Notes under the pieces: model-generated | The model's database searches: none | Seen by the model: the letters and a program-made list of their open reading frames with translations, nothing else | What the model was told of the DNA's origin: nothing | Assembly (NCBI RefSeq): GCF_022479115.1 | Contig: NZ_CP092497.1 | Coordinates: 6,262,001 to 6,326,000, forward strand | Origin: Amycolatopsis sp. EV170708-02-1 | GTDB taxonomy: Bacteria > Actinomycetota > Actinomycetes > Mycobacteriales > Pseudonocardiaceae | Direction: 5' to 3' | DNA length: 64,000 nt | Shown here: positions 1 to 64,000 of the stretch, one piece after another | Layout: each line of letters begins with the position of its first letter | Numbering within the stretch: the first letter of the stretch is position 1 | Made by a program: the position numbers and the translations under genes

Positions 1-1133
1 CCGACTGGGTCGACGAACTCGAGCTGCCGGTGAAGATCGGCGCCATGCTCGCCGTCGACCCGTCCGAAGTCCTGCCGCGGGTTCAGGCCCGGCGGCTGGA
101 CCGCTGTGAGCAGGTGGCGCTCATCGCCGCCCGCCAGGCTTGGGCGGACGCGGGCTTCGAGCAGCCGACCGACGAGCATCAGGATGTGGAACCCGAGCGC
201 CTCGGGGTGACCATCGGTACCGGTGTCGGCGGTCCGGTCACCCTGATCTCCCAGAACGACCTTCTGCACAAGCAGGGACTCCGCAAGGTCTCCCCACTGA
301 CCGTGCCGATGCTGATGCCGAACGGCCCCGCCGCTCACGTCGGGATCGACCTGAAGGCGCGTGCCGGTGTGCACTCGCCCGCGTCGGCCTGCGCGTCGGG
401 CGCGGAAGGCATCGCCGCCGGCTACGAGATGATCCGCTCGGGCCGTGCCGACGTCGTGATCGCCGGTGGTGCCGAATCGTGCATCCACCCGATCACCCTC
501 GCCGGTTTCGCCCAGGCGCGGACGGTGTCCACCCGCAACGACGACCCGGCGAAGGCGTCCAGGCCGTTCGACGTGAACCGTGACGGTTTCGTCCTCGGCG
601 AGGGCTCCGGGGTCGTGATCCTGGAGCGGGCGGACCGGGCCAAGGCCCGCAACGCGCGGATCTACGCTCAGCTGAGCGGGTACGGGATCACCTCGGACGC
701 CTACCACATCACGGGCAACCACCCCGAGGGCGTCGGCCAGATCGCCGCCATGCGGCAGGCGATGACGATGGCCGGGGTCTCCCCGGCCGACGTCGGCCAC
801 GTCAACGCGCACGCGACCTCGACGGTCGTCGGCGACGTCGGCGAGGCCGCGGCGATCCGCAACGCCATCGGCGAGCACGTCGTGGTGACGGCTCCCAAGG
901 GCGCGCTCGGCCACCTGGTCGGCGGAGCGGGCGCGGTCGAGGGCATCGCCACGATCCTGGCGATCTACCACGGGCTCATCCCGGCGACGCTGAACCTCGA
1001 GAACCTGGACCCGAAGGTGCAGCTCGACGTCGTCTCCGGCGAGGCGCGCAAGGTGGAGCTGGGCGCGGCGATCAGCAACTCGTTCGGCTTCGGCGGGCAC
1101 AACACGGCGCTGTTGTTCACCCCGGCGGCCTGA
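1..1133 (+). CDS. fabF: beta-ketoacyl-ACP synthase II (5' partial)
   Basis: Condensing enzyme of type II fatty acid synthesis, elongating acyl-ACP with malonyl-ACP in the cytosol. The reading frame is already open at base 3, so the N-terminus lies outside the window; about 376 residues are visible and roughly 35 are missing from the usual length of about 410. The active-site cysteine sits in SACASGAEG (codon at base 390), and the two catalytic histidines are in NAHATST and GHLVGGAGA. The C-terminus NSFGFGGHN is typical of KAS I/II. It could equally be called KasA/KasB-like, since the acyl-chain preference cannot be read from the sequence. The gene ends just before a strong hairpin at 1141-1190. 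Confidence 0.93.
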   Translation, partial: DWVDELELPVKIGAMLAVDPSEVLPRVQARRLDRCEQVALIAARQAWADAGFEQPTDEHQDVEPERLGVTIGTGVGGPVTLISQNDLLHKQGLRKVSPLTVPMLMPNGPAAHVGIDLKARAGVHSPASACASGAEGIAAGYEMIRSGRADVVIAGGAESCIHPITLAGFAQARTVSTRNDDPAKASRPFDVNRDGFVLGEGSGVVILERADRAKARNARIYAQLSGYGITSDAYHITGNHPEGVGQIAAMRQAMTMAGVSPADVGHVNAHATSTVVGDVGEAAAIRNAIGEHVVVTAPKGALGHLVGGAGAVEGIATILAIYHGLIPATLNLENLDPKVQLDVVSGEARKVELGAAISNSFGFGGHNTALLFTPAA

Positions 1134-1140
1134 TTTCAGT

Positions 1141-1190
1141 ACGTGAAGGCCCCTTCACCGCGCTAGACGCGGTGAAGGGGGCCTTCACGT
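1141..1190. terminator. long hairpin, bidirectional terminator between convergent genes
   Basis: Inverted repeat with arms of about 22 bases (ACGTGAAGGCC...GGCCTTCACGT) and a 5-base loop. It lies between the convergent fabF and lectin genes, 7 bases after the fabF stop. The left arm has four C where the right arm has five G, a one-base bulge. It belongs to a family of hairpins repeated across the window. There is no U-tract, so termination activity is inferred from position and stem strength. Confidence 0.6.
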
Positions 1191-1194
1191 ATTT

Positions 1195-1707
1195 CTAACG
1201 GTGGATCAGCCACAGCGTCATGGGGTGGTCCTGCTGGCAGTCGTAGATCTGCATCTGCGTGAGATCCGCGGTCTCCCCCTTGGCGTCCAGGCACCGCGTC
1301 GGGTTGCCGCCGCCGACCTTGGACCGGATGAAGTCCGGCACGGAGTTGGGGATCACCGCTGGTGGGACCCAGCGCTGTCCGCTGTTCGTATTGCAGGTCA
1401 CCTGGATCACCGGCGCCCTGTTGGTGTTGCTGCCCAGGACATCCATGCAGTGGCCGCTGGCCTGGTTGATGAAGTAGAAAGTGTCGGAAGTGTTGGGAAC
1501 GATCGCCCATTTCTGGACGGCGTTGTTGTTGCAGGGCATCTGCACCACAGGCACGGTGTTCCCGAGTGGGTTGCTCGGATGCGGCTGGATGCACTTGTTG
1601 CTGCCGTAGTTGCGCACGCGGTAGTAGCCGTCCGCGCCCGCGGGCGGGGCGGCCAGCGCCGTCACCGCGAGCGCGGCGCTCAGCAGTCCGATGATCTTGG
1701 CCTTCAT
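1195..1707 (-). CDS. secreted ricin-type beta-trefoil lectin domain protein
   Basis: 170-residue secreted protein. The N-terminus MKAKIIGLLSAALAVTALAA is a signal peptide with likely cleavage after PAGA. The rest is a RICIN-like trefoil with repeated Q-x-W type motifs (QKWAIV, QRWVPP) and paired cysteines, suggesting extracellular carbohydrate binding. No catalytic domain is attached, so it may be a stand-alone lectin or inhibitor. I chose the ATG at 1707 because GAGGGG precedes it and the signal peptide begins there; the frame stays open further upstream but that part is not protein-like. Confidence 0.8.
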   Translation of the reverse strand: MKAKIIGLLSAALAVTALAAPPAGADGYYRVRNYGSNKCIQPHPSNPLGNTVPVVQMPCNNNAVQKWAIVPNTSDTFYFINQASGHCMDVLGSNTNRAPVIQVTCNTNSGQRWVPPAVIPNSVPDFIRSKVGGGNPTRCLDAKGETADLTQMQIYDCQQDHPMTLWLIHR

Positions 1708-1845
1708 GATTCCCCTCGTCTCCCGGTTGCCGCCTATCGCGGCCTGATGGGTCGAGACTGACCGGGTGTGCTGCGCCGCCACTGCGCCCGCGCTGCGGTG
1801 GAACGTTTTCGCCTCGGGCGACGACCTCTCCAGGGAGGGGGTCTC

Positions 1846-3387
1846 ATGCTGGTGCGGATTCTCGGGCCGGTGGACGTCGTGGCCGACGGCGTGGTGCGAC
1901 CGGTGCAGGGCTCGCTGCGCAAGGCGTTGCTCGCGGTGCTGGCCTTGCAAGCGGGCGAGATCGTCAGCGTCGACCGGCTCGTCGACGTGGTGTGGGGTGC
2001 TCGGCCGCCCACGGCGAACACGGTGCAGACCCACGTTTCGGCGTTGCGGCGCATGCTGGGCGACCGCGACGCGATCGTGGCTCGCTCCCCCGGCTATGTC
2101 CTGAACGCGGCGACGGATCTGGCCCGCGCACAGCGGCTGATCGAGCGGGCCGGACAGGCACCGGATCCCGCCGCGCGCCTGCGGGAGGCCTTGGCGTTGT
2201 GGCGGGACAAGCCGCTGGCCGATGTCACCGGTATGCCGTGGCTGGACGAACAGGCCGAGCGGCTCGCGTTGCTGCGGCTCGACGCCGTCGAAGCGCTCAA
2301 CGAGGCTGGGCTGGCCCTGGGCGAGCACGCGCGGCTCGTGCCCGAACTGGAAGAGCTGTGCCGCCTGCATCCGTTCCGCGAGCACCTGCACCGGCAGCTG
2401 ATGCTCGCGTTGTACGGCGTGGGACGGCAGGCGGACGCCCTCGACGTGTACGACCGGCTACGGCGGGCGCTGGACGAACAGCTGGGTGTCGAGCCGGGCC
2501 CGGCGATGCGCGAGTCGCACGCCGCGCTGCTCCGTCAGGACACCTCCCTCGAACGGCCCCCGGCAGTGCTCACCGCCGAGCCGAACAGGTTCTGCACGAC
2601 CGGCTCCGGCGCGCGGATCGCCTACAACGCCACCGGAGCGGGGCCCCCGCTGGTGATCCCGCCCGCCTGGATCTCGGCGCTGGAGCTGGGCTGGGAGGAC
2701 CCGGGACTACGCGCGTTCTGCGCACCCTTGGTGGCCGGGCACCGGGTGATCCGGTACGACATGCCGGGCACCGGGTTGTCCGGCCCCCTTGTCCGGCCGC
2801 GGTCGCTCGACGGTGAGGTCGAAGCGCTGCGCACGGTCGTCGACGCGGTCGGCGCGGAGCGGGTGGCGCTGCTCGGTGTGTCGATGGGCGCGCCGGTGGC
2901 GCTGGCGTTCGCGGCCCGCCATCCCCACCGGGTGGATCGCCTCGTGCTGTACGGCGGGTACGCCGACGGCGCCGCCATCGCGCCCGCGTCCGCCCGGCGG
3001 GCGTTCGTGGGCCTGGTCCGCGAGAACTGGGGCCTCGGCACCGAACTGCTCGCCGACGTCCTGATGCCCGACGGCGACGCGGCGGCCCGCGCGCGGTTCG
3101 TCCGCATGCAACGCGCGACGGCGTCCGCCGAGACGGCCGCGGGCTTGCTGACCACCTGCTACGGATTCCGCGTCACCGAACTGCTCGACCAGGTCGCCGT
3201 CCCGACCTTGGTGCTGCACCGGCGAGAAGACCGGGCCATCCCGTACGCCTCGGGCAAAGAACTCGCCACCCGCATCCGGGACGCCCGGTTCGTCGCGTTG
3301 GAGGGCCGCAGTCATTTCCCGTACGTCGGAGACGCGCCCGCGGTGGTGAACGCGATCGTGGACTTCCTCGCCTGTCACGCCTCCTGA
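1846..3387 (+). CDS. BTAD/SARP-type regulator fused to an alpha/beta hydrolase
   Basis: 513 residues in two parts. Residues 1-90 form an OmpR-like winged helix as in SARP activators ([17 protein letters not shown]), and about 95-235 are the bacterial transcriptional activation (BTAD) helical domain. Residues 250-510 are an alpha/beta hydrolase with a complete triad: nucleophile in GVSMGA, acid in [10 protein letters not shown], histidine in GRSHFPY. The ATG at 1846 follows GGAGGGGG. The fusion suggests a regulator whose hydrolase-fold part senses or processes a small ligand, but the substrate cannot be read from the sequence. Its 3' end overlaps the convergent ATPase gene by 13 bases. Confidence 0.85.
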
Positions 3388-5735
3388 CGCTTGACCAGGT
3401 GCCGCCCTGCCCACCAGGCGATCTCCACCAGCACGATCCCCACTCCGGCGCAGGCGAAGGCCGACAGCGTGTACGCGCTCACCGTCGGGTCCAGCGCGAA
3501 GAACTTCTGCGTGAACGGGATCAGGAACAGCGCGAGGGTCAGCACGACCATCCCGCCGATCAGCAGGATCTTCCACCACCGGTACGGCCGCGCGACGATC
3601 CCGAGCACCCACAGCGCGATCGTGATCAGGGTGATCAGCGCCGTCGTCCCCGCCTGGATCTTGTCCAGTTCGGACTGTCCGGAACCCTTGTACACCAGCA
3701 GGTAGCTCACGAACGTCGCGGTGGCGATGACCAGCCCGGCCGGTACGGCCATCCGCATCACCCGGCCGACGAAACCGGTGCGGGCGCGTTCGTTGTTCGG
3801 CGCCAGCGAGAGCACGAAGGCGGGCAGGCCGATCGTGAACCAGGCGGTGATCGTGATGTGCCGCGGCAGGAACGGGAACGGCACCTGCGCGATGCCGACC
3901 ATCAGCGCCAGCAGTACCGAGTAGACGGTCTTGGTGAGGAACAGGTTCGAGACGCGCTCGATGTTGCCGATCACCCGCCGCCCCTCGGCGACGACATGCG
4001 GCAGGGTGGCGAACTTGTCGTCCAGCAGCACGATCTGCGCCACCGCGCGGGTGGCCGGGCTGCCGGCGCCCATGGCGACGCCGATGTCCGCGTCCTTCAG
4101 CGCGAGGACGTCGTTCACACCGTCGCCGGTCATCGCGACGGTGTGCCCCTTCGACTGCAGCGCACCGACCATCGCGCGTTTCTGCAGCGGCGTCACGCGG
4201 CCGAAGACGGCGCGATCCTCCACGGTGTCGGCCAGCTTTTCGGCGTCGTCCGGCAGCTTCCGCGCGTCGATGGGTTTGTCCGCGCCCGGCAGGTCCAGGG
4301 TGCCCGCGACCGCGCCCACCGAAATGGCGTTGTCGCCGGAGATGACCTTGACCGCGACATCCTGGTGCGCGAAGAAGTCCAAAGTGTCCTTCGCGTCGGG
4401 ACGGACCTTCTGCTCCAGCACCACGAGCGCGACCGGCTCGATGTCGCCGGGGCCCTCGGACGCGTCGACGGCCCGTTCGGCCCGGCCCAGCAGGAGGACA
4501 CGCAGGCCGCGCGAGCCGATCTTCTCGGCCTCCGCCCGGTGCTCCCCCTCCGGCAGCAGGACGTCGGCCGCGCCGAGCACCCAGTCGCCGTCGCCGCCGA
4601 ACGACGCGCCACTCCACTTGCGCGCCGAAGAGAACGGCATCGTCGTGGAGACACGCCAGCCTGGATCGGTCCGGTACGCCTCAGCGATCGCCTGCAGGCT
4701 CGCGTTCGGGCGGGGGTCGGCGGCGGCGAGCGCGGCCAGCACGTCGTCCACCGGATGCCCCGGCGTGATCTCCCGGACCTCGGAAAGCCGCATCGCGTTC
4801 TCGGTGAGCGTGCCGGTCTTGTCCGCGCACACCACATCGACGCGGGCGAGACCTTCGATGGCCGGGAGTTCCTGCACCAGGCACTGGCGCTTGCCCAGCC
4901 GGATGACGCCGACCGCCAGCGCGACGCTGGTCATCAGCACCAGGCCCTCGGGCACCATCGGCACGAGCGCCGCGACCATGCCGCGCAGCGCGTCCGGCCA
5001 CGCCTGGTCGCCCGCGAGCTGGTTGTAGATGGTCAGCGCGCCCGCCGGGATGAGCAGGTACGTGATGAACTTGAGGATCTTGTCGATGCCTTGGCGCAGC
5101 TCCGACTTCACCAAGGTGAACTTGCTGGCCTCCGCGGCCAGTTTCGCGGCGTAGGACTCGTCGCCGATGATGTCCGCGCGGTAGGTGCCGCTGCCCGCGA
5201 CGACGAAGCTGCCGGAGAGCACCTTGTCACCGGGCTGCTTGACCACCGGATCGGATTCACCGGTCAGCAGCGATTCGTCGACCTCGAGCGCGTCGGCGGT
5301 CAGCGCCGGGCCGTCGACGACGATCTTGTCGCCCGGCCCCAGCTCGACGAGGTCGCCGAGGACGACGTCCTCCGGGGCGATCTCGGTGCTTTGCCCGTCA
5401 CGGCGCACGGTCGGCTTCGCCTGTCCGACGATGGCGAGCCGTTCCAGCGTGCGTTTCGCCCGGAGCTCCTGGATGATGCCGACCGCGCTGTTGACGATGA
5501 TCAGCCCGCCGAACAGCCCGTCGATGAAATACCCCGTCGACAGGATGAGCACGAAGAGCACACCGTAGATCGCGTTGATCCTGGTGAAGACGTTCGCGCG
5601 GATGATCTCGCCGGTGGTCCGGCTGGTCTTCGTCGAGACCGCGTTGGTCTGGCCCGCGGCCACCCGCTGGGCGACCTCTTCGCTGGTGAGCCCCCTCGAG
5701 GCGTCGGTCAGCAGGGCCGGCTGGTCGATTGCCAT
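3375..5735 (-). CDS. ctpE: P-type cation-translocating ATPase, CtpE-like
   Basis: 786-residue membrane pump. It shows the P-type signatures in order: actuator LLTGES, the TM4 segment MVPEGL, phosphorylation motif DKTGTLT, and hinge [17 protein letters not shown]. About ten membrane segments are visible, with a C-terminal six-helix block. No N-terminal heavy-metal CXXC domain and no CPC motif are present, which argues against a copper or zinc pump. The order and motifs match mycobacterial CtpE, reported as a calcium transporter; the substrate is an inference here. A -10-like TAGAGT lies 7 bases before the ATG, so the mRNA is probably leaderless. Confidence 0.88.
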
Positions 5736-5800
5736 GCCCGCGACTCTATTCGGCCCGGCCCGCTCCCGCGTCAGCCTCGGGGACCATGTCGCCCCTTACT

Positions 5801-6394
5801 TCAGCATCTTTCGTGTTCGGGGTTGGTGCCGCCGTCGGTCGTGTCGACGCGCCACGACCCGCTCTCCAGCCGCAGCGGCAGCACCAGCCGCCACCGGATG
5901 CATCCCTCGGGCAGGTACACCGGCGCGTCTTCGACGTCCTGCGTGCTGGTGAAGGCGACGAGCACCCGGAGCGAATTCGGCGCGCCCGGCTCGATGCGAT
6001 AGACGAGAATGCTGCCGTCCCGAGTGGACTGGAAGTCCTTCTTCCACTCCGCCGAGGTCTTGGTCTTGGCGCGTTCACGGCTGACCACCGAAGTCCACTT
6101 CAGATAGTCACGCTCGTTGATGGAGTCGAAATACCCCTGCAGCACCTGGCGGACGCTCTGGTACTGCGGATGCGCGAAGACGTCGGGGGTCACCTCGACG
6201 ACGGGCGAACCCGGCTGTTGCTCCGGGGCGACCGACGTCGGCGACTCGCTGACGACCGGCTGGGTGGGCTCGGCCTCCGGGCGCGTGTAGAGATCGCGTG
6301 CCAGCAGCCCGACGCCGACGGTCAAGGAGATCACGACCACGAGGACGGGGATCAGCCACCGCTGGCGAGAGAGGGGGCGAGGCTGGGCGGTCAC
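5801..6394 (-). CDS. single-pass membrane protein of unknown function
   Basis: 197 residues with a short cytosolic basic start, one membrane helix (about residues 13-32), a Pro/Glu-rich linker and a C-terminal extracytoplasmic domain of about 110 residues. The domain (VRQVLQGYFDSINERDYLKW...) resembles the NTF2-like folds often found in actinobacterial exported proteins, but I do not recognise a named family. The GTG start has TAACCT ending 6 bases upstream, fitting a leaderless transcript. It lies 65 bases upstream of ctpE in the same orientation. Confidence 0.7.
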   Translation of the reverse strand: MTAQPRPLSRQRWLIPVLVVVISLTVGVGLLARDLYTRPEAEPTQPVVSESPTSVAPEQQPGSPVVEVTPDVFAHPQYQSVRQVLQGYFDSINERDYLKWTSVVSRERAKTKTSAEWKKDFQSTRDGSILVYRIEPGAPNSLRVLVAFTSTQDVEDAPVYLPEGCIRWRLVLPLRLESGSWRVDTTDGGTNPEHERC

Positions 6395-6436
6395 CCTGAA
6401 AGGTTAGCCGCCCGCCTCTTCCGTCATCACCGGCGT

Positions 6437-6940
6437 CTACCCGACTTGGTGCAGCCAGGTGACCGGGGCACCGTCACCGGCGTGCCGGTACGGTTCGAGC
6501 GCTTCGTCCCAATTGGCGGCGAGGAGCTCGTCGAGCTTGTGCGCCAGCGATTCGCCGGAGCGGACCTTGCTCACCAGGGCGCGCAACTGGTCCTCGCCCA
6601 CGACGATGTCGCCGTTGGCACTGGTCCTGCCGTGCCACAGGCCGAGGCCCGGAGCGAAACAGAACCTCTCCCCGTCGACCCCCGCACTGGGCTCTTCGGT
6701 GACTTCGAACCGGATCATCGGCCACGCCTTGAGCGCGGACGCCAGCTTTCCGCCGGTGCCCGAAGGCGCACGCCAACCACATTCGGCGCGGAGCTGTCCT
6801 GGACTGGCGGGCTGCGCCGTCCACTTCAACTCGACTCGGGCACCCAGGGTGCCCGAAATGGCCCACTCGACGTGCGGACACACCGCAGACGGCGACGAGT
6901 GGACGTACACCACGCCACGGGTGTTGCCACGGGTGCTCAC
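6437..6940 (-). CDS. DUF3145 family protein
   Basis: 167 residues beginning MSTRGNTRGVVYVHSSPSAV, the characteristic start of the DUF3145 family, which is conserved across actinobacteria and has no established function. The protein appears soluble, with no signal peptide or membrane helix. The start is GTG with GGAGG six bases upstream. It is upstream of the single-pass membrane protein gene in the same direction, separated by 42 bases. Confidence 0.88.
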   Translation of the reverse strand: MSTRGNTRGVVYVHSSPSAVCPHVEWAISGTLGARVELKWTAQPASPGQLRAECGWRAPSGTGGKLASALKAWPMIRFEVTEEPSAGVDGERFCFAPGLGLWHGRTSANGDIVVGEDQLRALVSKVRSGESLAHKLDELLAANWDEALEPYRHAGDGAPVTWLHQVG

Positions 6941-7112
6941 TGCTGACCTCCGCTACTCGACGAGGGGCGTCTTCCCCTACGACCTCGCGAGCTGCGCTGG
7001 TCAGGTGGCTCGTGCCGCCTCCCGGTACGCGTGAGCACATTGTGCACCCCAACTGTGCTGTTTGGCCACATGAACACCATAAGTCGCACCTGATTGGGAC
7101 GCGGAACTCCTG

Positions 7113-7245
7113 CGAAGGCCCCCTTCTTCCGGCTGAGCCGAAGAAAAGATCCCTTCACGCGGGTTAACCCGGGGACGGCATTTGTGCCCCCATGCCGTGA
7201 GGGCCTCCTTCCCTGCTTCGACGGTAGGGAAGGAGGCCCTCACGG
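7113..7245. repeat. composite intergenic hairpin cluster
   Basis: The 317-base gap 6941-7257 has no convincing gene but holds several inverted repeats. They are an imperfect stem around 7124-7148 (TTCTTCCGGCT / AGCCGAAGAA), a GGGTTAACCC palindrome near 7161-7170, and a perfect 20-base hairpin with arms 7195-7214 and 7226-7245 (CCGTGAGGGCC... / ...GGCCCTCACGG). The last one lies directly after the stop of the subtilase gene and could act as its terminator. The modules share GAAGGCCCCCTTC-type words with other repeats in the window. Confidence 0.65.
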
Positions 7246-7257
7246 ACTTGGGACCGC

Positions 7258-8730
7258 TCAGCCCTGGGCGCCGAGCGATTTCGCCGCGGCGAAGGTGTCC
7301 ACCAGGCCGGTGCCCTTGTCGAAGCTCGACGTGTACGGCCCGGCCGCCACGTACGGCGAGCCGTTGGCGAACTTGTACGCGGTGCCCTTGATCGCGGCCT
7401 CGATGTCACCGGGGCTCGCGTTCGGCGCGACCTGGAACAGCTGCGCGACGATCCCGGTGATCTGCGGCGCCGCCATCGAGGTCCCGCTGATCACGTTGTA
7501 GGTGCCGAGGTCGAGCAGCCCCGGGCCGTTCTCGGGCTGCAGGCCCTGCGTGCAGATCGGCTGCGTCGGACGGCAGGCCGAAAGGATGTTCTCCCCGGGC
7601 GCGGAAACGTCGGGCCAGCTCGACTGGCTGCTCTTGAGGCCGCGCGAGGAGAAGTCGGAGACCGTGCCGTCCCGGGTTTCGGTCCCCTGATCGTTGAACG
7701 ACGCCACCGAAAGCACGCCCGGCGTCTGGTCCTGCCCCGGCGGGTTGGAGAGGTTCGCCGAACCGTCGCCGCCGTCGTTCCCGTTCGCCCACACCGTGAC
7801 GACGCCTTCGGCGGCGAGCGCGCGCTGCAGCTTCACCGTCGCCGAGTTCGGGTCGAAGGCGCCACCGCCGCTGGGACCGTAGGAGTTGTTGGTCACCTTG
7901 ATCGGCGGGCACACCGACGCCGGGACACCCGCGCCGCACGGCGCCTTGTGGTTCTCCAGCACCCAGTTCAGCGCCGCGTCCGTCCCCAGGACGAGCAGCG
8001 CGGCCCCTGTCGAGACCGAGACGATCTTCGAGCCCGGCGCCGAACCGCCGACCTTGGTGCCGTCGGTCAGCGTCAGCCGGTTGCCGGCGGCGATGCCGGT
8101 GACATGCGTGCCGTGACCGCCGAGGGAGAGGGTGTCGGTGTCGACGGAGGTCGGGACGTCGACGATGCAGTTCGTGGCGGTGCCGTTCAGACAGAGGCTC
8201 TTGAGGTTGCGCACGACCCGCGACTTGCCGTCGGCGCCCTTGAACGCCGGATGCGTCGGGTCGACCCCGGTGTCGATGATCGCGACGGAGACACCCCTGC
8301 CGTCCACGGGCGCGCCACCGGCGTCCTTGAGCTGTGCCTGCGTCTGCAGGCTCCGCGTCGCCGTGGTGCCGGCGCTGCCGTGTGCCTTGAGCTTCTCGTT
8401 GCCTTCGACGTAGGTGACCCCGGCGGCCTTGCGCACCGCGCGCACCTGGTCGGCGGTGCCCCGGACGGCGACGACGCCGATCTTCCCGAACGAGGTGATC
8501 TTCGTGAGCCCGGCGGTGCGGGCGGCGCGTTCGGCGGTGGCGACGTCGTCGGCGTGCACGAGCGCGGTCACCCCCGCGGTGCCGGTGACGGCTGAGAGCA
8601 GGCGGGCGAGTCCGGGGGCGACGGGTGCCGACGGTCCCGCGGCCTGCGCGGGGACCATCCCCGCGGCCGGGACGGCGAGCAGGGCGACGACGAGCGCGGC
8701 GCGTCGACGCCAGGGTCGAGATACGGCCAT
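7258..8730 (-). CDS. secreted S8 family subtilisin-like serine peptidase
   Basis: 490-residue exported protease. A twin-arginine-like basic start and signal peptide (MAVSRPWRRRAALVV...) end near AQAAG, followed by an inhibitor-I9-like propeptide of about 100 residues. The catalytic triad is Asp in IIDTGVDPTHP, His in GHGTHVTGIAAGN and Ser in SGTSMAAPQITG. The ATG at 8730 is chosen because AGGAGA lies 6 bases upstream and the signal peptide starts there. It is one of three subtilases in the window and is not adjacent to the other two. Confidence 0.9.
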   Translation of the reverse strand: MAVSRPWRRRAALVVALLAVPAAGMVPAQAAGPSAPVAPGLARLLSAVTGTAGVTALVHADDVATAERAARTAGLTKITSFGKIGVVAVRGTADQVRAVRKAAGVTYVEGNEKLKAHGSAGTTATRSLQTQAQLKDAGGAPVDGRGVSVAIIDTGVDPTHPAFKGADGKSRVVRNLKSLCLNGTATNCIVDVPTSVDTDTLSLGGHGTHVTGIAAGNRLTLTDGTKVGGSAPGSKIVSVSTGAALLVLGTDAALNWVLENHKAPCGAGVPASVCPPIKVTNNSYGPSGGGAFDPNSATVKLQRALAAEGVVTVWANGNDGGDGSANLSNPPGQDQTPGVLSVASFNDQGTETRDGTVSDFSSRGLKSSQSSWPDVSAPGENILSACRPTQPICTQGLQPENGPGLLDLGTYNVISGTSMAAPQITGIVAQLFQVAPNASPGDIEAAIKGTAYKFANGSPYVAAGPYTSSFDKGTGLVDTFAAAKSLGAQG

Positions 8731-8923
8731 TGCGTTTCTCCTGGTGACAGGGGGCAAGGAACTGTCACCTACCAACGAGTACCACCCGGACGGGTGACGG
8801 TGCTCACGTGCATTACAACTTTTCGGAGCAACATCACGGCGCCTACCTGGGACGTGTCTCCCCATTAGTCCGTATGGAGGCGCTAGTTTGTGCAGCGAGA
8901 CCGACGAGATGGGGAGGGGTTCG

Positions 8924-10397
8924 GTGCGACTCGTTCGCCTCGCTCAACAGCCGTCCCGGGTGGCCGAGGACGTCCGCGCCGCGCTGGCTTCACTCGGCCG
9001 GGGCAGCACTGTCGTCGGCGGGGTCGCGCTGATCGGCGCCAGCCCGGTCGAGGGACGGCCCGTCGAAGCCGTCGTGGTCATGCCGAAGGGTGTCCTCATC
9101 GTCATCGGGGTCGACCTGCCGGACCCGGCGCTGAAACTCGAAGCCCCGCTCGGCGGACCGTGGAAGGCCGATGGCTGGCCGCTGGTCCACGGCGACACCT
9201 CGATCAACCCGGCCACGGACGCGCTCTCGCTGTCCGCCGCGTGCACGCACAAGATCGCCGACGTCGCTCCCGGCGCCGGGCCGATCGGCACGATCATCGC
9301 CGTCGGCCCCTACGTGGAGACGGTCGACCAGCCCGCCGCGGATCTCGCCGGTTCGGTCCGCGTCCTGTATCCGACGGCGACGACGATGCTCGCCGCGACG
9401 GTCTCCCTGGCCACCGCGCCCCGGCCCCGTTCGGTCCAGCAGGCGCGGGACCTGATCGCCGCGCTCGCGCCGGACGCGCCGCCGATGCCCGAGGAGATGT
9501 TGCTCGGGGAGGGGTTCAGCGCCTACTCCGACGACGAGCCGACGGTGATCCGCGAGAACCCGCTCGTCGCGATCGCGCCGACGGTCCCGGTCCAGCATCC
9601 GGGGAAGGGCAAGAGACCGGCGAAACCGGCGGTGTCTCCCCCACCTCCCGTCAAGCCTGCCCCGCCCGTTCAGCAGGCCGCCGCTGCCAAGCCCGCCCGC
9701 CCGTTCAGCAGGCCGCCCCGCGAAGCCCGTTCCCCCGGTCCGGCAGGCCCCGGCGGCGGCCGCTCCCGCCGAGCCCGCCCCGAAGCCGTCGCGACAGTCC
9801 AAGACGGTGAAATGGCTCCCGGTCGCCGCGATCGGCTTGCTCATCGTGCTGCTGATCGCGGCCATCAGCGTGGCTTCCGGCGGCGACGACACCGCGTCCA
9901 CCCAGCCTCCCCCGCCGCCGACCCCGGCGACCAGTCCCCCGCCGCCGAGCAGCAGCGCGGTGGAGAACATCCAGTTCACCTCGCGGGCGTCGGCCGCGGA
10001 CCAGAAATGCGCGTCGCACGCGTACGGCGACGTCCAGTCGAGCCTTCAGCAGACGAGTTGCTCGGCGGTGAAACGGGCCAGCTTCGCCAGTTCCATCGAC
10101 GGCCGGGCCGCGGCGGTGACCATCGCCGTCGTGGAATTCCCGAACACCGAGCAGGCGACCGCGTTCAAGGCCACCGCCGACACCCCCGGCGGTGGCGGCA
10201 TCCTCGATCTCGCCACCGAGACCAACCAGTGGCAGGGCGAAGTGCCGGTGTTCGAAGGCGCCGCCTATCAGAGCAGCCTGGACGGGAAATCGGTCCGGCT
10301 GATCCAGGTGGTGTGGCTGCCGGGACCGTCCACTCCGGACGATCCCGGCCTCGTGCGCGGTGCCAAGGCCGCGCTCGAACTGCCCGTCAACGGCTAG
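8924..10397 (+). pseudogene. frameshifted membrane protein with Pro/Ala repeat linker
   Basis: An N-terminal soluble region of about 225 residues (frame from GTG 8924, preceded by GGGGAGGGG) is followed by a Pro/Ala/Lys linker. A different frame then encodes a membrane helix (WLPVAAIGLLIVLLIAAISV) and an extracytoplasmic domain ending at 10397. Comparing the two copies of an AAGCCNGCC...GTTCAGCAG repeat in the linker shows that one C is missing near 9698. Restoring a base near 9720 brings back the third frame. With two bases restored the gene would encode 491 residues. I do not recognise the family. The stop codon shares CTAG with the stop of the convergent flavoprotein gene. Confidence 0.72.
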
Positions 10398-11788
10398 AGG
10401 CCGGATGCCTCCAGCAGGCGCAACCACACTTCGCTGATCGTGGGGAACGACGGGACAGCGTGCCACAGCCTCGGCAGCGGAACCTCCCCGACGATCGCGA
10501 TCGTCGCCGAATGCAGGAGTTCGGCGACGTCCTGCCCGACGAAGGTCGCACCGACCAGGACGTCGCGTTCGGTGTCGACGACGATGCGCGCCTTGCCCGC
10601 GTAACCGTCCGCGTGCAGTGACGAACCGGCCACCGCGATGTCGATGTCGACGACGCGATGCGGCTTGCCCTCCTCGGGTCCGGCGAGCCCGACCGAAGCG
10701 ACCTCCGGGTCGGTGAACACGACCTGCGGGACGGCGTGGTGATCGGCCGTGGCGCTGTGCGCGCTCCATGCGGCGGAGTCGACGGGTTTGCCCGCCGCCT
10801 GCGCGGCCACCGCGTCACCCGCGGCCCTGGCCGCGTACTTGCCCTGATGGGTCAGCGGCGCCCGGCCGGTGACGTCCCCGACGGCGAACAGCCAGTCACC
10901 GTCCACAGCGGACACACGGCCGTTGTCGTCGGTCGTGAGCGGTGTGCCCGCTTCGAGCCCCACCGTCTCCACGCCGAGCCCGTCGGTCGCCGGACGGCGG
11001 CCGGTGGCGACGAGCAGTTCGTCGACGACCAACCGGTCGCCACCCTTCAACGCCAGTTCCTTACCACCGTCCACAGCGGACACGGAGTCGAGACCGGAGC
11101 CGGTGTGCACGGTGACGCCGGCTTCGCGGAGCCCCGCGATGACGGCGTCGCCCGCGAAATCGGGCAGCCGCGGCAAGGGACGCGCCCCCGAGATGATCAA
11201 GTGGACTTCGGTGCCGAGCGTGGCGAAGGCCTGCGCCATTTCGACGCCGACGACACCGCCGCCCAACACGCCGAGGCGGCGCGGGACTGCTTCCGCCGAC
11301 GTCGCCTCGCGTGAACCCCACGGCGAAATCGTGTCCAGTCCGGGGATCGACGGCGTCCGCGGGACACTGCCCGTGGCGACGATCACGGCGTGCCGCGCGG
11401 TCAGCTCGTCACCTCCGTCGACCGTGACCTTCCGCTCACCGGTGATCCGGCCGTGCCCGCGGATCGGGACGATCCCGACGCCTTCGGCCCACTTGACCTG
11501 TCCGGTGTCGTCTCCCTTGCCGGTGAACCAGTCCCGGCGCGCGAACACCGCGGCCGGGTCGACCGCCTCGCCCACCGGGACACCGGGGACCCGTTTGGCG
11601 GCGGCGAGGAGGTTCCCCGGCCGCAGCAACGCCTTGCTCGGAATGCAGGCCCAGTAAGAACATTCGCCGCCGAAGCGTTCGTGTTCGACGAGCGCGACCC
11701 GAAGGCCGCCGCGCGCCGCCCGTTCGGCGGCGACCTCGCCGACCGGGCCGCCTCCGATCACGATCACGTCAAAATCCTGTGCTGACAT
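10394..11788 (-). CDS. FAD-dependent pyridine nucleotide-disulfide oxidoreductase
   Basis: 464-residue flavoprotein of the glutathione reductase/lipoamide dehydrogenase class. It has the FAD-binding [20 protein letters not shown] near the start, a redox disulfide region GGECSYWACIPSKAL (C-x4-C), an NAD(P)-binding GVLGGGVVGVEMA, the second FAD motif LFAVGDVTG and a C-terminal dimerisation domain. The C-terminal His-Glu pair of classical disulfide reductases is not obvious (LWHAVPSFPTISE), so it may be closer to mercuric-reductase-like or Sth-like members. I start at the ATG at 11788; two upstream GTG codons are possible but add only a few residues. Confidence 0.85.
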   Translation of the reverse strand: MSAQDFDVIVIGGGPVGEVAAERAARGGLRVALVEHERFGGECSYWACIPSKALLRPGNLLAAAKRVPGVPVGEAVDPAAVFARRDWFTGKGDDTGQVKWAEGVGIVPIRGHGRITGERKVTVDGGDELTARHAVIVATGSVPRTPSIPGLDTISPWGSREATSAEAVPRRLGVLGGGVVGVEMAQAFATLGTEVHLIISGARPLPRLPDFAGDAVIAGLREAGVTVHTGSGLDSVSAVDGGKELALKGGDRLVVDELLVATGRRPATDGLGVETVGLEAGTPLTTDDNGRVSAVDGDWLFAVGDVTGRAPLTHQGKYAARAAGDAVAAQAAGKPVDSAAWSAHSATADHHAVPQVVFTDPEVASVGLAGPEEGKPHRVVDIDIAVAGSSLHADGYAGKARIVVDTERDVLVGATFVGQDVAELLHSATIAIVGEVPLPRLWHAVPSFPTISEVWLRLLEASGL

Positions 11789-11923
11789 GCATTCAGCGCA
11801 CACCACCGCGCAGCTTCGCGCAACCTGCCGCTATCCTCGTGTCGCTGCGTGAGTCATCAGCCGCGGGTTCAGGTTTCACCGTGCCGGTTACGCAGTAGAA
11901 CGATCGAGCGCGGGAGGTTTTTC

Positions 11924-12640
11924 ATGGCCAGGAACACTGCTGTGCATTTGCTGGATGATCTGACCGGCGAGGCGGCCGAGGAAACGGTCGCTTTCGGTTT
12001 GGACGGAATCGCTTACGACATCGACCTTTCGGCCGACAACGCCACCGCACTCCGGGAAATCCTGCGTGCCTATGTGGAGAACGGCCGCCGGATCGGCGGA
12101 CGCAAATTGCGGCCGCGGGTCGTGCAGCGGCCCAAGGGCGCGCGGGTGTCGAAGTCGACCCCGAAGACCGCGGCCACCGCGGCGAAGGCCGAGGCGAAGA
12201 CCGCCGCGAAGCCGGGCCGCAAGCCCGCCGCCAAGGGTGTCGCCGGCCGCAAACCCGCCGCCGTGAAGAAGGCCGCCGCTCCCAAGGCGGAGGCCAAGAC
12301 TCCCGCCAAGACCACGGCGAAAGCCACCGCGGCCAAGGCGAAGACCACCCGCGGCGCGGCGGCGAAGACCACGGCGGCCAAGGCTCCGGCCGGCCGCGCG
12401 AAGGCCGCGGCCGCGGCGAAGACCCCGGCCAAGACGGCATCGAAGGCCACCACCAAGACGACGGCCGCGAAGGCCGCTCCGAAGGCCGCGGCCAAGACGA
12501 CCGCCGCGAAGACGACAGCCACCAAGGCGGCGCCGAAGGCCGCGGCCAAGGCTCCGGCGAAGAAGGCCACCGAGCCGAAGAAGACCACGCGCGCCGCCCG
12601 CAAGGTGCCCGCCGTCACTTTCTCGGCCACCGAAAAGTAA
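11924..12640 (+). CDS. Lsr2-like nucleoid protein with histone-H1-like tail
   Basis: 238 residues. Residues 1-63 match the N-terminal dimerisation domain of Lsr2 (DDLTGEAAEETVAFGLDG, YDIDLSADNA, GRRIGG). The usual C-terminal Lsr2 DNA-binding domain with its RGR hook is absent. Instead residues 66 onward are a low-complexity Lys/Ala/Pro/Thr tail with repeated KPAA, KTTA and KAAPKAA units, as in histone H1 or the HupB tail. This predicts a nucleoid-associated protein that oligomerises through the Lsr2 domain and coats DNA through the basic tail. The ATG at 11924 is preceded by GGGAGG; the upstream open frame is not protein-like. The gene ends at a strong hairpin. Confidence 0.85.
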   Translation: MARNTAVHLLDDLTGEAAEETVAFGLDGIAYDIDLSADNATALREILRAYVENGRRIGGRKLRPRVVQRPKGARVSKSTPKTAATAAKAEAKTAAKPGRKPAAKGVAGRKPAAVKKAAAPKAEAKTPAKTTAKATAAKAKTTRGAAAKTTAAKAPAGRAKAAAAAKTPAKTASKATTKTTAAKAAPKAAAKTTAAKTTATKAAPKAAAKAPAKKATEPKKTTRAARKVPAVTFSATEK

Positions 12641-12653
12641 TTCCGCCAAAAGC

Positions 12654-12693
12654 AAATGGCCCCCTTCGCGTAATCGCGCGAAGGGGGCCATTT
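12654..12693 (+). terminator. perfect hairpin after the Lsr2-like gene
   Basis: Arms of 17 bases (12654-12670 and 12677-12693, AAATGGCCCCCTTCGCG and its complement) with a 6-base loop, starting 14 bases after the stop codon. The A/T-rich ends of the stem give a short T-run on the + strand, the most terminator-like of the hairpins here. Confidence 0.7.
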
Positions 12694-12702
12694 ATGTCAA
12701 GT

Positions 12703-12748
12703 CTCGTGAGTGGTAAGGACGGTTCTAACCGTCCTTACCACTCACGAG
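12703..12748. repeat. CTCGTGAGTGG-type hairpin repeat, copy 1
   Basis: Perfect inverted repeat with 22-base arms (12703-12724 and 12727-12748) and a 2-base loop, made of CTCGTGAGTGG, TAAGGACGGTT and their complements. Closely related copies lie at 34028-34073 and 57021-57066. The stop codon and last residues (PREW) of the lipoate-ligase-like gene are encoded inside this copy. Confidence 0.8.
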
Positions 12749-13478
12749 GCCGCACACGCTGAGCGCCTTCGGCATGCCATTCCGGGTAGTGGTACCGCGT
12801 GTGCTGGAGCGAGCGGTGCCACTCCAGCTCCTCGTCCGAGGGCTTCCGGGTGGCGAGTTCACCCAGTTGCGCGGCCGCCGCCACGCGGACGGCGGCCGTG
12901 ACGTCGGCAACACCTTTACGCAGGCCGTGCTCGGCGAGCGACGCGACCCGGCTCCGGTGGGAGTCGAGCGGGCGGGGATCCGCGGGCGCCGAGGTGAGGT
13001 ACCGGCCGACCCGTTCGGCGGCGGTCGAAACGAGCAGGGTGGAGTGCGCGAGCAAGCCCGTTCTCGTCCGGAAGACGGCGAAACCGCACAGCTTCGCGTC
13101 ACCGACGAACAGACCTCGATCACCGAGCCGCGACGGCAGCCCGAGTTCGGCCACCGTCGCGGTCATCAGTTCCCCGAGCGCTGCCAACGGTCTGTCCGAC
13201 GGCCCCGGCAGGACCAGCGTGATGTTGAGATTGCCGGGATCGTGGAACACGGTGCCGCCACCGCTCGCGCGGCGCAGCACCGGGACGCCGTCGCCCGCGC
13301 AGACGTCGGCCTTGACCTCGCGTTCGATCTTCTGCCCCCGCCCCACGACCACACAGTCGGTGTTGCGCCAGATCCACAGGACCGGCGCCTCCGGTGCGGC
13401 GCGCAGGAGGGCTTCGTCGAACGCGAGGTTGTCGGCCGGGTCGTCGAACGAGGCGACGACTTCCGAGGGACCACTCAC
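12735..13478 (-). CDS. lipoate-protein ligase A family protein
   Basis: 247 residues of the biotin/lipoate A/B ligase fold. The family signature is clear: RRASGGGTVFHDPGNLNITL, and a likely catalytic lysine in GDAKLCGFAVF. It would attach or transfer lipoyl (or octanoyl) groups to lipoyl domains; without the C-terminal accessory domain it might need a partner or act as a transferase. The GTG start at 13478 overlaps the pntB stop in a GTGA, so translation is coupled to the transhydrogenase operon, an unusual neighbourhood. The last four residues and the stop fall within a hairpin repeat. Confidence 0.82.
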   Translation of the reverse strand: MSGPSEVVASFDDPADNLAFDEALLRAAPEAPVLWIWRNTDCVVVGRGQKIEREVKADVCAGDGVPVLRRASGGGTVFHDPGNLNITLVLPGPSDRPLAALGELMTATVAELGLPSRLGDRGLFVGDAKLCGFAVFRTRTGLLAHSTLLVSTAAERVGRYLTSAPADPRPLDSHRSRVASLAEHGLRKGVADVTAAVRVAAAAQLGELATRKPSDEELEWHRSLQHTRYHYPEWHAEGAQRVRPREW

Positions 13479-14860
13479 AGTGCTTTGAGTTCCTCCACGA
13501 TCTCGCCCACCGACGATTTGGCGTCGCCGAAGAGCATGCTTGTCTTCGCATCGTAGAAGAGCTCGTTGTCGATGCCGGCGAAGCCCGAGCTCATCCCGCG
13601 TTTGAGCACGATCACCGACCGGCTGTGGTTCACCTTGAGGATCGGCATCCCGTAGATGGGCGAGCCCGGATCGGTCTCCGCGGCCGGGTTCGTGACGTCG
13701 TTCGCGCCGATCACCAGCGCGACGTCGGTCTGGGCGAACTCGGAGTTGATCTCGTCCATCTCCTTGAGCTGCTCGTACGGGACGTCGGCCTCGGCGAGGA
13801 GCACGTTCATATGCCCCGGCATCCGGCCGGCCACCGGGTGGATGGCGTACGCGACCGTGATCCCCTTGGCCTCCAGCAGTTTCGCCATCTCGCGGACGAC
13901 GTGTTGCGCCTGCGCGACGGCCATGCCGTACCCGGGCACGACCACGACCTTGTTGGCGTACGCCATCTGGATCGCGGTGTCGGAAGCGCTGGTGCTGCGG
14001 ACCGGCCGGACCTCGCCAGATCCGCCGCTCGCGACCGCCGTGCCGCCGCCGAACCCGCCGGCGACGATGGCCGGGATCGACCGGTTCATCGCCTTCGCCA
14101 TCAGGTTCGTCAGGATGGAACCCGAAGCGCCGACGATCATGCCCGCCACGATCAGCGCGGTGTTGTCGAGCGCGAGCCCCATCGCCGCGGCCGACAAGCC
14201 GGTGAGCGCGTTCAGCAACGAGATGACGACCGGCATGTCCGCGCCGCCGATCGGCAGCACGACCACCACACCGAGGATGCCCGCCGCGACCAGCAGGCCG
14301 ATCATCAGCAGTTCGGCGTCGCCGCCGCTCGCGATGACGACCGCGAGCACGATCGCGGCGATCAGCACCAGCGCGTTCACCGGCTGCTGCAGTTTGCCCA
14401 GGGTGATCGGACGGCCGGAGATGAGTTCCTGCAGTTTCCCGAACGCGATGTTCGAGCCCCAGAAGGACACCGAACCGACGATCGCGGCGAACAACGACGC
14501 GATCGCGACGTACGCCGGCTCGTGCGCGTAGCCCTCGGTAGTGCGGAACTCGACCCACGCGATGAGCGCGACCGCCCCGCCGCCGACGCCGTTGAACAGC
14601 GCCACCATCTGCGGCATCGCGGTCATCTTCACCTTGCGCGCGGACGGCACGCCGACGACGACACCGATCGCCACGCCGAGCGCGATGAGCAGCCAGTTGC
14701 TCATGCCCGGGGTCAGCAGCGTCGCGATCACCGCGATGCCCATACCGACGGCGGCGATCCAGTTGCCGCGGACCGCCGTGCGCGGACCGGTCAGGCCCAT
14801 GAGGCCGTAGATGAACAGGGCGAAGGAAATGATGTAGAGGACGGCGATGAAGGTCGTCAC
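13475..14860 (-). CDS. pntB: NAD(P) transhydrogenase subunit beta
   Basis: 461-residue membrane subunit. The first 270 residues carry about nine membrane helices forming the proton channel together with PntA2. The C-terminal domain binds NADP(H), with VVVPGYGMAVAQAQ and GANDVTNPAA as the recognisable NADP-site motifs. It couples the proton gradient to hydride transfer from NADH to NADP+. The start overlaps the stop of pntA2 by 4 bases (ATGA) and its stop overlaps the ligase-like gene. Confidence 0.95.
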   Translation of the reverse strand: MTTFIAVLYIISFALFIYGLMGLTGPRTAVRGNWIAAVGMGIAVIATLLTPGMSNWLLIALGVAIGVVVGVPSARKVKMTAMPQMVALFNGVGGGAVALIAWVEFRTTEGYAHEPAYVAIASLFAAIVGSVSFWGSNIAFGKLQELISGRPITLGKLQQPVNALVLIAAIVLAVVIASGGDAELLMIGLLVAAGILGVVVVLPIGGADMPVVISLLNALTGLSAAAMGLALDNTALIVAGMIVGASGSILTNLMAKAMNRSIPAIVAGGFGGGTAVASGGSGEVRPVRSTSASDTAIQMAYANKVVVVPGYGMAVAQAQHVVREMAKLLEAKGITVAYAIHPVAGRMPGHMNVLLAEADVPYEQLKEMDEINSEFAQTDVALVIGANDVTNPAAETDPGSPIYGMPILKVNHSRSVIVLKRGMSSGFAGIDNELFYDAKTSMLFGDAKSSVGEIVEELKAL

Positions 14861-15159
14861 TTGTCACCACCGTCTTCCGGCTTCTTCGCCTTGAACATCG
14901 AGAGCATCCGGTCGGTGACGAGGAAGCCGCCGACCACGTTGATCGTGCCGAAGGCGATCGCGATCACCAGCAGGATCTTGTTCAATACGCCGTCGACCCC
15001 GAGGCCGAGCACGATCAGCCCGCCCAGCAGGACGATGCCGTGGATCGCGTTGGTGCCCGACATGAGCGGGGTGTGCAACGTGTTGGGCACCTTGGAAATG
15101 ACCGTGAAGCCCACGAATCCGGCGAGTACGAGGATCGCCAAACTGCCGACGAGCATCAC
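14857..15159 (-). CDS. pntA2: NAD(P) transhydrogenase alpha subunit, membrane part (PntA2)
   Basis: 100-residue protein with three to four membrane helices (GSLAILVLAGFVGFTVIS, IHGIVLLGGLIVLGLG, ILLVIAIAFGTINVVGGFLV) and the conserved NTLHTPLMSGTNAIHG segment. It corresponds to the C-terminal membrane part of the E. coli PntA protein, split off as in many actinobacteria and alphaproteobacteria. It overlaps both neighbouring pnt genes by 4 bases. Confidence 0.93.
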   Translation of the reverse strand: MMLVGSLAILVLAGFVGFTVISKVPNTLHTPLMSGTNAIHGIVLLGGLIVLGLGVDGVLNKILLVIAIAFGTINVVGGFLVTDRMLSMFKAKKPEDGGDK

Positions 15160-16262
15160 TCGCCTCCTTCTTCTTTTCCGGCGACGCAGGCCCCAGCGAC
15201 GATCTCGTCCGAGAAGTCGAGCGCGAGCTTGCCTTCGGAGTCGACGAGCAGTTCCAGCAACTCGGTGACGTTGCGCGCGTAGAGCTCGCTGGAATGCGCG
15301 GGCATCTCCGCGGCGAGGTTGAGCGGCGAGCAGATGGTGACGTCGTGCTCGACGACCTCCTCGCCCGGTTTCGTCAGTTCGCAGTTGCCGCCGGACTCGC
15401 CGGCGAGGTCGACCACGACACCACCGGCGGGCATCCCCTTCACCGCGTCGGCGGTGACGAGGACCGGTGCCCGGCGGCCGGGGACGAGCGCCGTGGTGAT
15501 CACGGCGTCGAACTTCGTGATCGCCTCGGTGAGCCTGCGTTGCTGCTCGGCCTTTTCCTCGTCGGTCAGCTCGCGGGCGTACCCGCCTTCGCCGACCGCC
15601 TCGATACCGAGGTCGAGGAATTTCGCGCCGAGCGACTTCACCTGCTCGCCGACCTCGGGCCGGACGTCGTATCCCGTGGTCTGCGCGCCGAGCCGTTTCG
15701 CCGTCGCCAAGGCCTGCAGCCCCGCGACGCCGGCGCCGAGCACGAGCACCTTCGCCGGTGGCACGGTTCCGGCGGCGGTGGTGAGCATCGGGAAGAAGCG
15801 GGTGAGCTTTTCCGCCGCGAGGAGGACGGCGCGATAACCCGCCACGCTGCTCTGTGACGACAACGCGTCCATCGCCTGCGCGCGGGAGATCCGCGGGATC
15901 GCCTCGACGGCGAAGGCGCGGACGCCCGCCGCTTCGAGCGCCGCTATCCCGTCGGGATCACCCCTCGGATTCAGGAAGCCGATGAGAATGGTGCCCTGTT
16001 TGAGCTTCGCGACTTCGGCCGCGCTCGGAGGCGCCACCTTCACCACGATGTCGGCATCCCACGGGTCGCCGATCACCGCGCCCGCCTGTACGAAGGTCTC
16101 GTCGGCGAGCAGCGCGCCGGCGCCCGCGCCGGGCTCGACCACCACCCGCAGTCCGCGTCCGCGGACGCGCTCGATGAGTTTCGGTACCAGCGCGATGCGA
16201 CGTTCACCTTGTCCGGTTTCCCGGACCACGCCGACCGTGAGCTGCTCGTTCTCTGCCGCCAC
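15156..16262 (-). CDS. pntA1: NAD(P) transhydrogenase alpha subunit, NAD-binding part (PntA1)
   Basis: 368-residue soluble NAD(H)-binding subunit of the alanine dehydrogenase/PNT family. It begins TVGVVRETGQGERRIALVPK, the typical PNT N-terminal signature, and contains the nucleotide loop VLGAGVAGLQALATAKRLGA and QSSVAGYRAV. The GTG at 16262 is chosen because GAGGAGG sits 6 bases upstream and the family motif follows at once; the longer open frame upstream is not conserved-looking. First gene of the four-gene operon. Confidence 0.93.
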   Translation of the reverse strand: MAAENEQLTVGVVRETGQGERRIALVPKLIERVRGRGLRVVVEPGAGAGALLADETFVQAGAVIGDPWDADIVVKVAPPSAAEVAKLKQGTILIGFLNPRGDPDGIAALEAAGVRAFAVEAIPRISRAQAMDALSSQSSVAGYRAVLLAAEKLTRFFPMLTTAAGTVPPAKVLVLGAGVAGLQALATAKRLGAQTTGYDVRPEVGEQVKSLGAKFLDLGIEAVGEGGYARELTDEEKAEQQRRLTEAITKFDAVITTALVPGRRAPVLVTADAVKGMPAGGVVVDLAGESGGNCELTKPGEEVVEHDVTICSPLNLAAEMPAHSSELYARNVTELLELLVDSEGKLALDFSDEIVAGACVAGKEEGGE

Positions 16263-16457
16263 AGGCGACCTCCTCGCTGGAGAGGACCACACGAACCCGC
16301 ACTGTTTACCACGTCCGGCCGACAACTTTCCTGGCTGAACGTATCCGGGCGGCATCTTTCCGTGACATCACTCATCACGATCGATCCAGCCATCGATCCA
16401 GGTGCGCGATGTCATAGGGCCGGGGCCGAAGGGGACTTTCCCCGCATCCGACGTGAC

Positions 16458-16500
16458 GAAAGCGTCCTTCACCGCGTGTCACGCGGTGAAGGACGCTTTC
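16458..16500. repeat. GAAAGCGTCCTTCACC-type hairpin repeat
   Basis: Perfect inverted repeat with two 21-base arms (16458-16478 and 16480-16500) and a single-base loop. It lies in the 268-base gap between pntA1 and the TetR gene and follows the TetR stop on the minus strand, so it may terminate that gene. The rest of the gap holds no gene; a doubled ATCGATCCAG word occurs near 16380-16400. The core GAAAGCGTCCTTCA recurs in the repeat at 21779-21862. Confidence 0.75.
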
Positions 16501-16530
16501 AGCCCGCCTTGCAGGGCAACGGTTTCCGCA

Positions 16531-17187
16531 TCACGGAACGCTGCGCCAGTTCGGCACGCCCAGGAAGATCAGCCGCAGCCGCCGTTCGGCCGTGCGCACG
16601 ATCTCGTCGTCACGCGAAGGGGTTTCGAGCAGCTCCAGCACCGTCGTGAGCATCGTCGTCACGATCAGGTCGGCGAGCAGGTGCAGATCTTCGGTGCTCC
16701 AGTCGCGGAGGAAGTCGAAGCGCGCGAGGTCGACGGCGAGCTCGCTGACGAAGAGCTTGAGTTCGAAGCCGATCGCCTGCCGGACCGGGCCGGTGCCGCC
16801 GTAGCGCTCCCTGGTCAGGAAGTGGAAATGGTCCTCGTGCGCCCGCACGTGCTCGCGCAGGACGCGCACCGACGAGCGGATCATGTCGTTGTACGCCGAC
16901 GGCCTCGTCCGCGCGGAACGGATCATCGTGCGCAAGGTGCGCATCGACTCCTCGACCAGCGCCACGCCGAGTTCGTCCATCGACGCGAAATGGCGATAGA
17001 ACGCCGTCGGCACGATCCCGGCCTGTTTCGCGACCTCGCGCAGGCTGAGCCCGGAGAACCCGCGTTCCGCGACCAGGTCGAGCGCCGCGTCCAGCAGTGC
17101 CTGCCGCGTGCGCTGTTTGCGCTCCTGCCGGGAAACGGGCTCCGTTGTCACGACCGACAGCGTAATCGCCTCCGCACTATCACTCAC
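16531..17187 (-). CDS. TetR family regulator of the divergent desaturase genes
   Basis: 218 residues. The N-terminal helix-turn-helix is typical TetR (RQALLDAALDLVAERGFSGL...VAKQAGIVPTAFYRHF). The rest is a ligand-binding helical domain with a hydrophobic C-terminal half. It is divergent from the reductase/desaturase pair, the arrangement seen for DesT-type regulators that sense the ratio of saturated to unsaturated acyl-CoA. I start at the GTG at 17187, which has GAGGAGGG about 8 bases upstream; a later GTG (TTEPVSRQ) is possible. Control of the desaturase is inferred from position and the palindrome at 17240-17263. Confidence 0.85.
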   Translation of the reverse strand: MSDSAEAITLSVVTTEPVSRQERKQRTRQALLDAALDLVAERGFSGLSLREVAKQAGIVPTAFYRHFASMDELGVALVEESMRTLRTMIRSARTRPSAYNDMIRSSVRVLREHVRAHEDHFHFLTRERYGGTGPVRQAIGFELKLFVSELAVDLARFDFLRDWSTEDLHLLADLIVTTMLTTVLELLETPSRDDEIVRTAERRLRLIFLGVPNWRSVP

Positions 17188-17239
17188 GTCACATCGCCCT
17201 CCTCTCGCGTTGACAAGCGGGATCTTCACCACTTCACTA

Positions 17240-17263
17240 TTCAGTGTACAAGCGTTCACTGAA
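17240..17263. promoter_or_regulatory. palindromic operator for the TetR/desaturase divergon
   Basis: 24-base imperfect palindrome TTCAGTG-N10-CACTGAA, with inner AGTG...CACT arms, 13 bases before the reductase ATG and 52 bases before the TetR GTG. Its position would block the downstream start region when bound. The form (AGTG/CACT arms around a CGCTTGT-like core) resembles operators reported for DesT-like regulators. Confidence 0.6.
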
Positions 17264-17276
17264 TCCGGGAGAAGTG

Positions 17277-18368
17277 ATGACGGCACTGGTACCGCGCAGG
17301 GCCAGGCGGCTGGCCTCGCTGGCCGAGGCCCTGCTCACGCCCCACGGCATGGACCGCTACCTCGAACTCGTCGACCCGATGCTGGTCCGCCGCGAGGTCC
17401 GCGGCCTGGTCACCGGCGTCCGGCGGCAGACGCCCGACACGGTCACGCTGACCATCCGGCCGAGCCGGGCCTGGCGCGGCCACCTCGCCGGCCAGTACGT
17501 GCGGGTGACCGTCGAGATCGACGGCGTCCGCCGCACCCGCTGCTACTCACCGGCCGGTTCGGAGCACGACGGCTCACTGGAACTGACCATCAAGGCCGAT
17601 CCGCAGGGCCTCGTCTCACGGCATCTGAACCGCACGGTCACCCTCGGCTCGGTGCTCGGACTGTCCACTGCGGACGGTGAGTTCACCCTGCCTTCGCCGC
17701 GGCCTCGGCGGATCCTGCTGCTGAGCGGCGGGAGCGGGATCACCCCGGTCTTGTCGATGCTGCGCACGCTGGCCGACGAGAAGTACGAGGGCGATCTCGC
17801 CTTCCTGCACTACTCCAACGGCGCCGAAGACGCCCTCTACCGCGCCGAGCTCGCCGACCTCGCCCGCCGCCTGCCCGGTCTGCGGGTGGTACACGCGTTC
17901 ACTCACGCCAAGACCGGCGGCGATCTGCACGGGTTCTTCTCCAAGGAGCACCTCGCGGAGGCCGCTCCGTGGTACCCCGACGCCGAAACCTTCCTGTGCG
18001 GTCCGAAGCCGCTGATGGACTCGGTCCGCGAGGTTTTCGAGGCCGACGGCATCGGTGCACATCTGCACACCGAGGAGTTCACCCCGCCGGCGCTCACCTT
18101 CGACACCGAAAGCGCCGAAGGACAGGTGCGGTTCGCGCGCAGCGGCCGCGAGGTCGCCAACTCCGGGAAACCGTTGCTGGAGCAGGCCGAAGAAGCGGGA
18201 CTGCGCCCGGAACACGGCTGCCGGATGGGCATCTGCTTCTCGTGCACGCAGATCAAGACCTCCGGCTGTGTGCGCAACGCCAAGACCGGCGAGACCTCCA
18301 GCGAAGAGAACGAAGAGATCCAGCTCTGCATCTCCGTCCCGGTCGGGGACGTCGAGATCAACGCTTAG
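17277..18368 (+). CDS. ferredoxin-NADP-type reductase, desaturase electron donor
   Basis: 363-residue electron-transfer protein. It contains an FAD-binding barrel (RxYS-like RCYSPAGS), an NAD(P)-binding domain (LLSGGSGITPVLSMLR) and a C-terminal plant-type 2Fe-2S ferredoxin domain with cysteines in CRMGICFSC and a last Cys in QLCIS. It is the counterpart of Mycobacterium tuberculosis Rv3230c, which feeds electrons to the DesA3 stearoyl-CoA desaturase. The ATG at 17277 is preceded by GGGAGAAG. The desaturase follows after 13 bases. Confidence 0.92.
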   Translation: MTALVPRRARRLASLAEALLTPHGMDRYLELVDPMLVRREVRGLVTGVRRQTPDTVTLTIRPSRAWRGHLAGQYVRVTVEIDGVRRTRCYSPAGSEHDGSLELTIKADPQGLVSRHLNRTVTLGSVLGLSTADGEFTLPSPRPRRILLLSGGSGITPVLSMLRTLADEKYEGDLAFLHYSNGAEDALYRAELADLARRLPGLRVVHAFTHAKTGGDLHGFFSKEHLAEAAPWYPDAETFLCGPKPLMDSVREVFEADGIGAHLHTEEFTPPALTFDTESAEGQVRFARSGREVANSGKPLLEQAEEAGLRPEHGCRMGICFSCTQIKTSGCVRNAKTGETSSEENEEIQLCISVPVGDVEINA

Positions 18369-18381
18369 AAAGGAGCAGGCC

Positions 18382-19497
18382 ATGACCGGCTTGCAGGACA
18401 AGCTGACCCCACAGCAGGTCGAGGACTTCGGCCGCGAACTGGACGAGATCAGGCAGCGGATCGTCGCCGATCTCGGCCAGGTGGACGTCGACTACATCCA
18501 CAACGTCATCAAGACCCAGCGCGCGCTCGAGGTCGCCGGCCGCGGGCTGCTGTTCGCCGGATTCTTCCCGCCCGCCTGGGTCGCCGGGGTCGCCGCGCTT
18601 TCCGTGGCGAAGATCCTCGACAACATGGAGATCGGCCACAACGTCATGCACGGCCAGTACGACTGGACGCGCGACCCGGCGCTGAGCTCCCAGCAGTTCG
18701 AATGGGACACCGTCGCGCCTTCGGAGAACTGGCGCCATTCCCACAACTACATCCACCACACCTACACCAACATCCTCGACAAGGACCGCGACATCGGTTA
18801 CGGCATCCTGCGGATGGACCCGGCGCAGAAGTGGAACCCGTACTACCTGGGCAACCCGGTGTACGCGACGCTGCTCGCGCTGTTCTTCCAGTGGGGCGTC
18901 ATGCTGCACGACCTCGAGGTCGACCGGGTCGCCAAGGGCGAACGCACCTGGGCCGAGAACAAGCCGGTGCTGCGGAAGATCGTGCGCAAGGCGGGGCGTC
19001 AGGTCGGCAAGGACTACGTACTCTTCCCGCTGCTGACCGGTCCGCTCGCGCCGCTGACCTTCCTCGGCAACGCCACCGCGAACCTGACGCGCAACCTGTG
19101 GGCGTTCTCGATCATCTTCTGCGGGCACTTCCCCGCCGACGTCGAGAGCTTCACCGAGGAGGAGACCGAGAACGAGTCGCGCGGCCAGTGGTACCTGCGG
19201 CAGATCCTCGGCTCGGCGAACATCACCGGCGGCAAGCTCTTCCACATCATGACCGGGAACCTCTCGCACCAGATCGAGCACCATCTGTTCCCGGACATCC
19301 CGGCGCGCCGCTACCCGGAGATCGCGGGCGAGGTGCGGGCGATCTGCGAGAAGTACGGCCTGCCGTACAACACCGGCCCTCTGCACAGGCAGCTGTTCTC
19401 GGTGGCCAAGAAGATCGTGAAACTCGCCCTGCCGTGGAACGGCGAGCCCCGCACGCCCGCTACCGTGGAGAGCGACAAGACCCTCCGAGCGGCTTAA
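18382..19497 (+). CDS. membrane fatty acid (acyl-CoA delta-9) desaturase, DesA3-like
   Basis: 371-residue membrane di-iron desaturase. The three histidine boxes are visible: HNVMHGQYD, HSHNYIHHTYTN and HQIEHHLFPD, separated by two hydrophobic hairpins. It would introduce a cis double bond in long-chain acyl-CoA, using electrons from the reductase encoded just upstream. AAAGGAG precedes the ATG at 18382. The pair mirrors mycobacterial Rv3230c-desA3. Expression is probably controlled by the divergent TetR gene. Confidence 0.93.
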   Translation: MTGLQDKLTPQQVEDFGRELDEIRQRIVADLGQVDVDYIHNVIKTQRALEVAGRGLLFAGFFPPAWVAGVAALSVAKILDNMEIGHNVMHGQYDWTRDPALSSQQFEWDTVAPSENWRHSHNYIHHTYTNILDKDRDIGYGILRMDPAQKWNPYYLGNPVYATLLALFFQWGVMLHDLEVDRVAKGERTWAENKPVLRKIVRKAGRQVGKDYVLFPLLTGPLAPLTFLGNATANLTRNLWAFSIIFCGHFPADVESFTEEETENESRGQWYLRQILGSANITGGKLFHIMTGNLSHQIEHHLFPDIPARRYPEIAGEVRAICEKYGLPYNTGPLHRQLFSVAKKIVKLALPWNGEPRTPATVESDKTLRAA

Positions 19498-19498
19498 G

Positions 19499-19708
19499 GT
19501 GTCTGACATGGTCGGTCAGTTCGAAAGCACCAAGGACGTGGTCCAAGAGGTCACCGAGTCCGCGGCCACCCATATCGGCAACATCGCGACGATCATCACC
19601 GGCGCGATCCGGGACATCGCCCGCGAGACCGGCGACTGGCTGACGGACGTCATCGAGATGCGCGAGGCGTCCCAGCGGGCGAAGGCGGACGAGAGCCGCG
19701 AAGACTAG
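19499..19708 (+). CDS. small acidic protein of unknown function after the desaturase
   Basis: 69 residues from GTG 19499, or 66 from ATG 19508. It is a probably alpha-helical, soluble, charged protein (STKDVVQEVTESAATHIGNI...) with no membrane helix. It starts one base after the desaturase stop, which points to co-transcription and perhaps an accessory role. Its last codons and stop (CGCGAAGACTAGGG) are repeated 103 bases downstream. Confidence 0.6.
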   Translation: MSDMVGQFESTKDVVQEVTESAATHIGNIATIITGAIRDIARETGDWLTDVIEMREASQRAKADESRED

Positions 19709-19813
19709 GGCGTGTCCTGGCGGTAAGACCGCGCACAAGGCTCGCGGAACACGGCCGGGCATGTCGCGAAAGTGGCTTTCGCGACGTACCCGGCAGCAGC
19801 GCGAAGACTAGGG
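19697..19813. repeat. 14-bp direct repeat flanking a hairpin-bearing insert
   Basis: CGCGAAGACTAGGG occurs at 19697-19710 and again at 19800-19813. The 89 bases between them contain a perfect hairpin GTCGCGAAAG-TGG-CTTTCGCGAC at 19763-19785. The same hairpin core is found at 34117-34133 and 54409-54431. The arrangement looks like a small mobile unit inserted into the end of the preceding gene with duplication of the target. Confidence 0.6.
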
Positions 19814-19858
19814 AAACCTGGATGGGCACGGGGCGGGTGGCCACGGCAAGCTGAAGCC

Positions 19859-21119
19859 GTGATCACCCGCCCCGCCCTGCTTGGCCGCGTCCTCAGCGCA
19901 CAGCTGAACCGCGCGTACTGGGGCGAGCTGGCCTGGGTGCTCATCGGCGCGCCGCTGACGCTGGCGTTCGCGGCGCTCGTGGTCATCGGGCTGCTCCTCG
20001 GGCGGGCCTGAGCCTGCTGACCATCGGGGTTCCGGTGCTGATCGGCGTCCTGGCGGGCGCGAGGCTCATCGGCATCGCCCATATCGGCCTGGCGCGTGCC
20101 CTGCTCGGGACGACGGTCACCCCGCCCGCCCGGCCCGAACCGCGGCCAGGCCTCTGGAACGGCGTCAAAGGCAGGCTCGGGGATCCGCTCGGCTGGCGGT
20201 CGATCGCCTACCTGGTGATCCGGCTGCCGCTCTCGTTCATCGAGTTCTTCCTGGTCGTGTCGCTGTTCGTGTACGCGGTGAGCACGCTGACCTATCCGCT
20301 GTTCTGGTTCACCCTGAACGGTGAGGCCATGCCGACGTTCGACCTGCGCGTCGACACCTGGCCCCTCACCCTGCCGCTCGCCGTCACCGGGCTGGCCGTC
20401 CTGCTGGCGATGCCGTGGGTGGTCCGCGGTCTCACCGAGTTCGACCGTCTGCTGGTGCGAGGCGTCCTCGGCACCGAGGACCTTTCGAAGCGTGTGCGCG
20501 ATCTCGAACGCAGCCGCGCGACCGCGGTCGACGACGCGACCCGGCGGCTGCGCCGGATCGAACGCGACCTGCACGACGGCGCGCAGGCGCAGCTGGTGGC
20601 GCTGGCGATGAAGCTCGGCATCGCGAAGGACGAACTGGCCGGTGGCGGCGACATCGAGCAGGTCACCGCCCTGGTCACCGCCGCGCACGCCAACGCGAAA
20701 CAGGCACTCGTCGAACTGCGCGACCTCGCCCGCGGCATCCATCCCGCCGCGCTCGACGCCGGCCTCGACGTCGCGCTGTCCACTTTGGCCGCGGGCTCGG
20801 GCATCGACGCGCGGATCACCGTGGACCTCCCGAGCAGGCCGTCCCCGTCGATCGAGACCATCGCCTACTTCACCGTCGCCGAACTGCTGACGAATGCCGC
20901 CAAACACACTTCCGCCGCGATCGAGGTCGACGTGGGTATCGTCGGCGAAGGCCTGCGGCTCGTGGTGCGCGACGGCGGCGAAGGCGGGGCCCGGCCGGTG
21001 CGCGGCGGAGGGCTCGCCGGGATCGCCGAGCGGCTCGCGACGGTGGACGGCGGGCTCGACATCGACAGCCCTGTCGGGGGCCTACGGTGATCAGCGCGGA
21101 AATACCGATACGGAAATAG
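19859..21119 (+). pseudogene. frameshifted sensor histidine kinase (NarL-system type)
   Basis: The N-terminal membrane sensor part reads from GTG 19859. The frame moves near 20000 (one G apparently missing before GCGGGCCTGAGC), continues with further membrane helices, and then shows a HisKA_3-type dimerisation region (RRIERDLHDGAQAQLVAL, histidine in LHDG). The ATPase domain has TVAELLTNAAKH and GGGLAGIAERL. A second shift near 21080 (one C missing in GGGGGCCTACG) restores the usual end PTVISAEIPIRK. With both bases restored it encodes 420 residues. It pairs with the response regulator 8 bases downstream. Confidence 0.8.
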
Positions 21120-21127
21120 GGGGCGGC

Positions 21128-21772
21128 GTGCGCGTCGTGATCGCGGAGGATTCGGCCATCCTCCGGGCGGGGCTCGTCGAACTGCTGAACCTTCGGGGGC
21201 ACGAGGTCGTCGCGGCCGTCGCCGACGGCGACAGCCTGTGCGCGGCGGTTCGCGAACATCGGCCGGACGTGTCCATTGTGGATATCCGGATGCCGCCGAC
21301 GCACACGGACGAAGGGCTGCGCGCGTCCATCGCGCTGCGCGCGGAGCTGCCGGGGTGCGCGATCCTGCTGTTCTCGCAGTACGTCGAGACGCAGTACGCG
21401 ACGGAGCTCCTGGCCGATCGCGCGGGCGGCGTCGGCTATCTGCTGAAGGACCGTGTCGCGGAGGTGTCGGACTTCCTGGACGCGCTCCGCCGGGTCGCCG
21501 AGGGCGAGACGGTGCTCGACCCGGAAGTGGTCAGTCAGCTGTTCACCGCCACCCGGAAGACGGACGCGCTCGCGGGGCTGACGCCGCGGGAGCGTGAGGT
21601 GCTGGGGTTGATGGCCGAGGGCCGGTCGAACTCGGCCATCGCGGCGGCGCTGTTCCTTTCGGCGGGCTCGGTGGAGAAGTACGTGTCGAGCATCTTCGGG
21701 AAGCTGGCGCTGCCACAGTCCGAAGGGGACAACCGGCGGGTTCTCGCCGTGCTGCGGTACCTGGAGTCTTAG
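21128..21772 (+). CDS. NarL/LuxR family response regulator
   Basis: 214 residues. The receiver domain has acidic residues in IAEDS, the phospho-acceptor Asp in VSIVDIRMPP and a lysine in YLLKDRV. The C-terminal LuxR helix-turn-helix is LTPREREVLGLMAEGRSNSA...SVEKYVSSI. The GTG at 21128 has AGGGGG upstream. It is the cognate partner of the kinase directly upstream. Target genes are not evident from the sequence. Confidence 0.93.
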   Translation: MRVVIAEDSAILRAGLVELLNLRGHEVVAAVADGDSLCAAVREHRPDVSIVDIRMPPTHTDEGLRASIALRAELPGCAILLFSQYVETQYATELLADRAGGVGYLLKDRVAEVSDFLDALRRVAEGETVLDPEVVSQLFTATRKTDALAGLTPREREVLGLMAEGRSNSAIAAALFLSAGSVEKYVSSIFGKLALPQSEGDNRRVLAVLRYLES

Positions 21773-21778
21773 GCGGGG

Positions 21779-21862
21779 CTGAAGGGGCCTTTCCCCGCAT
21801 CTCACGCGGCGAAGGACGCTTTCACTGCATCGCATGCGGGGAAAGCGTCCTTCAGCCCCCGG
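21779..21862. repeat. composite GAAGGACGCTTTC hairpin repeat
   Basis: The left part has GAAGGGGCCTTTCCCCGCATCTCACGCGG-like modules. The right part is an inverted repeat of GAAGGACGCTTTC (about 21811-21823) with GGAAAGCGTCCTTC (about 21839-21852) around GCATCGCATGC. It lies between the response regulator and the convergent GNAT gene, a good place for a two-way terminator. It shares modules with 16458-16500 and 34150-34206. Confidence 0.65.
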
Positions 21863-21863
21863 A

Positions 21864-22385
21864 TCACCGCGGCTCCGCTGGGGGCCCGTCCACCTCCGGC
21901 AGGCAGAGCTGCACCCAAGCGACATCCCGCCAGGCCCCGTGCTTGTGGCCGATCCGCCGGTACGTCCCCACCGGCTCGAATCCGAGCGAGCGGTGCAGCC
22001 CGGCGCTCGCGTCGTTCGGCAGCACCATCCCCGCGCAGAAGTTCCGGAAACCGCGCGACGCCAGCGCGTCCAGCAGCGCCTGATAGAGCGCGCGCCCGCC
22101 GCCGGTCCTCCGGCGGCCGAGCTCCAGATAGATGCTGACCTCGCAAGACCAGCGATACGACGGCCGGCCGCTGAAAGGGCCTCCGTAGGCGTAGCCGACG
22201 ACGCGGCCTTCGTCGTCTTCGAGCACGAGCCACGCGTGTGATTTCTGCGCCTTGGCGATGCGCTCGGCCATCTCGTCCGGTTTGGGCGGCTCGGTTTCGA
22301 ACGAGATCACCGTGTCGGTGACATACGGCGCGTAGATCTCCGCGCAGGCCGTCGCGTCGGCTTCCGTCGCTTCCCTGATCACCAT
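21864..22385 (-). CDS. GNAT N-acetyltransferase, phosphinothricin acetyltransferase-like
   Basis: 173 residues. The GNAT fold is clear: IREATEADATACAEIYAPYV at the start, motif A region YLELGRRRTGGGRALYQALL, and FRNFCAGMVLPNDASAGLHRSLGFEPVGTY. The YAPYV...ISFETEPP start is typical of the PAT/MnaT group that acetylates phosphinothricin or methionine sulfone/sulfoximine. A TACTAT -10 element ends 7 bases before the chosen ATG, suggesting a leaderless mRNA. The gene is divergent from an XRE-cupin regulator. Confidence 0.85.
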   Translation of the reverse strand: MVIREATEADATACAEIYAPYVTDTVISFETEPPKPDEMAERIAKAQKSHAWLVLEDDEGRVVGYAYGGPFSGRPSYRWSCEVSIYLELGRRRTGGGRALYQALLDALASRGFRNFCAGMVLPNDASAGLHRSLGFEPVGTYRRIGHKHGAWRDVAWVQLCLPEVDGPPAEPR

Positions 22386-22425
22386 GGCGACCATAGTAAC
22401 CGAGGCTGCCACTATAGTGAGCAGC
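22386..22425. promoter_or_regulatory. face-to-face leaderless promoters of a divergent gene pair
   Basis: On the plus strand TATAGT (22413-22418) is followed by 7 bases and the ATG at 22426. On the minus strand TACTAT (22398-22393) is followed by 7 bases and the ATG at 22385. Both fit the TANNNT -10 of actinobacterial SigA promoters, with transcription starting at the start codon. The two -10 elements lie within 26 bases, so the polymerases would compete. Confidence 0.65.
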
Positions 22426-22989
22426 ATGTCGGATCCCTTGTCCGCGTCGCTCGCCGCGACGCTCCAGTCCGCGAGGCTCGATCAGAACCTTTCGGCCAAC
22501 GCCCTCGCCGAGTCCTCTGGCGTGTCCAGGGCGATGATCGGCAAGATCGAACGCGGCGAGGCGCAGCCGACGGCGGTCCTGCTCAGCAGGCTTTCCGCCG
22601 CGCTCGGCATGACGTTGTCCGAGCTGATCGCACGCGCCGAACACGGCGACCGGCGGCTCGTGCGCGCCGCCGATCAGCCGGCTTGGACCGACCCCGACAC
22701 CGGGTACGTGCGCCGCGCGGTCTCACCTTCGCTCGGCGGGCCGCTGGAGCTGGTCGAGGTCGTGCTGCCGGCGGGCGCCGAAGTCGCCTTCCCCGCCCAC
22801 ACCTACGTGCTGACCCATCACCAGATCTGGGTGCTCGACGGGCATCTGCGGTTCCGCGAGGGCGATGTCGAGCACGAACTCGACGCGGGTGATTGCCTGC
22901 AGCTCGGCACCCCGCAGCCCTGCGCCTACGTCAACCCGACCGCGGAACCGGTCCGATATCTGGTCGCCTTGGCCCGGCGGCACGCCTGA
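22426..22989 (+). CDS. XRE family regulator with cupin sensor domain
   Basis: 187 residues. The N-terminal helix-turn-helix is LATTLQSARLDQNLSANALA...GVSRAMIGKIERGEAQPT. A C-terminal cupin barrel (residues about 105-185) has histidines in FPAHTYVLTHHQIWVL, probably binding a metal or small ligand. Proteins of this build regulate nearby metabolic genes, so the divergent acetyltransferase is the likely target. The ATG lies 7 bases after a TATAGT -10 element. Confidence 0.88.
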   Translation: MSDPLSASLAATLQSARLDQNLSANALAESSGVSRAMIGKIERGEAQPTAVLLSRLSAALGMTLSELIARAEHGDRRLVRAADQPAWTDPDTGYVRRAVSPSLGGPLELVEVVLPAGAEVAFPAHTYVLTHHQIWVLDGHLRFREGDVEHELDAGDCLQLGTPQPCAYVNPTAEPVRYLVALARRHA

Positions 22990-22999
22990 TACTCGGGTG

Positions 23000-23809
23000 A
23001 TGAAGTCCCGGGCCCTCGCGTACGTCGCGGCGAAGACCCGCGGCGGGCACGAGGCCGCGCTGCCGGTGACGCTGCACTTCCACCCCGACAGATCCACAGT
23101 GGACGGACGTCCGCTGCTCGACGCGATGGCCGAAGACGGCTTCTACCGCAACCAGTTCGAAACCGGGACGAGCAACGGAGGGCTCACCGCGCGTCCCGGC
23201 GGAGATCGCTGGCACTGGGAAAGCCGGATGTTCGGCGGCGCCTACGACGACGCGCCCGCGGCCGAACGGCCGAAGTACGGCGCGCTGAACTTCCGCCGCC
23301 GCGCGGTCGGCGGCGCGCCGAGATTCGGCTCCGCCCACTTCCGCATGGCCGCGCACACCCTCGGCAGGACGACGTTCTGCTACCCGGACAGCGTGCTGGA
23401 TCCGGCGGATTTCGGCCACGGCACCAGGGTTTCCGCACTGATCGAGCTGGCGGAGCAAGACGACACCGACCTTCTCGACGACTACATCGAGGCACACGTC
23501 CACGGCCCTGTCGACCTCGCGACGGACGTCGAAGCCCTGGTTCTCGACCCGAGCCACCGCGGCACCGACGTGGAGAAGGCCGCTTCACGGCTCAGCTGCC
23601 CGGTCGAATGGCATCCGGGTTTCCGCCTGTCCATCGAAGAACTCGAACGGCACCCGGCGTACCGCGGCGCCGAATTCGTCGAACTCGGCCTGGCGCTGGC
23701 CGAAGACGGCCATCTCGACCCGCGTGTCCTCGGCGAAGCCCGGCACCTCGACCAGCAGGCCCTCAAACGCGTCTGGCACTACGTCGCCCGCTTCGGGGCA
23801 CTACCGTGA
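23000..23809 (+). CDS. DUF3626 domain-containing protein
   Basis: 269 residues of the DUF3626 type, with TVDGRPLLDAMAEDGFYRNQFETGTSNGG near the start and LIELAEQDDTDLLDDYIEAHVHGPVDL in the middle. The function is not established. It has no signal peptide or membrane helix. The ATG at 23000 lies 10 bases after the XRE gene stop, with GATACT ending 6 bases before it. Its stop overlaps the YjbQ gene start in a GTGA. Confidence 0.82.
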   Translation: MKSRALAYVAAKTRGGHEAALPVTLHFHPDRSTVDGRPLLDAMAEDGFYRNQFETGTSNGGLTARPGGDRWHWESRMFGGAYDDAPAAERPKYGALNFRRRAVGGAPRFGSAHFRMAAHTLGRTTFCYPDSVLDPADFGHGTRVSALIELAEQDDTDLLDDYIEAHVHGPVDLATDVEALVLDPSHRGTDVEKAASRLSCPVEWHPGFRLSIEELERHPAYRGAEFVELGLALAEDGHLDPRVLGEARHLDQQALKRVWHYVARFGALP

Positions 23810-24225
23810 AGAGCATGTACTCCACGGAGATCGAGGTGCGCACCGGCAGCGTGGCCGTGGTGCACGACCTGACCAAGGACGCCGAGGCCTTCCTGCGCGA
23901 CGCGGACGCCGAGGACGGGATCCTGCACGTCTTCGTCCCGCACGCGACATCCGGGCTGGCGATCCTCGAGACCGGCGCCGGCAGCGACGAAGACCTGCTC
24001 ACGGCGCTCGACGAGCTGCTCCCCCGCGACGGCCGCTGGCGGCACCAGCACGGCAGTCCCGGTCACGGCCGTGACCACGTCCTGCCCGCGCTGCTGCCGC
24101 CGTTCGCGACGATCCCGGTGCTCGGCGGGGTGATGACGCTGGGCACCTGGCAGTCGGTCTGCCTAGTGGACACCAACCTGGACAACCCGGTCCGGCGCGT
24201 CCGTTTCAGTCTTCTGGAGGGCTGA
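23806..24225 (+). CDS. YjbQ/UPF0047 family protein
   Basis: 139 residues of the YjbQ fold. The conserved HVFVPHATSGLAILE and HGSPGHGRDHVLPALL histidines, the VLGGVMTLGTWQSVCLVD segment and the short length are diagnostic. Family members show weak thiamine-phosphate synthase activity, but the true role is uncertain. I start at GTG 23806, which overlaps the DUF3626 stop; ATG 23815 is the alternative. The last 63 bases overlap the convergent membrane protein gene. Confidence 0.88.
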   Translation: MKSMYSTEIEVRTGSVAVVHDLTKDAEAFLRDADAEDGILHVFVPHATSGLAILETGAGSDEDLLTALDELLPRDGRWRHQHGSPGHGRDHVLPALLPPFATIPVLGGVMTLGTWQSVCLVDTNLDNPVRRVRFSLLEG

Positions 24226-25161
24226 CCGGCCCGGCCACAGCGCGAGCACCAGTCCTGCCACGAGCAGCCCGGCGAGCACCCACACCCCGGTCGTGACGTC
24301 CGGCGCGCCGGGCACGCCCTGCAGCAGGCTCCGGAGCCCTTCCGCCGAGAACCGGAACGGCGTCCAGGACCACAGCACCGCGCGGTACGCGGGGTTCAGC
24401 AATTCCGGCACCTGACCCGCGACGGCGGGCGCGACCAGATACAGCGGGCCGAGGATCGCCATCGCCCGCACGCCCAGCAGCCTCAGCAGCCCGGTCTGCA
24501 GGGCGGCGAATCCGGTGGAGGCCAGGAAAAGGAAGCCGAGGACGTCCCAGCCGAGCGGGAGCGCGGAGTCCCACAGTTTCAGGAAACCGGCCAGCACGGC
24601 GGTGACCAGCACCCCCGCCGAAACGATCTGCGTGAAGCGCGCGGCGGCTCCCGCGTCCCGGCCGGTTCGCTGTCCGGCCAGTACCAGCACGGCGCCCGCG
24701 ATCAGGCAGCCGACCCACGCCAGCGCGCTCAGCGCGAGCGGCGCGACCCGGCCCGCCGCGCTCGCCGGATGCAGCGTCTCGATCTTCGGTGTCCCGCCGA
24801 GAGCCTGTGCGGCGCCGGACAGCGCCTGCTGCGCGAGCTGCGTCCCGGACGGGTTCACCGCCCCGGAGAGCACGACCGTCGACGGAAGTTCGAGGACGCC
24901 GTAGACCTCCTTGTCCTCCAACAGTTTCCGGCCTTCCTCGGGCGAGGTCACCCGCCACGAGACCTGTCCTCCGCCCTGGGAGGCGATCCCGTTCGCGGCC
25001 GCCTGGAGCGGTCCCGGGGGCGCGGCCACGGCGAGAGGGATTCCGTCGGGCGCCACGGTGGCCTGCGCGCCGAAGGTGAGGAAGCCGAGCACGGCGGCGA
25101 CCAGCGCACCGGCCAACGCGGCGAGTAGGGCGAAGGCCCCGGCGGGGCGACGGTTCGACAT
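24163..25161 (-). CDS. integral membrane protein, YhgE/ABC-2-like
   Basis: 332 residues. An N-terminal membrane helix (AFALLAALAGALVAAVLGFL) is followed by an extracytoplasmic region of about 110 residues and then five or six helices to the C-terminus. This layout matches the DUF3533/YhgE-Pip and ABC-2 permease-like group. No ATPase gene is adjacent, so transport is not assured. GGAGG lies 7 bases before the ATG at 25161. It overlaps the yjbQ-like gene tail to tail. Confidence 0.72.
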   Translation of the reverse strand: MSNRRPAGAFALLAALAGALVAAVLGFLTFGAQATVAPDGIPLAVAAPPGPLQAAANGIASQGGGQVSWRVTSPEEGRKLLEDKEVYGVLELPSTVVLSGAVNPSGTQLAQQALSGAAQALGGTPKIETLHPASAAGRVAPLALSALAWVGCLIAGAVLVLAGQRTGRDAGAAARFTQIVSAGVLVTAVLAGFLKLWDSALPLGWDVLGFLFLASTGFAALQTGLLRLLGVRAMAILGPLYLVAPAVAGQVPELLNPAYRAVLWSWTPFRFSAEGLRSLLQGVPGAPDVTTGVWVLAGLLVAGLVLALWPGRSALQKTETDAPDRVVQVGVH

Positions 25162-25267
25162 GGCCGTCCTCCATTTATTCGTCACTTGTTGAATTAGCTG
25201 CCAAGGTAGGCCTCGGCCGCGCAGAAGTCAACAGACGTTGAATAAGCTCACCGGTACCGTCGATCGC

Positions 25268-25975
25268 GTGACTACTCCGCATCGGCTCGTGCTGTGGGAC
25301 ATCGACCAGACCCTCGTGGACCTGCGCGGCGTGGGGGCCGCCTGGTACACGACCGCGCTCGCCGAGGTCGCCGGCGTCGAACTGCGGGCCTTGCCGAATT
25401 TCGGCGGCCGCACCGAACGCGCCATCAGCGCGGACATCCTGACCTCGCACGGCGTCGAGCCCACCGAAGAGAACGTGCGCAAGCTCTGGCTCGCGCTGAT
25501 CGCGGTCTCCGAAAGCCACGCCCCGACCCTGTCTTCGAGCGGCCGGGCCCTCCCAGGCGCCAAGGACGCGCTGAACGCCTTCGCCACGCACGGCGGCGTC
25601 GTCCAGACACTGGTCACCGGGAACCTGCCGGAGATCTCGGTGCACAAGCTCACCGCGTTCGATCTGCACGAACACGTGGACTTCGAGATCGGCGGCTACG
25701 GCTCGCTCTCGGCGCACCGGCCCGATCTGGTGCCCGCCGCCGTCGGCCACGCTTCGGCGAAACACGGCACCGAGTTCGCGCCCGAGTCGGTCGTCGTCAT
25801 CGGCGACACCCCGGACGACGTGCGTGCCGCGCTCGACAACGGCGCCGTCGCGGTCGCCGTGGCGACCGGGCAGTTCAGCGCGGAGGAACTGGCCGACGCG
25901 GGCGCGCATACCGTGCTCGGCGACCTGTCCGACCTGGTAGCGGTACGTGCGGCCGTGCTCGGAGGCGCCAACTAA
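25268..25975 (+). CDS. HAD family hydrolase (phosphatase-like)
   Basis: 235 residues. HAD motif I is LVLWDIDQTLVDLRG with the nucleophile Asp in WDID, motif II is LVTGN, and motif IV is VVVIGDTPDDVRAA. The second Asp of motif I is present (DID), so phosphotransfer is likely; a cap domain of the phosphoglycolate phosphatase type lies between motifs I and II. The GTG at 25268 is chosen for length; TTG 25238 would add 10 residues. The 106-base gap upstream holds TTATTC and GAATAA words that may form an operator shared with the divergent membrane gene. Confidence 0.87.
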   Translation: MTTPHRLVLWDIDQTLVDLRGVGAAWYTTALAEVAGVELRALPNFGGRTERAISADILTSHGVEPTEENVRKLWLALIAVSESHAPTLSSSGRALPGAKDALNAFATHGGVVQTLVTGNLPEISVHKLTAFDLHEHVDFEIGGYGSLSAHRPDLVPAAVGHASAKHGTEFAPESVVVIGDTPDDVRAALDNGAVAVAVATGQFSAEELADAGAHTVLGDLSDLVAVRAAVLGGAN

Positions 25976-25984
25976 GCTCGGTTC

Positions 25985-26914
25985 ATGGCATACCCAGGCG
26001 GCGGCAACGGCTGGCCGGAGCAGCAACCGCAGCAGCCCTATCAGCAGTACCCACCGCAGCAGGGATACCAGCAGGATCCCCAGCAGCAGTACCAGGGTTA
26101 CCAGCAGCAGGGGTTCCAGCAGTTCCCGCAGCAGACCTACCAGGGTTTCGCGCCGGAGCCGCCGAAGGGCGGCAAGAAGGGCCTGTGGATCGGCCTCGGG
26201 GCGCTCGTGCTGGTCATCGCCGTCGGCGCCACGCTCTTCTTCGTCCTCCGTGACGGCGAAGAACCGCAGCCCCAGGCGGCGCCGCAATCTTCCTCCGCGC
26301 CCGCGCCGCCGCCGTCGTCTTCGGCGACGAAACCGCCGTCTTCGAGCAGCGGAGCACCGAAAGACAACAAAGTGCCCTCGACGACGCCCGGCTGGCAGGG
26401 GATCCTGTCGGTCAAGGACAAAACCGCCTACGACCTGCCCGCGTCGGGCTGGGAGACCGAGCCGGGCCAGATCGTCGGCTACAACGAGGGCGAATACAAG
26501 ATGGTCATCCACGAGGCGTCGACGTACAAACTCGGCGCCTGCCCGGAGGCCCGAGGCTCGAACCGCGGTGTCGTCGGCTTCGCCACCGCGGACCAGATCC
26601 CGGTCGAGAACGCCGCCAGGGGCGCCGTCCGGCTCTGGATCCAGGCCGCCACCGGCAAACCCGACGTCCCGATGCCCGCCATCACCCAGGTGCCGATCGC
26701 GGGCGGCTCGATCCAGGCGGTCAGCTCGACCGGGACGTTCACCCCGGCCGAATCCGAGGAATGCCGCGCCCCGAGCGTGAAGGTCACCTCGGCCGCGTTC
26801 AAATCCGGCGACCAGACCATCTGCTTCGTCATGGCCATGGACCAGGGCACCCCCGACGCGCTGCCCGAATCGGAAGCACAGAAGATCCTGGCGAGTCTGA
26901 GGCCTCAGCAATGA
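25985..26914 (+). CDS. single-pass membrane protein with Gln-rich head (paralog 1 of 3)
   Basis: 309 residues. A cytosolic head of about 60 residues is built from Gln/Pro/Tyr repeats (QQPYQQYPPQQGYQQ), then a membrane helix (LWIGLGALVLVIAVGATLFF), a Ser/Pro linker, and an extracytoplasmic domain of about 190 residues. The domain shows GWQ, YDLPASGW, IVGY, a CP and a second Cys, shared with the products of the next gene and of 29951-30877. I do not recognise a named family. TAAGCT ends 6 bases before the ATG, suggesting a leaderless mRNA. It overlaps the next gene by 4 bases. Confidence 0.78.
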   Translation: MAYPGGGNGWPEQQPQQPYQQYPPQQGYQQDPQQQYQGYQQQGFQQFPQQTYQGFAPEPPKGGKKGLWIGLGALVLVIAVGATLFFVLRDGEEPQPQAAPQSSSAPAPPPSSSATKPPSSSSGAPKDNKVPSTTPGWQGILSVKDKTAYDLPASGWETEPGQIVGYNEGEYKMVIHEASTYKLGACPEARGSNRGVVGFATADQIPVENAARGAVRLWIQAATGKPDVPMPAITQVPIAGGSIQAVSSTGTFTPAESEECRAPSVKVTSAAFKSGDQTICFVMAMDQGTPDALPESEAQKILASLRPQQ

Positions 26915-27768
26915 CCGGCCCCGGTGGGCACATCGACGAACCTCGGCAGTGGTTCGTCGATCCGCTCACCGGGCGACCGCTCGAAACCGAAACCGAAGCC
27001 GAACAGACGAGCCCGCTCCCGGTCGTCCGGGACACCGTTCCGCCGCGCCGCCGCCTGCGTCTCCGGCCGACACTGGGGATCCTCGGGCTGGTCCTCGTCA
27101 TCGCCGTCGGCACGACGGCCACCTATCAGGCCAAGACCGCGCCCCCGCCGCCGTCCGCCCACGACCTCGTCCTGCCCGACCCGGTGCCCGCCACCCGGAT
27201 CGAACCCGTGATCGCGGGCTGGCAACCGGTGCTGTCCGACGATCACCCGCTCGTCTACGACGCACCACCGGACTGGAAACTCGAAGAGCCCGACGTCGCC
27301 ATCGGCTACGAGACACCGGCGGGGGATCTCGTCACGCTGCAAGGCGTCGCGCGGTACCGGCGTGCCTTCTGCCCGGGCTCCGATCTGTCGGCACGCGCGA
27401 TGGCGGGGTTCACCACCATCGACGAGGGCGAGGTCGGCGACCTCGCCCAGGCGGCCGAGGAGACGACGATCCGCTGGGCCGAAGCGGCGTACGGACACGC
27501 TCCGAAGGCGGAGATCGGCAAGGCGGGGCCGGTGCCCGTCCTGGACGGCGGGACCACCGCCACCGCCGTGACCACCACCGTCGTCCCCGCCCCGGACGGG
27601 CCGTGCCCGGCGCCCTCGGTCGCGATCACGGCGATCGCCCTCCCGCTGCGCGCGCTGCCCGGCTCCGGCCGCTACCACGTCCTTCTGGTACTGGCGGACC
27701 AGGGGATCCCCGGTGCGATAGCCAGCGGCATCGTCCTCAAGATGGGTGAGAGCATCCGTCGCGAGTAG
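26911..27768 (+). CDS. single-pass membrane protein (paralog 2 of 3)
   Basis: 285 residues with a cytosolic N-terminus of about 50 residues, one membrane helix (LGILGLVLVIAVGTTATYQ) and an extracytoplasmic domain. The domain shares GWQ, YDAPPDW, IGYE, FCP and DQGIP with its upstream neighbour, so the two look like an old tandem duplication. The ATG overlaps the upstream stop (ATGA), indicating translational coupling. Function unknown; the two cysteines in the domain could form a disulfide outside the membrane. Confidence 0.78.
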   Translation: MTGPGGHIDEPRQWFVDPLTGRPLETETEAEQTSPLPVVRDTVPPRRRLRLRPTLGILGLVLVIAVGTTATYQAKTAPPPPSAHDLVLPDPVPATRIEPVIAGWQPVLSDDHPLVYDAPPDWKLEEPDVAIGYETPAGDLVTLQGVARYRRAFCPGSDLSARAMAGFTTIDEGEVGDLAQAAEETTIRWAEAAYGHAPKAEIGKAGPVPVLDGGTTATAVTTTVVPAPDGPCPAPSVAITAIALPLRALPGSGRYHVLLVLADQGIPGAIASGIVLKMGESIRRE

Positions 27769-27839
27769 CACTCCCCTAAGGGAAATATGGGTCCCGTGCC
27801 GGATGTGTCCGGGCCCCTCCCGCCCTTAATTTGAGTTCC

Positions 27840-30014
27840 ATGCCAAAAGGGGGAAGCGGGACGGCCGCGCCGGGCCGGACGCACAAGATCGCCACGGTGC
27901 TGAGGCACCGGCTGCCTTTCACCACCCTCGTCACGGTGACCATGCTCGCGCTCGCCTTGGCCACGGGCGCGCTCTGGTCGGCCGCCGAGGACCGCGCGGT
28001 GTATCCGTACATCGCGTATGGGCTGCCGTCGCTCGAAGCAGGCCGGTGGTGGACCTTGTTCACCGGACCGCTGTTCGCGGTCGTCCCGCTGTACTACCTG
28101 CCGATGGTGCTCAGCTTCGCGTTGTTCGCCGGGTTCGCGGAATGGCGGCTCGGCACCCGCCGCGCGATGGCCGTCGCCATCGGCGGCCAGTTCGTCAGCG
28201 TGCTGGTCGCGGTCCAGTTCCTGGCTTTGAGCCGCAATTCCGGCTGGGAATGGGCGGAACGCGTCGCGGGCAGCCTCGACGTCGGGTTCTCCGGCGGCGC
28301 GCTCGCCGCGGTCGCGGTCGCCAGCGCCACCCTGCGCCCGCCGTGGCGCCTGCGCTTGCGCGCCGGGCTGTGCGTCTACGCCGGGGTCGCGATCATCTTC
28401 GTCGGCACGCTCGCCGACCTCGTGCACTTCTTCGCCCTCGTCCTCGCGCTGCCGTTCGGACGGAAGTTCGTCGGTGCCAAGGAATCCTCGCGCGAACGGC
28501 GGCCGAGCCTGCGCGAGTGGCGGTTCTACGTGATGGCCGGTCTGCTGGTGCTGACGGTCGCCGAACTGGTGATGTCCTTCGTGCCGGGCAACGGCCCCTT
28601 CGGTTCGTCCGAAGAGCTTTCGCTGTCCACCTGGGAAGTCGTCGTCCTGTGCCTGATCGTGGTGCCGATCATGAACGGCCTGCGCAAGGGCAGCCAGGTC
28701 GCCTGGTGGTGCGCGATGATCCTGACCTCGTTCGTCATCCTGCAGGTGATGGTCTACGGCGGGGTGCTCACCCTCGCGGAGATCTTCGGCGAGGACGCCG
28801 GCATGGTGGATCCGCCGCTGTTCTTCGTGGACAACCTGCTGTGGACGGTCGAATTCGCGCTGCTGGTCTCCTCGCGCGGCGCTTTCCGCGTGCCGTCACG
28901 GCGGAAGTGCCGCCGTCTCGGCCGGATGGGCAACCCCGCGCTGGCCCGCACGCTGCTCAGCCGTCACGGCGGAAGCACACTTTCGTGGATGACGACCTGG
29001 CCGCAGAACTCGTACTTCGTGGCCGCGGACGGTAAGTCCTACCTCGCCTACCGGCGCCACGCCGGGGTGGCCATCGCCCTCGGCGATCCGATCGCCCCGG
29101 ACGGCGCCGCCGACCGGACGATCGCCGAGTTCATCACGATGTGCGAGAACACCGGTCTCGTGCCGTGCCTGTTCTCCGCCACCGGCGACACCACCGCCAA
29201 AACCGAGGAGCTCGGCTGGAAACAGGTCCAGGTCGCCGAGGACACCCTGATCGAACTGGAAACGCTGGAATTCCGCGGCAAGCGCTGGCAGGACGTGCGG
29301 ACCGCGCTCAACCGCGCCAAGAAGGACGGCGTCGAGTTCCGGCTCGTCCGGCTCGCCGACCAGCCGCGCGCGGTGATCTCGCAGGTCCGCGCGATCTCCG
29401 AGGAGTGGATCGGCGACAAGGGCATGCCGGAAATGGGCTTCACCCTCGGCGGGGTCGACGAGGCGATGGATCCCGAGACCCGGGTGGGGCTCGCGGTGGA
29501 CGCCGACGGTGTGGTCCACGGCGTGACGTCGTGGCTGCCGGTGTACACCGGCGCGGGCGCGATCGGCGGCTGGACGCTCGACGTCATGCGCAAACGCGCC
29601 GACGGGTTCCGTCCGGCGATGGAGTTCCTGATCGCGTCGTCCTGCCTGGCTTTCCGCGAAGAGGGCGCGAAGTTCGTCTCGCTGTCCGGCGCTCCGCTGG
29701 CAAGCTCCGGCGAACCCGCGCACGCCGTCGAGCGGGTGCTCGACGCGCTCGGCACGATGATGGAACCGTTCTACGGCTTCCGTTCGCTGCACGCGTTCAA
29801 GGCGAAATTCCAGCCGCGCCACGTGCCGCTGTACCTCGCGTTCCGCGACGAGGCTGATCTGCCGCGGATCGGGATCGCGCTCGGCCGGGCCTACCTGCCG
29901 AACACCGGGCTGCTGCGGCTGGCGAAGCTCGCACGGTCGGGCAAGAAGCCTCAGCGCAACGTCGAAGGCGGCGGCGTGATGGTCTTGCGGTCGGCCTCCG
30001 GAACGCCCCGGTAG
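27840..30014 (+). CDS. rhomboid-like membrane domain fused to DUF2156 (MprF-like) domain
   Basis: 724 residues. The first 350 carry about nine membrane helices. Within them is a rhomboid-like stretch: GRWWTLFTG, FAEWRLGTRRA, a GFSGG near residue 151 and DLVHFFALVLALPFG with its His near 196. Ser and His sit where the rhomboid dyad would be, though the loop His/Asn of active rhomboids is missing. Residues 380-690 are a DUF2156 GNAT-like domain as in lysyl-phosphatidylglycerol synthase MprF. It probably modifies a membrane lipid with an aminoacyl group. TAATTT ends 7 bases before the ATG. Its end overlaps paralog 3 by 64 bases. Confidence 0.82.
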   Translation: MPKGGSGTAAPGRTHKIATVLRHRLPFTTLVTVTMLALALATGALWSAAEDRAVYPYIAYGLPSLEAGRWWTLFTGPLFAVVPLYYLPMVLSFALFAGFAEWRLGTRRAMAVAIGGQFVSVLVAVQFLALSRNSGWEWAERVAGSLDVGFSGGALAAVAVASATLRPPWRLRLRAGLCVYAGVAIIFVGTLADLVHFFALVLALPFGRKFVGAKESSRERRPSLREWRFYVMAGLLVLTVAELVMSFVPGNGPFGSSEELSLSTWEVVVLCLIVVPIMNGLRKGSQVAWWCAMILTSFVILQVMVYGGVLTLAEIFGEDAGMVDPPLFFVDNLLWTVEFALLVSSRGAFRVPSRRKCRRLGRMGNPALARTLLSRHGGSTLSWMTTWPQNSYFVAADGKSYLAYRRHAGVAIALGDPIAPDGAADRTIAEFITMCENTGLVPCLFSATGDTTAKTEELGWKQVQVAEDTLIELETLEFRGKRWQDVRTALNRAKKDGVEFRLVRLADQPRAVISQVRAISEEWIGDKGMPEMGFTLGGVDEAMDPETRVGLAVDADGVVHGVTSWLPVYTGAGAIGGWTLDVMRKRADGFRPAMEFLIASSCLAFREEGAKFVSLSGAPLASSGEPAHAVERVLDALGTMMEPFYGFRSLHAFKAKFQPRHVPLYLAFRDEADLPRIGIALGRAYLPNTGLLRLAKLARSGKKPQRNVEGGGVMVLRSASGTPR

Positions 30015-30877
30015 GTCTTGAGGATCTTCAGGATCAGCTCGCGATCCGCTCCGCCCGGTGCGTCCTGGCCCGAATAGACGGCCAGGGCCGCCGAGGCTTC
30101 ACCCAGCTGGGGCGCGATCACGCCGACCAAGGCGCGGTGGGCGCCACAGGCCCCCGGCGGGGTGATGACCTCCGCGAGGACGATGCTCGCGGGGACCTTC
30201 TTGCCGGTGCCGAGGGTGAACTCGGTCGTTTGGGGCGGTTCCGCGGTGACCTTGGCCGTCAGCGGGCCGTCTTCGGGGTTGTAGGCGCTGACGGTGAGAG
30301 CGTCGACCGCCTTCTTCGCCGCGGCGGCGTGATCGGCGAGCTTGATGTTGGCCACGCCGCTGCCGCCGATCCTGCTTCGCTTCTCCTGCGGGCAGTAGCC
30401 TTCCCCGACGAAGGCGCTGGCGACCATGGTGATGCCCGGGACCTGGGTGCCCTTCTCCCAGCCGTGGATCGTGCCGGGTTTCGGCGTCCAGTTCGGCGGG
30501 ACGTCGTAGGCGTAGACGCCGTCCTTCCCCGCCACCGACTGCCAGCCGTCGGTCACCGGCGGCGCGACGACCCGGGGTGAAGGCGTGTAGACGATCGGCG
30601 CCCGAGGTGTCGGCGCGCTGGTCTCCGAAGACCGGTCACTGTTGTTCGCGAGCGCGGCGACCGTGATGACGCCGAGCGTCGCGAAGAAGCCGTACATGGC
30701 CCTTCGCCCGCTCCGCGACATCGGCTGCTTCGCGGGCTTCTCCGGCTCTGGCTCAGGCGCGGGGGTCTCGGGAGCGGGCGTGTAGCCGGACGAGTCCGAG
30801 GGCTGATAGCCCCCGAACCCGTCCAGCGCCGCGTTGTCCTCGTAGCCCGGGGAATCCTTGCGCTTCTTGCCGAACAT
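29951..30877 (-). CDS. single-pass membrane protein (paralog 3 of 3)
   Basis: 308 residues: a Pro/Glu-rich cytosolic head (about 55 residues), one membrane helix (AMYGFFATLGVITVAALAN), a linker, and an extracytoplasmic domain. The domain repeats the pattern GWQ, YDVPPNW, IHGWE, YCP and a later Cys found in the products of 25985-26914 and 26911-27768. It follows proS directly: its ATG shares a base with the proS stop (TAATG). Convergent overlap with the DUF2156 gene. Confidence 0.77.
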   Translation of the reverse strand: MFGKKRKDSPGYEDNAALDGFGGYQPSDSSGYTPAPETPAPEPEPEKPAKQPMSRSGRRAMYGFFATLGVITVAALANNSDRSSETSAPTPRAPIVYTPSPRVVAPPVTDGWQSVAGKDGVYAYDVPPNWTPKPGTIHGWEKGTQVPGITMVASAFVGEGYCPQEKRSRIGGSGVANIKLADHAAAAKKAVDALTVSAYNPEDGPLTAKVTAEPPQTTEFTLGTGKKVPASIVLAEVITPPGACGAHRALVGVIAPQLGEASAALAVYSGQDAPGGADRELILKILKTYRGVPEADRKTITPPPSTLR

Positions 30878-32625
30878 TACGAACGGACGAGCTTGACCAG
30901 GTGCTCCACGACCGCGTCCACGGCGATCTCCTCGCGGTCGCCGGTGCGGCGGTCCTTGACCTCGACGACACCGTTCGCCAGGCCGCGCCCGACGACGAGG
31001 ATCGTCGGCACGCCGACGAGTTCGGCGTCCGCGAACTTCACGCCCGGGGTGGCCTTGCGGTCGTCGAGGACGACCTCGATACCCGCGGCGTCCAGTTCGG
31101 CGGCGAGCTTCTCCGCGCCCGCGGCGACCGTCTCGTCCTTGCCCGCGATGACGACGTGCACGTCGAACGGCGAGACCTCACGCGGCCAGACGATGCCGAG
31201 GTCGTCGTGGTTCTGCTCGGCGAGCACGCCGACCAGCCGCGAGACGCCGACACCGTACGAACCCATGGTGATGCGGATGGGCTTGGAGTCCGGGCCCAGC
31301 GCGTCGAGTTCGAACGCGTCCGCGTACTTGCGGCCCAGCTGGAAGATGTGCCCGATCTCGATACCGCGCGCGGCGACCAGGGTGCCCTTGCCGTCGGGCG
31401 ACGCGTCGCCCTCGCGGACCTCGGCGGCCTCGATCGTGCCGTCGCCGGTGAAGTCGCGGCCCGCGACCAGGTCGACGACGTGGTGGTCGCGCTCGTCGGC
31501 GCCGGTGACCCAGGCGGTGCCGTCGACGACGCGCGGGTCGAGCAGGTAGCGGACGCCGTTGTCCTTCAGCGCCTTCGGGCCGATGTAGCCCTTGACGAGG
31601 AAGGGGTTCTTCGCGAAGTCGGCCTCTTCGAGCAGCTCGAACTCGGCGGGCTCGAGCGACGCTTCGAGACGCTTCGGGTCGACCTCGCGGTCGCCGGGGA
31701 GGCCGATGGCCAGCAGCTCCCATTCCTTCGCGCCCGGCTGACGGGTCTTCACCAGGACGTTCTTGAGCGTGTCCGCGGCGGTGAAGGTGCGGCCGAGGTC
31801 CGCGTTGTTCAAGAACGTGACCAGGGACTCGATGGTCGGGGTGTCCGGCGTGTGGTGGACCTTCGCCTCGGGGAGGCCCTCGATCGGCTTCGCCTCGGGA
31901 GCGGGCGTGGTGACCGCTTCGACGTTGGCCGCGTAACCCGATTCGGTGCTGCGGACGTAGGTGTCCTCACCGGTCTCGGCGACGGCGAGGAACTCCTCGG
32001 AAGCCGAGCCGCCCATCGCGCCGGAGGTCGCCTTCACGACGACGTACTCGATGCCGAGACGGTCGAACAGCTTGGTGTAGGCCTGGCGGTGCAGCTCGTA
32101 CGACTTGCTCAGGCCCTCGTCGTCGAGGTCGAAGGAGTAGGAGTCCTTCATGACGAACTCGCGGCCGCGCAGGATGCCGGCGCGGGGGCGCGCCTCGTCG
32201 CGGTACTTCGTCTGGATTTGGTACAGGACGACCGGGTAGTCCTTGTACGAGCTGTATTCACCCTTCACGGTGAGCGCGAAGAGCTCTTCGTGCGTCGGGC
32301 CGAGGAGGTAGTCGGCACCCTTGCGGTCCTTGAGGCGGAACAGGGCGTCGCCGTACTCGGTCCAACGGCCGGTGGCCTCGTAAGGCTCCTTCGGCAGCAG
32401 CGCGGGGAACTGGATCTCCTGCGCGCCGATCGCGTTCATCTCGTCACGGACGACGTTCTCGATCCGGCGCAGCACCCGCAGGCCCAGCGGCAGCCAGGAG
32501 TAGCCACCCGGGGCCACCCGGCGGACGTAGCCGGCGCGTACCAGGAGCCGGTGGCTCGGTACCTCGGCGTCCGCCGGATCCTCACGCAAGGTGCGAAGGA
32601 ACAACGACGACATCCTGGTGATCAC
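30877..32625 (-). CDS. proS: prolyl-tRNA synthetase
   Basis: 582 residues, the bacterial (long) form. Class II motifs are visible: [20 protein letters not shown] at the start, motif 2 in [21 protein letters not shown], motif 3 in [17 protein letters not shown], an inserted editing (YbaK-like) domain in the middle and an anticodon-binding domain at the end. The GTG at 32625 is chosen because GAGGAG lies about 8 bases upstream and the family start MITRMS follows. Confidence 0.96.
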
Positions 32626-32751
32626 TTCTGGGCTCCTCGCTGGAATTACGTGCTTAGACGTTCTGCGCAGCGTAGTCACCCCGCCCCGGGCCGGTTCAAC
32701 CGGTTATCGCGGGCGCCCGGTTTTGTCGGTGGGCGCCGCTAGCGTGCCGCC

Positions 32752-33108
32752 ATGGGTATCGAACTGGGCATGATCACGATCGACTGCGCGGATCCGCGCG
32801 AGCTCGCGGCGTTCTGGACGAAGGCGCTCGGGGTCGAGGTGGATCAGGACCACGGCGGCGAGTTCCTGATCCTGCATGCCAAGAAGGAGAACGGGCCGGT
32901 GTTCGCCTTCCAGCGCGTGCCGGAGGAGCGGGTGGGCAAGAACCGGGTCCACGTGGACTTCGGGACCGACGACATCGAGAAGGAGGTGGAACGTCTGATC
33001 GGACTGGGCGCGAAGAAGCTGGACGAGCACGAGATGCCGGGCTTCGCCTGGGCGGTGCTGGCCGATCCCGTCGGCAACGAATTCTGCGTCGCGACCCACG
33101 AGGGCTGA
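32752..33108 (+). CDS. VOC (glyoxalase/bleomycin-resistance fold) family protein
   Basis: 118 residues: one vicinal-oxygen-chelate module (ELGMITIDCADPRELAAFW at the start, RVHVDFGTDDIEKEVERLIGLGAK in the second half, LADPVGNEFCV at the end). A dimer would form the metal site. The substrate is unknown. TAGCGT ends 6 bases before the ATG (probably leaderless). Confidence 0.88.
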   Translation: MGIELGMITIDCADPRELAAFWTKALGVEVDQDHGGEFLILHAKKENGPVFAFQRVPEERVGKNRVHVDFGTDDIEKEVERLIGLGAKKLDEHEMPGFAWAVLADPVGNEFCVATHEG

Positions 33109-33136
33109 CGCCGGTCCTGATGGTCAGAATGGCGGC

Positions 33137-34051
33137 ATGACGGAGCGAGCCATCCTGCCCTGGTCCGACATCGAGCTGCCCGAAGGGCTGAGCGCGAGGC
33201 TCTACGACGGCGTGGGCCCGCTGCCGGACGCGGGCCTCGACGACGTCGAGGTCTACGTGCTGCCGTACGACACCGGTACCGAGCCGATGAAGCTGATCGA
33301 CCGGCTACCTTCGCTGAAGCTCGTGCAGTCGTTGTCGGCCGGGGTGGAGAAGCTGATCCCGCTGGTGCCGGCGGAAGTGAAGCTGGCCAACGGCCGCGGC
33401 CTGCACGACCTCAGCGTGGCCGAGCACGCGCTGGCGCTGATCCATGCTTCGCAGCGGGATCTGCCGCGCTGGTTCGCGCAGCAGGCGACGGCGTCGTGGG
33501 AGCGCGAGCACACGCGCTCCCTGGCCGACAGCCGGGTGCTGCTGGTCGGCCACGGCTCGATCGGCCAGGCCATCGAGCGGCAGCTGGTCGCGGCCGAGGC
33601 GATCGTGACCAGGGTGGCGAGCACGGCCCGGCCCGCGGAGCGGGTGCACGGCGTCAGCGAACTAGCGGAGCTGCTGCCGTCCGCCGACATCGTGGTCCTG
33701 ATCCTGCCCGAGACGCCCGCGACCATGGGCCTGTTCGGCGCCGCGGAGCTCGCCGCGCTGCCGGACGGCGCCCTGGTGGTGAACGTCGGGCGGGGCTCGG
33801 CGATCGACACCGGGGCGCTCACGTCCGAGACCGTCTCCGGGCGGTTGCGCGCCGCGCTCGACGTCGTCGACCCGGAACCGTTGCCCGCCGGGCATCCGCT
33901 GTGGACCGCGCCGGGCGTGCTCATCACGCCGCATATCGCGGGCGGTTCGGCGTCGTTCTACCCGCGCGCGAAGCGGCTGGTCGCCGAGCAATTGCGCCGG
34001 TACGCCGCCGGGGAGGAACCGCTGAACCTCGTGAGTGGCAGGGACGGTTAG
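33137..34051 (+). CDS. D-isomer-specific 2-hydroxyacid dehydrogenase
   Basis: 304 residues. The NAD(P) loop is VLLVGHGSIGQAIE. The catalytic Arg is in NVGRGSAID, the acid in VVDPEPLPAGHPLW and the His in ITPHIAGGS. It would reduce or oxidise a 2-keto/2-hydroxy acid such as glyoxylate or phosphoglycerate; the specificity is not readable. The last residues (LVSGRDG) and the stop are encoded by the left arm and loop of a hairpin repeat, so the gene's end was probably remodelled by that repeat. Confidence 0.88.
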   Translation: MTERAILPWSDIELPEGLSARLYDGVGPLPDAGLDDVEVYVLPYDTGTEPMKLIDRLPSLKLVQSLSAGVEKLIPLVPAEVKLANGRGLHDLSVAEHALALIHASQRDLPRWFAQQATASWEREHTRSLADSRVLLVGHGSIGQAIERQLVAAEAIVTRVASTARPAERVHGVSELAELLPSADIVVLILPETPATMGLFGAAELAALPDGALVVNVGRGSAIDTGALTSETVSGRLRAALDVVDPEPLPAGHPLWTAPGVLITPHIAGGSASFYPRAKRLVAEQLRRYAAGEEPLNLVSGRDG

Positions 34052-34073
34052 AACCGTCCTCGCCACTCACGAG
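34028..34073. repeat. CTCGTGAGTGG-type hairpin repeat, copy 2
   Basis: Arms 34028-34049 and 34052-34073 pair in 20 of 22 positions, loop AG. Same family as 12703-12748 and 57021-57066. The left arm is read as the final codons of the hydroxyacid dehydrogenase gene. Confidence 0.75.
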
Positions 34074-34116
34074 CCCGGCTGCTGCCACGTGCCTTGGCTG
34101 CCCTGCCGGAGGCGTT

Positions 34117-34207
34117 GCGAAAGTGGCTTTCGCGTCGTGTAGAGCGCCACCGACAAGACGCGAAGGGGCCTATCGCCGCATCGCACGCGGCGAAAGCTCC
34201 CTTCAGC
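34117..34207. repeat. GCGAAAGTGGCTTTCGC hairpin plus GAAGGGGCC module
   Basis: A short perfect hairpin (GCGAAAG-TGG-CTTTCGC, 34117-34133) is followed by a weaker inverted repeat between about 34160 and 34206 (CGCCGC...GCGGCG inside GAAGGGG...CCCTTC). Together with copy 2 of the CTCGTGAGTGG repeat it fills the gap between two convergent genes, so three repeat types are stacked in 180 bases. Confidence 0.6.
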
Positions 34208-34235
34208 CCAGCTGGCGACCACGCCACTTCGCCCA

Positions 34236-35240
34236 CTACTGCCAGTGGGTCCGGTAAGCGAGCCACTCCCGCATGGCGCCGGCGAGACGGCGCTGCGCGG
34301 CCCGGACCCCCGTCGTCGCGGGCGGTTCCGGTAAGCGGCACGCTCGTTCGGTGTGCCCGGCCAGTGCGACACCGAACGCGGTGACCGCCCAGACCGGGAC
34401 ACCGGTCAGCACGGGGCGACGCCGGAGCAGCCGGTCGACGTCGGCGGGCTCGTGCCCGGCGTCGAGCAGGTACGGGACGAGCGCGACCAGGTCGAGCCAG
34501 CCCGCACCCCTCGCCGGGTAGCGCCAGTTGGTGACGAGCACCCTGCCCGGCCCGGTCCGCACCAGGTACTCGGGCTGGATGTCGTTGTGCAGCAACGTGT
34601 CTCCGGCCGACCAGGGATGCCACGACGTCTCCAGCTGGACGAGCCGGTCGAGATTGCGGACGGCCCATGCGTCGAGGTCGCCGGGGCGTTCCTTCGCGAG
34701 TTCGTGCCAGCCGCGCAGGAGCGGGCCGAGATCGTCGAGCGCGTCCGGCACGTCGGGCAGCGGGCACGGGGTGAGCGTGCGCCCGAGCGCGCCGAAGGTG
34801 GCCAGCACCGCGGAGAGGTCCGGCGATCCCGGGCGCAGGTTCGGCCTGGTGCCGTCGAAGTCGGCGAACGCGAGCACCAGCCATTCACCGTCCACAAAGG
34901 ACAGCAGCTTCGGTGTGGGCGCCTCCGGGGGAAGCCGCCGCGCGATGGCGGCCTCCGTCCGGTAGCCGCCCGCGCGCGGGCTGCTCGCCGGGATCGCCTT
35001 CAGGAAGACCCAGCGATGATCGCGTTCGAGTTCGAGCCGCGCCGAGACACCGCCGTCGAATTCCGGGGTCTGCCACAACGAACGGCGGACCATCGACCCG
35101 AGCTCGCGCTCGACGGCGTCACGCGTCGCCAATGGAAGGTCGTGCCAGCCGAGGCGTGCGGAAACCGGCAACGCCCTACCACCCCCAGCGATCTCTCCGA
35201 GAAGATCGACTGTACCGAAATCCACCCTTTCAGGTGACAA
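34236..35240 (-). CDS. aminoglycoside phosphotransferase-fold protein, degenerate active site
   Basis: 334 residues of the APH/choline kinase fold. The catalytic-loop region reads HNDIQPEYLV: the Asp is kept, but the Asn expected five residues later (HGDxxxxN) is Tyr. The metal-binding Asp expected in the following strand (V-x-D-W) is Asn in VLVTNWRYP. This suggests a pseudokinase or an altered chemistry. The TTG at 35240 lies 4 bases after the stop of the upstream GNAT gene; GTG 35225 is an alternative start. The genes are probably co-transcribed. Confidence 0.75.
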   Translation of the reverse strand: MSPERVDFGTVDLLGEIAGGGRALPVSARLGWHDLPLATRDAVERELGSMVRRSLWQTPEFDGGVSARLELERDHRWVFLKAIPASSPRAGGYRTEAAIARRLPPEAPTPKLLSFVDGEWLVLAFADFDGTRPNLRPGSPDLSAVLATFGALGRTLTPCPLPDVPDALDDLGPLLRGWHELAKERPGDLDAWAVRNLDRLVQLETSWHPWSAGDTLLHNDIQPEYLVRTGPGRVLVTNWRYPARGAGWLDLVALVPYLLDAGHEPADVDRLLRRRPVLTGVPVWAVTAFGVALAGHTERACRLPEPPATTGVRAAQRRLAGAMREWLAYRTHWQ

Positions 35241-35244
35241 CCGG

Positions 35245-36213
35245 TCAGGTCGGAACAGGTTTCACGTATCCGGCCCAGCGCTGGAACTCGCTGAACCCGA
35301 CACGCTCGTAAACCCCGAGAGCGCGGTGCGTGTTGTCCTGGTCGACGTTGAGCGAAGCCCGCTGGAAACCCTTGGCCTTCGCCTGGACGAGCGTGTGCCC
35401 GAGCAGCGCTCCCGCGATGCCGCGCCCGCGAAGGCTCGCGTCGGTCGCGACGTGGCTGACGTACAGATCCTTCACGCCCGTAGCGGCCTCGTCGGAGGCG
35501 AAGAACGCGCTCAGCACCATCGCGACCACCCTGTCCCGCTCCGGGCTCAGGAGCAGGAACGACAGGTCCGGCTGGAAGTCCTTCCCGCCGACCACCAGAT
35601 GACGCCAGGCCTCCGGGGACTGCTCGGTGCTCCCCCAGTGATCCGCGAAGGTCTCGTTGCGGGACCGCAGCGTGAAGGCCTCGTACTTCTCCTCGTACGC
35701 GACCAGCGGGAACTCTTCGGGCAGCGGTTTCGCCGACGGGATCGAGGCGAGGTCGGCACGCATGTCGACGAACCACCGGGCGTGCTCGTACCCGGCGCCC
35801 ACGAGCACGTCGGTGAGCCAGCGCTGCTTGGTGTTGACCCCGGCGTGCAGTTCCAGCGGTACGCCCGGATGGGACGTCGCGTGGAGCTTCTTGCCCGCCT
35901 CTTCGAACCAGCTCGTGAGGCGCGCGGCGATCGCGTCGTCGCGGTACGCGGGGTGGACGAGCGTCTCCGCCCGCATCATGTGCACCCGGTCCGCCGCGTC
36001 ACGCTTGCGGAGCAGGCCGTAGGCGACCAGCTTGTCGCCGTCCCAGGCGCTGGTGGACGCCGTCGGCAGGTGGACGGTGGGCGTACCGATCTCTTCGGCG
36101 AGATCCTCCGCGCTGTAGTGCTCCTCGATCGGCTCGGCACGCTCCGCCTCGGCGAAGGTCTCGGCCAGTCGCGGCATGTCGTCCAGGGTCAGCGGGCGCC
36201 AGGTCAGGCTCAT
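35245..36213 (-). CDS. two-domain GNAT acetyltransferase (MshD-like layout)
   Basis: 322 residues with two GNAT-like halves: a weaker N-terminal one (residues 1-150) and a canonical C-terminal one with VSHVATDASLRGRGIAGALL and GFQRASLNVDQDNTHRALGVYERVGF. Mycothiol synthase MshD has this double layout, but the substrate here is uncertain. TAGCCT ends 7 bases before the ATG, so the mRNA may be leaderless. Confidence 0.82.
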   Translation of the reverse strand: MSLTWRPLTLDDMPRLAETFAEAERAEPIEEHYSAEDLAEEIGTPTVHLPTASTSAWDGDKLVAYGLLRKRDAADRVHMMRAETLVHPAYRDDAIAARLTSWFEEAGKKLHATSHPGVPLELHAGVNTKQRWLTDVLVGAGYEHARWFVDMRADLASIPSAKPLPEEFPLVAYEEKYEAFTLRSRNETFADHWGSTEQSPEAWRHLVVGGKDFQPDLSFLLLSPERDRVVAMVLSAFFASDEAATGVKDLYVSHVATDASLRGRGIAGALLGHTLVQAKAKGFQRASLNVDQDNTHRALGVYERVGFSEFQRWAGYVKPVPT

Positions 36214-36272
36214 GCGGACGAGGCTAAGCCCGCGCCTCGGGGTGACGCACTCCATTTAGTTACGCTTCCGTG

Positions 36273-37028
36273 GTGCTCGTGCTGCTCCCCCCTTCCGAAA
36301 CCAAGGCCGCCGGCGGCACCGGCGCGCCGCTGGACCTCGGCGCGCTGTCGTTCCCGGAACTGAACCCGGCCCGCGCGAAGCTGGCCGACGCGCTGGCCGA
36401 ACTGGCGGGTGACGTTCCGGCCAGTGTCGCCGCGCTCGGCATCACGCCACGGCAGGCCGACGAGGTCGCCCGCAACGCCGAGCTGTGGACGTCGCCCACG
36501 ATGCCCGCGCTGCGCCGCTACACCGGGGTCCTCTACGACGCGCTCGACGTGAAGTCCTTCACCAAGGCGACGCTGGCGAAGGCCGAGAAGCGCCTTGCCG
36601 TGGCTTCGGCGCTGTTCGGGGTGGTCGCGGCGACCGACCCGATCCCGGCGTACCGCCTTTCCGGCGGCAACGCGCTGCCGTCGCTCGGGACCGTCCGCAG
36701 CGTGTGGAAGCCGGTCCTCGAACCGGTGCTCCAGGGCATCGACGGACTCGTGGTCGACCTGCGTTCCGGTACCTACTCGGCGCTGGCGAAGCTCCGCCCG
36801 GACGCGGTGACCGTACGTGTCGTGACCGAGGACGCGAAGGGCAACCGCACCACGGTGAGTCACTTCAACAAGGCGTACAAGGGACGGCTGGCCGCGGAAC
36901 TGGTGAAGTCCCGCAGCGAACCGTCCACTGTGGAGCAGCTGATGCGCGTGCTGTCGAAGGCGGGCCTCGACGTCGAACGCACCGGTGACCACAGTATCGA
37001 GCTGCTCACCGGGGACGGAGTGCATTAG
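36273..37028 (+). CDS. yaaA: peroxide stress protein YaaA (DUF328)
   Basis: 251 residues of the YaaA family: VLLPPSETK at the start, RYTGVLYDAL, and the conserved SHFNKAYKGRLAAEL near the end. In E. coli YaaA limits free iron and DNA damage during peroxide stress. I start at the second of two tandem GTG codons because the family begins MLVLLPPSE; TACGCT ends 6 bases upstream of it, pointing to a leaderless transcript. Confidence 0.9.
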   Translation: MLVLLPPSETKAAGGTGAPLDLGALSFPELNPARAKLADALAELAGDVPASVAALGITPRQADEVARNAELWTSPTMPALRRYTGVLYDALDVKSFTKATLAKAEKRLAVASALFGVVAATDPIPAYRLSGGNALPSLGTVRSVWKPVLEPVLQGIDGLVVDLRSGTYSALAKLRPDAVTVRVVTEDAKGNRTTVSHFNKAYKGRLAAELVKSRSEPSTVEQLMRVLSKAGLDVERTGDHSIELLTGDGVH

Positions 37029-37115
37029 TTCCGTACCCATACGGGCTTCTTCCTCGGTTGTTCCACCAGGCGCGGATGCGGAAAGTGATTTCCAGCCACC
37101 TGGAAAGGAACCACC

Positions 37116-38567
37116 GTGAACAGAAGACAACGGCTACTGGGGATCGCCACCGCCACCCTCGGCTGCCTCTCGGTCCTCCTGCCCGCTCCGGCGGCCGCCG
37201 CGAACCTGCCCGCCGTCACCCCGACGGATCAAGCGGTCGTCCCCGGTGGACTGCACACGAACTCCATCGGCGGCACCCCCGCCTCGGTCCGGGACTACCC
37301 GTTCATCATCGCCGGCCTGCGCGAAGGCGGAACTCGCCCGCAGGGCCAGACCTGCACCGGATCGGTCGTCGCGCCGCGCAAGATCCTGATCGCCGCGCAC
37401 TGCAAGGACGCGGCGGGCGAGAAGTCCTTCCTCTACGGGCTGGACGATCTCAACGCCGGTGGCGGGACGCGGATAGGCGTCGTCAGCTACGAGAAGCACC
37501 CGAAGTACGTCAACTTCGACCAGGGCTACGACGTCGCGGTGGTCACCACGGACGCCGACATCCCGGTGCCCGGCGGGCAGTACGCGAAGGTCGCGACGTC
37601 GGCCGACACGGAGCTGCACAAGCCGGGCAAGTCCGGGCTCGGGCTCGGCTACGGCAAGAAGGACCACAACGACGACACCCGCAACGTCGAACTGCACAAG
37701 TTCACCCTGCCGATCGTGCCGGGCAGCAACTGCAGTGGTGTCGGCGCCGGCTTCAAAGAAGCCACGATGATCTGCAGCGGGTACAGCGACGGCCACGTCA
37801 CGATCCTGCCCGGCGACAGCGGCGGGCCGCTCATCGTGGACGGGACGGTCGTCGGCGTCGCGTCGTGGAGCCGCAGCGACTTCAAGTGGTACAGCGTTTA
37901 CGGCCGGCTGAACAACGACATGGGCGACTGGGTCAAGCAGCAGATCGGCGAGCCGCAGAACCCGGAGAAGTTCTCCCTGGGCGTGACGCCGTCCGCGCTG
38001 AAGGTCGAGCCGGGCAAGTACGTTTCGGCCACGGTGACCAGCAAGCCGGGCAAGAACGGCGCGGAGAAGGTCGATCTCAGTGCTTCGGGGCTTCCTGAAG
38101 GCGCGACGGCCACGTTCCAGCCCTCGTCCATCACCTCGGGCGAGTCGGCGAAGGTGAGTATCGAGGTACCCGCCGGGACGGCCGAAAAGGACTACGCGGT
38201 CACGATCTCGGGCAAGGGCACCACCGACACCGCGACCACGAACCTCACGCTGACCGTCGGCGAAGGTGGACCGCAGCCCGGTGACCTCAAGGTGGGCCTG
38301 AGCCCCACCAGCGGGACTTCGCAACCCGGTTTCTTCAGCAACGTCACGGTTTCCGCCACCGGCGGCACAGGCACGATCACGCTGTCGGCGTCCGGGCAAG
38401 GGCTGCCGTTCGCCCCGTTCTTCAACCCGCGGACGATCTCGAGCGGCGGCAGTTCGACCATGCAGGTGGTCGCGCCCTTCCAGCGGGGCACGTACCCGGT
38501 GACCGTCACCGCGACGGACTCGGCAGGCAAGACCGCCACCGCCGTCTACACCCTCACCGTCCAGTAA
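37116..38567 (+). CDS. secreted trypsin-like protease with C-terminal Ig-like repeats
   Basis: 483 residues. A signal peptide ends near AAAANL. The S1 domain has His in LIAAHCKD, Asp in YDVAVV and Ser in LPGDSGGPL. After about residue 275 two beta-sandwich repeats follow (FSLGVTPSALKVEPGKYVSA... and LKVGLSPTSGTSQPG...), likely binding or spacer modules. AAAGGAA precedes the ATG. Just upstream TTTCCAG-N4-CTGGAAA (about 37089-37106) is an inverted repeat that could be an operator. Confidence 0.9.
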   Translation: MNRRQRLLGIATATLGCLSVLLPAPAAAANLPAVTPTDQAVVPGGLHTNSIGGTPASVRDYPFIIAGLREGGTRPQGQTCTGSVVAPRKILIAAHCKDAAGEKSFLYGLDDLNAGGGTRIGVVSYEKHPKYVNFDQGYDVAVVTTDADIPVPGGQYAKVATSADTELHKPGKSGLGLGYGKKDHNDDTRNVELHKFTLPIVPGSNCSGVGAGFKEATMICSGYSDGHVTILPGDSGGPLIVDGTVVGVASWSRSDFKWYSVYGRLNNDMGDWVKQQIGEPQNPEKFSLGVTPSALKVEPGKYVSATVTSKPGKNGAEKVDLSASGLPEGATATFQPSSITSGESAKVSIEVPAGTAEKDYAVTISGKGTTDTATTNLTLTVGEGGPQPGDLKVGLSPTSGTSQPGFFSNVTVSATGGTGTITLSASGQGLPFAPFFNPRTISSGGSSTMQVVAPFQRGTYPVTVTATDSAGKTATAVYTLTVQ

Positions 38568-38573
38568 GCAGAC

Positions 38574-38632
38574 AAGTCCGTGAAGGCCTCCTTGAGGGAC
38601 TCTGGGTCCCTCAAGGAGGCCTTCACGGACTT
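38574..38632. terminator. perfect 27-bp-arm hairpin between convergent genes
   Basis: Arms 38574-38600 and 38606-38632 are exact complements, loop TCTGG. It starts 6 bases after the protease stop and ends directly before the stop codon of the convergent oxidoreductase gene, so it could stop transcription from both sides. The arm contains GTGAAGGCCTCCTTGAGGG, related to the hairpins at 1141 and 7195. Confidence 0.75.
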
Positions 38633-40156
38633 TCAGGATCGGGCCAGCACGGCCATCGCGGCGTTGTGCCCAGGGATGCCGGAGACACCACCGCCCCGGA
38701 CGGCCCCGGCGCCGCAGAGCAGCACCCGTTCGTGCGTGGTCTCGACGCCCCAAAGACCCACCTGGGTGTCGTCCGCGGCATAAGGCCACGAAAGATCTCG
38801 ATGGAAGATGTGTCCCGCGGGCAGCCCCAGTTCGGCTTCGAGATCCAGCGGCGTCTTCGCCTCGACGCACAACCGGCCGTCCGGCGCGCGCAGCACACAA
38901 TCCTCGATCGGCTCGGCGAGCACACTGTCCAAAGAGGACAAGGTCGCTCGCAAAGCCTCGTCCCGTGCGGCGTCGTTGCGGCCCTCGAACAGCCGCGCGG
39001 GCATGTGCAGCCCGAACAACGTCAGCGTCTGCACCCCGGCCGCCCGCTCGGTGGGGCCGAGGATCGACGGATCGGTCAGCGAATGGCAGTAGATCTCGCA
39101 CGGCGGCAGCGACGGGATCCGGCCCGCGGCGGCCTCGGCGTAGGCCGTCGCCAGTTGCCCGTAACCCTCGTTGACGTGGAACGTCCCGCCGAACGCCTCA
39201 CGCGGATCGACACCCGGATCGCGCAGCTTCGGCAACCGCGACAGCACCATGTTCACCTTGAGCTGCGCGCCTTCCGGCGCCTCCGGCGGCTCCTCCCCCA
39301 GCAACCGTGCCAGCGTCCGCGGCGCGACGTTCGACAGCACGTGCCCGCCGCGCACGGCGAATTCGTCGTCGCCGAGCCGATAGCGCACTGAGCCACCTGG
39401 GTCGATCGACAACACCTCGGCGCCGGTGATCAGTTTCGCCCCGGCGGAAGACGCGGCCGACGCGAGCGCCCCTGTCACCGCGCCCATCCCGCCCACCGGC
39501 ACGTCCCAGTCGCCGGTCTCGTTGCCGATCACGTGGTAGAGCAGGCAAAGGTTCTGCCGGAAGTCGCCTTCCCCGGCGAAGGTGCCGATCAGCGCGTCGG
39601 TCAGGACGACGCCGCGGACGGTGTCGTCGCCGAACATCCCGGTCAGCGTTTCCGAGATCGGCCGTTCGAACAGCGCGTCCCACGCCGCCGGCTCGATACC
39701 CGAACGCAGCTCCTCCCTGGAGACCAGCGGCTGGGTCAGGGTGGGGAAGGTCCGTTTCGCGACCTGCGACGTCATCGCGTAGAACCGTCGCCACGCCTCG
39801 AAGTCCTTTGTGGACCCGGTGAGCGCGGAGAACGACGACGCGGTACGGCTCTCGTCACCCGTGTCGACAAGGAGACCGCCATCGCCGACGGGGGTGTACG
39901 ACGACATCCGCCGCCGCCGGAGATCGAGGCCGAGCCCCAGCTCCGCGATGATCTTGCGCGGCAGCAGGCTCACCAGGTACGAGTACCGCGACAGCCGGAC
40001 GTCGACGCCGGGGAACGCCCGGAAGGAGACCGCCGCCCCGCCGACCTCGTCGCGCCGTTCCAGCACCAGCACCGACCGGCCGGCCCTGGCCAGGTAGGCG
40101 GCCGCCACCAGGCCGTTGTGCCCGCCACCGACGATCACGGCATCGTAGGACTCCAC
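38633..40156 (-). CDS. FAD-dependent oxidoreductase, phytoene-desaturase/PYROXD2-like
   Basis: 507 residues. The dinucleotide loop is DAVIVGGGHNGLVAAAYLARAG, followed by LERRDEVGGAA, and the C-terminal FAD motif is LLCGAGAVRGGGVSGIPGHNAA. It belongs to the CrtI-like amine-oxidoreductase group that includes PYROXD2. There are no carotenoid genes nearby, so a role in pigment synthesis is not supported. The start is GTG with GGGAGG 6 bases upstream. Confidence 0.87.
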   Translation of the reverse strand: MESYDAVIVGGGHNGLVAAAYLARAGRSVLVLERRDEVGGAAVSFRAFPGVDVRLSRYSYLVSLLPRKIIAELGLGLDLRRRRMSSYTPVGDGGLLVDTGDESRTASSFSALTGSTKDFEAWRRFYAMTSQVAKRTFPTLTQPLVSREELRSGIEPAAWDALFERPISETLTGMFGDDTVRGVVLTDALIGTFAGEGDFRQNLCLLYHVIGNETGDWDVPVGGMGAVTGALASAASSAGAKLITGAEVLSIDPGGSVRYRLGDDEFAVRGGHVLSNVAPRTLARLLGEEPPEAPEGAQLKVNMVLSRLPKLRDPGVDPREAFGGTFHVNEGYGQLATAYAEAAAGRIPSLPPCEIYCHSLTDPSILGPTERAAGVQTLTLFGLHMPARLFEGRNDAARDEALRATLSSLDSVLAEPIEDCVLRAPDGRLCVEAKTPLDLEAELGLPAGHIFHRDLSWPYAADDTQVGLWGVETTHERVLLCGAGAVRGGGVSGIPGHNAAMAVLARS

Positions 40157-40228
40157 GCAAGACCTCCCAGCGAAAACGACAGTGCGCCGCGGTCATCGTG
40201 ACCACGGCGCACCGCCGTTCGCAAGGAC

Positions 40229-41775
<1,547 letters not shown>

Positions 41776-41776
<1 letters not shown>

Positions 41777-42939
41777 CAGAGACCCGCCACGTTCAGCAGC
41801 TTGTTGGTCGAACCGGTGCCCGGGCTCTTGACGACGCCGCTGGTGGCGGCGTTGGCGAGACCGGAGGCGACGGCGGCCGGGGTGGCCGACGGGTTCGAGG
41901 TCAGGTAGATCGCGGCCGCGCCGGCGACATGCGGCGTCGCCATCGAGGTACCGCTCATCTGCTGCGTGCCGCCACCATTGCGCAGGGAGGTGATGCTGGT
42001 GCCCGGCGCGAAGATGTCGGTGCAGCTGCCGTAGTTCGAGAACGAGGACCGGCGGTCGTCGCTCTGGGTGGCGTTGACGGTGATGGCCTCACGCACGCGG
42101 GCCGGGCTGGTGGAGCAGGCGTCCGTGTTGGAATTCCCGGAGGCCACCGTGTTCGTGATGCCCGCCGCGACCGCGCGGCGCACGGCGGAATCCACCCCGG
42201 AGTCGGCCGGGCCACCGAGGCTCATGGTGAGCACCGACGGGCCCTTGGCGTTCTTCACGACCCAGTCGATCCCGGAGATGATCTGCGAGTACTGGCCGCT
42301 GCCCTGGCAGTTCAGCACGCGGACCGAGACGATCTTGGCGCCCTTGGCCACACCGTAGGTGGCGCTGCCGACCGTGCCGGCGACGTGCGTGCCGTGTCCC
42401 TGGCAGTCGCGGGCGTCGCTGTCGTTGTCGATGAAGTCGTACCCGCTGGTCGCGCGGCCGCCGAATTCGGACTGGCGGTAGTCGACACCGGTGTCGAGGA
42501 CGTAGACCGTCGCACCGGAACCGGTGTTCGGGTAGGTGTACTTCTTGTCCAGCGGCAGGTTCTTCTGGTCGATCCGGTCCAGACCCCAGGTCGGGTTGGT
42601 CTGCGTGCCGAGCAGATGCGCGACCGCGTCCTGCTGGACGAAGTCGACGTTCGGGTCGGCCGCGAGCCGTTTCGCCTGCGCCTCGGTCATCTTCGCCGAG
42701 AAACCGTTCAGCGCGGCGCTGTAGGTCGCCTTCACCTGGCCGCCGTACTTCGCCGCGAGGCCGGCGTCGCCGCTCTTGAGCGAGACGATGTACCCGTCCG
42801 TGACGGCTCCCGGCACACCGGCGCCGCGGATCTGCCCCTCGGCGGCCGCGGCCGGTCCGGCGAAGGCCACGGTGGCCGCCGCACAGGCCCCGGCGAGCAC
42901 CGCACCCGCGATCCGGTGACGTCGAAGTTCTCCACGCAT
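41776..42939 (-). CDS. secreted subtilisin-like protease
   Basis: 387 residues: signal peptide ending near AAAAEG, I9 propeptide, then an S8 domain with Asp in VLDTGVDYRQ, His in GHGTHVAGTVG and Ser in SGTSMATPHVAG. It lacks the P domain of its neighbour. The ATG at 42939 is chosen because the signal peptide begins there and GGAGCTCAGGA lies directly upstream. An operator-like element (42951-42974) sits just before the start. Confidence 0.92.
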
Positions 42940-42950
42940 TTCCTGAGCTC

Positions 42951-42974
42951 CGTTCACTCGAACAGGTGGTTCGC
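42951..42974. promoter_or_regulatory. operator-like element, copy near the subtilase start
   Basis: CGTTCACTCGAAC-AGGTG-GTTCG, with an inner inverted repeat CGAAC/GTTCG, placed 12 bases before the subtilase ATG on the minus strand. A near-identical copy lies at 43166-43189 before the divergent LuxR gene. The 270-base gap between the two genes has no other gene. Confidence 0.5.
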
Positions 42975-43165
42975 GCCGGCGGGATTCCGGGCCGACGCCG
43001 TGACGTGCAGTCACGCATGAATCACTTTCGGGTGGCGGGACCTGCGCGAACAAGCGAGGCAACGGTCCGTAGGACTACGTATCTAATGGCGAAATCCACC
43101 GTCCCTACGAAAGTCTGGTGACCGTCCGAGCGGGTTCCGTGATCATCGAACCCGCGCTTAAGCTG

Positions 43166-43189
43166 CGTTCACTCGAACGGTGTGGTTCG
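43166..43189. promoter_or_regulatory. operator-like element, copy near the LuxR-regulator start
   Basis: CGTTCACTCGAAC-GGTGTG-GTTCG, a direct repeat of the element at 42951-42974 with one inserted base. It ends 20 bases before the ATG of the large LuxR regulator. The pair suggests one regulator, perhaps the LuxR protein itself, acts on both divergent transcripts. Confidence 0.5.
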
Positions 43190-43209
43190 TGAAGCGGGGG
43201 TGACCCGGC

Positions 43210-46073
43210 ATGGTGATCGGTGGCTGCCGACGCAGGACGAGTTCGCCCATACTCGTCGGCCGTGAGGCGGAACTACGCGCGCTCCTCGACGGCGCGATGC
43301 GCTCGCCGTCGGTGCTCATGCTCGAAGGGGAAGCGGGCGTGGGCAAGACCCGGCTCGCCACCGAACTGCTGGCCTGCGCCGAACTGGCCGGACGGCCGGT
43401 CCTCACCGCGGCCTGCCAGCCGCTGCGCGAGCCTTTTCCGTACGGCGTCGTCTTCGACGCGCTGAAGGACGTCCGCCCGGCGCGTGAGCTCAACCCGGTG
43501 ACCGGCGTCCTCGCGCCCTACTTGCCCGAACTGGCGGCATTCCTGCCGCAGCCGCCACCACGGCCCGGCGATCCGAGGGCCGGACGCCACCAGCTCTTCC
43601 GCGCCGTCCGGGAACTGCTCGGCTCGCTGGGCCCGCATGTCCTGCTCATCGAAGACCTCCACTGGGCGGACGACGGTTCCCGCCGTCTGCTCCGGTTCCT
43701 GATGACCGAACCGCCCGCCGGCCTGACGCTCCTGGTCACGTACCGGCGCGAAGAGACCCCGGGCGGGATCCCGCTCGGCAGTGCCTACCGGCCGACGCCC
43801 GGCACCGCGCACACGCTCGTCACGCTCCGGCCACTGGACCGCGACGGCGTCCAGGCACAGGTTTCGGCCCTGCTCGGCGAAGCGAACGTCTCCGCCGAAT
43901 TCGCCGCGCGGCTGCACGAGCGGACCGCGGGGATCCCGTTCGTGGTCGAGGAGATCGTGCACGCGATCGGAGGCGTCGAAGGCGCGGTGCACGCCGACGG
44001 CGCGACCGCGCGGCGGCTGCTCGACACGGTCGAAGTCCCGGCGCTGCTGCGGGAAGCGACGGTCGAACGGCTCATGGCACTGCCGCCCGTCTCCCGGCGG
44101 ATCACCGACGCCGCCGCCGTCCTCGGCACACCGTCCACTTCGGACCTGCTGGCCGCCGTGGCCGCGCTCACCCCGAACGCGCCCGCCGCGCGCTCGTGCT
44201 CGCGCTCGAACGCAACGTCCTCGTGGAATCCGGCGAAGGCAGGTACGGCTTCCGGCACGCGTTCGCCCGGCAAGCCGCGTACCGCACCATCCCAGGTCCC
44301 GATCGCCAGGAACTGCACCGGCGGGCCGCACGGCTGCTGCGCGACCGCCTCCCGCAATCCCTGGTGCGGCTGGCCGAACACTGCCGGAAGGCGGGCGACC
44401 GGGCCGGTGCCCTGAAATACGGTGAAGCGGCCGCGGATCAGGCGTCGACGGTCGGCGACCTCGCCACCGCGACGGATCTGCTCCGCACCCTGCTCGACGA
44501 ACCGGGTCTCCAACCGTCCGATGTGGACAGACTGGCGGTCAAGTTCAGTTCGGTGGCGTGCAACGGGCTCGCGCAGACCGAAGTCGTCCCGGCGCTGGAG
44601 CGGCTGCTCACCGACGGCAGGCTGTCCGGACGGCTGAGCGGCGAGGTCCGGCTGGGGCTCGGGCTCCTGCTGGTGCGCCAGGCGGGCGGCTTGGAGGCGG
44701 CGAGGACCGAGATCGAGATCGCCGTCAACGACCTCGCCGACCGGCCCGACCTGGCGGGCCGCGGGATGGGCGTCCTCGCCCAGCCCTGGGTCGGCGCGAC
44801 CCCGCTGCGGGAGCACCGGCGCTGGATGGACCGGGTGGACGAGCTCATCGAAAGCGCCACGGACCGGCGGCTGAAGATCATCCTGCTGGCCAACAACGCG
44901 GCGTCACGGCTGCATATCGGGGACCCGCGCGGCTGGGACATGCTGGACCGGGCGCCCACCACCGTCGGTTCCCCCGACGAACAACGGCATCTGGCGCGGC
45001 TGCACTGCAACAGCGCCGACGCGTGCGCCTGGACCGGTCACCACCGGCGGGCAAGGAGCCTGCTGCACAGCGGGATGCAGCTGGCCGCCGACTGCGGGGC
45101 GCCCTACGTCGTCAGCACCGCCCGCGCGACGGCCGTCCACACCGACTGGCTCACCGGGAACTGGGACGGCCTCGCCGAACGGGCCTGCGCGCTGATCGAC
45201 GAGTACCGCGACCTCCTGCCGGTGACCAGCGAACTGTGCCTGGTGCTCGGCCTGCTCGCCGCCGCCCGCGGCGAATGGGACGAGGCCGCGGCCCGGTTCG
45301 CCGGAACCGCGGCGGATCAGCCCGAGAACGCGTTCACCCCGGTCGCGATCGCCGCGCACGCCGGGATGGCGGGCATGCTGCTCGCGCAGGACCTCGGCGA
45401 GGCCGCCGTCACCCAGGCCGAGCAGGGGCTGGAACTCTTGCGCGCCAAGGGTGTCTGGGCCTGGGGCGCCGACCTGCTCATGGCCGCCGTCGACGCGTAT
45501 TGCGCCACGGGACGGGACGCGGAGGCGCAGGCACTGACCGACGAGTTCGAACGCGAGGTCGGCGACCTCGACGCACCGTCGACCCGGGCCGCGCTTGCCG
45601 CGAACCGCGGTCTCATCGCGGCGTCCCGAGGCGACCACACCGAGGCGATCGAGGCCTTCGACCAGGCACGGACCCGGTTCGAGGCACTCCCCGCGCCCTA
45701 TCACGCGGCGCTGGTCGCCGAACGGGCCGCGCGCTGCCGTCTCGCCCGCAACGAAGACGTCGCCGAGACGTTCGCGGCGCTCGCGGAGACCTTCGACCAC
45801 CTCGGCGCCACGCGGGACGCCGCGCGCTGCCGCCATGCCTTCCGGTCCACCGGCGCCGTCGCCCCCTCGCGGCGCGGGCGCCGGGGTTACGGCGACGAAC
45901 TTTCCCCACGCGAGCGCGACGTCGCCCGCCTGCTGGCCGCCGGGCACACCAACCGGGAGATCGCCGAGGTGCTGTTCCTGTCCCGGCGCACGGTGGAACA
46001 GCACGTCGCGAGCGTGCTGCGGAAGCTGAAGGTGCGGTCGCGGAGCGAGCTGGCGGGGCTGCGGTCGGCCTAG
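43210..46073 (+). pseudogene. frameshifted large LuxR-family (LAL/MalT-type) ATPase regulator
   Basis: Frame 1 from ATG 43210 carries a Walker A motif (EGEAGVGKTRLA) and Walker B (HVLLIEDLHWADD). Near 44190 the frame changes (one base missing in GCCGCGCGCTCGTG), and the next frame continues LVLALERNVLVESGEGRYGF through TPR-like helices to a LuxR helix-turn-helix (LSPRERDVARLLAAGHTNRE...TVEQHVASVL) at the C-terminus. With one base restored the product is 954 residues, the usual size for this class. It would be an ATP-dependent transcription activator, and the divergent protease genes are plausible targets. Confidence 0.82.
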
Positions 46074-46088
46074 CCCGGCTCGGTGGAT

Positions 46089-46240
46089 CGCGTGACCGAT
46101 CGGACGGCACGCGTGATCCGACGGACGGCACGCGTGACTGGATGGACGACACGCGTGATCCGGCGGGCGCGTCCGTGTGCCGTCCCTCCAATCACGTGTG
46201 CCGTCCATCTGGACACGAGTGTCGTCCGGCTGGTCACGCG
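46089..46240. repeat. dyad-symmetric array with exact 21-bp period (array 1)
   Basis: CGCGTGA-type words start at 46089, 46110, 46131 and 46152, followed by reverse-complement words (TCACGTG, ACACGAG, TCACGCG) at 46192, 46213 and 46234. The step is 21 bases on both sides. Each unit ends with GGACGGCA-like sequence or its complement. The 396-base gap 46074-46469 holds this array, a possible promoter (TTGCGC-N17-GATGAT, 46280-46308) and a short leader ORF. Confidence 0.75.
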
Positions 46241-46356
46241 TGACGGACATGGCTTCACGGACCCCGGGAATTAAATCGGTTGCGCACGCCGCGGGGGTCC
46301 GGGATGATCGTCCGCGATCCGGCAGGGAGCCGGTGGATGCGACAGGGAGGTGCCTC

Positions 46357-46413
46357 GTGCTGATGACTGTCCGGGGCCTTGGCCGCCCCCATCCACTCGC
46401 CCCTCGCGGCTGA
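46357..46413 (+). CDS. possible 18-residue leader peptide before the RIO kinase gene
   Basis: GTG at 46357 is preceded by GGGAGG with 6 bases of spacing, a stronger ribosome site than most in the window, and reads MLMTVRGLGRPHPLAPRG before a stop. It lies 56 bases upstream of the RIO kinase start and could be a regulatory leader. Only position and the ribosome site support it. Confidence 0.35.
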   Translation: MLMTVRGLGRPHPLAPRG

Positions 46414-46469
46414 GCGCGGAGCCACGACGCTCGCCCGGTGGGGCATCCCTGATCTAGGAGAACCCACCA

Positions 46470-47410
46470 GTGCGCAAGCACGACCTCGAAGAGTCTTACG
46501 AACAACGTCCTCGCCGCACCCGTCGTGCCCGTTTCGACGACGAACCCGAACCCACCCGAGGCGGACGGCTCACCGAAGCCGAACGTGTCCGCCTCGCCCG
46601 GTTGCGGGAGGACGCCTACACCGAGACCGCCATCCCCGACGGCGCCGACCGCTGGAGCACGTGGGGGAAGCGGAGCAAGGACCGTTGCCGCGCCCGGACT
46701 GGGTGATCACCGAACTGGCGGCGGTCGACACCGAGCTCGGCATCCTCAAAACCGGCAAGGAGGCGGACGTCCACCTCGTCCGGCGCAACCTGCCCGGCAC
46801 CGACGGCACCGTGCTCGCCGCCAAGCGCTACCGCAGCGGCGAGCACCGGCTGTTCCATCGCGACGCCGGCTACCTCGAAGGCAGGCGGATGCGGCGTTCA
46901 CGGGAGATGCGGGCGATGGAGTCGCGCAGCAGCTTCGGCCGCAACCTCATCGCCGAACAGTGGGCCGTGGCCGAGTTCGGCGCACTGAGCAGGCTCTGGT
47001 CTGTCGGTGCGCCCGTGCCGTACCCGGTGCAGCGCGACGGCACCGAACTGCTGCTGGAATTCCTCGGCGAGGGCGAGACCGCCGCCCCGCGGCTGGCACA
47101 GGTCCGGCCGGAGCCCGATCAGTTGCGGGAACTGTGGTTCCAGACCTCGGCGATGCTGGAATTGCTGGCGTCGCAGGGGCTCGCGCACGGTGACCTCTCG
47201 GCGTACAACCTGCTCGTGCACCGCGAACGGATCATGGTGATCGACCTCCCCCAGGTGGTCGACATCGTGGCCAATCCCGGCGGGCTGGAGTTCCTCGCGC
47301 GTGACGTGCGGAACATCGCGACGTGGTTCCACTCGCGCGGGTTGCCGGAGCGGCTCACGGCGGTGCCGGAGCTGATCGAGGAGCTGCGAGAGATCGCAGG
47401 TCTTCGCTGA
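46470..47410 (+). pseudogene. frameshifted RIO1-type serine/threonine kinase
   Basis: Frame from GTG 46470 (AGGAGA upstream) encodes a charged N-terminus (MRKHDLEESYEQRPRRTRRA). Near 46679 the frame shifts; restoring one G in AAGGACC gives SKGPLPRPDW and joins the kinase domain. That domain has LKTGKEADVHLVRR (nucleotide loop), HGDLSAYNLLVH (catalytic Asp and Asn) and VIDLPQVVD (metal Asp), as in RIO kinases. The repaired product is 313 residues. Bacterial RIO kinases have no settled role. The gene is followed by a hairpin terminator and a DEAD-box helicase. Confidence 0.82.
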
Positions 47411-47429
47411 CCGTCCACAGTGTCTCGAA

Positions 47430-47467
47430 GGGGTCTTTCCCGGCACGATCACGCCGGGAAAGACCCC
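47430..47467 (+). terminator. hairpin after the RIO kinase gene
   Basis: Perfect 15-base arms (47430-47444 GGGGTCTTTCCCGGC and 47453-47467) with an 8-base loop, 19 bases after the stop codon. Confidence 0.65.
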
Positions 47468-47502
47468 GCCGTGGAGACCCTGCCCACAATCGGTCCCTCC
47501 AG

Positions 47503-47755
47503 TTGGGAGGCCGGATAACGGTCCGGTACAGTAGTGACAGACCGCAACCGGCGGCGTGGATGAGTTGGTGTCCGTCGCCTCCAAAGCCAACCGAATGGCT
47601 CGCGGTATCCGTATCAATCCATTGGCGCGCGGTGTCACGCAGACGCGGTGTGCCGGGTTCGTCCCTGTGAACGCCCATCTGTGCACACCATCTTGCCCTG
47701 CCTGCGTGCGGGCAGCCCGGGCCTCCTTGCGACGTGCCACGTCCGAGAGGCATTT
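47503..47755 (+). promoter_or_regulatory. promoter and long leader of the DEAD-box helicase gene
   Basis: TTGGGA (47503-47508) and TACAGT (47527-47532) are separated by 18 bases and make a plausible SigA-type promoter. This would leave a 5' leader of about 215 bases before the GTG at 47756. Long leaders are common for cold-regulated RNA helicases, so post-transcriptional control is possible. A 67-codon frame (47556-47759) ends in a GTGA overlap with the helicase start. The remainder of the gap is the RIO terminator. Confidence 0.5.
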
Positions 47756-49255
47756 GTGACAGTCACGTTCAACTCCGGCCACGTCTCACCGTCGGCGCGT
47801 CAGCACCGCAAGCCGCGCACCCGCCCCGCGGGTGACGCGATGCTGCGCGAAGACGCCGTCGAGACGGTCAAGGCGAAGACCTGGGCGGAACTCGGCCTCC
47901 CCGAGCCGCTGCTGCGCGCTCTGGCCGACGCCGGTATCACCACCCCCTTCCCGATCCAGTCGGCGACCATCCCCGACGCGCTCGCCGGGCGCGACGTGCT
48001 CGGCCGCGCCCAGACCGGTTCCGGCAAGACCCTGGCCTTCGGCCTCGCGATGCTGACCCGGCTCAACGGCGGCCGTGCCCGGCCGAAGCACCCCCGCGCG
48101 CTGATCCTGGTCCCGACCCGCGAGCTGGCCATGCAGGTCGCCGACTCGCTGACCCCGCTGGCCAAGTCCCTCGGCCTGTGGTGCCGCACCGCCGTCGGCG
48201 GGATGGCCTTCACCCGCCAGGCCGACGCGCTTTCCCGCGGCGTCGACCTGCTGATCGCCACCCCCGGCCGGCTGTCGGACCACGTCCGCCAGGGCACCGC
48301 GTCGCTGTCCGACGTCAACTTCGTCGCGCTCGACGAGGCCGACCAGATGGCCGACATGGGCTTCATGCCGCAGGTCCGCGAGATCCTCGACCTGACCCCG
48401 GCCCGCGGCCAGCGCCTGCTGTTCTCGGCCACCCTCGACGGCGACGTCGACAGGCTGGTCCGCGCGTACCTGACCGACCCGGTCACGCACTCGGTCGCCC
48501 CGTCGACCGCGAGCGTCACCACCATGGACCACCACGTGTTCCAGGTGTCGCACCAGGACAAGCAGGACATCATCACCGAGATCGGCGCCCGTGAGGGCCG
48601 CACGATCATGTTCGTCCGCACCAAGCACCACGTGGACCGCCTGACCGAGCGCCTGCGCGAGAAGGGCGTCCACGCGGCGGCCCTGCACGGCGGCAAGACC
48701 CAGGGCCAGCGCAACCGCGTCCTCGCGGACTTCAAGGAGGGCTACGCGCCCGTCCTCGTCGCCACGGACGTCGCCGCGCGCGGTATCCACGTCGACGACA
48801 TCTCGCTGGTGCTGCACGTCGACCCGGCCGCCGACCACAAGGACTACCTGCACCGCGCCGGCCGCACCGCGCGCGCCGGGGCGTCCGGTGTCGTGGTCAC
48901 GCTGGTCACCCACGACCAGCGCCGCATGGTGCGCCGGATGACCGACCGCGCAGGCGTCCGCGCCGAGCAGACCACGGTCCGCCCGGGCGACGCCGAGCTG
49001 GCTCGGATCACCGGTGCGCAGCAGCCCAGCGGCGAGCCGGTCGTCGAGCGCCGTCGTGAGTCCCCGCGTCGTGGCGGTGGCCGCGGCTACGGTGGCGGCG
49101 ACCGCGGCTACCAGGGTTCGCGCGAGGGTCACGGTCACCGCGAAGGCGGCCGTCCCGGCGGCTTCCGCGGCCGCCCGCGTCGTGGCGAGTCCGGTGGCGG
49201 CAACGGCCGTCCGCAGCGTCCGGGCGGTCGCCCGCGTCGCAGCTACGACAGCTGA
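47756..49255 (+). CDS. DEAD-box ATP-dependent RNA helicase
   Basis: 499 residues. Motifs in order: Q motif (TPFPIQSATIPDALAG), I (AQTGSGKT), Ia (PTRELAMQ), II (DEAD in VALDEADQMADMGF), III (SAT), V (ATDVAARGI) and VI (HRAGRTARAG). The C-terminal 80 residues are Arg/Gly-rich (RRGGGRGYGGGDRGYQG), a likely RNA-binding tail. It fits RhlE/DeaD helicases involved in RNA decay or ribosome assembly. The GTG at 47756 has GAGAGG 5 bases upstream; the longer frame upstream is non-coding in character. Confidence 0.93.
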   Translation: MTVTFNSGHVSPSARQHRKPRTRPAGDAMLREDAVETVKAKTWAELGLPEPLLRALADAGITTPFPIQSATIPDALAGRDVLGRAQTGSGKTLAFGLAMLTRLNGGRARPKHPRALILVPTRELAMQVADSLTPLAKSLGLWCRTAVGGMAFTRQADALSRGVDLLIATPGRLSDHVRQGTASLSDVNFVALDEADQMADMGFMPQVREILDLTPARGQRLLFSATLDGDVDRLVRAYLTDPVTHSVAPSTASVTTMDHHVFQVSHQDKQDIITEIGAREGRTIMFVRTKHHVDRLTERLREKGVHAAALHGGKTQGQRNRVLADFKEGYAPVLVATDVAARGIHVDDISLVLHVDPAADHKDYLHRAGRTARAGASGVVVTLVTHDQRRMVRRMTDRAGVRAEQTTVRPGDAELARITGAQQPSGEPVVERRRESPRRGGGRGYGGGDRGYQGSREGHGHREGGRPGGFRGRPRRGESGGGNGRPQRPGGRPRRSYDS

Positions 49256-49261
49256 GTCGTA

Positions 49262-49355
49262 ACTCGCGTGTTCCTGAGCGGGACTCGCGTGCTTGAAGGC
49301 GTAACTCTCGAGTTACGTCCCCAAGCACGCGAGTCCCGTCTTCATTCACGCGAGT
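49262..49355. repeat. dyad-symmetric array with exact 21-bp period (array 2)
   Basis: ACTCGCGTG or its variant ACTCTCG starts at 49262, 49283 and 49304, and reverse-complement units (CGAGT, CACGCGAGT, CACGCGAGT) end at 49313, 49334 and 49355. The centre is GTAACTC-T-CGAGTTAC. The spacing and mirror arrangement equal array 1 although the bases between the cores differ. It sits directly behind the helicase stop. Confidence 0.75.
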
Positions 49356-49413
49356 TCCGCGTTCCGGCACCCGTCTGACGGGTTTGCGGGACGCGGATGG
49401 GAGACTGCGGGAC

Positions 49414-50601
49414 GTGACTTCTCCCGGCCCCGCCTCCCAGAACCTCCCGCCCGACCAGGTCTTCGACTGGCTCGACGTGGAAGCGGAGAAGCGGGCCGAG
49501 GCCGGGCTGGTGCGCAAGCTGCGCATCCGGCAGGCGCAGGAACCGGAGCTGGATCTCGCCGGAAACGACTACCTCGGCCTCGCCAGGGACAAGCGCGTCG
49601 CCGGCGCGGCGGCCGCGGCCGCGTTGCGCTGGGGCGCCGGGGCGACCGGTTCCCGGCTCGTCACCGGCACCACCGAGGTCCACGCCGAACTCGAGCACGA
49701 ACTCGCCCGCTTCTGCGGCACACAGGCCGCGCTGGTCTTCTCGTCCGGTTTCACCGCGAACCTCGGCGCCGTCACGGCCCTGTCCGGCGCGGATTCCGCG
49801 ATCGTCACGGACAAGTACATCCACGCCTCGCTGATCGAGGGTTGCCGCCTGTCCCGGTCGGACATCGCCGCCGTCGCGCACAGCGACCCGAACGCCTTCA
49901 AGCACGCGCTGGCGACCCGCCGCAAACCGCGTGCGCTCGTCGTCACCGATTCCGTGTTCTCCGTCGACGGCGACATCGCCCCCTTGGAACAGCTCGCCGG
50001 TGTCTGCCGGGAGCACGGTGCGTCGCTGCTCGTCGACGACGCGCACGGCTTCGGTGTCCTCGGCGAAGGCGGCCGCGGCGCCGTCCACGCGGCGGGGCTC
50101 TCCGGCGCGCCGGACGTCGTCACCACGATCACCCTGTCGAAATCCCTTGGGGCGCAAGGCGGAGCGGTGCTCGGGCCGCGTCGCGTGATCAAGCATCTCG
50201 TGGACACCGCGCGCAGTTTCATCTTCGACACCGGCCTCGCGCCCGCGAGTGCCGCCGCCGCGCTGGCCGCCCTCACCGCGCTGAAGGCCGAGCCGGAGCT
50301 GGCCGCCAAGGTGACCGAAGCCGCGGGAAACCTCGCGATGCAGTTGAAATCGGCGGGTTTCCGGGTCAGTCTCCCGGACGCCGCGGTGATCTCGGTGCAG
50401 GCTCCGTCGCCGGAGGCGGCCGTCGCGTGGGCTGCCGCCTGCGCCGATCAGGGCGTGCGCGTCGGCTGCTTCCGGCCGCCGTCCGTGCCCGACGGCATCT
50501 CCCGCCTGCGCCTGACCGCGCGGGCCGACCTCACCGAGGCCGACGTGGACCGCGCGGTCGGGGTGATCACGGCCGCGGCGCCTCCCGGCGCCACATCGTG
50601 A
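49414..50601 (+). CDS. bioF: 8-amino-7-oxononanoate synthase
   Basis: 395-residue PLP enzyme of the alpha-oxoamine synthase family, joining pimeloyl thioester and alanine in biotin synthesis. It has LDLAGNDYLGLARD near the start, VTDSVFSVDGDIAPL, the cofactor Asp in LLVDDAHGFGVLG, and the Schiff-base Lys in TLSKSLGAQGG. No other biotin genes are in the window, so the gene is separated from bioA/D/B, and another oxoamine synthase role cannot be excluded. The 3' end overlaps a convergent GNAT gene by 35 bases. Confidence 0.88.
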   Translation: MTSPGPASQNLPPDQVFDWLDVEAEKRAEAGLVRKLRIRQAQEPELDLAGNDYLGLARDKRVAGAAAAAALRWGAGATGSRLVTGTTEVHAELEHELARFCGTQAALVFSSGFTANLGAVTALSGADSAIVTDKYIHASLIEGCRLSRSDIAAVAHSDPNAFKHALATRRKPRALVVTDSVFSVDGDIAPLEQLAGVCREHGASLLVDDAHGFGVLGEGGRGAVHAAGLSGAPDVVTTITLSKSLGAQGGAVLGPRRVIKHLVDTARSFIFDTGLAPASAAAALAALTALKAEPELAAKVTEAAGNLAMQLKSAGFRVSLPDAAVISVQAPSPEAAVAWAAACADQGVRVGCFRPPSVPDGISRLRLTARADLTEADVDRAVGVITAAAPPGATS

Positions 50602-51049
50602 GGTGCGGGATCCCGTCTTCCATGAACTCCTCGCCCTCGACCACGAAGCCGTACTTGGCGTAGAACTTCGTCGCGTACGTCTGCGCGTCGAGGACGCACG
50701 GCGCGTCCCCGATCCCCGCCAGCGCCGTCTCCATCAGCCGTCCCGCGAGCCCCTTGCCGCGTGAGCGGACGGCCGTGCACACCCGGCCGATGCGGAAGGT
50801 GCCGCCGGCGTCCTGCAACACCCGCAGGTACGAGTCGACGGCGACGGAACCGCCGATCCAGAGGTGCCGCGTGCCGGGCAGGAGGTCGCGTCCGTCGATC
50901 TCGTGATAGGCGCAGTCCTGCTCGACGACGAACACGTCCACGCGCAGGCGGAGGATGCCGTGCAGCTGGGCGGCGGTGATCTCGTCACCGGCGACGGACA
51001 GCGGGAACGACGAGGTCTCGATGATCGGGGTGTCGGTGCTCACGTCCAC
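50567..51049 (-). CDS. GNAT acetyltransferase, ElaA-like
   Basis: 160 residues. ILRLRVDVFVVEQDCAYHEIDGRD near the start is characteristic of the ElaA group; motif A is RVCTAVRSRGKGLAGRLM and the end is YAKYGFVVEGEEFMEDGIPH. The substrate is unknown. It starts at GTG 51049 and overlaps bioF tail to tail. Confidence 0.87.
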   Translation of the reverse strand: MDVSTDTPIIETSSFPLSVAGDEITAAQLHGILRLRVDVFVVEQDCAYHEIDGRDLLPGTRHLWIGGSVAVDSYLRVLQDAGGTFRIGRVCTAVRSRGKGLAGRLMETALAGIGDAPCVLDAQTYATKFYAKYGFVVEGEEFMEDGIPHLTMWRREAPRP

Positions 51050-51082
51050 TTGTTAGCACATCGGGCGTGAAGAAGGCACCGA

Positions 51083-51916
51083 TCAGCCGATCAGGCCCCG
51101 GTTCTTCTGCTGGGAGATCTCGTTCGCGAAGTGGGAGACGCGGGTGTACACGCCGGGTTTGCCCGCCTTCGCGCAGCCTTCACCGAACGACACGATCCCG
51201 ATCAGCGTGTCGCCGACCATGAGCGGCCCGCCCGAGTCGCCCTGGCAGGCGTCGACGCCGCCTTCGGGGTAGCCCGCGCACACCATGTCGCTCGGGTCGT
51301 AGCCCGAGTACGCGGTGCGGCAGGTCTTGTCGCTGACCACCGGGACGACCGCGCTGCGCAGGTATTCCGATCGCGCGCCGCCGTCGGCGACCCGGCCCCA
51401 GCCGAGGACCGTCGCCTTCGTGCCTTCCTCGTACAGGTCGGCGTTGCCGCTGTCCGCGACCTTCGCGGGCCGGTACGGCAGCTGACCGCTGACCGTCATC
51501 ACCGCGATGTCGTCGCCCTTGCCGGGATCGCCGCTGTAGTCGGGGCTGACCCAGATCTTCGAGACACGCAGTTCGACGCCGTCCCGCGAACGCTTGTTGT
51601 CCCGCCCGGCCACCACCCGGACGTCGGCGCGTTTGACCGCGACCGCGCAGTGCGCCGCCGTCGCGACCGTCGTGGAGCTGACGATCACCGCGCCGCAGAA
51701 CTGGTTGCCGCTCCGATCGGCGAGGTAGACCGCGTACGGGTACTGCGAGACCGAAGCCTTGCCACCACCGACGATCCGCGGCTGGGCGGCCTGCTCCGGG
51801 CCGCTCACCGCGCTGTCGTCCGCCGACGCGCTGTTGACCGCGACCGGCACCATCACCGCCGTCGCGAGAACCGCTCCGACCGCGAGCAGCAGCGTGCGAC
51901 GTGACTTCTTGGGCAT
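51083..51916 (-). CDS. secreted trypsin-like serine protease
   Basis: 277 residues with a signal peptide (RTLLLAVGAVLATAVMVPVA), a short propeptide and mature start IVGGGKASV. The triad is His in ATAAHCA, Asp in DDIAVM and Ser in CQGDSGGPL. The Asp six residues before the Ser (DACQGDS) predicts cleavage after Arg or Lys, like trypsin. It has three cysteine pairs. The ATG at 51916 is preceded by AAGGGA. Confidence 0.92.
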   Translation of the reverse strand: MPKKSRRTLLLAVGAVLATAVMVPVAVNSASADDSAVSGPEQAAQPRIVGGGKASVSQYPYAVYLADRSGNQFCGAVIVSSTTVATAAHCAVAVKRADVRVVAGRDNKRSRDGVELRVSKIWVSPDYSGDPGKGDDIAVMTVSGQLPYRPAKVADSGNADLYEEGTKATVLGWGRVADGGARSEYLRSAVVPVVSDKTCRTAYSGYDPSDMVCAGYPEGGVDACQGDSGGPLMVGDTLIGIVSFGEGCAKAGKPGVYTRVSHFANEISQQKNRGLIG

Positions 51917-52082
51917 GTTCTGTCCCTTCACCGGGGCGTACGTACGGTCAGACCCTGGGAAGTCATTCGACTCCAGCGCGTACACGAGCGATCGCGAATA
52001 CCCTAATCGGAGAAAGCCCGATGCGGTGTCACTGAAACGGGTGGAACTGTGCTCACCGAACGCATCTGTCACCCTGGACGTC

Positions 52083-52912
52083 GTGCGGGCTACGGCGACG
52101 ATTCTGGCGGCTACGGCCCTTCTGCTCTCCTCGTGTTCGAGCCCGGCCGTGACCAGTGCGCCCCCGGAATCCCCTTCGGCCGCAACGACTCCGTCCACTT
52201 CGGCCCCGCCGCCCGCGCCTGTCTGGCAGGTCGGCGCGAAGCCGCTTCCCTTGCGCCGTGACGGTTTCGGGCAGATCCTCCCGACTCCTCCCGTACTGGC
52301 GAACCGTGCCCTGCCGACCACGATCTGCTTCCCCCGCCCGCCGGGAACCGGTTCGCGGGCACCGTGAATCCCGTCCCCGCCGAGGTTCTCGCGCGCAGCA
52401 CCTGGCAGGCGGCCTGTCCGGTCAAGGCGGGCGAACTGCGCTATCTCACGGTGTCGTTCTGGGGTTTCGACGGCCGCGCGCATACCGGGGAAATGCTCGT
52501 GAACGCCTCCGTGGCGAACGCCGTCGTCACCGTATTCGGGCGGTTGTTCGCCGCGAAGTTCCCGATCGAGGAAATGCGCGTGACCGCTCCCGCCGAACTC
52601 ACCGCTCCCCCGACGGGTGACGGGAACAACACCAACGCCTTCGTCTGCCGTCCGGCCCGCGGCCTGACGAACTGGTCGGCGCACGCCTACGGGCTCGCGA
52701 TCGACGTCAACCCCTTCTGCAACCCGTACACCAAGGGCGACCTCGTGCTGCCCGAGCTCGCGTCGGCGTACGTCGACCGGGGAAACCGGCGGCCGGGGAT
52801 GATCACCGACGGGGGCCCGACTGTGGCCGCCTTCGCCGCGATCGGCTGGACCTGGGGTGGCACCTGGACGACGCCGAAGGACCGGATGCACTTCAGCTCC
52901 ACCGGACGCTGA
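52083..52912 (+). pseudogene. frameshifted M15 family D-Ala-D-Ala carboxypeptidase-like lipoprotein
   Basis: The first frame from GTG 52083 encodes a lipoprotein signal (ATALLLSSCSS, lipobox LSSC) and a Pro/Thr linker, then hits a stop after TICFPRPPG. Near 52335 one C appears to be missing; restoring it gives CFPPPAGNRFAGTVNPVPAE and joins the second frame. The M15/VanY-like domain has the zinc motif [13 protein letters not shown] and the late His in RMHFSS. The repaired product has 276 residues and would trim peptidoglycan stem peptides at the cell surface. Confidence 0.78.
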
Positions 52913-52986
52913 ACCGGGAACAACCGGCCGCCGTGACAAGTTGGCTAGAGTCGGAACCACCCGCTCCCGCCGCAAAGGAAGACAGC

Positions 52987-54381
52987 GTGCCCCACTACGA
53001 CCTGGTGATCGTCGGTACCGGATCGGGCAACTCGATCCTCGACCCGCGTTTCGCAGACTGGAACACGGCGATCGTGGAGAAGGGCACGTTCGGCGGCACC
53101 TGCCTGAACGTGGGCTGCATCCCGACGAAGATGTTCGTGCACGCCGCCAACGTCGCGGCCACCCCCGCTTCGTCGTCGAAGTTCGGCGTCGACGAGGAGC
53201 TGACCGGCGTCCGCTGGCGCGACGTCCGCGACCGGATCTTCGGCCGGATCGACCCGATCGCCGCGGGCGGCCGCGAGTACCGCGTCCAGCACGAGGACAA
53301 CAAGAACGTCACCGTGTACGAGGGCGAAGGCCGCTTCACCGGGCACAAGGAGCTGCGGGTCAGTTACTCCGACGGCCGCCCCGCCGAGACGATCACCGCC
53401 GACAGGTTCGTGCTCGCCGCCGGCGGGCGTCCGGTGATCCCGGACGTCCCCGGCCTCGCCGAGACCGGCTACCACACCTCCGACACGGTGATGCGGCTCG
53501 ACGAGCTGCCGTCGAGCATCGTGATCCTCGGCGGCGGCTACATCGCGGCCGAGTTCGCGCACGTCTTCGCCTCGTTCGGGGTGGACGTGACCGTGGTCAA
53601 CCGCTCCGGCGCGCTGCTGCGTTCCGAGGACGACGACGTCAGCGCCCGGTTCACCGAGCTGGCCGCGCAGCGCTTCGACGTCCGGCTCGACCGGAAGACC
53701 GTCCGCGCGCGCAAGACCGAGTCGGGTGTCGCCCTGGACCTCGAAGGCCCGGAAGGCGCCGAAACCGTCGAGGCCGACGTGCTGCTCGTCGCGACCGGCC
53801 GCACGCCGAACTCCGACCTCCTGGACGTCGCCGCCACCGGCGTGACCACGGGCGAGCGCGGGCACGTCGTGGTCGACGAGTACCAGCAGACCGTGGTCGA
53901 CGGGATCTACGCGCTCGGCGACATCTCGTCGGTCTTCGAGCTCAAGCACGTCGCGAACCACGAGCAGCGCGTGGTGCAGCACAACCTGCTGCACCCGGAC
54001 GAGCGGATCGAAGCCGACCACCGGTTCGTCCCGCACGCGGTGTTCACCTCGCCGCAGGTCGCCTCCGTCGGGCTGACCGAACGCGAGGCACGCGAGCGTG
54101 GCGTGTCGTACGTGACGTCGCACCAGGACTACGCCGGCATCGCCTACGGCTGGGCGATGGAGGACACCACCGGCTTCGCGAAGCTGCTCGCCGACCCGGC
54201 CACCGGGCAGCTGCTGGGCGCGCACATCATCGGCCCGCAGGCGTCTTCGGTGATCCAGCCGCTGATCCAGGCGATGAGCTTCGGGCTGGACGCGAAGAGC
54301 ATGGCGCGCGGGCAGTACTGGATCCACCCGGCGATGCCAGAACTGGTCGAGAACGCGCTGCTGAACCTGCCCCTGGACTGA
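52987..54381 (+). CDS. mtr: mycothione reductase
   Basis: 464-residue flavoenzyme that reduces mycothiol disulfide with NADPH. The FAD loop [10 protein letters not shown] is the family hallmark. The redox cysteines are in [14 protein letters not shown] (C-x4-C), the NADPH loop is [16 protein letters not shown], the second FAD motif YALGDIS, and the C-terminal His-Glu pair is in [19 protein letters not shown] precedes the GTG start. The presence of this gene ties the genome to mycothiol-using actinobacteria. Confidence 0.95.
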
Positions 54382-54408
54382 CCCTCGTCCCGGCGGCTCG
54401 GTGAGCAT

Positions 54409-54431
54409 GTCGCGAAAGTGGCTTTCGCGAC
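54409..54431. repeat. GTCGCGAAAGTGGCTTTCGCGAC hairpin
   Basis: Perfect 10-base arms around TGG. Same hairpin as 19763-19785 and the core of 34117-34133. It lies 27 bases after the mtr stop, between convergent genes, and may terminate both. Confidence 0.7.
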
Positions 54432-54460
54432 ACGTGCCACCTTGCCTCCCCCTGCCGCGT

Positions 54461-54973
54461 TCAGACGACGCGCTCGCAGGCGCGGGCCCCGTTCCGCGCC
54501 GCGAGCGCGCTCACCGCGTTCATCTCGGTGTCCGAGGCGCCCATCAAGGCGGCCGAGCGGGCCCCGTCCCCGGAAAACCGCTCGGCGGCCTCGACGTACC
54601 GGCGGATCGCCGCCAAGAACTCCTCCCGCGCCGATGCCGCCCCTCCTGGCACCGCACGGACCCCCGTCGCCCCCTTGAGGACGTCCTTGGCGTCGTCCAC
54701 CTTCACCGCGACGTAGTGCTGCCACTTGCGCAGCTCCGTCGCGGCGTCCCCCTCCGGATCCGGCCAGTAGCGCTGGATCTCGGCTCCGCTGTCCTTCCAC
54801 ACCCGCACGCACACCCGGTCGACGGCGCGGTAGAACTCGTGCGGCGAGAGCACCGCGGGAGCCCGCTCCGGCACCACGGCGACGCACACCGCGGCGAAAC
54901 ACGCCAGAGCCGAGCCGTACGCCAGTCCCTCCACCACGCCGACCCCCAGGACCGAGTTTTTGAACAGGTTCAA
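54461..54973 (-). CDS. single-pass protein of unknown function
   Basis: 170 residues with one N-terminal membrane helix (YGSALACFAAVCVAVV) and a mostly helical, charged remainder (VDRVCVRVWKDSGAEIQRYW...). I do not recognise the family. The TTG at 54973 is supported by a TAGCCT -10 element ending 7 bases upstream, which suggests a leaderless mRNA. The start codon lies inside a TTGAAC-AG-GTTCAA palindrome, so a bound regulator would cover it. Confidence 0.6.
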   Translation of the reverse strand: MNLFKNSVLGVGVVEGLAYGSALACFAAVCVAVVPERAPAVLSPHEFYRAVDRVCVRVWKDSGAEIQRYWPDPEGDAATELRKWQHYVAVKVDDAKDVLKGATGVRAVPGGAASAREEFLAAIRRYVEAAERFSGDGARSAALMGASDTEMNAVSALAARNGARACERVV

Positions 54974-55031
54974 CTCGCTCAGGCTATGACTCCGCCCCGG
55001 GACGGGTCAAGAAGTTTTTTGAACGCGTTCA
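54960..55031. promoter_or_regulatory. pair of TGAAC-N2-GTTCA palindromes
   Basis: TTGAAC-AG-GTTCAA at 54960-54973 and TTGAAC-GC-GTTCA at 55019-55031, with centres 59 bases apart. The first covers the start of the 170-residue gene; the second covers the end of the MFS gene. They look like two sites for one dimeric regulator, but the regulator is unknown. Confidence 0.4.
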
Positions 55032-56275
55032 GACGAAGCGGCGGCGACCGGCGAAGGCGCCGAAGGTCATCTGCGCGGCGAACACGGCGAGCATCATGAT
55101 CCAGGGCACGGTCCAGCCGTGGGTGAGGTCGTGAAGCAGCCCGAAGAGGAACGGCCCGACGGCGGCCATCAGGTAGCCGATGCCCTGCGCCATCCCGGAC
55201 AGCCGCGCCGTGTCCTCGCCGGTGCGCGCCCGCAGCGCGATCACGGTCAGCGCGAGCGAGAAGACGCTCATGCCGAGCCCGATGAGGAGACACCAGAGCA
55301 GCGGCGAGGCGGCGGGCGCGACCATCATGCCGACCATGCCGGCGAAGCCCGGAACGCCCAGCCCGACGATCCACGGGCTCTGGCTCTTGTGCCGGGCGGC
55401 CATCGGCGCGACCACGAGACTGATCGGAACGGCGATGAGCGAGATCAGCCCGAGCAGCAGCCCGGAATCACCCTTGCTCACCCCCGCGTCGATCATCACC
55501 TCCGGCAGCCAGCCCATCACGACGTAGGCCAAAAAGGCCTGAGTGCCGAAGAAAAGCGTGACCATCCACGCAAGGGGGCTACGCAGGAGCGATCGCCCGC
55601 TACCCTGCTTGCCTGCCTCGGCAACGGGCGCACGTCCCGCACCGCGGGCTGCGAGAATCCAGACGAGGAGTGCGAGCACCGCCAGTACCGACCAGGCGCC
55701 GAGACCTTGGCGCCAGCCGCCGAACGCGTTCTCCAAGGGAGGGGTGAGCGCGGACCCCAGGGCGCCCCGCCCTGCAGAGCGGCGGTGTACACGCCGGTCA
55801 TCATGCCGACACGCGCCGGGAAGGAGTCCTTGATGACGACCGGGATCAGTACGTTCGCCAAGGCGATTCCCGCCGTGGCGACCAGGGTGCCCCCGAGCAC
55901 GACGTACGGTCCGTCGATCACGCGCAGCACCAGGCCCACGGCCAGCACCGAAAGCGCGGACGCGATGGCCGCGCCGATGCCGAACCGGCGGGCCAGCAGC
56001 GGCGCGGCGAGCCCGGCGGCGGCGAAACAGAGGCCGGGGAGCGTGGTGAGCACGCCGGCCCAGGTCGCCGTGGCGCCGAGGTCGTCGCGCATCTCGCCGA
56101 GCATGGGGCCGACGCTGGTGATCGCGGGGCGCAGATTGAGGGCCACCAGGATCACCGCGACACCGAGCAGGACGCCGCCGGTGATCACTCCCGGCCGCCA
56201 CTCCGTTTCGATCGAGCCTTCGAGTTCAAGGCTTTCGTCGAACGGGGCCACGGATTCTCGAGAGTCGACACGCAC
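55029..56275 (-). pseudogene. frameshifted CynX/NimT-type MFS transporter
   Basis: The upstream frame carries the first six membrane helices (ITGGVLLGVAVILVALNLRP, typical of the CynX group). Near 55763 the frame changes; adding one G in the GGGGCGCCCTGGGG stretch gives ALQGGAALGSALTPPL and joins the second six helices. The repaired product has 415 residues. I chose the GTG at 56275, which lies 7 bases after GATACT and fits a leaderless transcript; ATG 56296 is the alternative. It is divergent from a GntR regulator, which probably controls it. The cargo is unknown. Confidence 0.8.
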
Positions 56276-56323
56276 GTCGGCTAGTATCACATACATAGGA
56301 TGATTGGATGAAGGGACAACGCT

Positions 56324-57013
56324 GTGCCATTGGCCACCACGCGCCGTGCCGGCCTGGTCGATCAGGTCATCGAGCAGCTGCGTGACGCCGTCACGCAGGG
56401 AGAATGGCCCATCGGTCAGCGGATTCCGACGGAACCGGAGCTGGCCGGGCAGCTCGGCGTCGGGCGCAACACCGTCCGCGAGGCCGTTCGCGCGCTCGCG
56501 CACACGGGGCTGCTCGAGGTCCGCCAGGGCGACGGAACCTACGTGCGGGCGACGAGCGAGGTCTCGGGCGCCATCCGGCGGCTGTGCGGTTCCGAACTGC
56601 GCGAGGTGCTGCAGGTGCGGCGCATCCTCGAGGTCGAAGGCGCCCGGCTCGCGGCCGTGTCGCGGACCGAAGAGGAGGTCGTCGAGCTGCGTTCCCTGCT
56701 CGAACGCCGCAACGCCGAGCTGCGCGAGGGCCATTGGGAGGACTTCGCCCGCCTCGACGCGGAATTCCACTTCGCCGTCGTCCAAAGTGGACACAACACC
56801 CTGCTGACCGAGATGTACCGCGGGCTCACCGAGGTGATCACGGCCAGCGTGGCCGCCACGTCGAACGTGACGCCGGGACGCGAGTACCTGCCGGAGATAG
56901 GGCATGAAGGCCTCGCTGAGGCCATCGCCGACCGCGACGCCGACCGGGCCGCCAGCGAGGCGTGCGGTTTCCTGGACGAGCTCCTGGCCAGGGTGGACCA
57001 GGACGAGAGCTGA
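56324..57013 (+). CDS. GntR family regulator, FadR/FCD subfamily
   Basis: 229 residues. The winged helix is QVIEQLRDAVTQGEWPIGQR...LGVGRNTVREAVRALAHTG, and the C-terminal FCD domain has the metal-binding pattern with Asp/His in FARLDAEFHFAVV and a later His in IGHEGLAEAI. AAGGGA lies 7 bases before the GTG. As it is divergent from the MFS gene, it is probably a local repressor sensing an acid ligand. Confidence 0.9.
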   Translation: MPLATTRRAGLVDQVIEQLRDAVTQGEWPIGQRIPTEPELAGQLGVGRNTVREAVRALAHTGLLEVRQGDGTYVRATSEVSGAIRRLCGSELREVLQVRRILEVEGARLAAVSRTEEEVVELRSLLERRNAELREGHWEDFARLDAEFHFAVVQSGHNTLLTEMYRGLTEVITASVAATSNVTPGREYLPEIGHEGLAEAIADRDADRAASEACGFLDELLARVDQDES

Positions 57014-57020
57014 CCCCGCA

Positions 57021-57066
57021 CCTCGTGAGTGGCAAGGACGGTTCTAACCGTCCTTACCACTCACGA
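57021..57066. repeat. CTCGTGAGTGG-type hairpin repeat, copy 3
   Basis: Arms 57021-57042 and 57045-57066 pair at 21 of 22 positions (one G-T), loop CT. It lies between the GntR gene and the convergent map gene. Same family as 12703-12748 and 34028-34073. Confidence 0.8.
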
Positions 57067-57071
57067 GGCGT

Positions 57072-57929
57072 TTAGGGCAGCGTGAGGATTTCCGCGCCGT
57101 CCTCGGTCACCACGAGGGTGTGCTCGAACTGGGCCGTCCACTTCTTGTCCTTGGTGGTGACGGTCCAGTCGTCGGCCCAGATGTCGTAGTCGATGGTGCC
57201 GAGGGTGATCATCGGCTCGATCGTGAAGGTCATGCCCTGCTCGATGACCGTCTCGACGGACGGCTCCTCGTAGTGCAGCACGGTCGGCGCGGTGTGGAAC
57301 GCCGGCCCGACGCCGTGCCCGGTGAAGTCCCGCACGACCCCGTAGCCGAACCGCTTCGCGTAGGACTCGATGACGCGGCCGATCACGTTGAGCTGCCTGC
57401 CGGGGCGGACGGCCTTGATGGCGCGCATGGTGGCCTCGCGCGTGCGCTCGACCAGCAGCCGCGCCTCCTCCGAGACGTCACCCGCCAGGAACGTCGCGTT
57501 GGTGTCGCCGTGGACGCCGCCGATGAACGCGGTGACGTCGATGTTGCAGATGTCGCCGTCCTCGATCACCGTCGAATCCGGGATGCCGTGGCAGATCACC
57601 TCGTTGAGCGAGGTGCAGCACGACTTCGGGAACGCGCGGTAGCCGAGCGTCGACGGGTACGCGTGGTTGTCCAGCAGGAACTCGTGGATCACCTTGTCGA
57701 TGTCGTCGGTGGTCGCGCCGGGTTTGACGGCCTTGCCGCCCTCCTCCAGTGCCTGCGCCGCGATCCGGCTCGCGACCCGCATCGCCTCGATCACCTCGGG
57801 TGTGCGGACCCCGTTGCCCGTGTCGCGTTTCGGCGCCGGCCGGTCGACGTACTCGGGACGGGCGATGCTGGCGGGGACGACTCGCCTCGGCGTCTGGACG
57901 CCGGGCTTCAAGGGGGAGCGAACGGACAT
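57072..57929 (-). CDS. map: methionine aminopeptidase type I
   Basis: 285 residues. The five metal ligands are visible: Asp in [18 protein letters not shown] (two), His in [11 protein letters not shown], and Glu in FTIEPM and QFEHT. An N-terminal extension of about 40 residues with PxxP motifs precedes the catalytic domain, as in mycobacterial MapB. It removes the initiator methionine. TAGGCT ends 6 bases before the ATG (probably leaderless). Confidence 0.95.
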
Positions 57930-57952
57930 GGGCCCAGCCTACGACCTGGCGG

Positions 57953-59758
57953 CTAACCGAGCCCCGTCAGGAAGCGCTGGGCGGCCTCGACCGCGGGCCT
58001 GGACGTCCCCGCGTCGGTCGTGAGCACCGCGAAGGCCAGGTCCCCGGTGTAGCCGACGAACCAGCCGTGCGAATGCGTGCCGTCGCCGAACTGGGCCGTC
58101 CCGGTCTTGCCCCGGACGTCCGCCAACGGCTTGAGCAGCGTCGCCGTGCCGTCGGTGACGACCTCCCGCATCATCCCGCGCAGCGCGTCGAGCACCTCCG
58201 GTTTGATCGGTTTGCCGAGCCCGGACGACGTGGTGGCCATCCCCCGCACCAGTGTCGGCACCGGGACCTTCCCCGACTGGACCGTCGCGGTGGCGACCGC
58301 CAGGCCGAACGGGCTCGCCACCACGGTCCCCTGGCCGAACCCGTTCTCCGCCCGCTGCGCGACGGTGTTCGCCGGCGGCGACGAACCGGTGATCGTCGTC
58401 AGGCCCGGGATCACGAAGTCGGCTCCGACGCCGAGGTCGCGCGCGGCGTCGGTCAGGGCGGCGGGAGGCAGGTCGGTGGAGAGCTTCGCGAACGTCGTGT
58501 TGCAGGACTTGGCGAACGCCGTGGAGAGCGGGACGACGCCGAGGGCGAACTTGCCCTCGTTCGGCACCGTCCGGTTCTCGAAGGTGGCGGTGCCGGGGCA
58601 GTCCACGGGGCTGTCCGCCCGCACCGTGCCCGCGGACAAGGCCGCGACGGCGGTGGCCATCTTGAACGTGGAGCCCGGCGGGAAACGGCCGGTGAGCGCG
58701 ATCGCGCCCTGCGGGTCGGCCGGGGCGTTCTGCGCCACCGCCAGCAGTTCGCCGGTCGACGGCTGGATCGCGACCAGCGCGGAGGGCGTCGGGACCGGGG
58801 CGAGCGCCCGTTCCGCCGAACCCAGCGCCTTCACGCTGAGCGTGCTGACGACCGCGGGCGCCGGTTTGGGATTCTCGGAGTGCAGGTCGGTGATCTCGCC
58901 GCCGCCCGTGTCGAGCGTGACGACGCGCCAGCCCGCCGAGCCCTCCACCTGGTCCTCGACGAGCGACCGGACCGCGGGCAGCACCTGCTTGCCGAAGTTC
59001 TTGTCGTCCGGCAGCAGCCTTTCCTGCTGGCTGAACCGGACCCCGGGCAGGTCGTAGATCTGGGGCTTCACCTCTTGGTAGCTGTTCGCCCGTAGGCTCA
59101 CCACCGGGTAGCCGGAGCCGGGTTTGAGCGTCTTCACGCCGTCGCGGATCGACTGACCGGTCACCGACGGCTCGAACCGGTTGAGCGCCGCGCCGAGTTT
59201 GTCGGAGACGGCCACCAGGTCGCCCGCCTTCGCCGGATCGAGCACGACGCTGACGACCGTCTGCGGGCGCAGCAACGGCATCCCGTCGCGGTCCAGCACC
59301 GGCGCGAGATCCGGCGGGTCCGCCTTCAGCGCGATGCTCTGCTGCGCGGCCAGCTGTGGATGGAGCACGGTGGGCAGCCAGCGCACCTTCCAGCCGTCCT
59401 GGGTGGAATGGACCTGCGCGTCGGCTTTGTACGTCCAGGCCCGGCCGCGCGGCAGGCGCCAGGTGAGCTGATAGGTCGCCGTGCCGTTGTCCGCGCCGGA
59501 CGAATGCCGGACCTGCTTGTCCACGATGGTGATCGACTCGGGGGAAAGCGCCTTCCGCGCCATCTCCAGCGATTCGCGCGCGGCGTCCGGCGAATCGGTG
59601 AAGGTGGCCGCGGCGGCGACGTCACCGGACGACAGCCCGCCCAGGAAACCCGAGATGGCGTCTTCGGGACCGGAATCGGCGAAGAGACCGCACCCGGCGG
59701 CCGAGAGACCCACCATCCCCGCGAGCACGACGACGGCGACACGACGACCTGCAGGCAT
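57953..59758 (-). CDS. penicillin-binding lipoprotein (transpeptidase)
   Basis: 601 residues. A lipoprotein signal (VVVLAGMVGLSAAGCG, lipobox SAAGC) leads to an NTF2-like MecA N-terminal domain, a PBP dimerisation domain and the transpeptidase domain. The latter has STFK (catalytic Ser), SCN and KTG (RGKTGTAQFG). It cross-links peptidoglycan outside the membrane. It corresponds to Rv2864c (PbpLipo) of M. tuberculosis in both build and gene position. I start at ATG 59758, where the signal peptide begins. Confidence 0.93.
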   Translation of the reverse strand: MPAGRRVAVVVLAGMVGLSAAGCGLFADSGPEDAISGFLGGLSSGDVAAAATFTDSPDAARESLEMARKALSPESITIVDKQVRHSSGADNGTATYQLTWRLPRGRAWTYKADAQVHSTQDGWKVRWLPTVLHPQLAAQQSIALKADPPDLAPVLDRDGMPLLRPQTVVSVVLDPAKAGDLVAVSDKLGAALNRFEPSVTGQSIRDGVKTLKPGSGYPVVSLRANSYQEVKPQIYDLPGVRFSQQERLLPDDKNFGKQVLPAVRSLVEDQVEGSAGWRVVTLDTGGGEITDLHSENPKPAPAVVSTLSVKALGSAERALAPVPTPSALVAIQPSTGELLAVAQNAPADPQGAIALTGRFPPGSTFKMATAVAALSAGTVRADSPVDCPGTATFENRTVPNEGKFALGVVPLSTAFAKSCNTTFAKLSTDLPPAALTDAARDLGVGADFVIPGLTTITGSSPPANTVAQRAENGFGQGTVVASPFGLAVATATVQSGKVPVPTLVRGMATTSSGLGKPIKPEVLDALRGMMREVVTDGTATLLKPLADVRGKTGTAQFGDGTHSHGWFVGYTGDLAFAVLTTDAGTSRPAVEAAQRFLTGLG

Positions 59759-59808
59759 GCCCCGGATCCTGCCAGCCCGGGCACTGTCCACCCGGACGCA
59801 ACGCCGAT

Positions 59809-60666
59809 CTAGAACAGAACCGTCGCGTACTGCCCGACCTGCTGGAAGCCGATCTTGCGATAGGCGGCGAGCGCCGGGCTGTTGTAGGCGTTGACGTACA
59901 GGCTGGCCGTGCGGCCCATCCCGCGGACGAGCCTGGTCACCACGGACGCCGTCCCGGCGGTGCCGAGACCGCCGCCGCGGCGTTCCGGATGCACCCAGAC
60001 CCCCTGGATCTGGCCGACCGTGGAGGACATCGCGCCGATCTCGGCCTTGAAGACGACCTCGCCGTCCTCGAACCGCGCGAACGCCCGGCCACCGGCGATC
60101 AGCTCGGCGACGCGGGCGCGATACCCGGCGCCACCGTCACCGTTGCGGGGGTCGACGCCGACCTCCTCGACGAACATGGCGATCGCGGCCGGGAGATACC
60201 GGTCGAGCTCCTCCGGGCGCACCGCGCGGACCAGCGGATCGGCGGCGACGGACGGAATCCCGTCGAGCGCCAGCAACGGCTGGTCGTGCCGGACTTCCCT
60301 GGCGGGGCCCCATTCCGGCTCGAGTTCGTCCCACAGGCCCAATACCTGCTCGGCCGGGCCGACCAGCGACGAGCAGCTCCGCTGACGGCGCAGGGCGCGA
60401 TCGGCGAAGGAACGCAAGGCGGAGGCGTTGCCGCGCAACGGGATCAGATTCGGCCCGGAGAAGCACAACCCCTGGAGCCTGCCCGCCCGGACCGGGCGGG
60501 AATCTGCGGCCCAGAGCTCGCCACCGAGCCGCCAGGGGTCGAGACCCGCGGTCTCCACCCTGGCACTGACCATGCAGCTGCCGACCGGGTCTGTGGCGAG
60601 CGCGGCACGGACCGCGGGATAGTCCCGATCATCGAGCAGCCGTGCACCTGCAAGCCGCAACACCAC
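59809..60666 (-). CDS. GNAT family protein, Rv2867c-like (DUF4081 plus GNAT)
   Basis: 285 residues. The first half is a DUF4081-type domain (VETAGLDPWRLGGELWAA...), and the second half a GNAT domain (GQIQGVWVHPERRGGGLGTAG, YVNAYNSPALAAYRKIGF). Gene order next to ispG matches mycobacterial Rv2867c. The substrate is unknown. The start is one of two tandem GTG codons at 60666/60663. Confidence 0.88.
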   Translation of the reverse strand: MVLRLAGARLLDDRDYPAVRAALATDPVGSCMVSARVETAGLDPWRLGGELWAADSRPVRAGRLQGLCFSGPNLIPLRGNASALRSFADRALRRQRSCSSLVGPAEQVLGLWDELEPEWGPAREVRHDQPLLALDGIPSVAADPLVRAVRPEELDRYLPAAIAMFVEEVGVDPRNGDGGAGYRARVAELIAGGRAFARFEDGEVVFKAEIGAMSSTVGQIQGVWVHPERRGGGLGTAGTASVVTRLVRGMGRTASLYVNAYNSPALAAYRKIGFQQVGQYATVLF

Positions 60667-60743
60667 TCCAGAGTGCCAGATGAGCGGCGCAAACGGAACG
60701 CAAGCTTCACGACACGCTGAGAGAACTTCGGCAGGTCGGGATC

Positions 60744-60776
60744 ACCACGCCGGGAAAGGTCCGGTCCCGGCGTGGT
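60744..60776 (-). terminator. hairpin after ispG
   Basis: 12-base arms ACCACGCCGGGA and TCCCGGCGTGGT around a 9-base loop, 9 bases beyond the ispG stop. A likely terminator for the ispG transcript. Confidence 0.65.
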
Positions 60777-60785
60777 CTCGACCAG

Positions 60786-61937
60786 TCAGCCGACGGTGAC
60801 GGTGGGCTCGCCCTCGCCGATCGTCTGGCCCGACTCCTCGGCGATCCGCATGGCCTCTTCGATCAGCGTCTCGACGATCGCGTGCTCCGGCACGGTCTTG
60901 ATGACCTCGCCCTTGACGAAGATCTGGCCCTTGCCGTTGCCCGAGGCGACACCGAGGTCGGCCTCCCGTGCCTCGCCGGGACCGTTGACGACGCAGCCCA
61001 TGACCGCGACGCGCAGCGGGACCTCCATGCCCTCGAGCCCGGCGGTGACCTGCTCGGCGAGCGTGTAGACGTCCACCTGCGCGCGGCCGCACGAAGGGCA
61101 GGAGACGATCTCGAGCTTGCGCTCCTTGAGGTTCAGCGACTGCAGGATCTGGATCCCGACCTTGACCTCTTCCACCGGCGGCGCCGACAGTGAGACACGG
61201 ATCGTGTCGCCGATGCCCTGGCGCAGCAGCGCGCCGAAGGCCACGGCCGACTTGATGGTGCCCTGGAACGCCGGGCCAGCCTCGGTGACACCGAGGTGCA
61301 GCGGGTAGTCGCACTGCTCGGCGAGGATCTCGTACGCGCGCACCATGACCACCGGGTCGTTGTGCTTCACGGAGATCTTGACGTCGTAGAAGTCGTGCTC
61401 GGCGAACAGCGACGCCTCCCACAGCGCGGACTCGGCCAGCGCCTCCGGGGTCGCCTTGCCGTACTTGTCCATGATCCGCTTGTCCAGCGAACCCGCGTTG
61501 ACGCCGATCCGGATCGGGGTGCCGTGGTCCTTCGCGGCCCGCGCGATCTCCTTGACCTGGTCGTCGAACTTGCGAATGTTGCCCGGGTTCACCCGGACCG
61601 CCGCGCAGCCCGCCTCGATCGCGGCGAAGACGTACTTCGGCTGGAAGTGGATGTCGGCGATCACCGGGATCTGCGACTTCTTCGCGATCGCGGGCAGCGC
61701 CTCGGCGTCGTCCGCAGACGGGCACGCGACGCGCACGATGTCACAGCCCGCAGCGGTCAGCTCGGCGATCTGCTGCAGGGTCGCGTTGACGTCGGAAGTG
61801 AGCGTGGTGGTCATCGACTGCACCGAAATCGGGTGCTCGCTGCCGACGCCGACCGGCCCGACCTGCAGCTGTCGGGTCTTACGACGCTCGGAGAGGACGG
61901 GAGGGGGAAGCGCTGGCATACCAAGAGCGACAGTCAC
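60786..61937 (-). CDS. ispG: 4-hydroxy-3-methylbut-2-enyl diphosphate synthase
   Basis: 383 residues of the MEP isoprenoid pathway. It has a TIM barrel with [13 protein letters not shown] and IHFQPKYVF, and a C-terminal 4Fe-4S domain with cysteines in SCPSCGRAQ and [10 protein letters not shown]. It converts MEcPP to HMBPP. TACGCT ends 7 bases before the GTG start (probably leaderless). Together with dxr two genes away it gives two MEP steps in this block. Confidence 0.96.
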
Positions 61938-61972
61938 GCCTTCAAGCGTACCTACCCCGATCGGCGGACATA

Positions 61973-62006
61973 CACGACGTCAGCCGTCACGGTGAGCAGC
62001 GTTACC
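61973..62006 (-). repeat. degenerate copy of the rip1 3' coding end
   Basis: 34 bases that match 62080-62113 (the end of rip1) at 28 positions. Read on the minus strand both encode VTLLTVTAD(I/V)V, and five of the six differences are synonymous. No start codon is evident for the copy, so it may be a remnant of a tandem duplication. Confidence 0.5.
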
Positions 62007-62055
62007 TGGGCAGCCCAATGATGCTGACAGCGCGCTCCGTCGCCACCCTCCCGCG

Positions 62056-63297
62056 TCACTGGAACAGCTTGACCGGGTTCACGATGTCGGCGGTGACGGT
62101 GAGCAGAGTCACCGCGCCGCCGATGAAGACGAGCACCATCGTGACCGCGGACAGCTTCGTGTAGTCGACCGGTCCGCCCGCCGCCTTGCCGCGCAGTTTC
62201 CGGAACCAGTCCCGGACGCGCTCGTACCAGACGACCGCGATATGGCCGCCGTCGAGCGGGAGCAGCGGCAGCAGGTTGAACACGCCGATGAAGAAGTTCA
62301 GGCTCGCCAGCAGGAGCACGAAGATCTCCCACAGGCCGCGCTCGGCGGCCTCGCCACCGATCCGGCTGGCGCCGACGACGCTGACCGGGGTGTTCGGGTC
62401 GCGCTCGCCGCCGAAGATGGACTCCACCACCGCGGGGATCCGCGACGGGAACTCGATCAGCCGCTTGGCGGTCTCGGAGAACATCGTGCCGGTGAAGCTG
62501 AGCGTCCCGCCGATCGCGTCGACGGGGCCGTAGGTCAGCAGCGGCGGCGCGGTGTTCTGGATCGGCGAGGCACCGATCATGCCGACGTCCTTGACCGTGG
62601 TGTTGTTGGAACCGTCGGCGACCAGCCGCTGCACACGCGGCACGTCGACGGTCAGGTTCAGCCGCTGCCCGTTGCGCTCGACGACGAACGGCGTCGGACC
62701 GCCGGCGACCTGGACGGCCGCGAGCATTTCGCGCCAGGTCTTGATCGGCTTGCCGGCGACGGAGACGACCTTGTCGCCCGCCTGGAGACCGGCGGTCTTC
62801 GCGGGGGTCGGGGCGTTCGGCGGGCAGGTGGTGTCGTTCAGCTGCTCCACCGTGGTGGCCGCACGGGCACACGACGTGGCGCTGATCACGGCCTCGGTGG
62901 GAGCGGCCTGGGCGGCCGGATTCGGCAGGCCCATGGTGACGGCCATCAGGTAGAGAATGATGAAACCGAGGATGAAGTGCATCGCCGAGCCCGCCGACAT
63001 GACGACGGTGCGCTTCCAGGTCTTGAAGCGCCACATCGCGCGCTTCGACTCTTCCGGGGTGACCTCGTCGAGCGCGGTCATGCCCGCGATGTCGCAGAAC
63101 CCGCCGAGCGGGATCCACTTCACGCCGTATTCGGTCTCACCGCGACGGAAGGAGAAGATGGTCGGCCCGAAGCCGATGAAGTAGCGCCGGACCTTCATGC
63201 CGAAGGCTTTCGCCGCCCACATGTGGCCGGCCTCGTGCAGCGCGACGGACAGGCAGATGCCCAGCGCGAACAGCACGATCCCGAGAATGAAGACCAC
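62056..63297 (-). CDS. rip1: site-2 protease, Rip1/RseP family
   Basis: 413-residue membrane zinc protease. The zinc motif HEAGH is in the first helix (SVALHEAGHMWAAKAF), the third ligand Asp is in LLPLDGGHIAVV, and a PDZ domain (KTAGLQAGDKVVSVAG) lies between. It cleaves anti-sigma factors inside the membrane; in mycobacteria Rip1 controls several sigma-factor pathways. Gene order rip1-ispG matches Rv2869c-Rv2868c. It starts 3 bases after the dxr stop. Confidence 0.94.
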   Translation of the reverse strand: MVFILGIVLFALGICLSVALHEAGHMWAAKAFGMKVRRYFIGFGPTIFSFRRGETEYGVKWIPLGGFCDIAGMTALDEVTPEESKRAMWRFKTWKRTVVMSAGSAMHFILGFIILYLMAVTMGLPNPAAQAAPTEAVISATSCARAATTVEQLNDTTCPPNAPTPAKTAGLQAGDKVVSVAGKPIKTWREMLAAVQVAGGPTPFVVERNGQRLNLTVDVPRVQRLVADGSNNTTVKDVGMIGASPIQNTAPPLLTYGPVDAIGGTLSFTGTMFSETAKRLIEFPSRIPAVVESIFGGERDPNTPVSVVGASRIGGEAAERGLWEIFVLLLASLNFFIGVFNLLPLLPLDGGHIAVVWYERVRDWFRKLRGKAAGGPVDYTKLSAVTMVLVFIGGAVTLLTVTADIVNPVKLFQ

Positions 63298-63300
63298 GCG

Positions 63301-64000
63301 CTACTTCCCCTTACCGATCAGCGCACCGGCACGCGCGCGAGCCCAGCGCTCGGCAGCTAGTACGTCATCAACGTCGCGAGGTTCACGACGCCATTCGTCG
63401 GCGGCTTCCACCACCTGGGCAATAGTGTCCACAATCGAGGTGAAGCCGGTGTTCTGTGCCAGGAAGGCGGCCACCAGCTCTTCGTTCGCCGCGTTGTAGA
63501 CCGCCGGGATGCAGCCACCGACGGTCCCGGCGTGCCGCGCCAGCTCGACGGCGGGGAACGCGTCGTTGTCCAACGGCTCGAAAGTCCAGCTCGCGGGCTT
63601 GTCCCAGACGCACGCGGCCGCCGCGCCGGGCACGCGGTCCGGCCAGTGCAGCGCCAGCGCGATCGGCAGCCGCATGTCGGGCGGGCTGGCCTGGGCGATC
63701 GTCGAACCGTCCACGAAGGTCACCATCGAGTGGATGATCGACTGCGGGTGGACGACCACGTCGATGCGGTCTGTCTCGATGTCGAACAGGAGCTTCGCCT
63801 CGATCAGCTCCAGGCCCTTGTTGACCAAAGTGGACGAGTTGATCGTGATGAGCGGCCCCATCGACCAGGTCGGATGCGCCATCGCCTGCTCGACGGTGAC
63901 GTCGGCCAGCTCCTCGCGCTTGCGTCCGCGGAACGGGCCGCCCGAGGCGGTGAGCACCAGCCGGGCGACCTCGGACTCGCGGCCGGCACGCAGGGCCTGC
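63301..64000 (-). CDS. dxr: 1-deoxy-D-xylulose 5-phosphate reductoisomerase (5' partial)
   Basis: The C-terminal 232 residues are visible; the N-terminal NADPH domain lies beyond the window edge. Signatures: [12 protein letters not shown] (catalytic loop), [24 protein letters not shown] and [12 protein letters not shown]. It catalyses the first committed MEP step. It is presumably co-transcribed with rip1, with 3 bases between them. Confidence 0.95.

Follow-up and report, generated by a model that had tools for sequence, protein, structure and literature searches.

An apparently unnamed family of short periodic arrays is dispersed through the genome of Amycolatopsis sp. EV170708-02-1. The arrays share a conserved core at near-exact spacing, they lie at the 3' ends of genes, and there are cases in which an array is exchanged for a hairpin at the same gene end. 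Two of them lie in the window, the whole 64,000-nucleotide stretch of DNA that was analysed. The arrays may mark or enforce the stop of transcription and, from the sequence, we tentatively favour, at slightly less than even confidence, their being helically phased sites for a putative protein that would act as gene-end boundaries or roadblock terminators. Protein binding, cooperativity and termination are what we infer from these features.

Two arrays in the window

The features of the region, in window positions, are as follows.

44196..46073, + strand: LuxR-type regulator (GerE domain) upstream of array 1, whose first core begins 14 bp past the last base of the gene
46087..46242, no strand: array 1, whole; one long imperfect hairpin is predicted for 46078-46260
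46087..46157, + strand: array 1 forward arm, cores at 46087 (ATCGCGTG), 46108, 46129 and 46150 (CACGCGTG) in 21-bp steps, with type B spacers
46158..46171, no strand: array 1 centre, G+C rich, with a 22-bp core step over it
46172..46242, - strand: array 1 reverse arm, cores at 46172 (degenerate TCCGTGTG, by eye), 46193, 46214 and 46235
46703..47410, + strand: coding region of the RIO kinase, located between the two arrays; in this assembly its 5' portion is out of frame
47756..49255, + strand: DEAD-box helicase; array 2 begins 8 bp past the last stop-codon base
49263..49304, + strand: array 2 forward arm, cores at 49263 and 49284, with type A spacers
49279..49338, no strand: array 2 inner hairpin, arms 49279-49307 and 49310-49338, with two double compensatory changes among orthologues
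49305..49312, no strand: array 2 centre, a palindromic core CTCTCGAG common to both arms
49313..49354, - strand: array 2 reverse arm, cores at 49326 and 49347
49414..50601, + strand: class I/II aminotransferase-fold enzyme downstream of array 2, which we take to be 8-amino-7-oxononanoate-synthase-like

Every step between the cores of array 2 (49263, 49284, 49305, 49326 and 49347) is 21 bp, as is every step in array 1 save that of 22 bp at its centre. The first-pass annotation had counted four forward and three reverse units in array 1 and three of each in array 2. The four forward units stand, but the reverse arm of array 1 also has four, one of them degenerate, and array 2 is better described as two units, a shared palindromic centre and two further units. 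The arrays do flank the RIO kinase and helicase genes, as had been noted, but this is incidental given that hundreds of arrays exist. Open frames run across both arrays, and such arrays may be mis-annotated as small repetitive proteins because a 21-bp period preserves the reading frame. Coding heptapeptide repeats (21 bp being seven codons) were rejected as an origin, since the arrays come after stop codons, spacer base counts lack a third-position pattern by eye, and a 22-bp period is used in Pseudonocardia and in some genomes of a second actinomycete family (f28). Nor does a known RNA family reach its Rfam gathering score in window positions 45900-49500, where the three matches at E up to 1 all fell below it (best 23.8 bits against 62).

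A dispersed family with a conserved core

The core-pair pattern was matched 651 times in the 9.66 Mb Amycolatopsis genome (335 + 316, palindromic type B pairs being counted on both strands) and the reversed control pattern 10 times (5 + 5). Thus, the periodicity noticed in the window is real and dispersed and does not arise by chance. By BLAST, 46060-46260 has at least 76 matches in the same genome, with 40 of 153 candidates scored, and extrapolation gives ∼230 arrays in it. The spacing was checked in three contiguous, unselected stretches from three genomes (1.224 Mb), in which same-orientation core pairs numbered 122 at 21 bp, 2 at 20 bp and 8 at 22 bp, against a background mean of 3.7 per other distance from 10 to 40 bp.

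A larger set of 102 arrays was drawn from 89 stretches (890,567 bases), most of them picked by pattern or BLAST, with any cluster <200 bp from a preceding one discarded as a duplicate. In this set, the statistics on spacers and unit orientation depend on a scoring matrix built from pattern-chosen seeds. The core ACWCGCG(TG) is conserved and the 13-bp spacers vary: between neighbouring units, 859 of 2639 spacer positions and 210 of 1624 core positions differ, in a sample that cannot reveal other spacings, as the unit caller demanded 13-bp spacers. The earlier suggestion that symmetry and spacing are conserved rather than sequence is therefore wrong, as the core sequence is conserved and only the spacers differ. 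There are two main spacer types, A (ACTCGCGTG and CTTGGAGGCGTA-like) and B (CACGCGTGA and YYRGAYGGACGA-like), which co-occur inside some arrays. Most spacers retain a pyrimidine-purine step, although the caller's scoring favours such spacers. A looser cluster rule applied to 424 kb of the source genome returned 14 clusters, two of which (6369181 and 6533344, the second within a gene) we judged to be chance.

Placement after genes

Genes were called by a simple script based on codon usage and not by a standard gene finder. Among the 98 arrays with at least two called spacers, 52 were in convergent, 40 in tandem and 3 in divergent gaps, with 1 inside a gene and 2 at an edge, compared with 14 convergent, 67 tandem and 55 divergent reference gaps of at least 100 bp. 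They lie past stop codons and avoid divergent promoters. The 20 arrays of the unselected stretches were 8 convergent, 11 tandem, none divergent, none inside a gene and 1 at an edge (reference gaps: 50, 190 and 153, respectively). The expectation that arrays are always intergenic held for the stricter rule, by which 0 of 20 lay in predicted genes though ∼88% of the sequence is coding, but not for the single gene-internal array of the selected 98. In tandem gaps the array was closer to the upstream stop in 35 of 40 cases. Placement was also tallied by hand, with repeated loci counted once and two clusters sharing one gap counted twice: 40 clusters from genomes of the family, including G021, a genome of the same genus, gave 23 convergent, 15 tandem, 1 divergent and 1 edge, and 23 clusters from f28 gave 13 convergent, 8 tandem, 1 divergent and 1 inside a gene.

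Spacers in the 40 tandem gaps have no strand bias relative to the gene (72 forward, 82 reverse), and this balance leaves a strand-specific RNA motif unsupported. A separate long hairpin accompanies the array in 22 of the 51 convergent array-bearing gaps and in 12 of the 39 tandem ones, so the array is not always the sole candidate terminator.

Dyad symmetry, helical phase and folding

The dyad is a local feature and the phased core the shared one. In the source genome, 77 of 102 arrays run from forward to reverse units (F-to-R) and 4 run R-to-F. The centre of the F-to-R arrays is within 1 bp of a multiple of 21 in 66 of the 77, at 9-12 modulo 21 in 9 and elsewhere in 2; in 75 it lies within 1.5 bp of a multiple of 10.5 bp. 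The first-pass annotation had taken the dyad as a conserved trait, yet it dominates in the source genome only: in other genomes 51 of 55 resolvable clusters have a single orientation, 4 are R-to-F and none is F-to-R, in a tally restricted to exact ACTCGCG/CGCGAGT. This exact rule undercounts dyads, since of 49 source-genome clusters it scores 21 as F-to-R, 3 as R-to-F and 25 as having a single orientation. A looser rule could not resolve near-palindromic cores and left 39 of 54 clusters outside f28 mixed. Three Pseudonocardia clusters were scored as one-orientation by the exact rule; one of them displays an F-to-R dyad by eye.

In the source Amycolatopsis the dyad is additionally predicted to form a hairpin. 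The arrays might be long hairpin (I-shaped, U-poor) bidirectional terminators in which the two arms base-pair once transcribed and the 21-bp repeats only reflect how the arms grew, an alternative that we consider possible though doubtful. The prevalence of F-to-R dyads in the source genome is in keeping with it, as is the folding of both window arrays, which is better than that of shuffled sequence (array 1, 46078-46260, -118 kcal/mol, z -7.2; array 2, z -9.1), and the exchange of arrays for perfect hairpins at orthologous 3' ends described below. Long-stem, U-poor, bidirectional 3' ends are described for Streptomyces clavuligerus (PMC8269248). However, most resolvable clusters elsewhere have one orientation, and of 12 arrays folded from other genomes (hand-picked, mostly one-orientation, three from G021) 9 had z above -1, with the remaining 3 folding well (z -2.6 to -4.3). 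The helical phase retained by the array centres also speaks against a hairpin terminator.

Sequence matching between the arms bears on the same point. Type A spacers match across the dyad at 9.31 of 13 positions, against 8.77 when shuffled (62 pairs, p 0.0002), and the innermost ones at 9.92 against 9.10 (37 pairs). However, adjacent type A units within one arm also match above chance (8.77 versus 8.18 when shuffled), which is what copying inside an array would give, and type B arms show no excess across the dyad (9.84 versus 9.98 of 13 when shuffled, 57 pairs). In an arm-swap test of 57 of the 70 eligible F-to-R arrays (10 of mixed type and 3 without enough partners being left out), real arms folded no better than arms exchanged between arrays for type A (p 0.16) and slightly worse for type B (p 0.04). 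Orthologues of array 2 carry two double compensatory changes in the inner 27 bp, as expected of pairing arms, but one of the five variable inner pairs is broken in relatives, and none of the 8 variable pairs in the outer arms shows a double change. An asymmetry of GU over CA was absent in tandem contexts (55 versus 50). On the arm-swap and type B shuffle tests, a long hairpin is unsupported as the sole constraint.

Distribution and turnover

Arrays were also found in other genera of the same family and in f28, at 21 or 22 bp. The spacing is almost only 21 bp in seven groups. It is 22 bp in Pseudonocardia, where 14 adjacent pairs have this step and none has 21, and likewise in three of the five f28 genomes. 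The core is common across genera, the spacers vary with the genus, and some genera have long runs of identical units. Loci of 20 kb taken by genus name showed an excess of 7-mer repeats with a 21-bp step for Amycolatopsis, a set that by our labelling included a few single-locus genera as well, and with a 22-bp step for Pseudonocardia; there was no clear excess in the loci of Lentzea, Actinokineospora, Saccharopolyspora, Umezawaea, Kutzneria or Saccharothrix, with runs of N interfering in Kutzneria and Saccharothrix. An exact match is present in 33 of 60 Amycolatopsis genomes, the source genome included, and in none of the other 27, so the element is dispensable.

At the 3' end of the helicase gene, 4 of 28 readable loci have an array and 24 a hairpin (30 loci, 2 cut by contig ends). 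Between the source genome and a close species (G008), 7 of 11 orthologous array gaps differ; in 4 of these 7 a perfect terminator-like hairpin lies opposite the array, and in the other 3 the array-less side has no such hairpin. All three comparable array gaps are shared with another genome (G019), one of them probably a chance match.

This fast turnover and patchy occurrence, together with the runs of identical units, would suit selfish or neutral dispersed repeats with no host role, surviving just past stop codons where insertion is harmless. So would two type B arrays that lie within a 288-bp, 95.5% identical block flanked by the halves of another palindrome family, and promoter avoidance alone would suffice for the 3'-end placement. 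We nevertheless regard such an origin as unlikely: the core is conserved and the spacing near-exact though spacers diverge by about one third, the core and the two-turn period are common to several genera and a second family despite different spacers, and the excess in convergent gaps persists even when measured against tandem ones. Mobility of the RAYT/REP kind was rejected, as a cognate RAYT (Y1 transposase, PF01797) was found in 0 of 60 Amycolatopsis genomes, with 5 of 14 control genomes positive. A plasmid or phage origin was likewise set aside for array 1, which gave no match in 72,556 plasmid records or in phage.

Phased sites as candidate gene-end boundaries

If the arrays are phased protein-binding sites, the half-site ACWCGCG or its complement, repeated every two helical turns (21 bp, or 22 bp in some genomes), would place all sites on one face of the DNA. 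Most likely, a candidate sequence-specific protein would then occupy neighbouring sites cooperatively, and the stretch so coated would stop or pause RNA polymerase coming from either side. Placed after genes, and chiefly between convergent ones, an array would serve as a boundary or roadblock terminator with no strand preference; in the source Amycolatopsis most arrays have a forward arm followed by a reverse one, and the innermost stretch of the type A arrays would additionally form a terminator-like hairpin. A cooperative protein on one DNA face had been proposed at the outset; the two-turn spacing, the phase of the centres, the lack of strand preference and the 21- and 22-bp relatives are consistent with this, but the protein remains putative. 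Several observations count against phased sites: the F-to-R order (77 versus 4) is unexplained by a simple row of sites, the matching of inner type A spacers across the dyad points to a hairpin, and 3 of the 12 arrays folded from elsewhere fold well. So do the separate hairpins in array-bearing gaps, the array-less orthologous gaps that lack a hairpin, the array gaps all shared with G019, and the dispensability of the element within the genus. The exact spacing could also partly reflect copying of whole arrays. That the bound protein is instead a nucleoid or topology factor (gyrase, HU-like or ParB-like), with the arrays absorbing supercoils between convergent genes and not stopping transcription, is improbable, for although the two-turn phasing, the pyrimidine-purine step favoured by the caller's scoring and the convergent enrichment would fit, termination accounts better for the exchange of arrays and hairpins at orthologous gene ends.

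A broader proposal, which we advance as speculative and rather doubtful, is a dedicated boundary system in some actinomycetes, in which a conserved putative protein would fill ACTCGCG-type arrays, block polymerase from both sides and be evolutionarily interchangeable with hairpin terminators. If true, this would be a bacterial counterpart of eukaryotic roadblock terminators with its own genome-wide set of sites. How neighbouring and convergent genes are separated in GC-rich actinomycetes is incompletely understood, and hundreds of phased, hairpin-exchangeable gene-end arrays per genome would offer a direct handle on it. Actinomycetes of this kind carry many antibiotic gene clusters, and clean gene boundaries matter when these are engineered.

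Comparison with known systems

The iterons of plasmid replication origins are direct repeats of ∼19-22 bp at two helical turns that are bound cooperatively on one face. The arrays are likewise direct repeats at two turns, but many lie along the chromosome after genes and do not form one origin cluster, no initiator is known, and the neighbours in the window are a LuxR regulator, a RIO kinase, a helicase and an aminotransferase-fold enzyme. The first-pass annotation knew of no named element of this form, and we likewise found none among the matches listed in the open-licence literature; such arrays are not described in the accessible portions of PMC2817692, PMC8269248, PMC10310618 and PMC4210621. 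REP and BIME elements (PMC2817692) occur as hundreds of dispersed, mosaic extragenic copies with rapid turnover between close species, and have a head motif GT(A/G)G beside a short palindrome. The Amycolatopsis arrays are also mosaic and extragenic, with >100 copies (the array number being extrapolated) and fast turnover, but they consist of helically phased half-sites, mostly in one orientation elsewhere. I-shaped or bidirectional terminators (PMC8269248) similarly sit after and between convergent genes, and source-genome dyads are predicted to fold into long stems; unlike them, the arrays have a 21-bp modular build, a cross-genus core and mostly hairpin-less single-orientation forms elsewhere. 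Bacterial roadblock termination is exemplified by regulators, nucleoid proteins and Tus in the available part of a review (PMC10310618), and although that part makes no mention of a genome-wide site array at gene ends, a bound protein stalling polymerase is how we propose that the arrays would work.

Arrays of a phased half-site

Core mapping bore out the first-pass annotation, which had placed two arrays with a 21-bp period in the window. Each consists of copies of a half-site (core), ACWCGCG(TG), separated by 13-bp spacers.

Core positions in the two window arrays (forward-strand coordinates)
46087..46242, array 1, after a LuxR-type regulator gene; cores start at 46087, 46108, 46129, 46150, 46172 (degenerate, judged by eye), 46193, 46214 and 46235
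49263..49354, array 2, after the DEAD-box helicase gene; cores start at 49263, 49284, 49305, 49326 and 49347

The RIO kinase gene between them, whose closest named records are from Amycolatopsis keratiniphila (98%) and A. oliviviridis (97%; the organism's own record was possibly absent from the comparison), has a disrupted frame in the assembly (46470-47410). The GTG at 46470 leads to a stop after 78 aa, and the equivalent start gives 313 aa at six loci from relatives (L119-L122, L202, L208); the break could be an assembly error.

A genome scan for the core pair against a reversed control pattern gave a clear excess. Allowing at most one mismatch and counting palindromic type B pairs twice, CWCGCGTG-N13-CWCGCGTG matched 335 + 316 times on the two strands of this 9.66 Mb, single-contig genome, versus 5 + 5 for the reversed pattern. 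Contiguous stretches of this genome and two relatives, 1.224 Mb in all, contain 122 same-orientation core pairs spaced at 21 bp, 2 at 20 bp and 8 at 22 bp, the background being a mean of 3.7 per other distance between 10 and 40 bp. Extrapolation from 10 arrays in 424 kb gives ∼230 arrays per genome.

The units of 102 arrays, drawn from 89 sampled stretches, run forward then reverse in 77, reverse then forward in 4, forward only in 11, reverse only in 4 and in mixed order in 6. Neighbouring units differ at 210 of 1624 core positions versus 859 of 2639 spacer positions. The spacers are of two types, A and B, which can occur within one array; in their first half a pyrimidine-pyrimidine-purine-purine order is mostly retained and the individual bases are not, a pattern that the scoring of the unit caller favours. 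Measured from the innermost forward spacer to the innermost reverse one and reduced by one core, the distance across the centre deviates by at most 1 bp from a multiple of 21 in 66 of the 77 dyad arrays; it lies at 9-12 modulo 21 in 9 and elsewhere in 2. Helical phase is thus preserved across the array centre, although common descent of the arrays may contribute to this phasing.

Arrays follow genes

Of 98 arrays, 52 lie in convergent gaps, 40 in tandem gaps and 3 in divergent gaps; the other 3 comprise 1 within a predicted gene and 2 at the edge of a stretch. For comparison, the contiguous 424 kb has 14 convergent, 67 tandem and 55 divergent gaps of 100 bp or longer. In tandem gaps the upstream stop is nearer than the next start for 35 of 40 arrays (median 30 bp versus 146.5 bp). 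Unselected contiguous stretches, whose gaps of at least 100 bp are 50 convergent, 190 tandem and 153 divergent, contain 20 arrays: 8 convergent, 11 tandem, 1 at an edge and none divergent or genic.

Relatives in other genomes

Of 60 Amycolatopsis genomes, 33 (this one included) have exact pattern matches. So do 21 of the 120 genomes in a family sample, spread over 12 of its 46 genera, some of these being single matches at chance level. Other genera retain the core with different spacers, and in Pseudonocardia the step is 22 bp (14 adjacent pairs, none at 21). In a class-wide search 80 of 345 genomes had matches, for the most part at no more than control level; outside the family we read an excess only in a second actinomycete family, where G484, G515 and G420 show it clearly and G492, G499 and G428 slightly. 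Among the genomes fetched from it, the step is 21 bp in G420 and G492 and 22 bp in G484 (mostly), G515 and G499. Placement is no different from that in the own genome: by hand tally, 40 clusters in family genomes, including the congeneric G021, comprise 23 convergent, 15 tandem, 1 divergent and 1 edge case, and 23 in the second family comprise 13 convergent, 8 tandem, 1 divergent and 1 inside a gene.

Scored with exact half-sites, all 7 clusters of G021 and all 21 of the second family have a single orientation, as do 23 of 27 in the family genera; the remaining 4 are reverse-to-forward and none is forward-to-reverse. Folding of 12 chosen arrays gave z above −1 in 9, with L362, L354 and L286 at −2.6 to −4.3. 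The trait common to these genomes is a phased half-site after genes, and neither the forward-to-reverse dyad nor a hairpin. Of the symmetry and spacing that had been proposed as conserved, the phasing stood, at 21 bp or in some genomes 22 bp, and the dyad did not.

The close relatives G016 and G049 (helicase identity 93% and 95%) have 0 and 4 exact matches, whereas 13 further members of the same group have 86 to 278 and G020 has 22; these natural losses should be useful in tracing the candidate binding protein. Apparently unrelated intergenic tandem repeats were seen in Saccharothrix (L141 5740-5820, 21 bp), Actinokineospora (L175 8672-8746, 16 bp) and Pseudonocardia (L184 8125-8191, 14 bp).

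Possible hairpin formation

If the arrays were hairpin (I-shaped) terminators, their RNA should fold and their arms should pair. Both window arrays fold very stably (z = −7.2 and −9.1). Across the dyad, type A spacers match better than shuffles (62 pairs, P = 0.0002), owing to the innermost spacers: P = 0.008 for the shortest centres (16 pairs), 0.003 for centres of 17-29 (9 pairs) and 0.06 for those of at least 38 (11 pairs). Adjacent type A units within one arm likewise exceed shuffles, so the cross-dyad matching may partly reflect copying within arrays. No excess was found for second spacers or type B. In orthologous array 2 (5 rows, 4 distinct), the inner 27 bp has 5 variable pairs, of which two show a double change and one is broken in the relatives; farther out none of 8 variable pairs is changed on both sides. 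Arm-swap folding gave real arms no advantage in type A (better in 18 of 31, P = 0.16) and the opposite in type B (8 of 26, P = 0.04). Gene-oriented tandem arrays show no preference for GU over CA (55 versus 50) or for forward over reverse units (72 versus 82). Taken together, these results suggest hairpin-like behaviour for the innermost portion of type A arrays, with no such sign for the rest.

Exchange with palindromes

Palindromes are usual in the convergent gaps of this genome, many from a few recurring families; the 424 kb has 33 convergent gaps of 40 bp or longer that lack an array, and 25 of them have a stem scoring at least 12. Arrays and palindromes can swap places. At the helicase 3′ site (30 loci retrieved, own included; 28 readable) an array is present in 4 loci and a hairpin with a stem of at least 11 in 24. 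Against G008, the array is one-sided in 7 of 11 orthologous array-bearing gaps, the array-less side having a hairpin in 4 and none in 3; against G019, all 3 comparable gaps are shared, one probably being a chance match. Replacement is not strict, since a separate long hairpin accompanies the array in 22 of the 51 convergent gaps and in 12 of the 39 tandem ones.

Several other near-perfect 3′-end palindrome families recur beside arrays or in convergent gaps, among them CTCGTGAGTGG...CCACTCACGAG, CGTGAAGGCCTCCTT..., CGCGTTTCGTCCTCTGAATGCGG... and TGTCGCGAAAGCCACTTTCG.... A 288-bp block, 95.5% identical between 1700833 (L035) and 2114726 (L004) of this genome, holds two type B arrays and ends in halves of the CTCGTGAGTGG palindrome; it is possibly a composite mobile element. 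The array at 6220611-6220862 adjoins 5S-rRNA-like sequence, spotted by eye; its locus and the one at 7023463 share 86.9% identity over 864 bp. In G049, the 727-bp gap after the helicase (L212) contains several distinct palindromes, in a genome with only the 4 exact array matches.

Proposed working

Since the phased half-site is shared and the dyad and hairpin are not, cooperative binding of a putative protein to DNA fits the sequence comparisons best. The exchange cases suggest that the protein-bound array may serve as a terminator. PMC10310618 reviews transcription roadblocks by bound proteins and, citing yeast work, suggests a role in delimiting transcription units. The candidate protein would bind the half-sites cooperatively, the bound array would take over the terminator's job after genes, and the own-genome dyad would be an array that additionally acquired a hairpin.

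Comparison with known elements

Iterons have a spacing comparable to that of the arrays but differ in location and number. No prior description was found among the matches listed from the open-licence PubMed Central literature, nor in the accessible portion of PMC4210621. Because no cognate RAYT (REP-associated transposase) was found in 60 Amycolatopsis genomes, the arrays do not qualify as REP elements as PMC2817692 uses the term. They resemble the U-poor bidirectional terminators described in PMC8269248 in place and, in the own genome, in folding.
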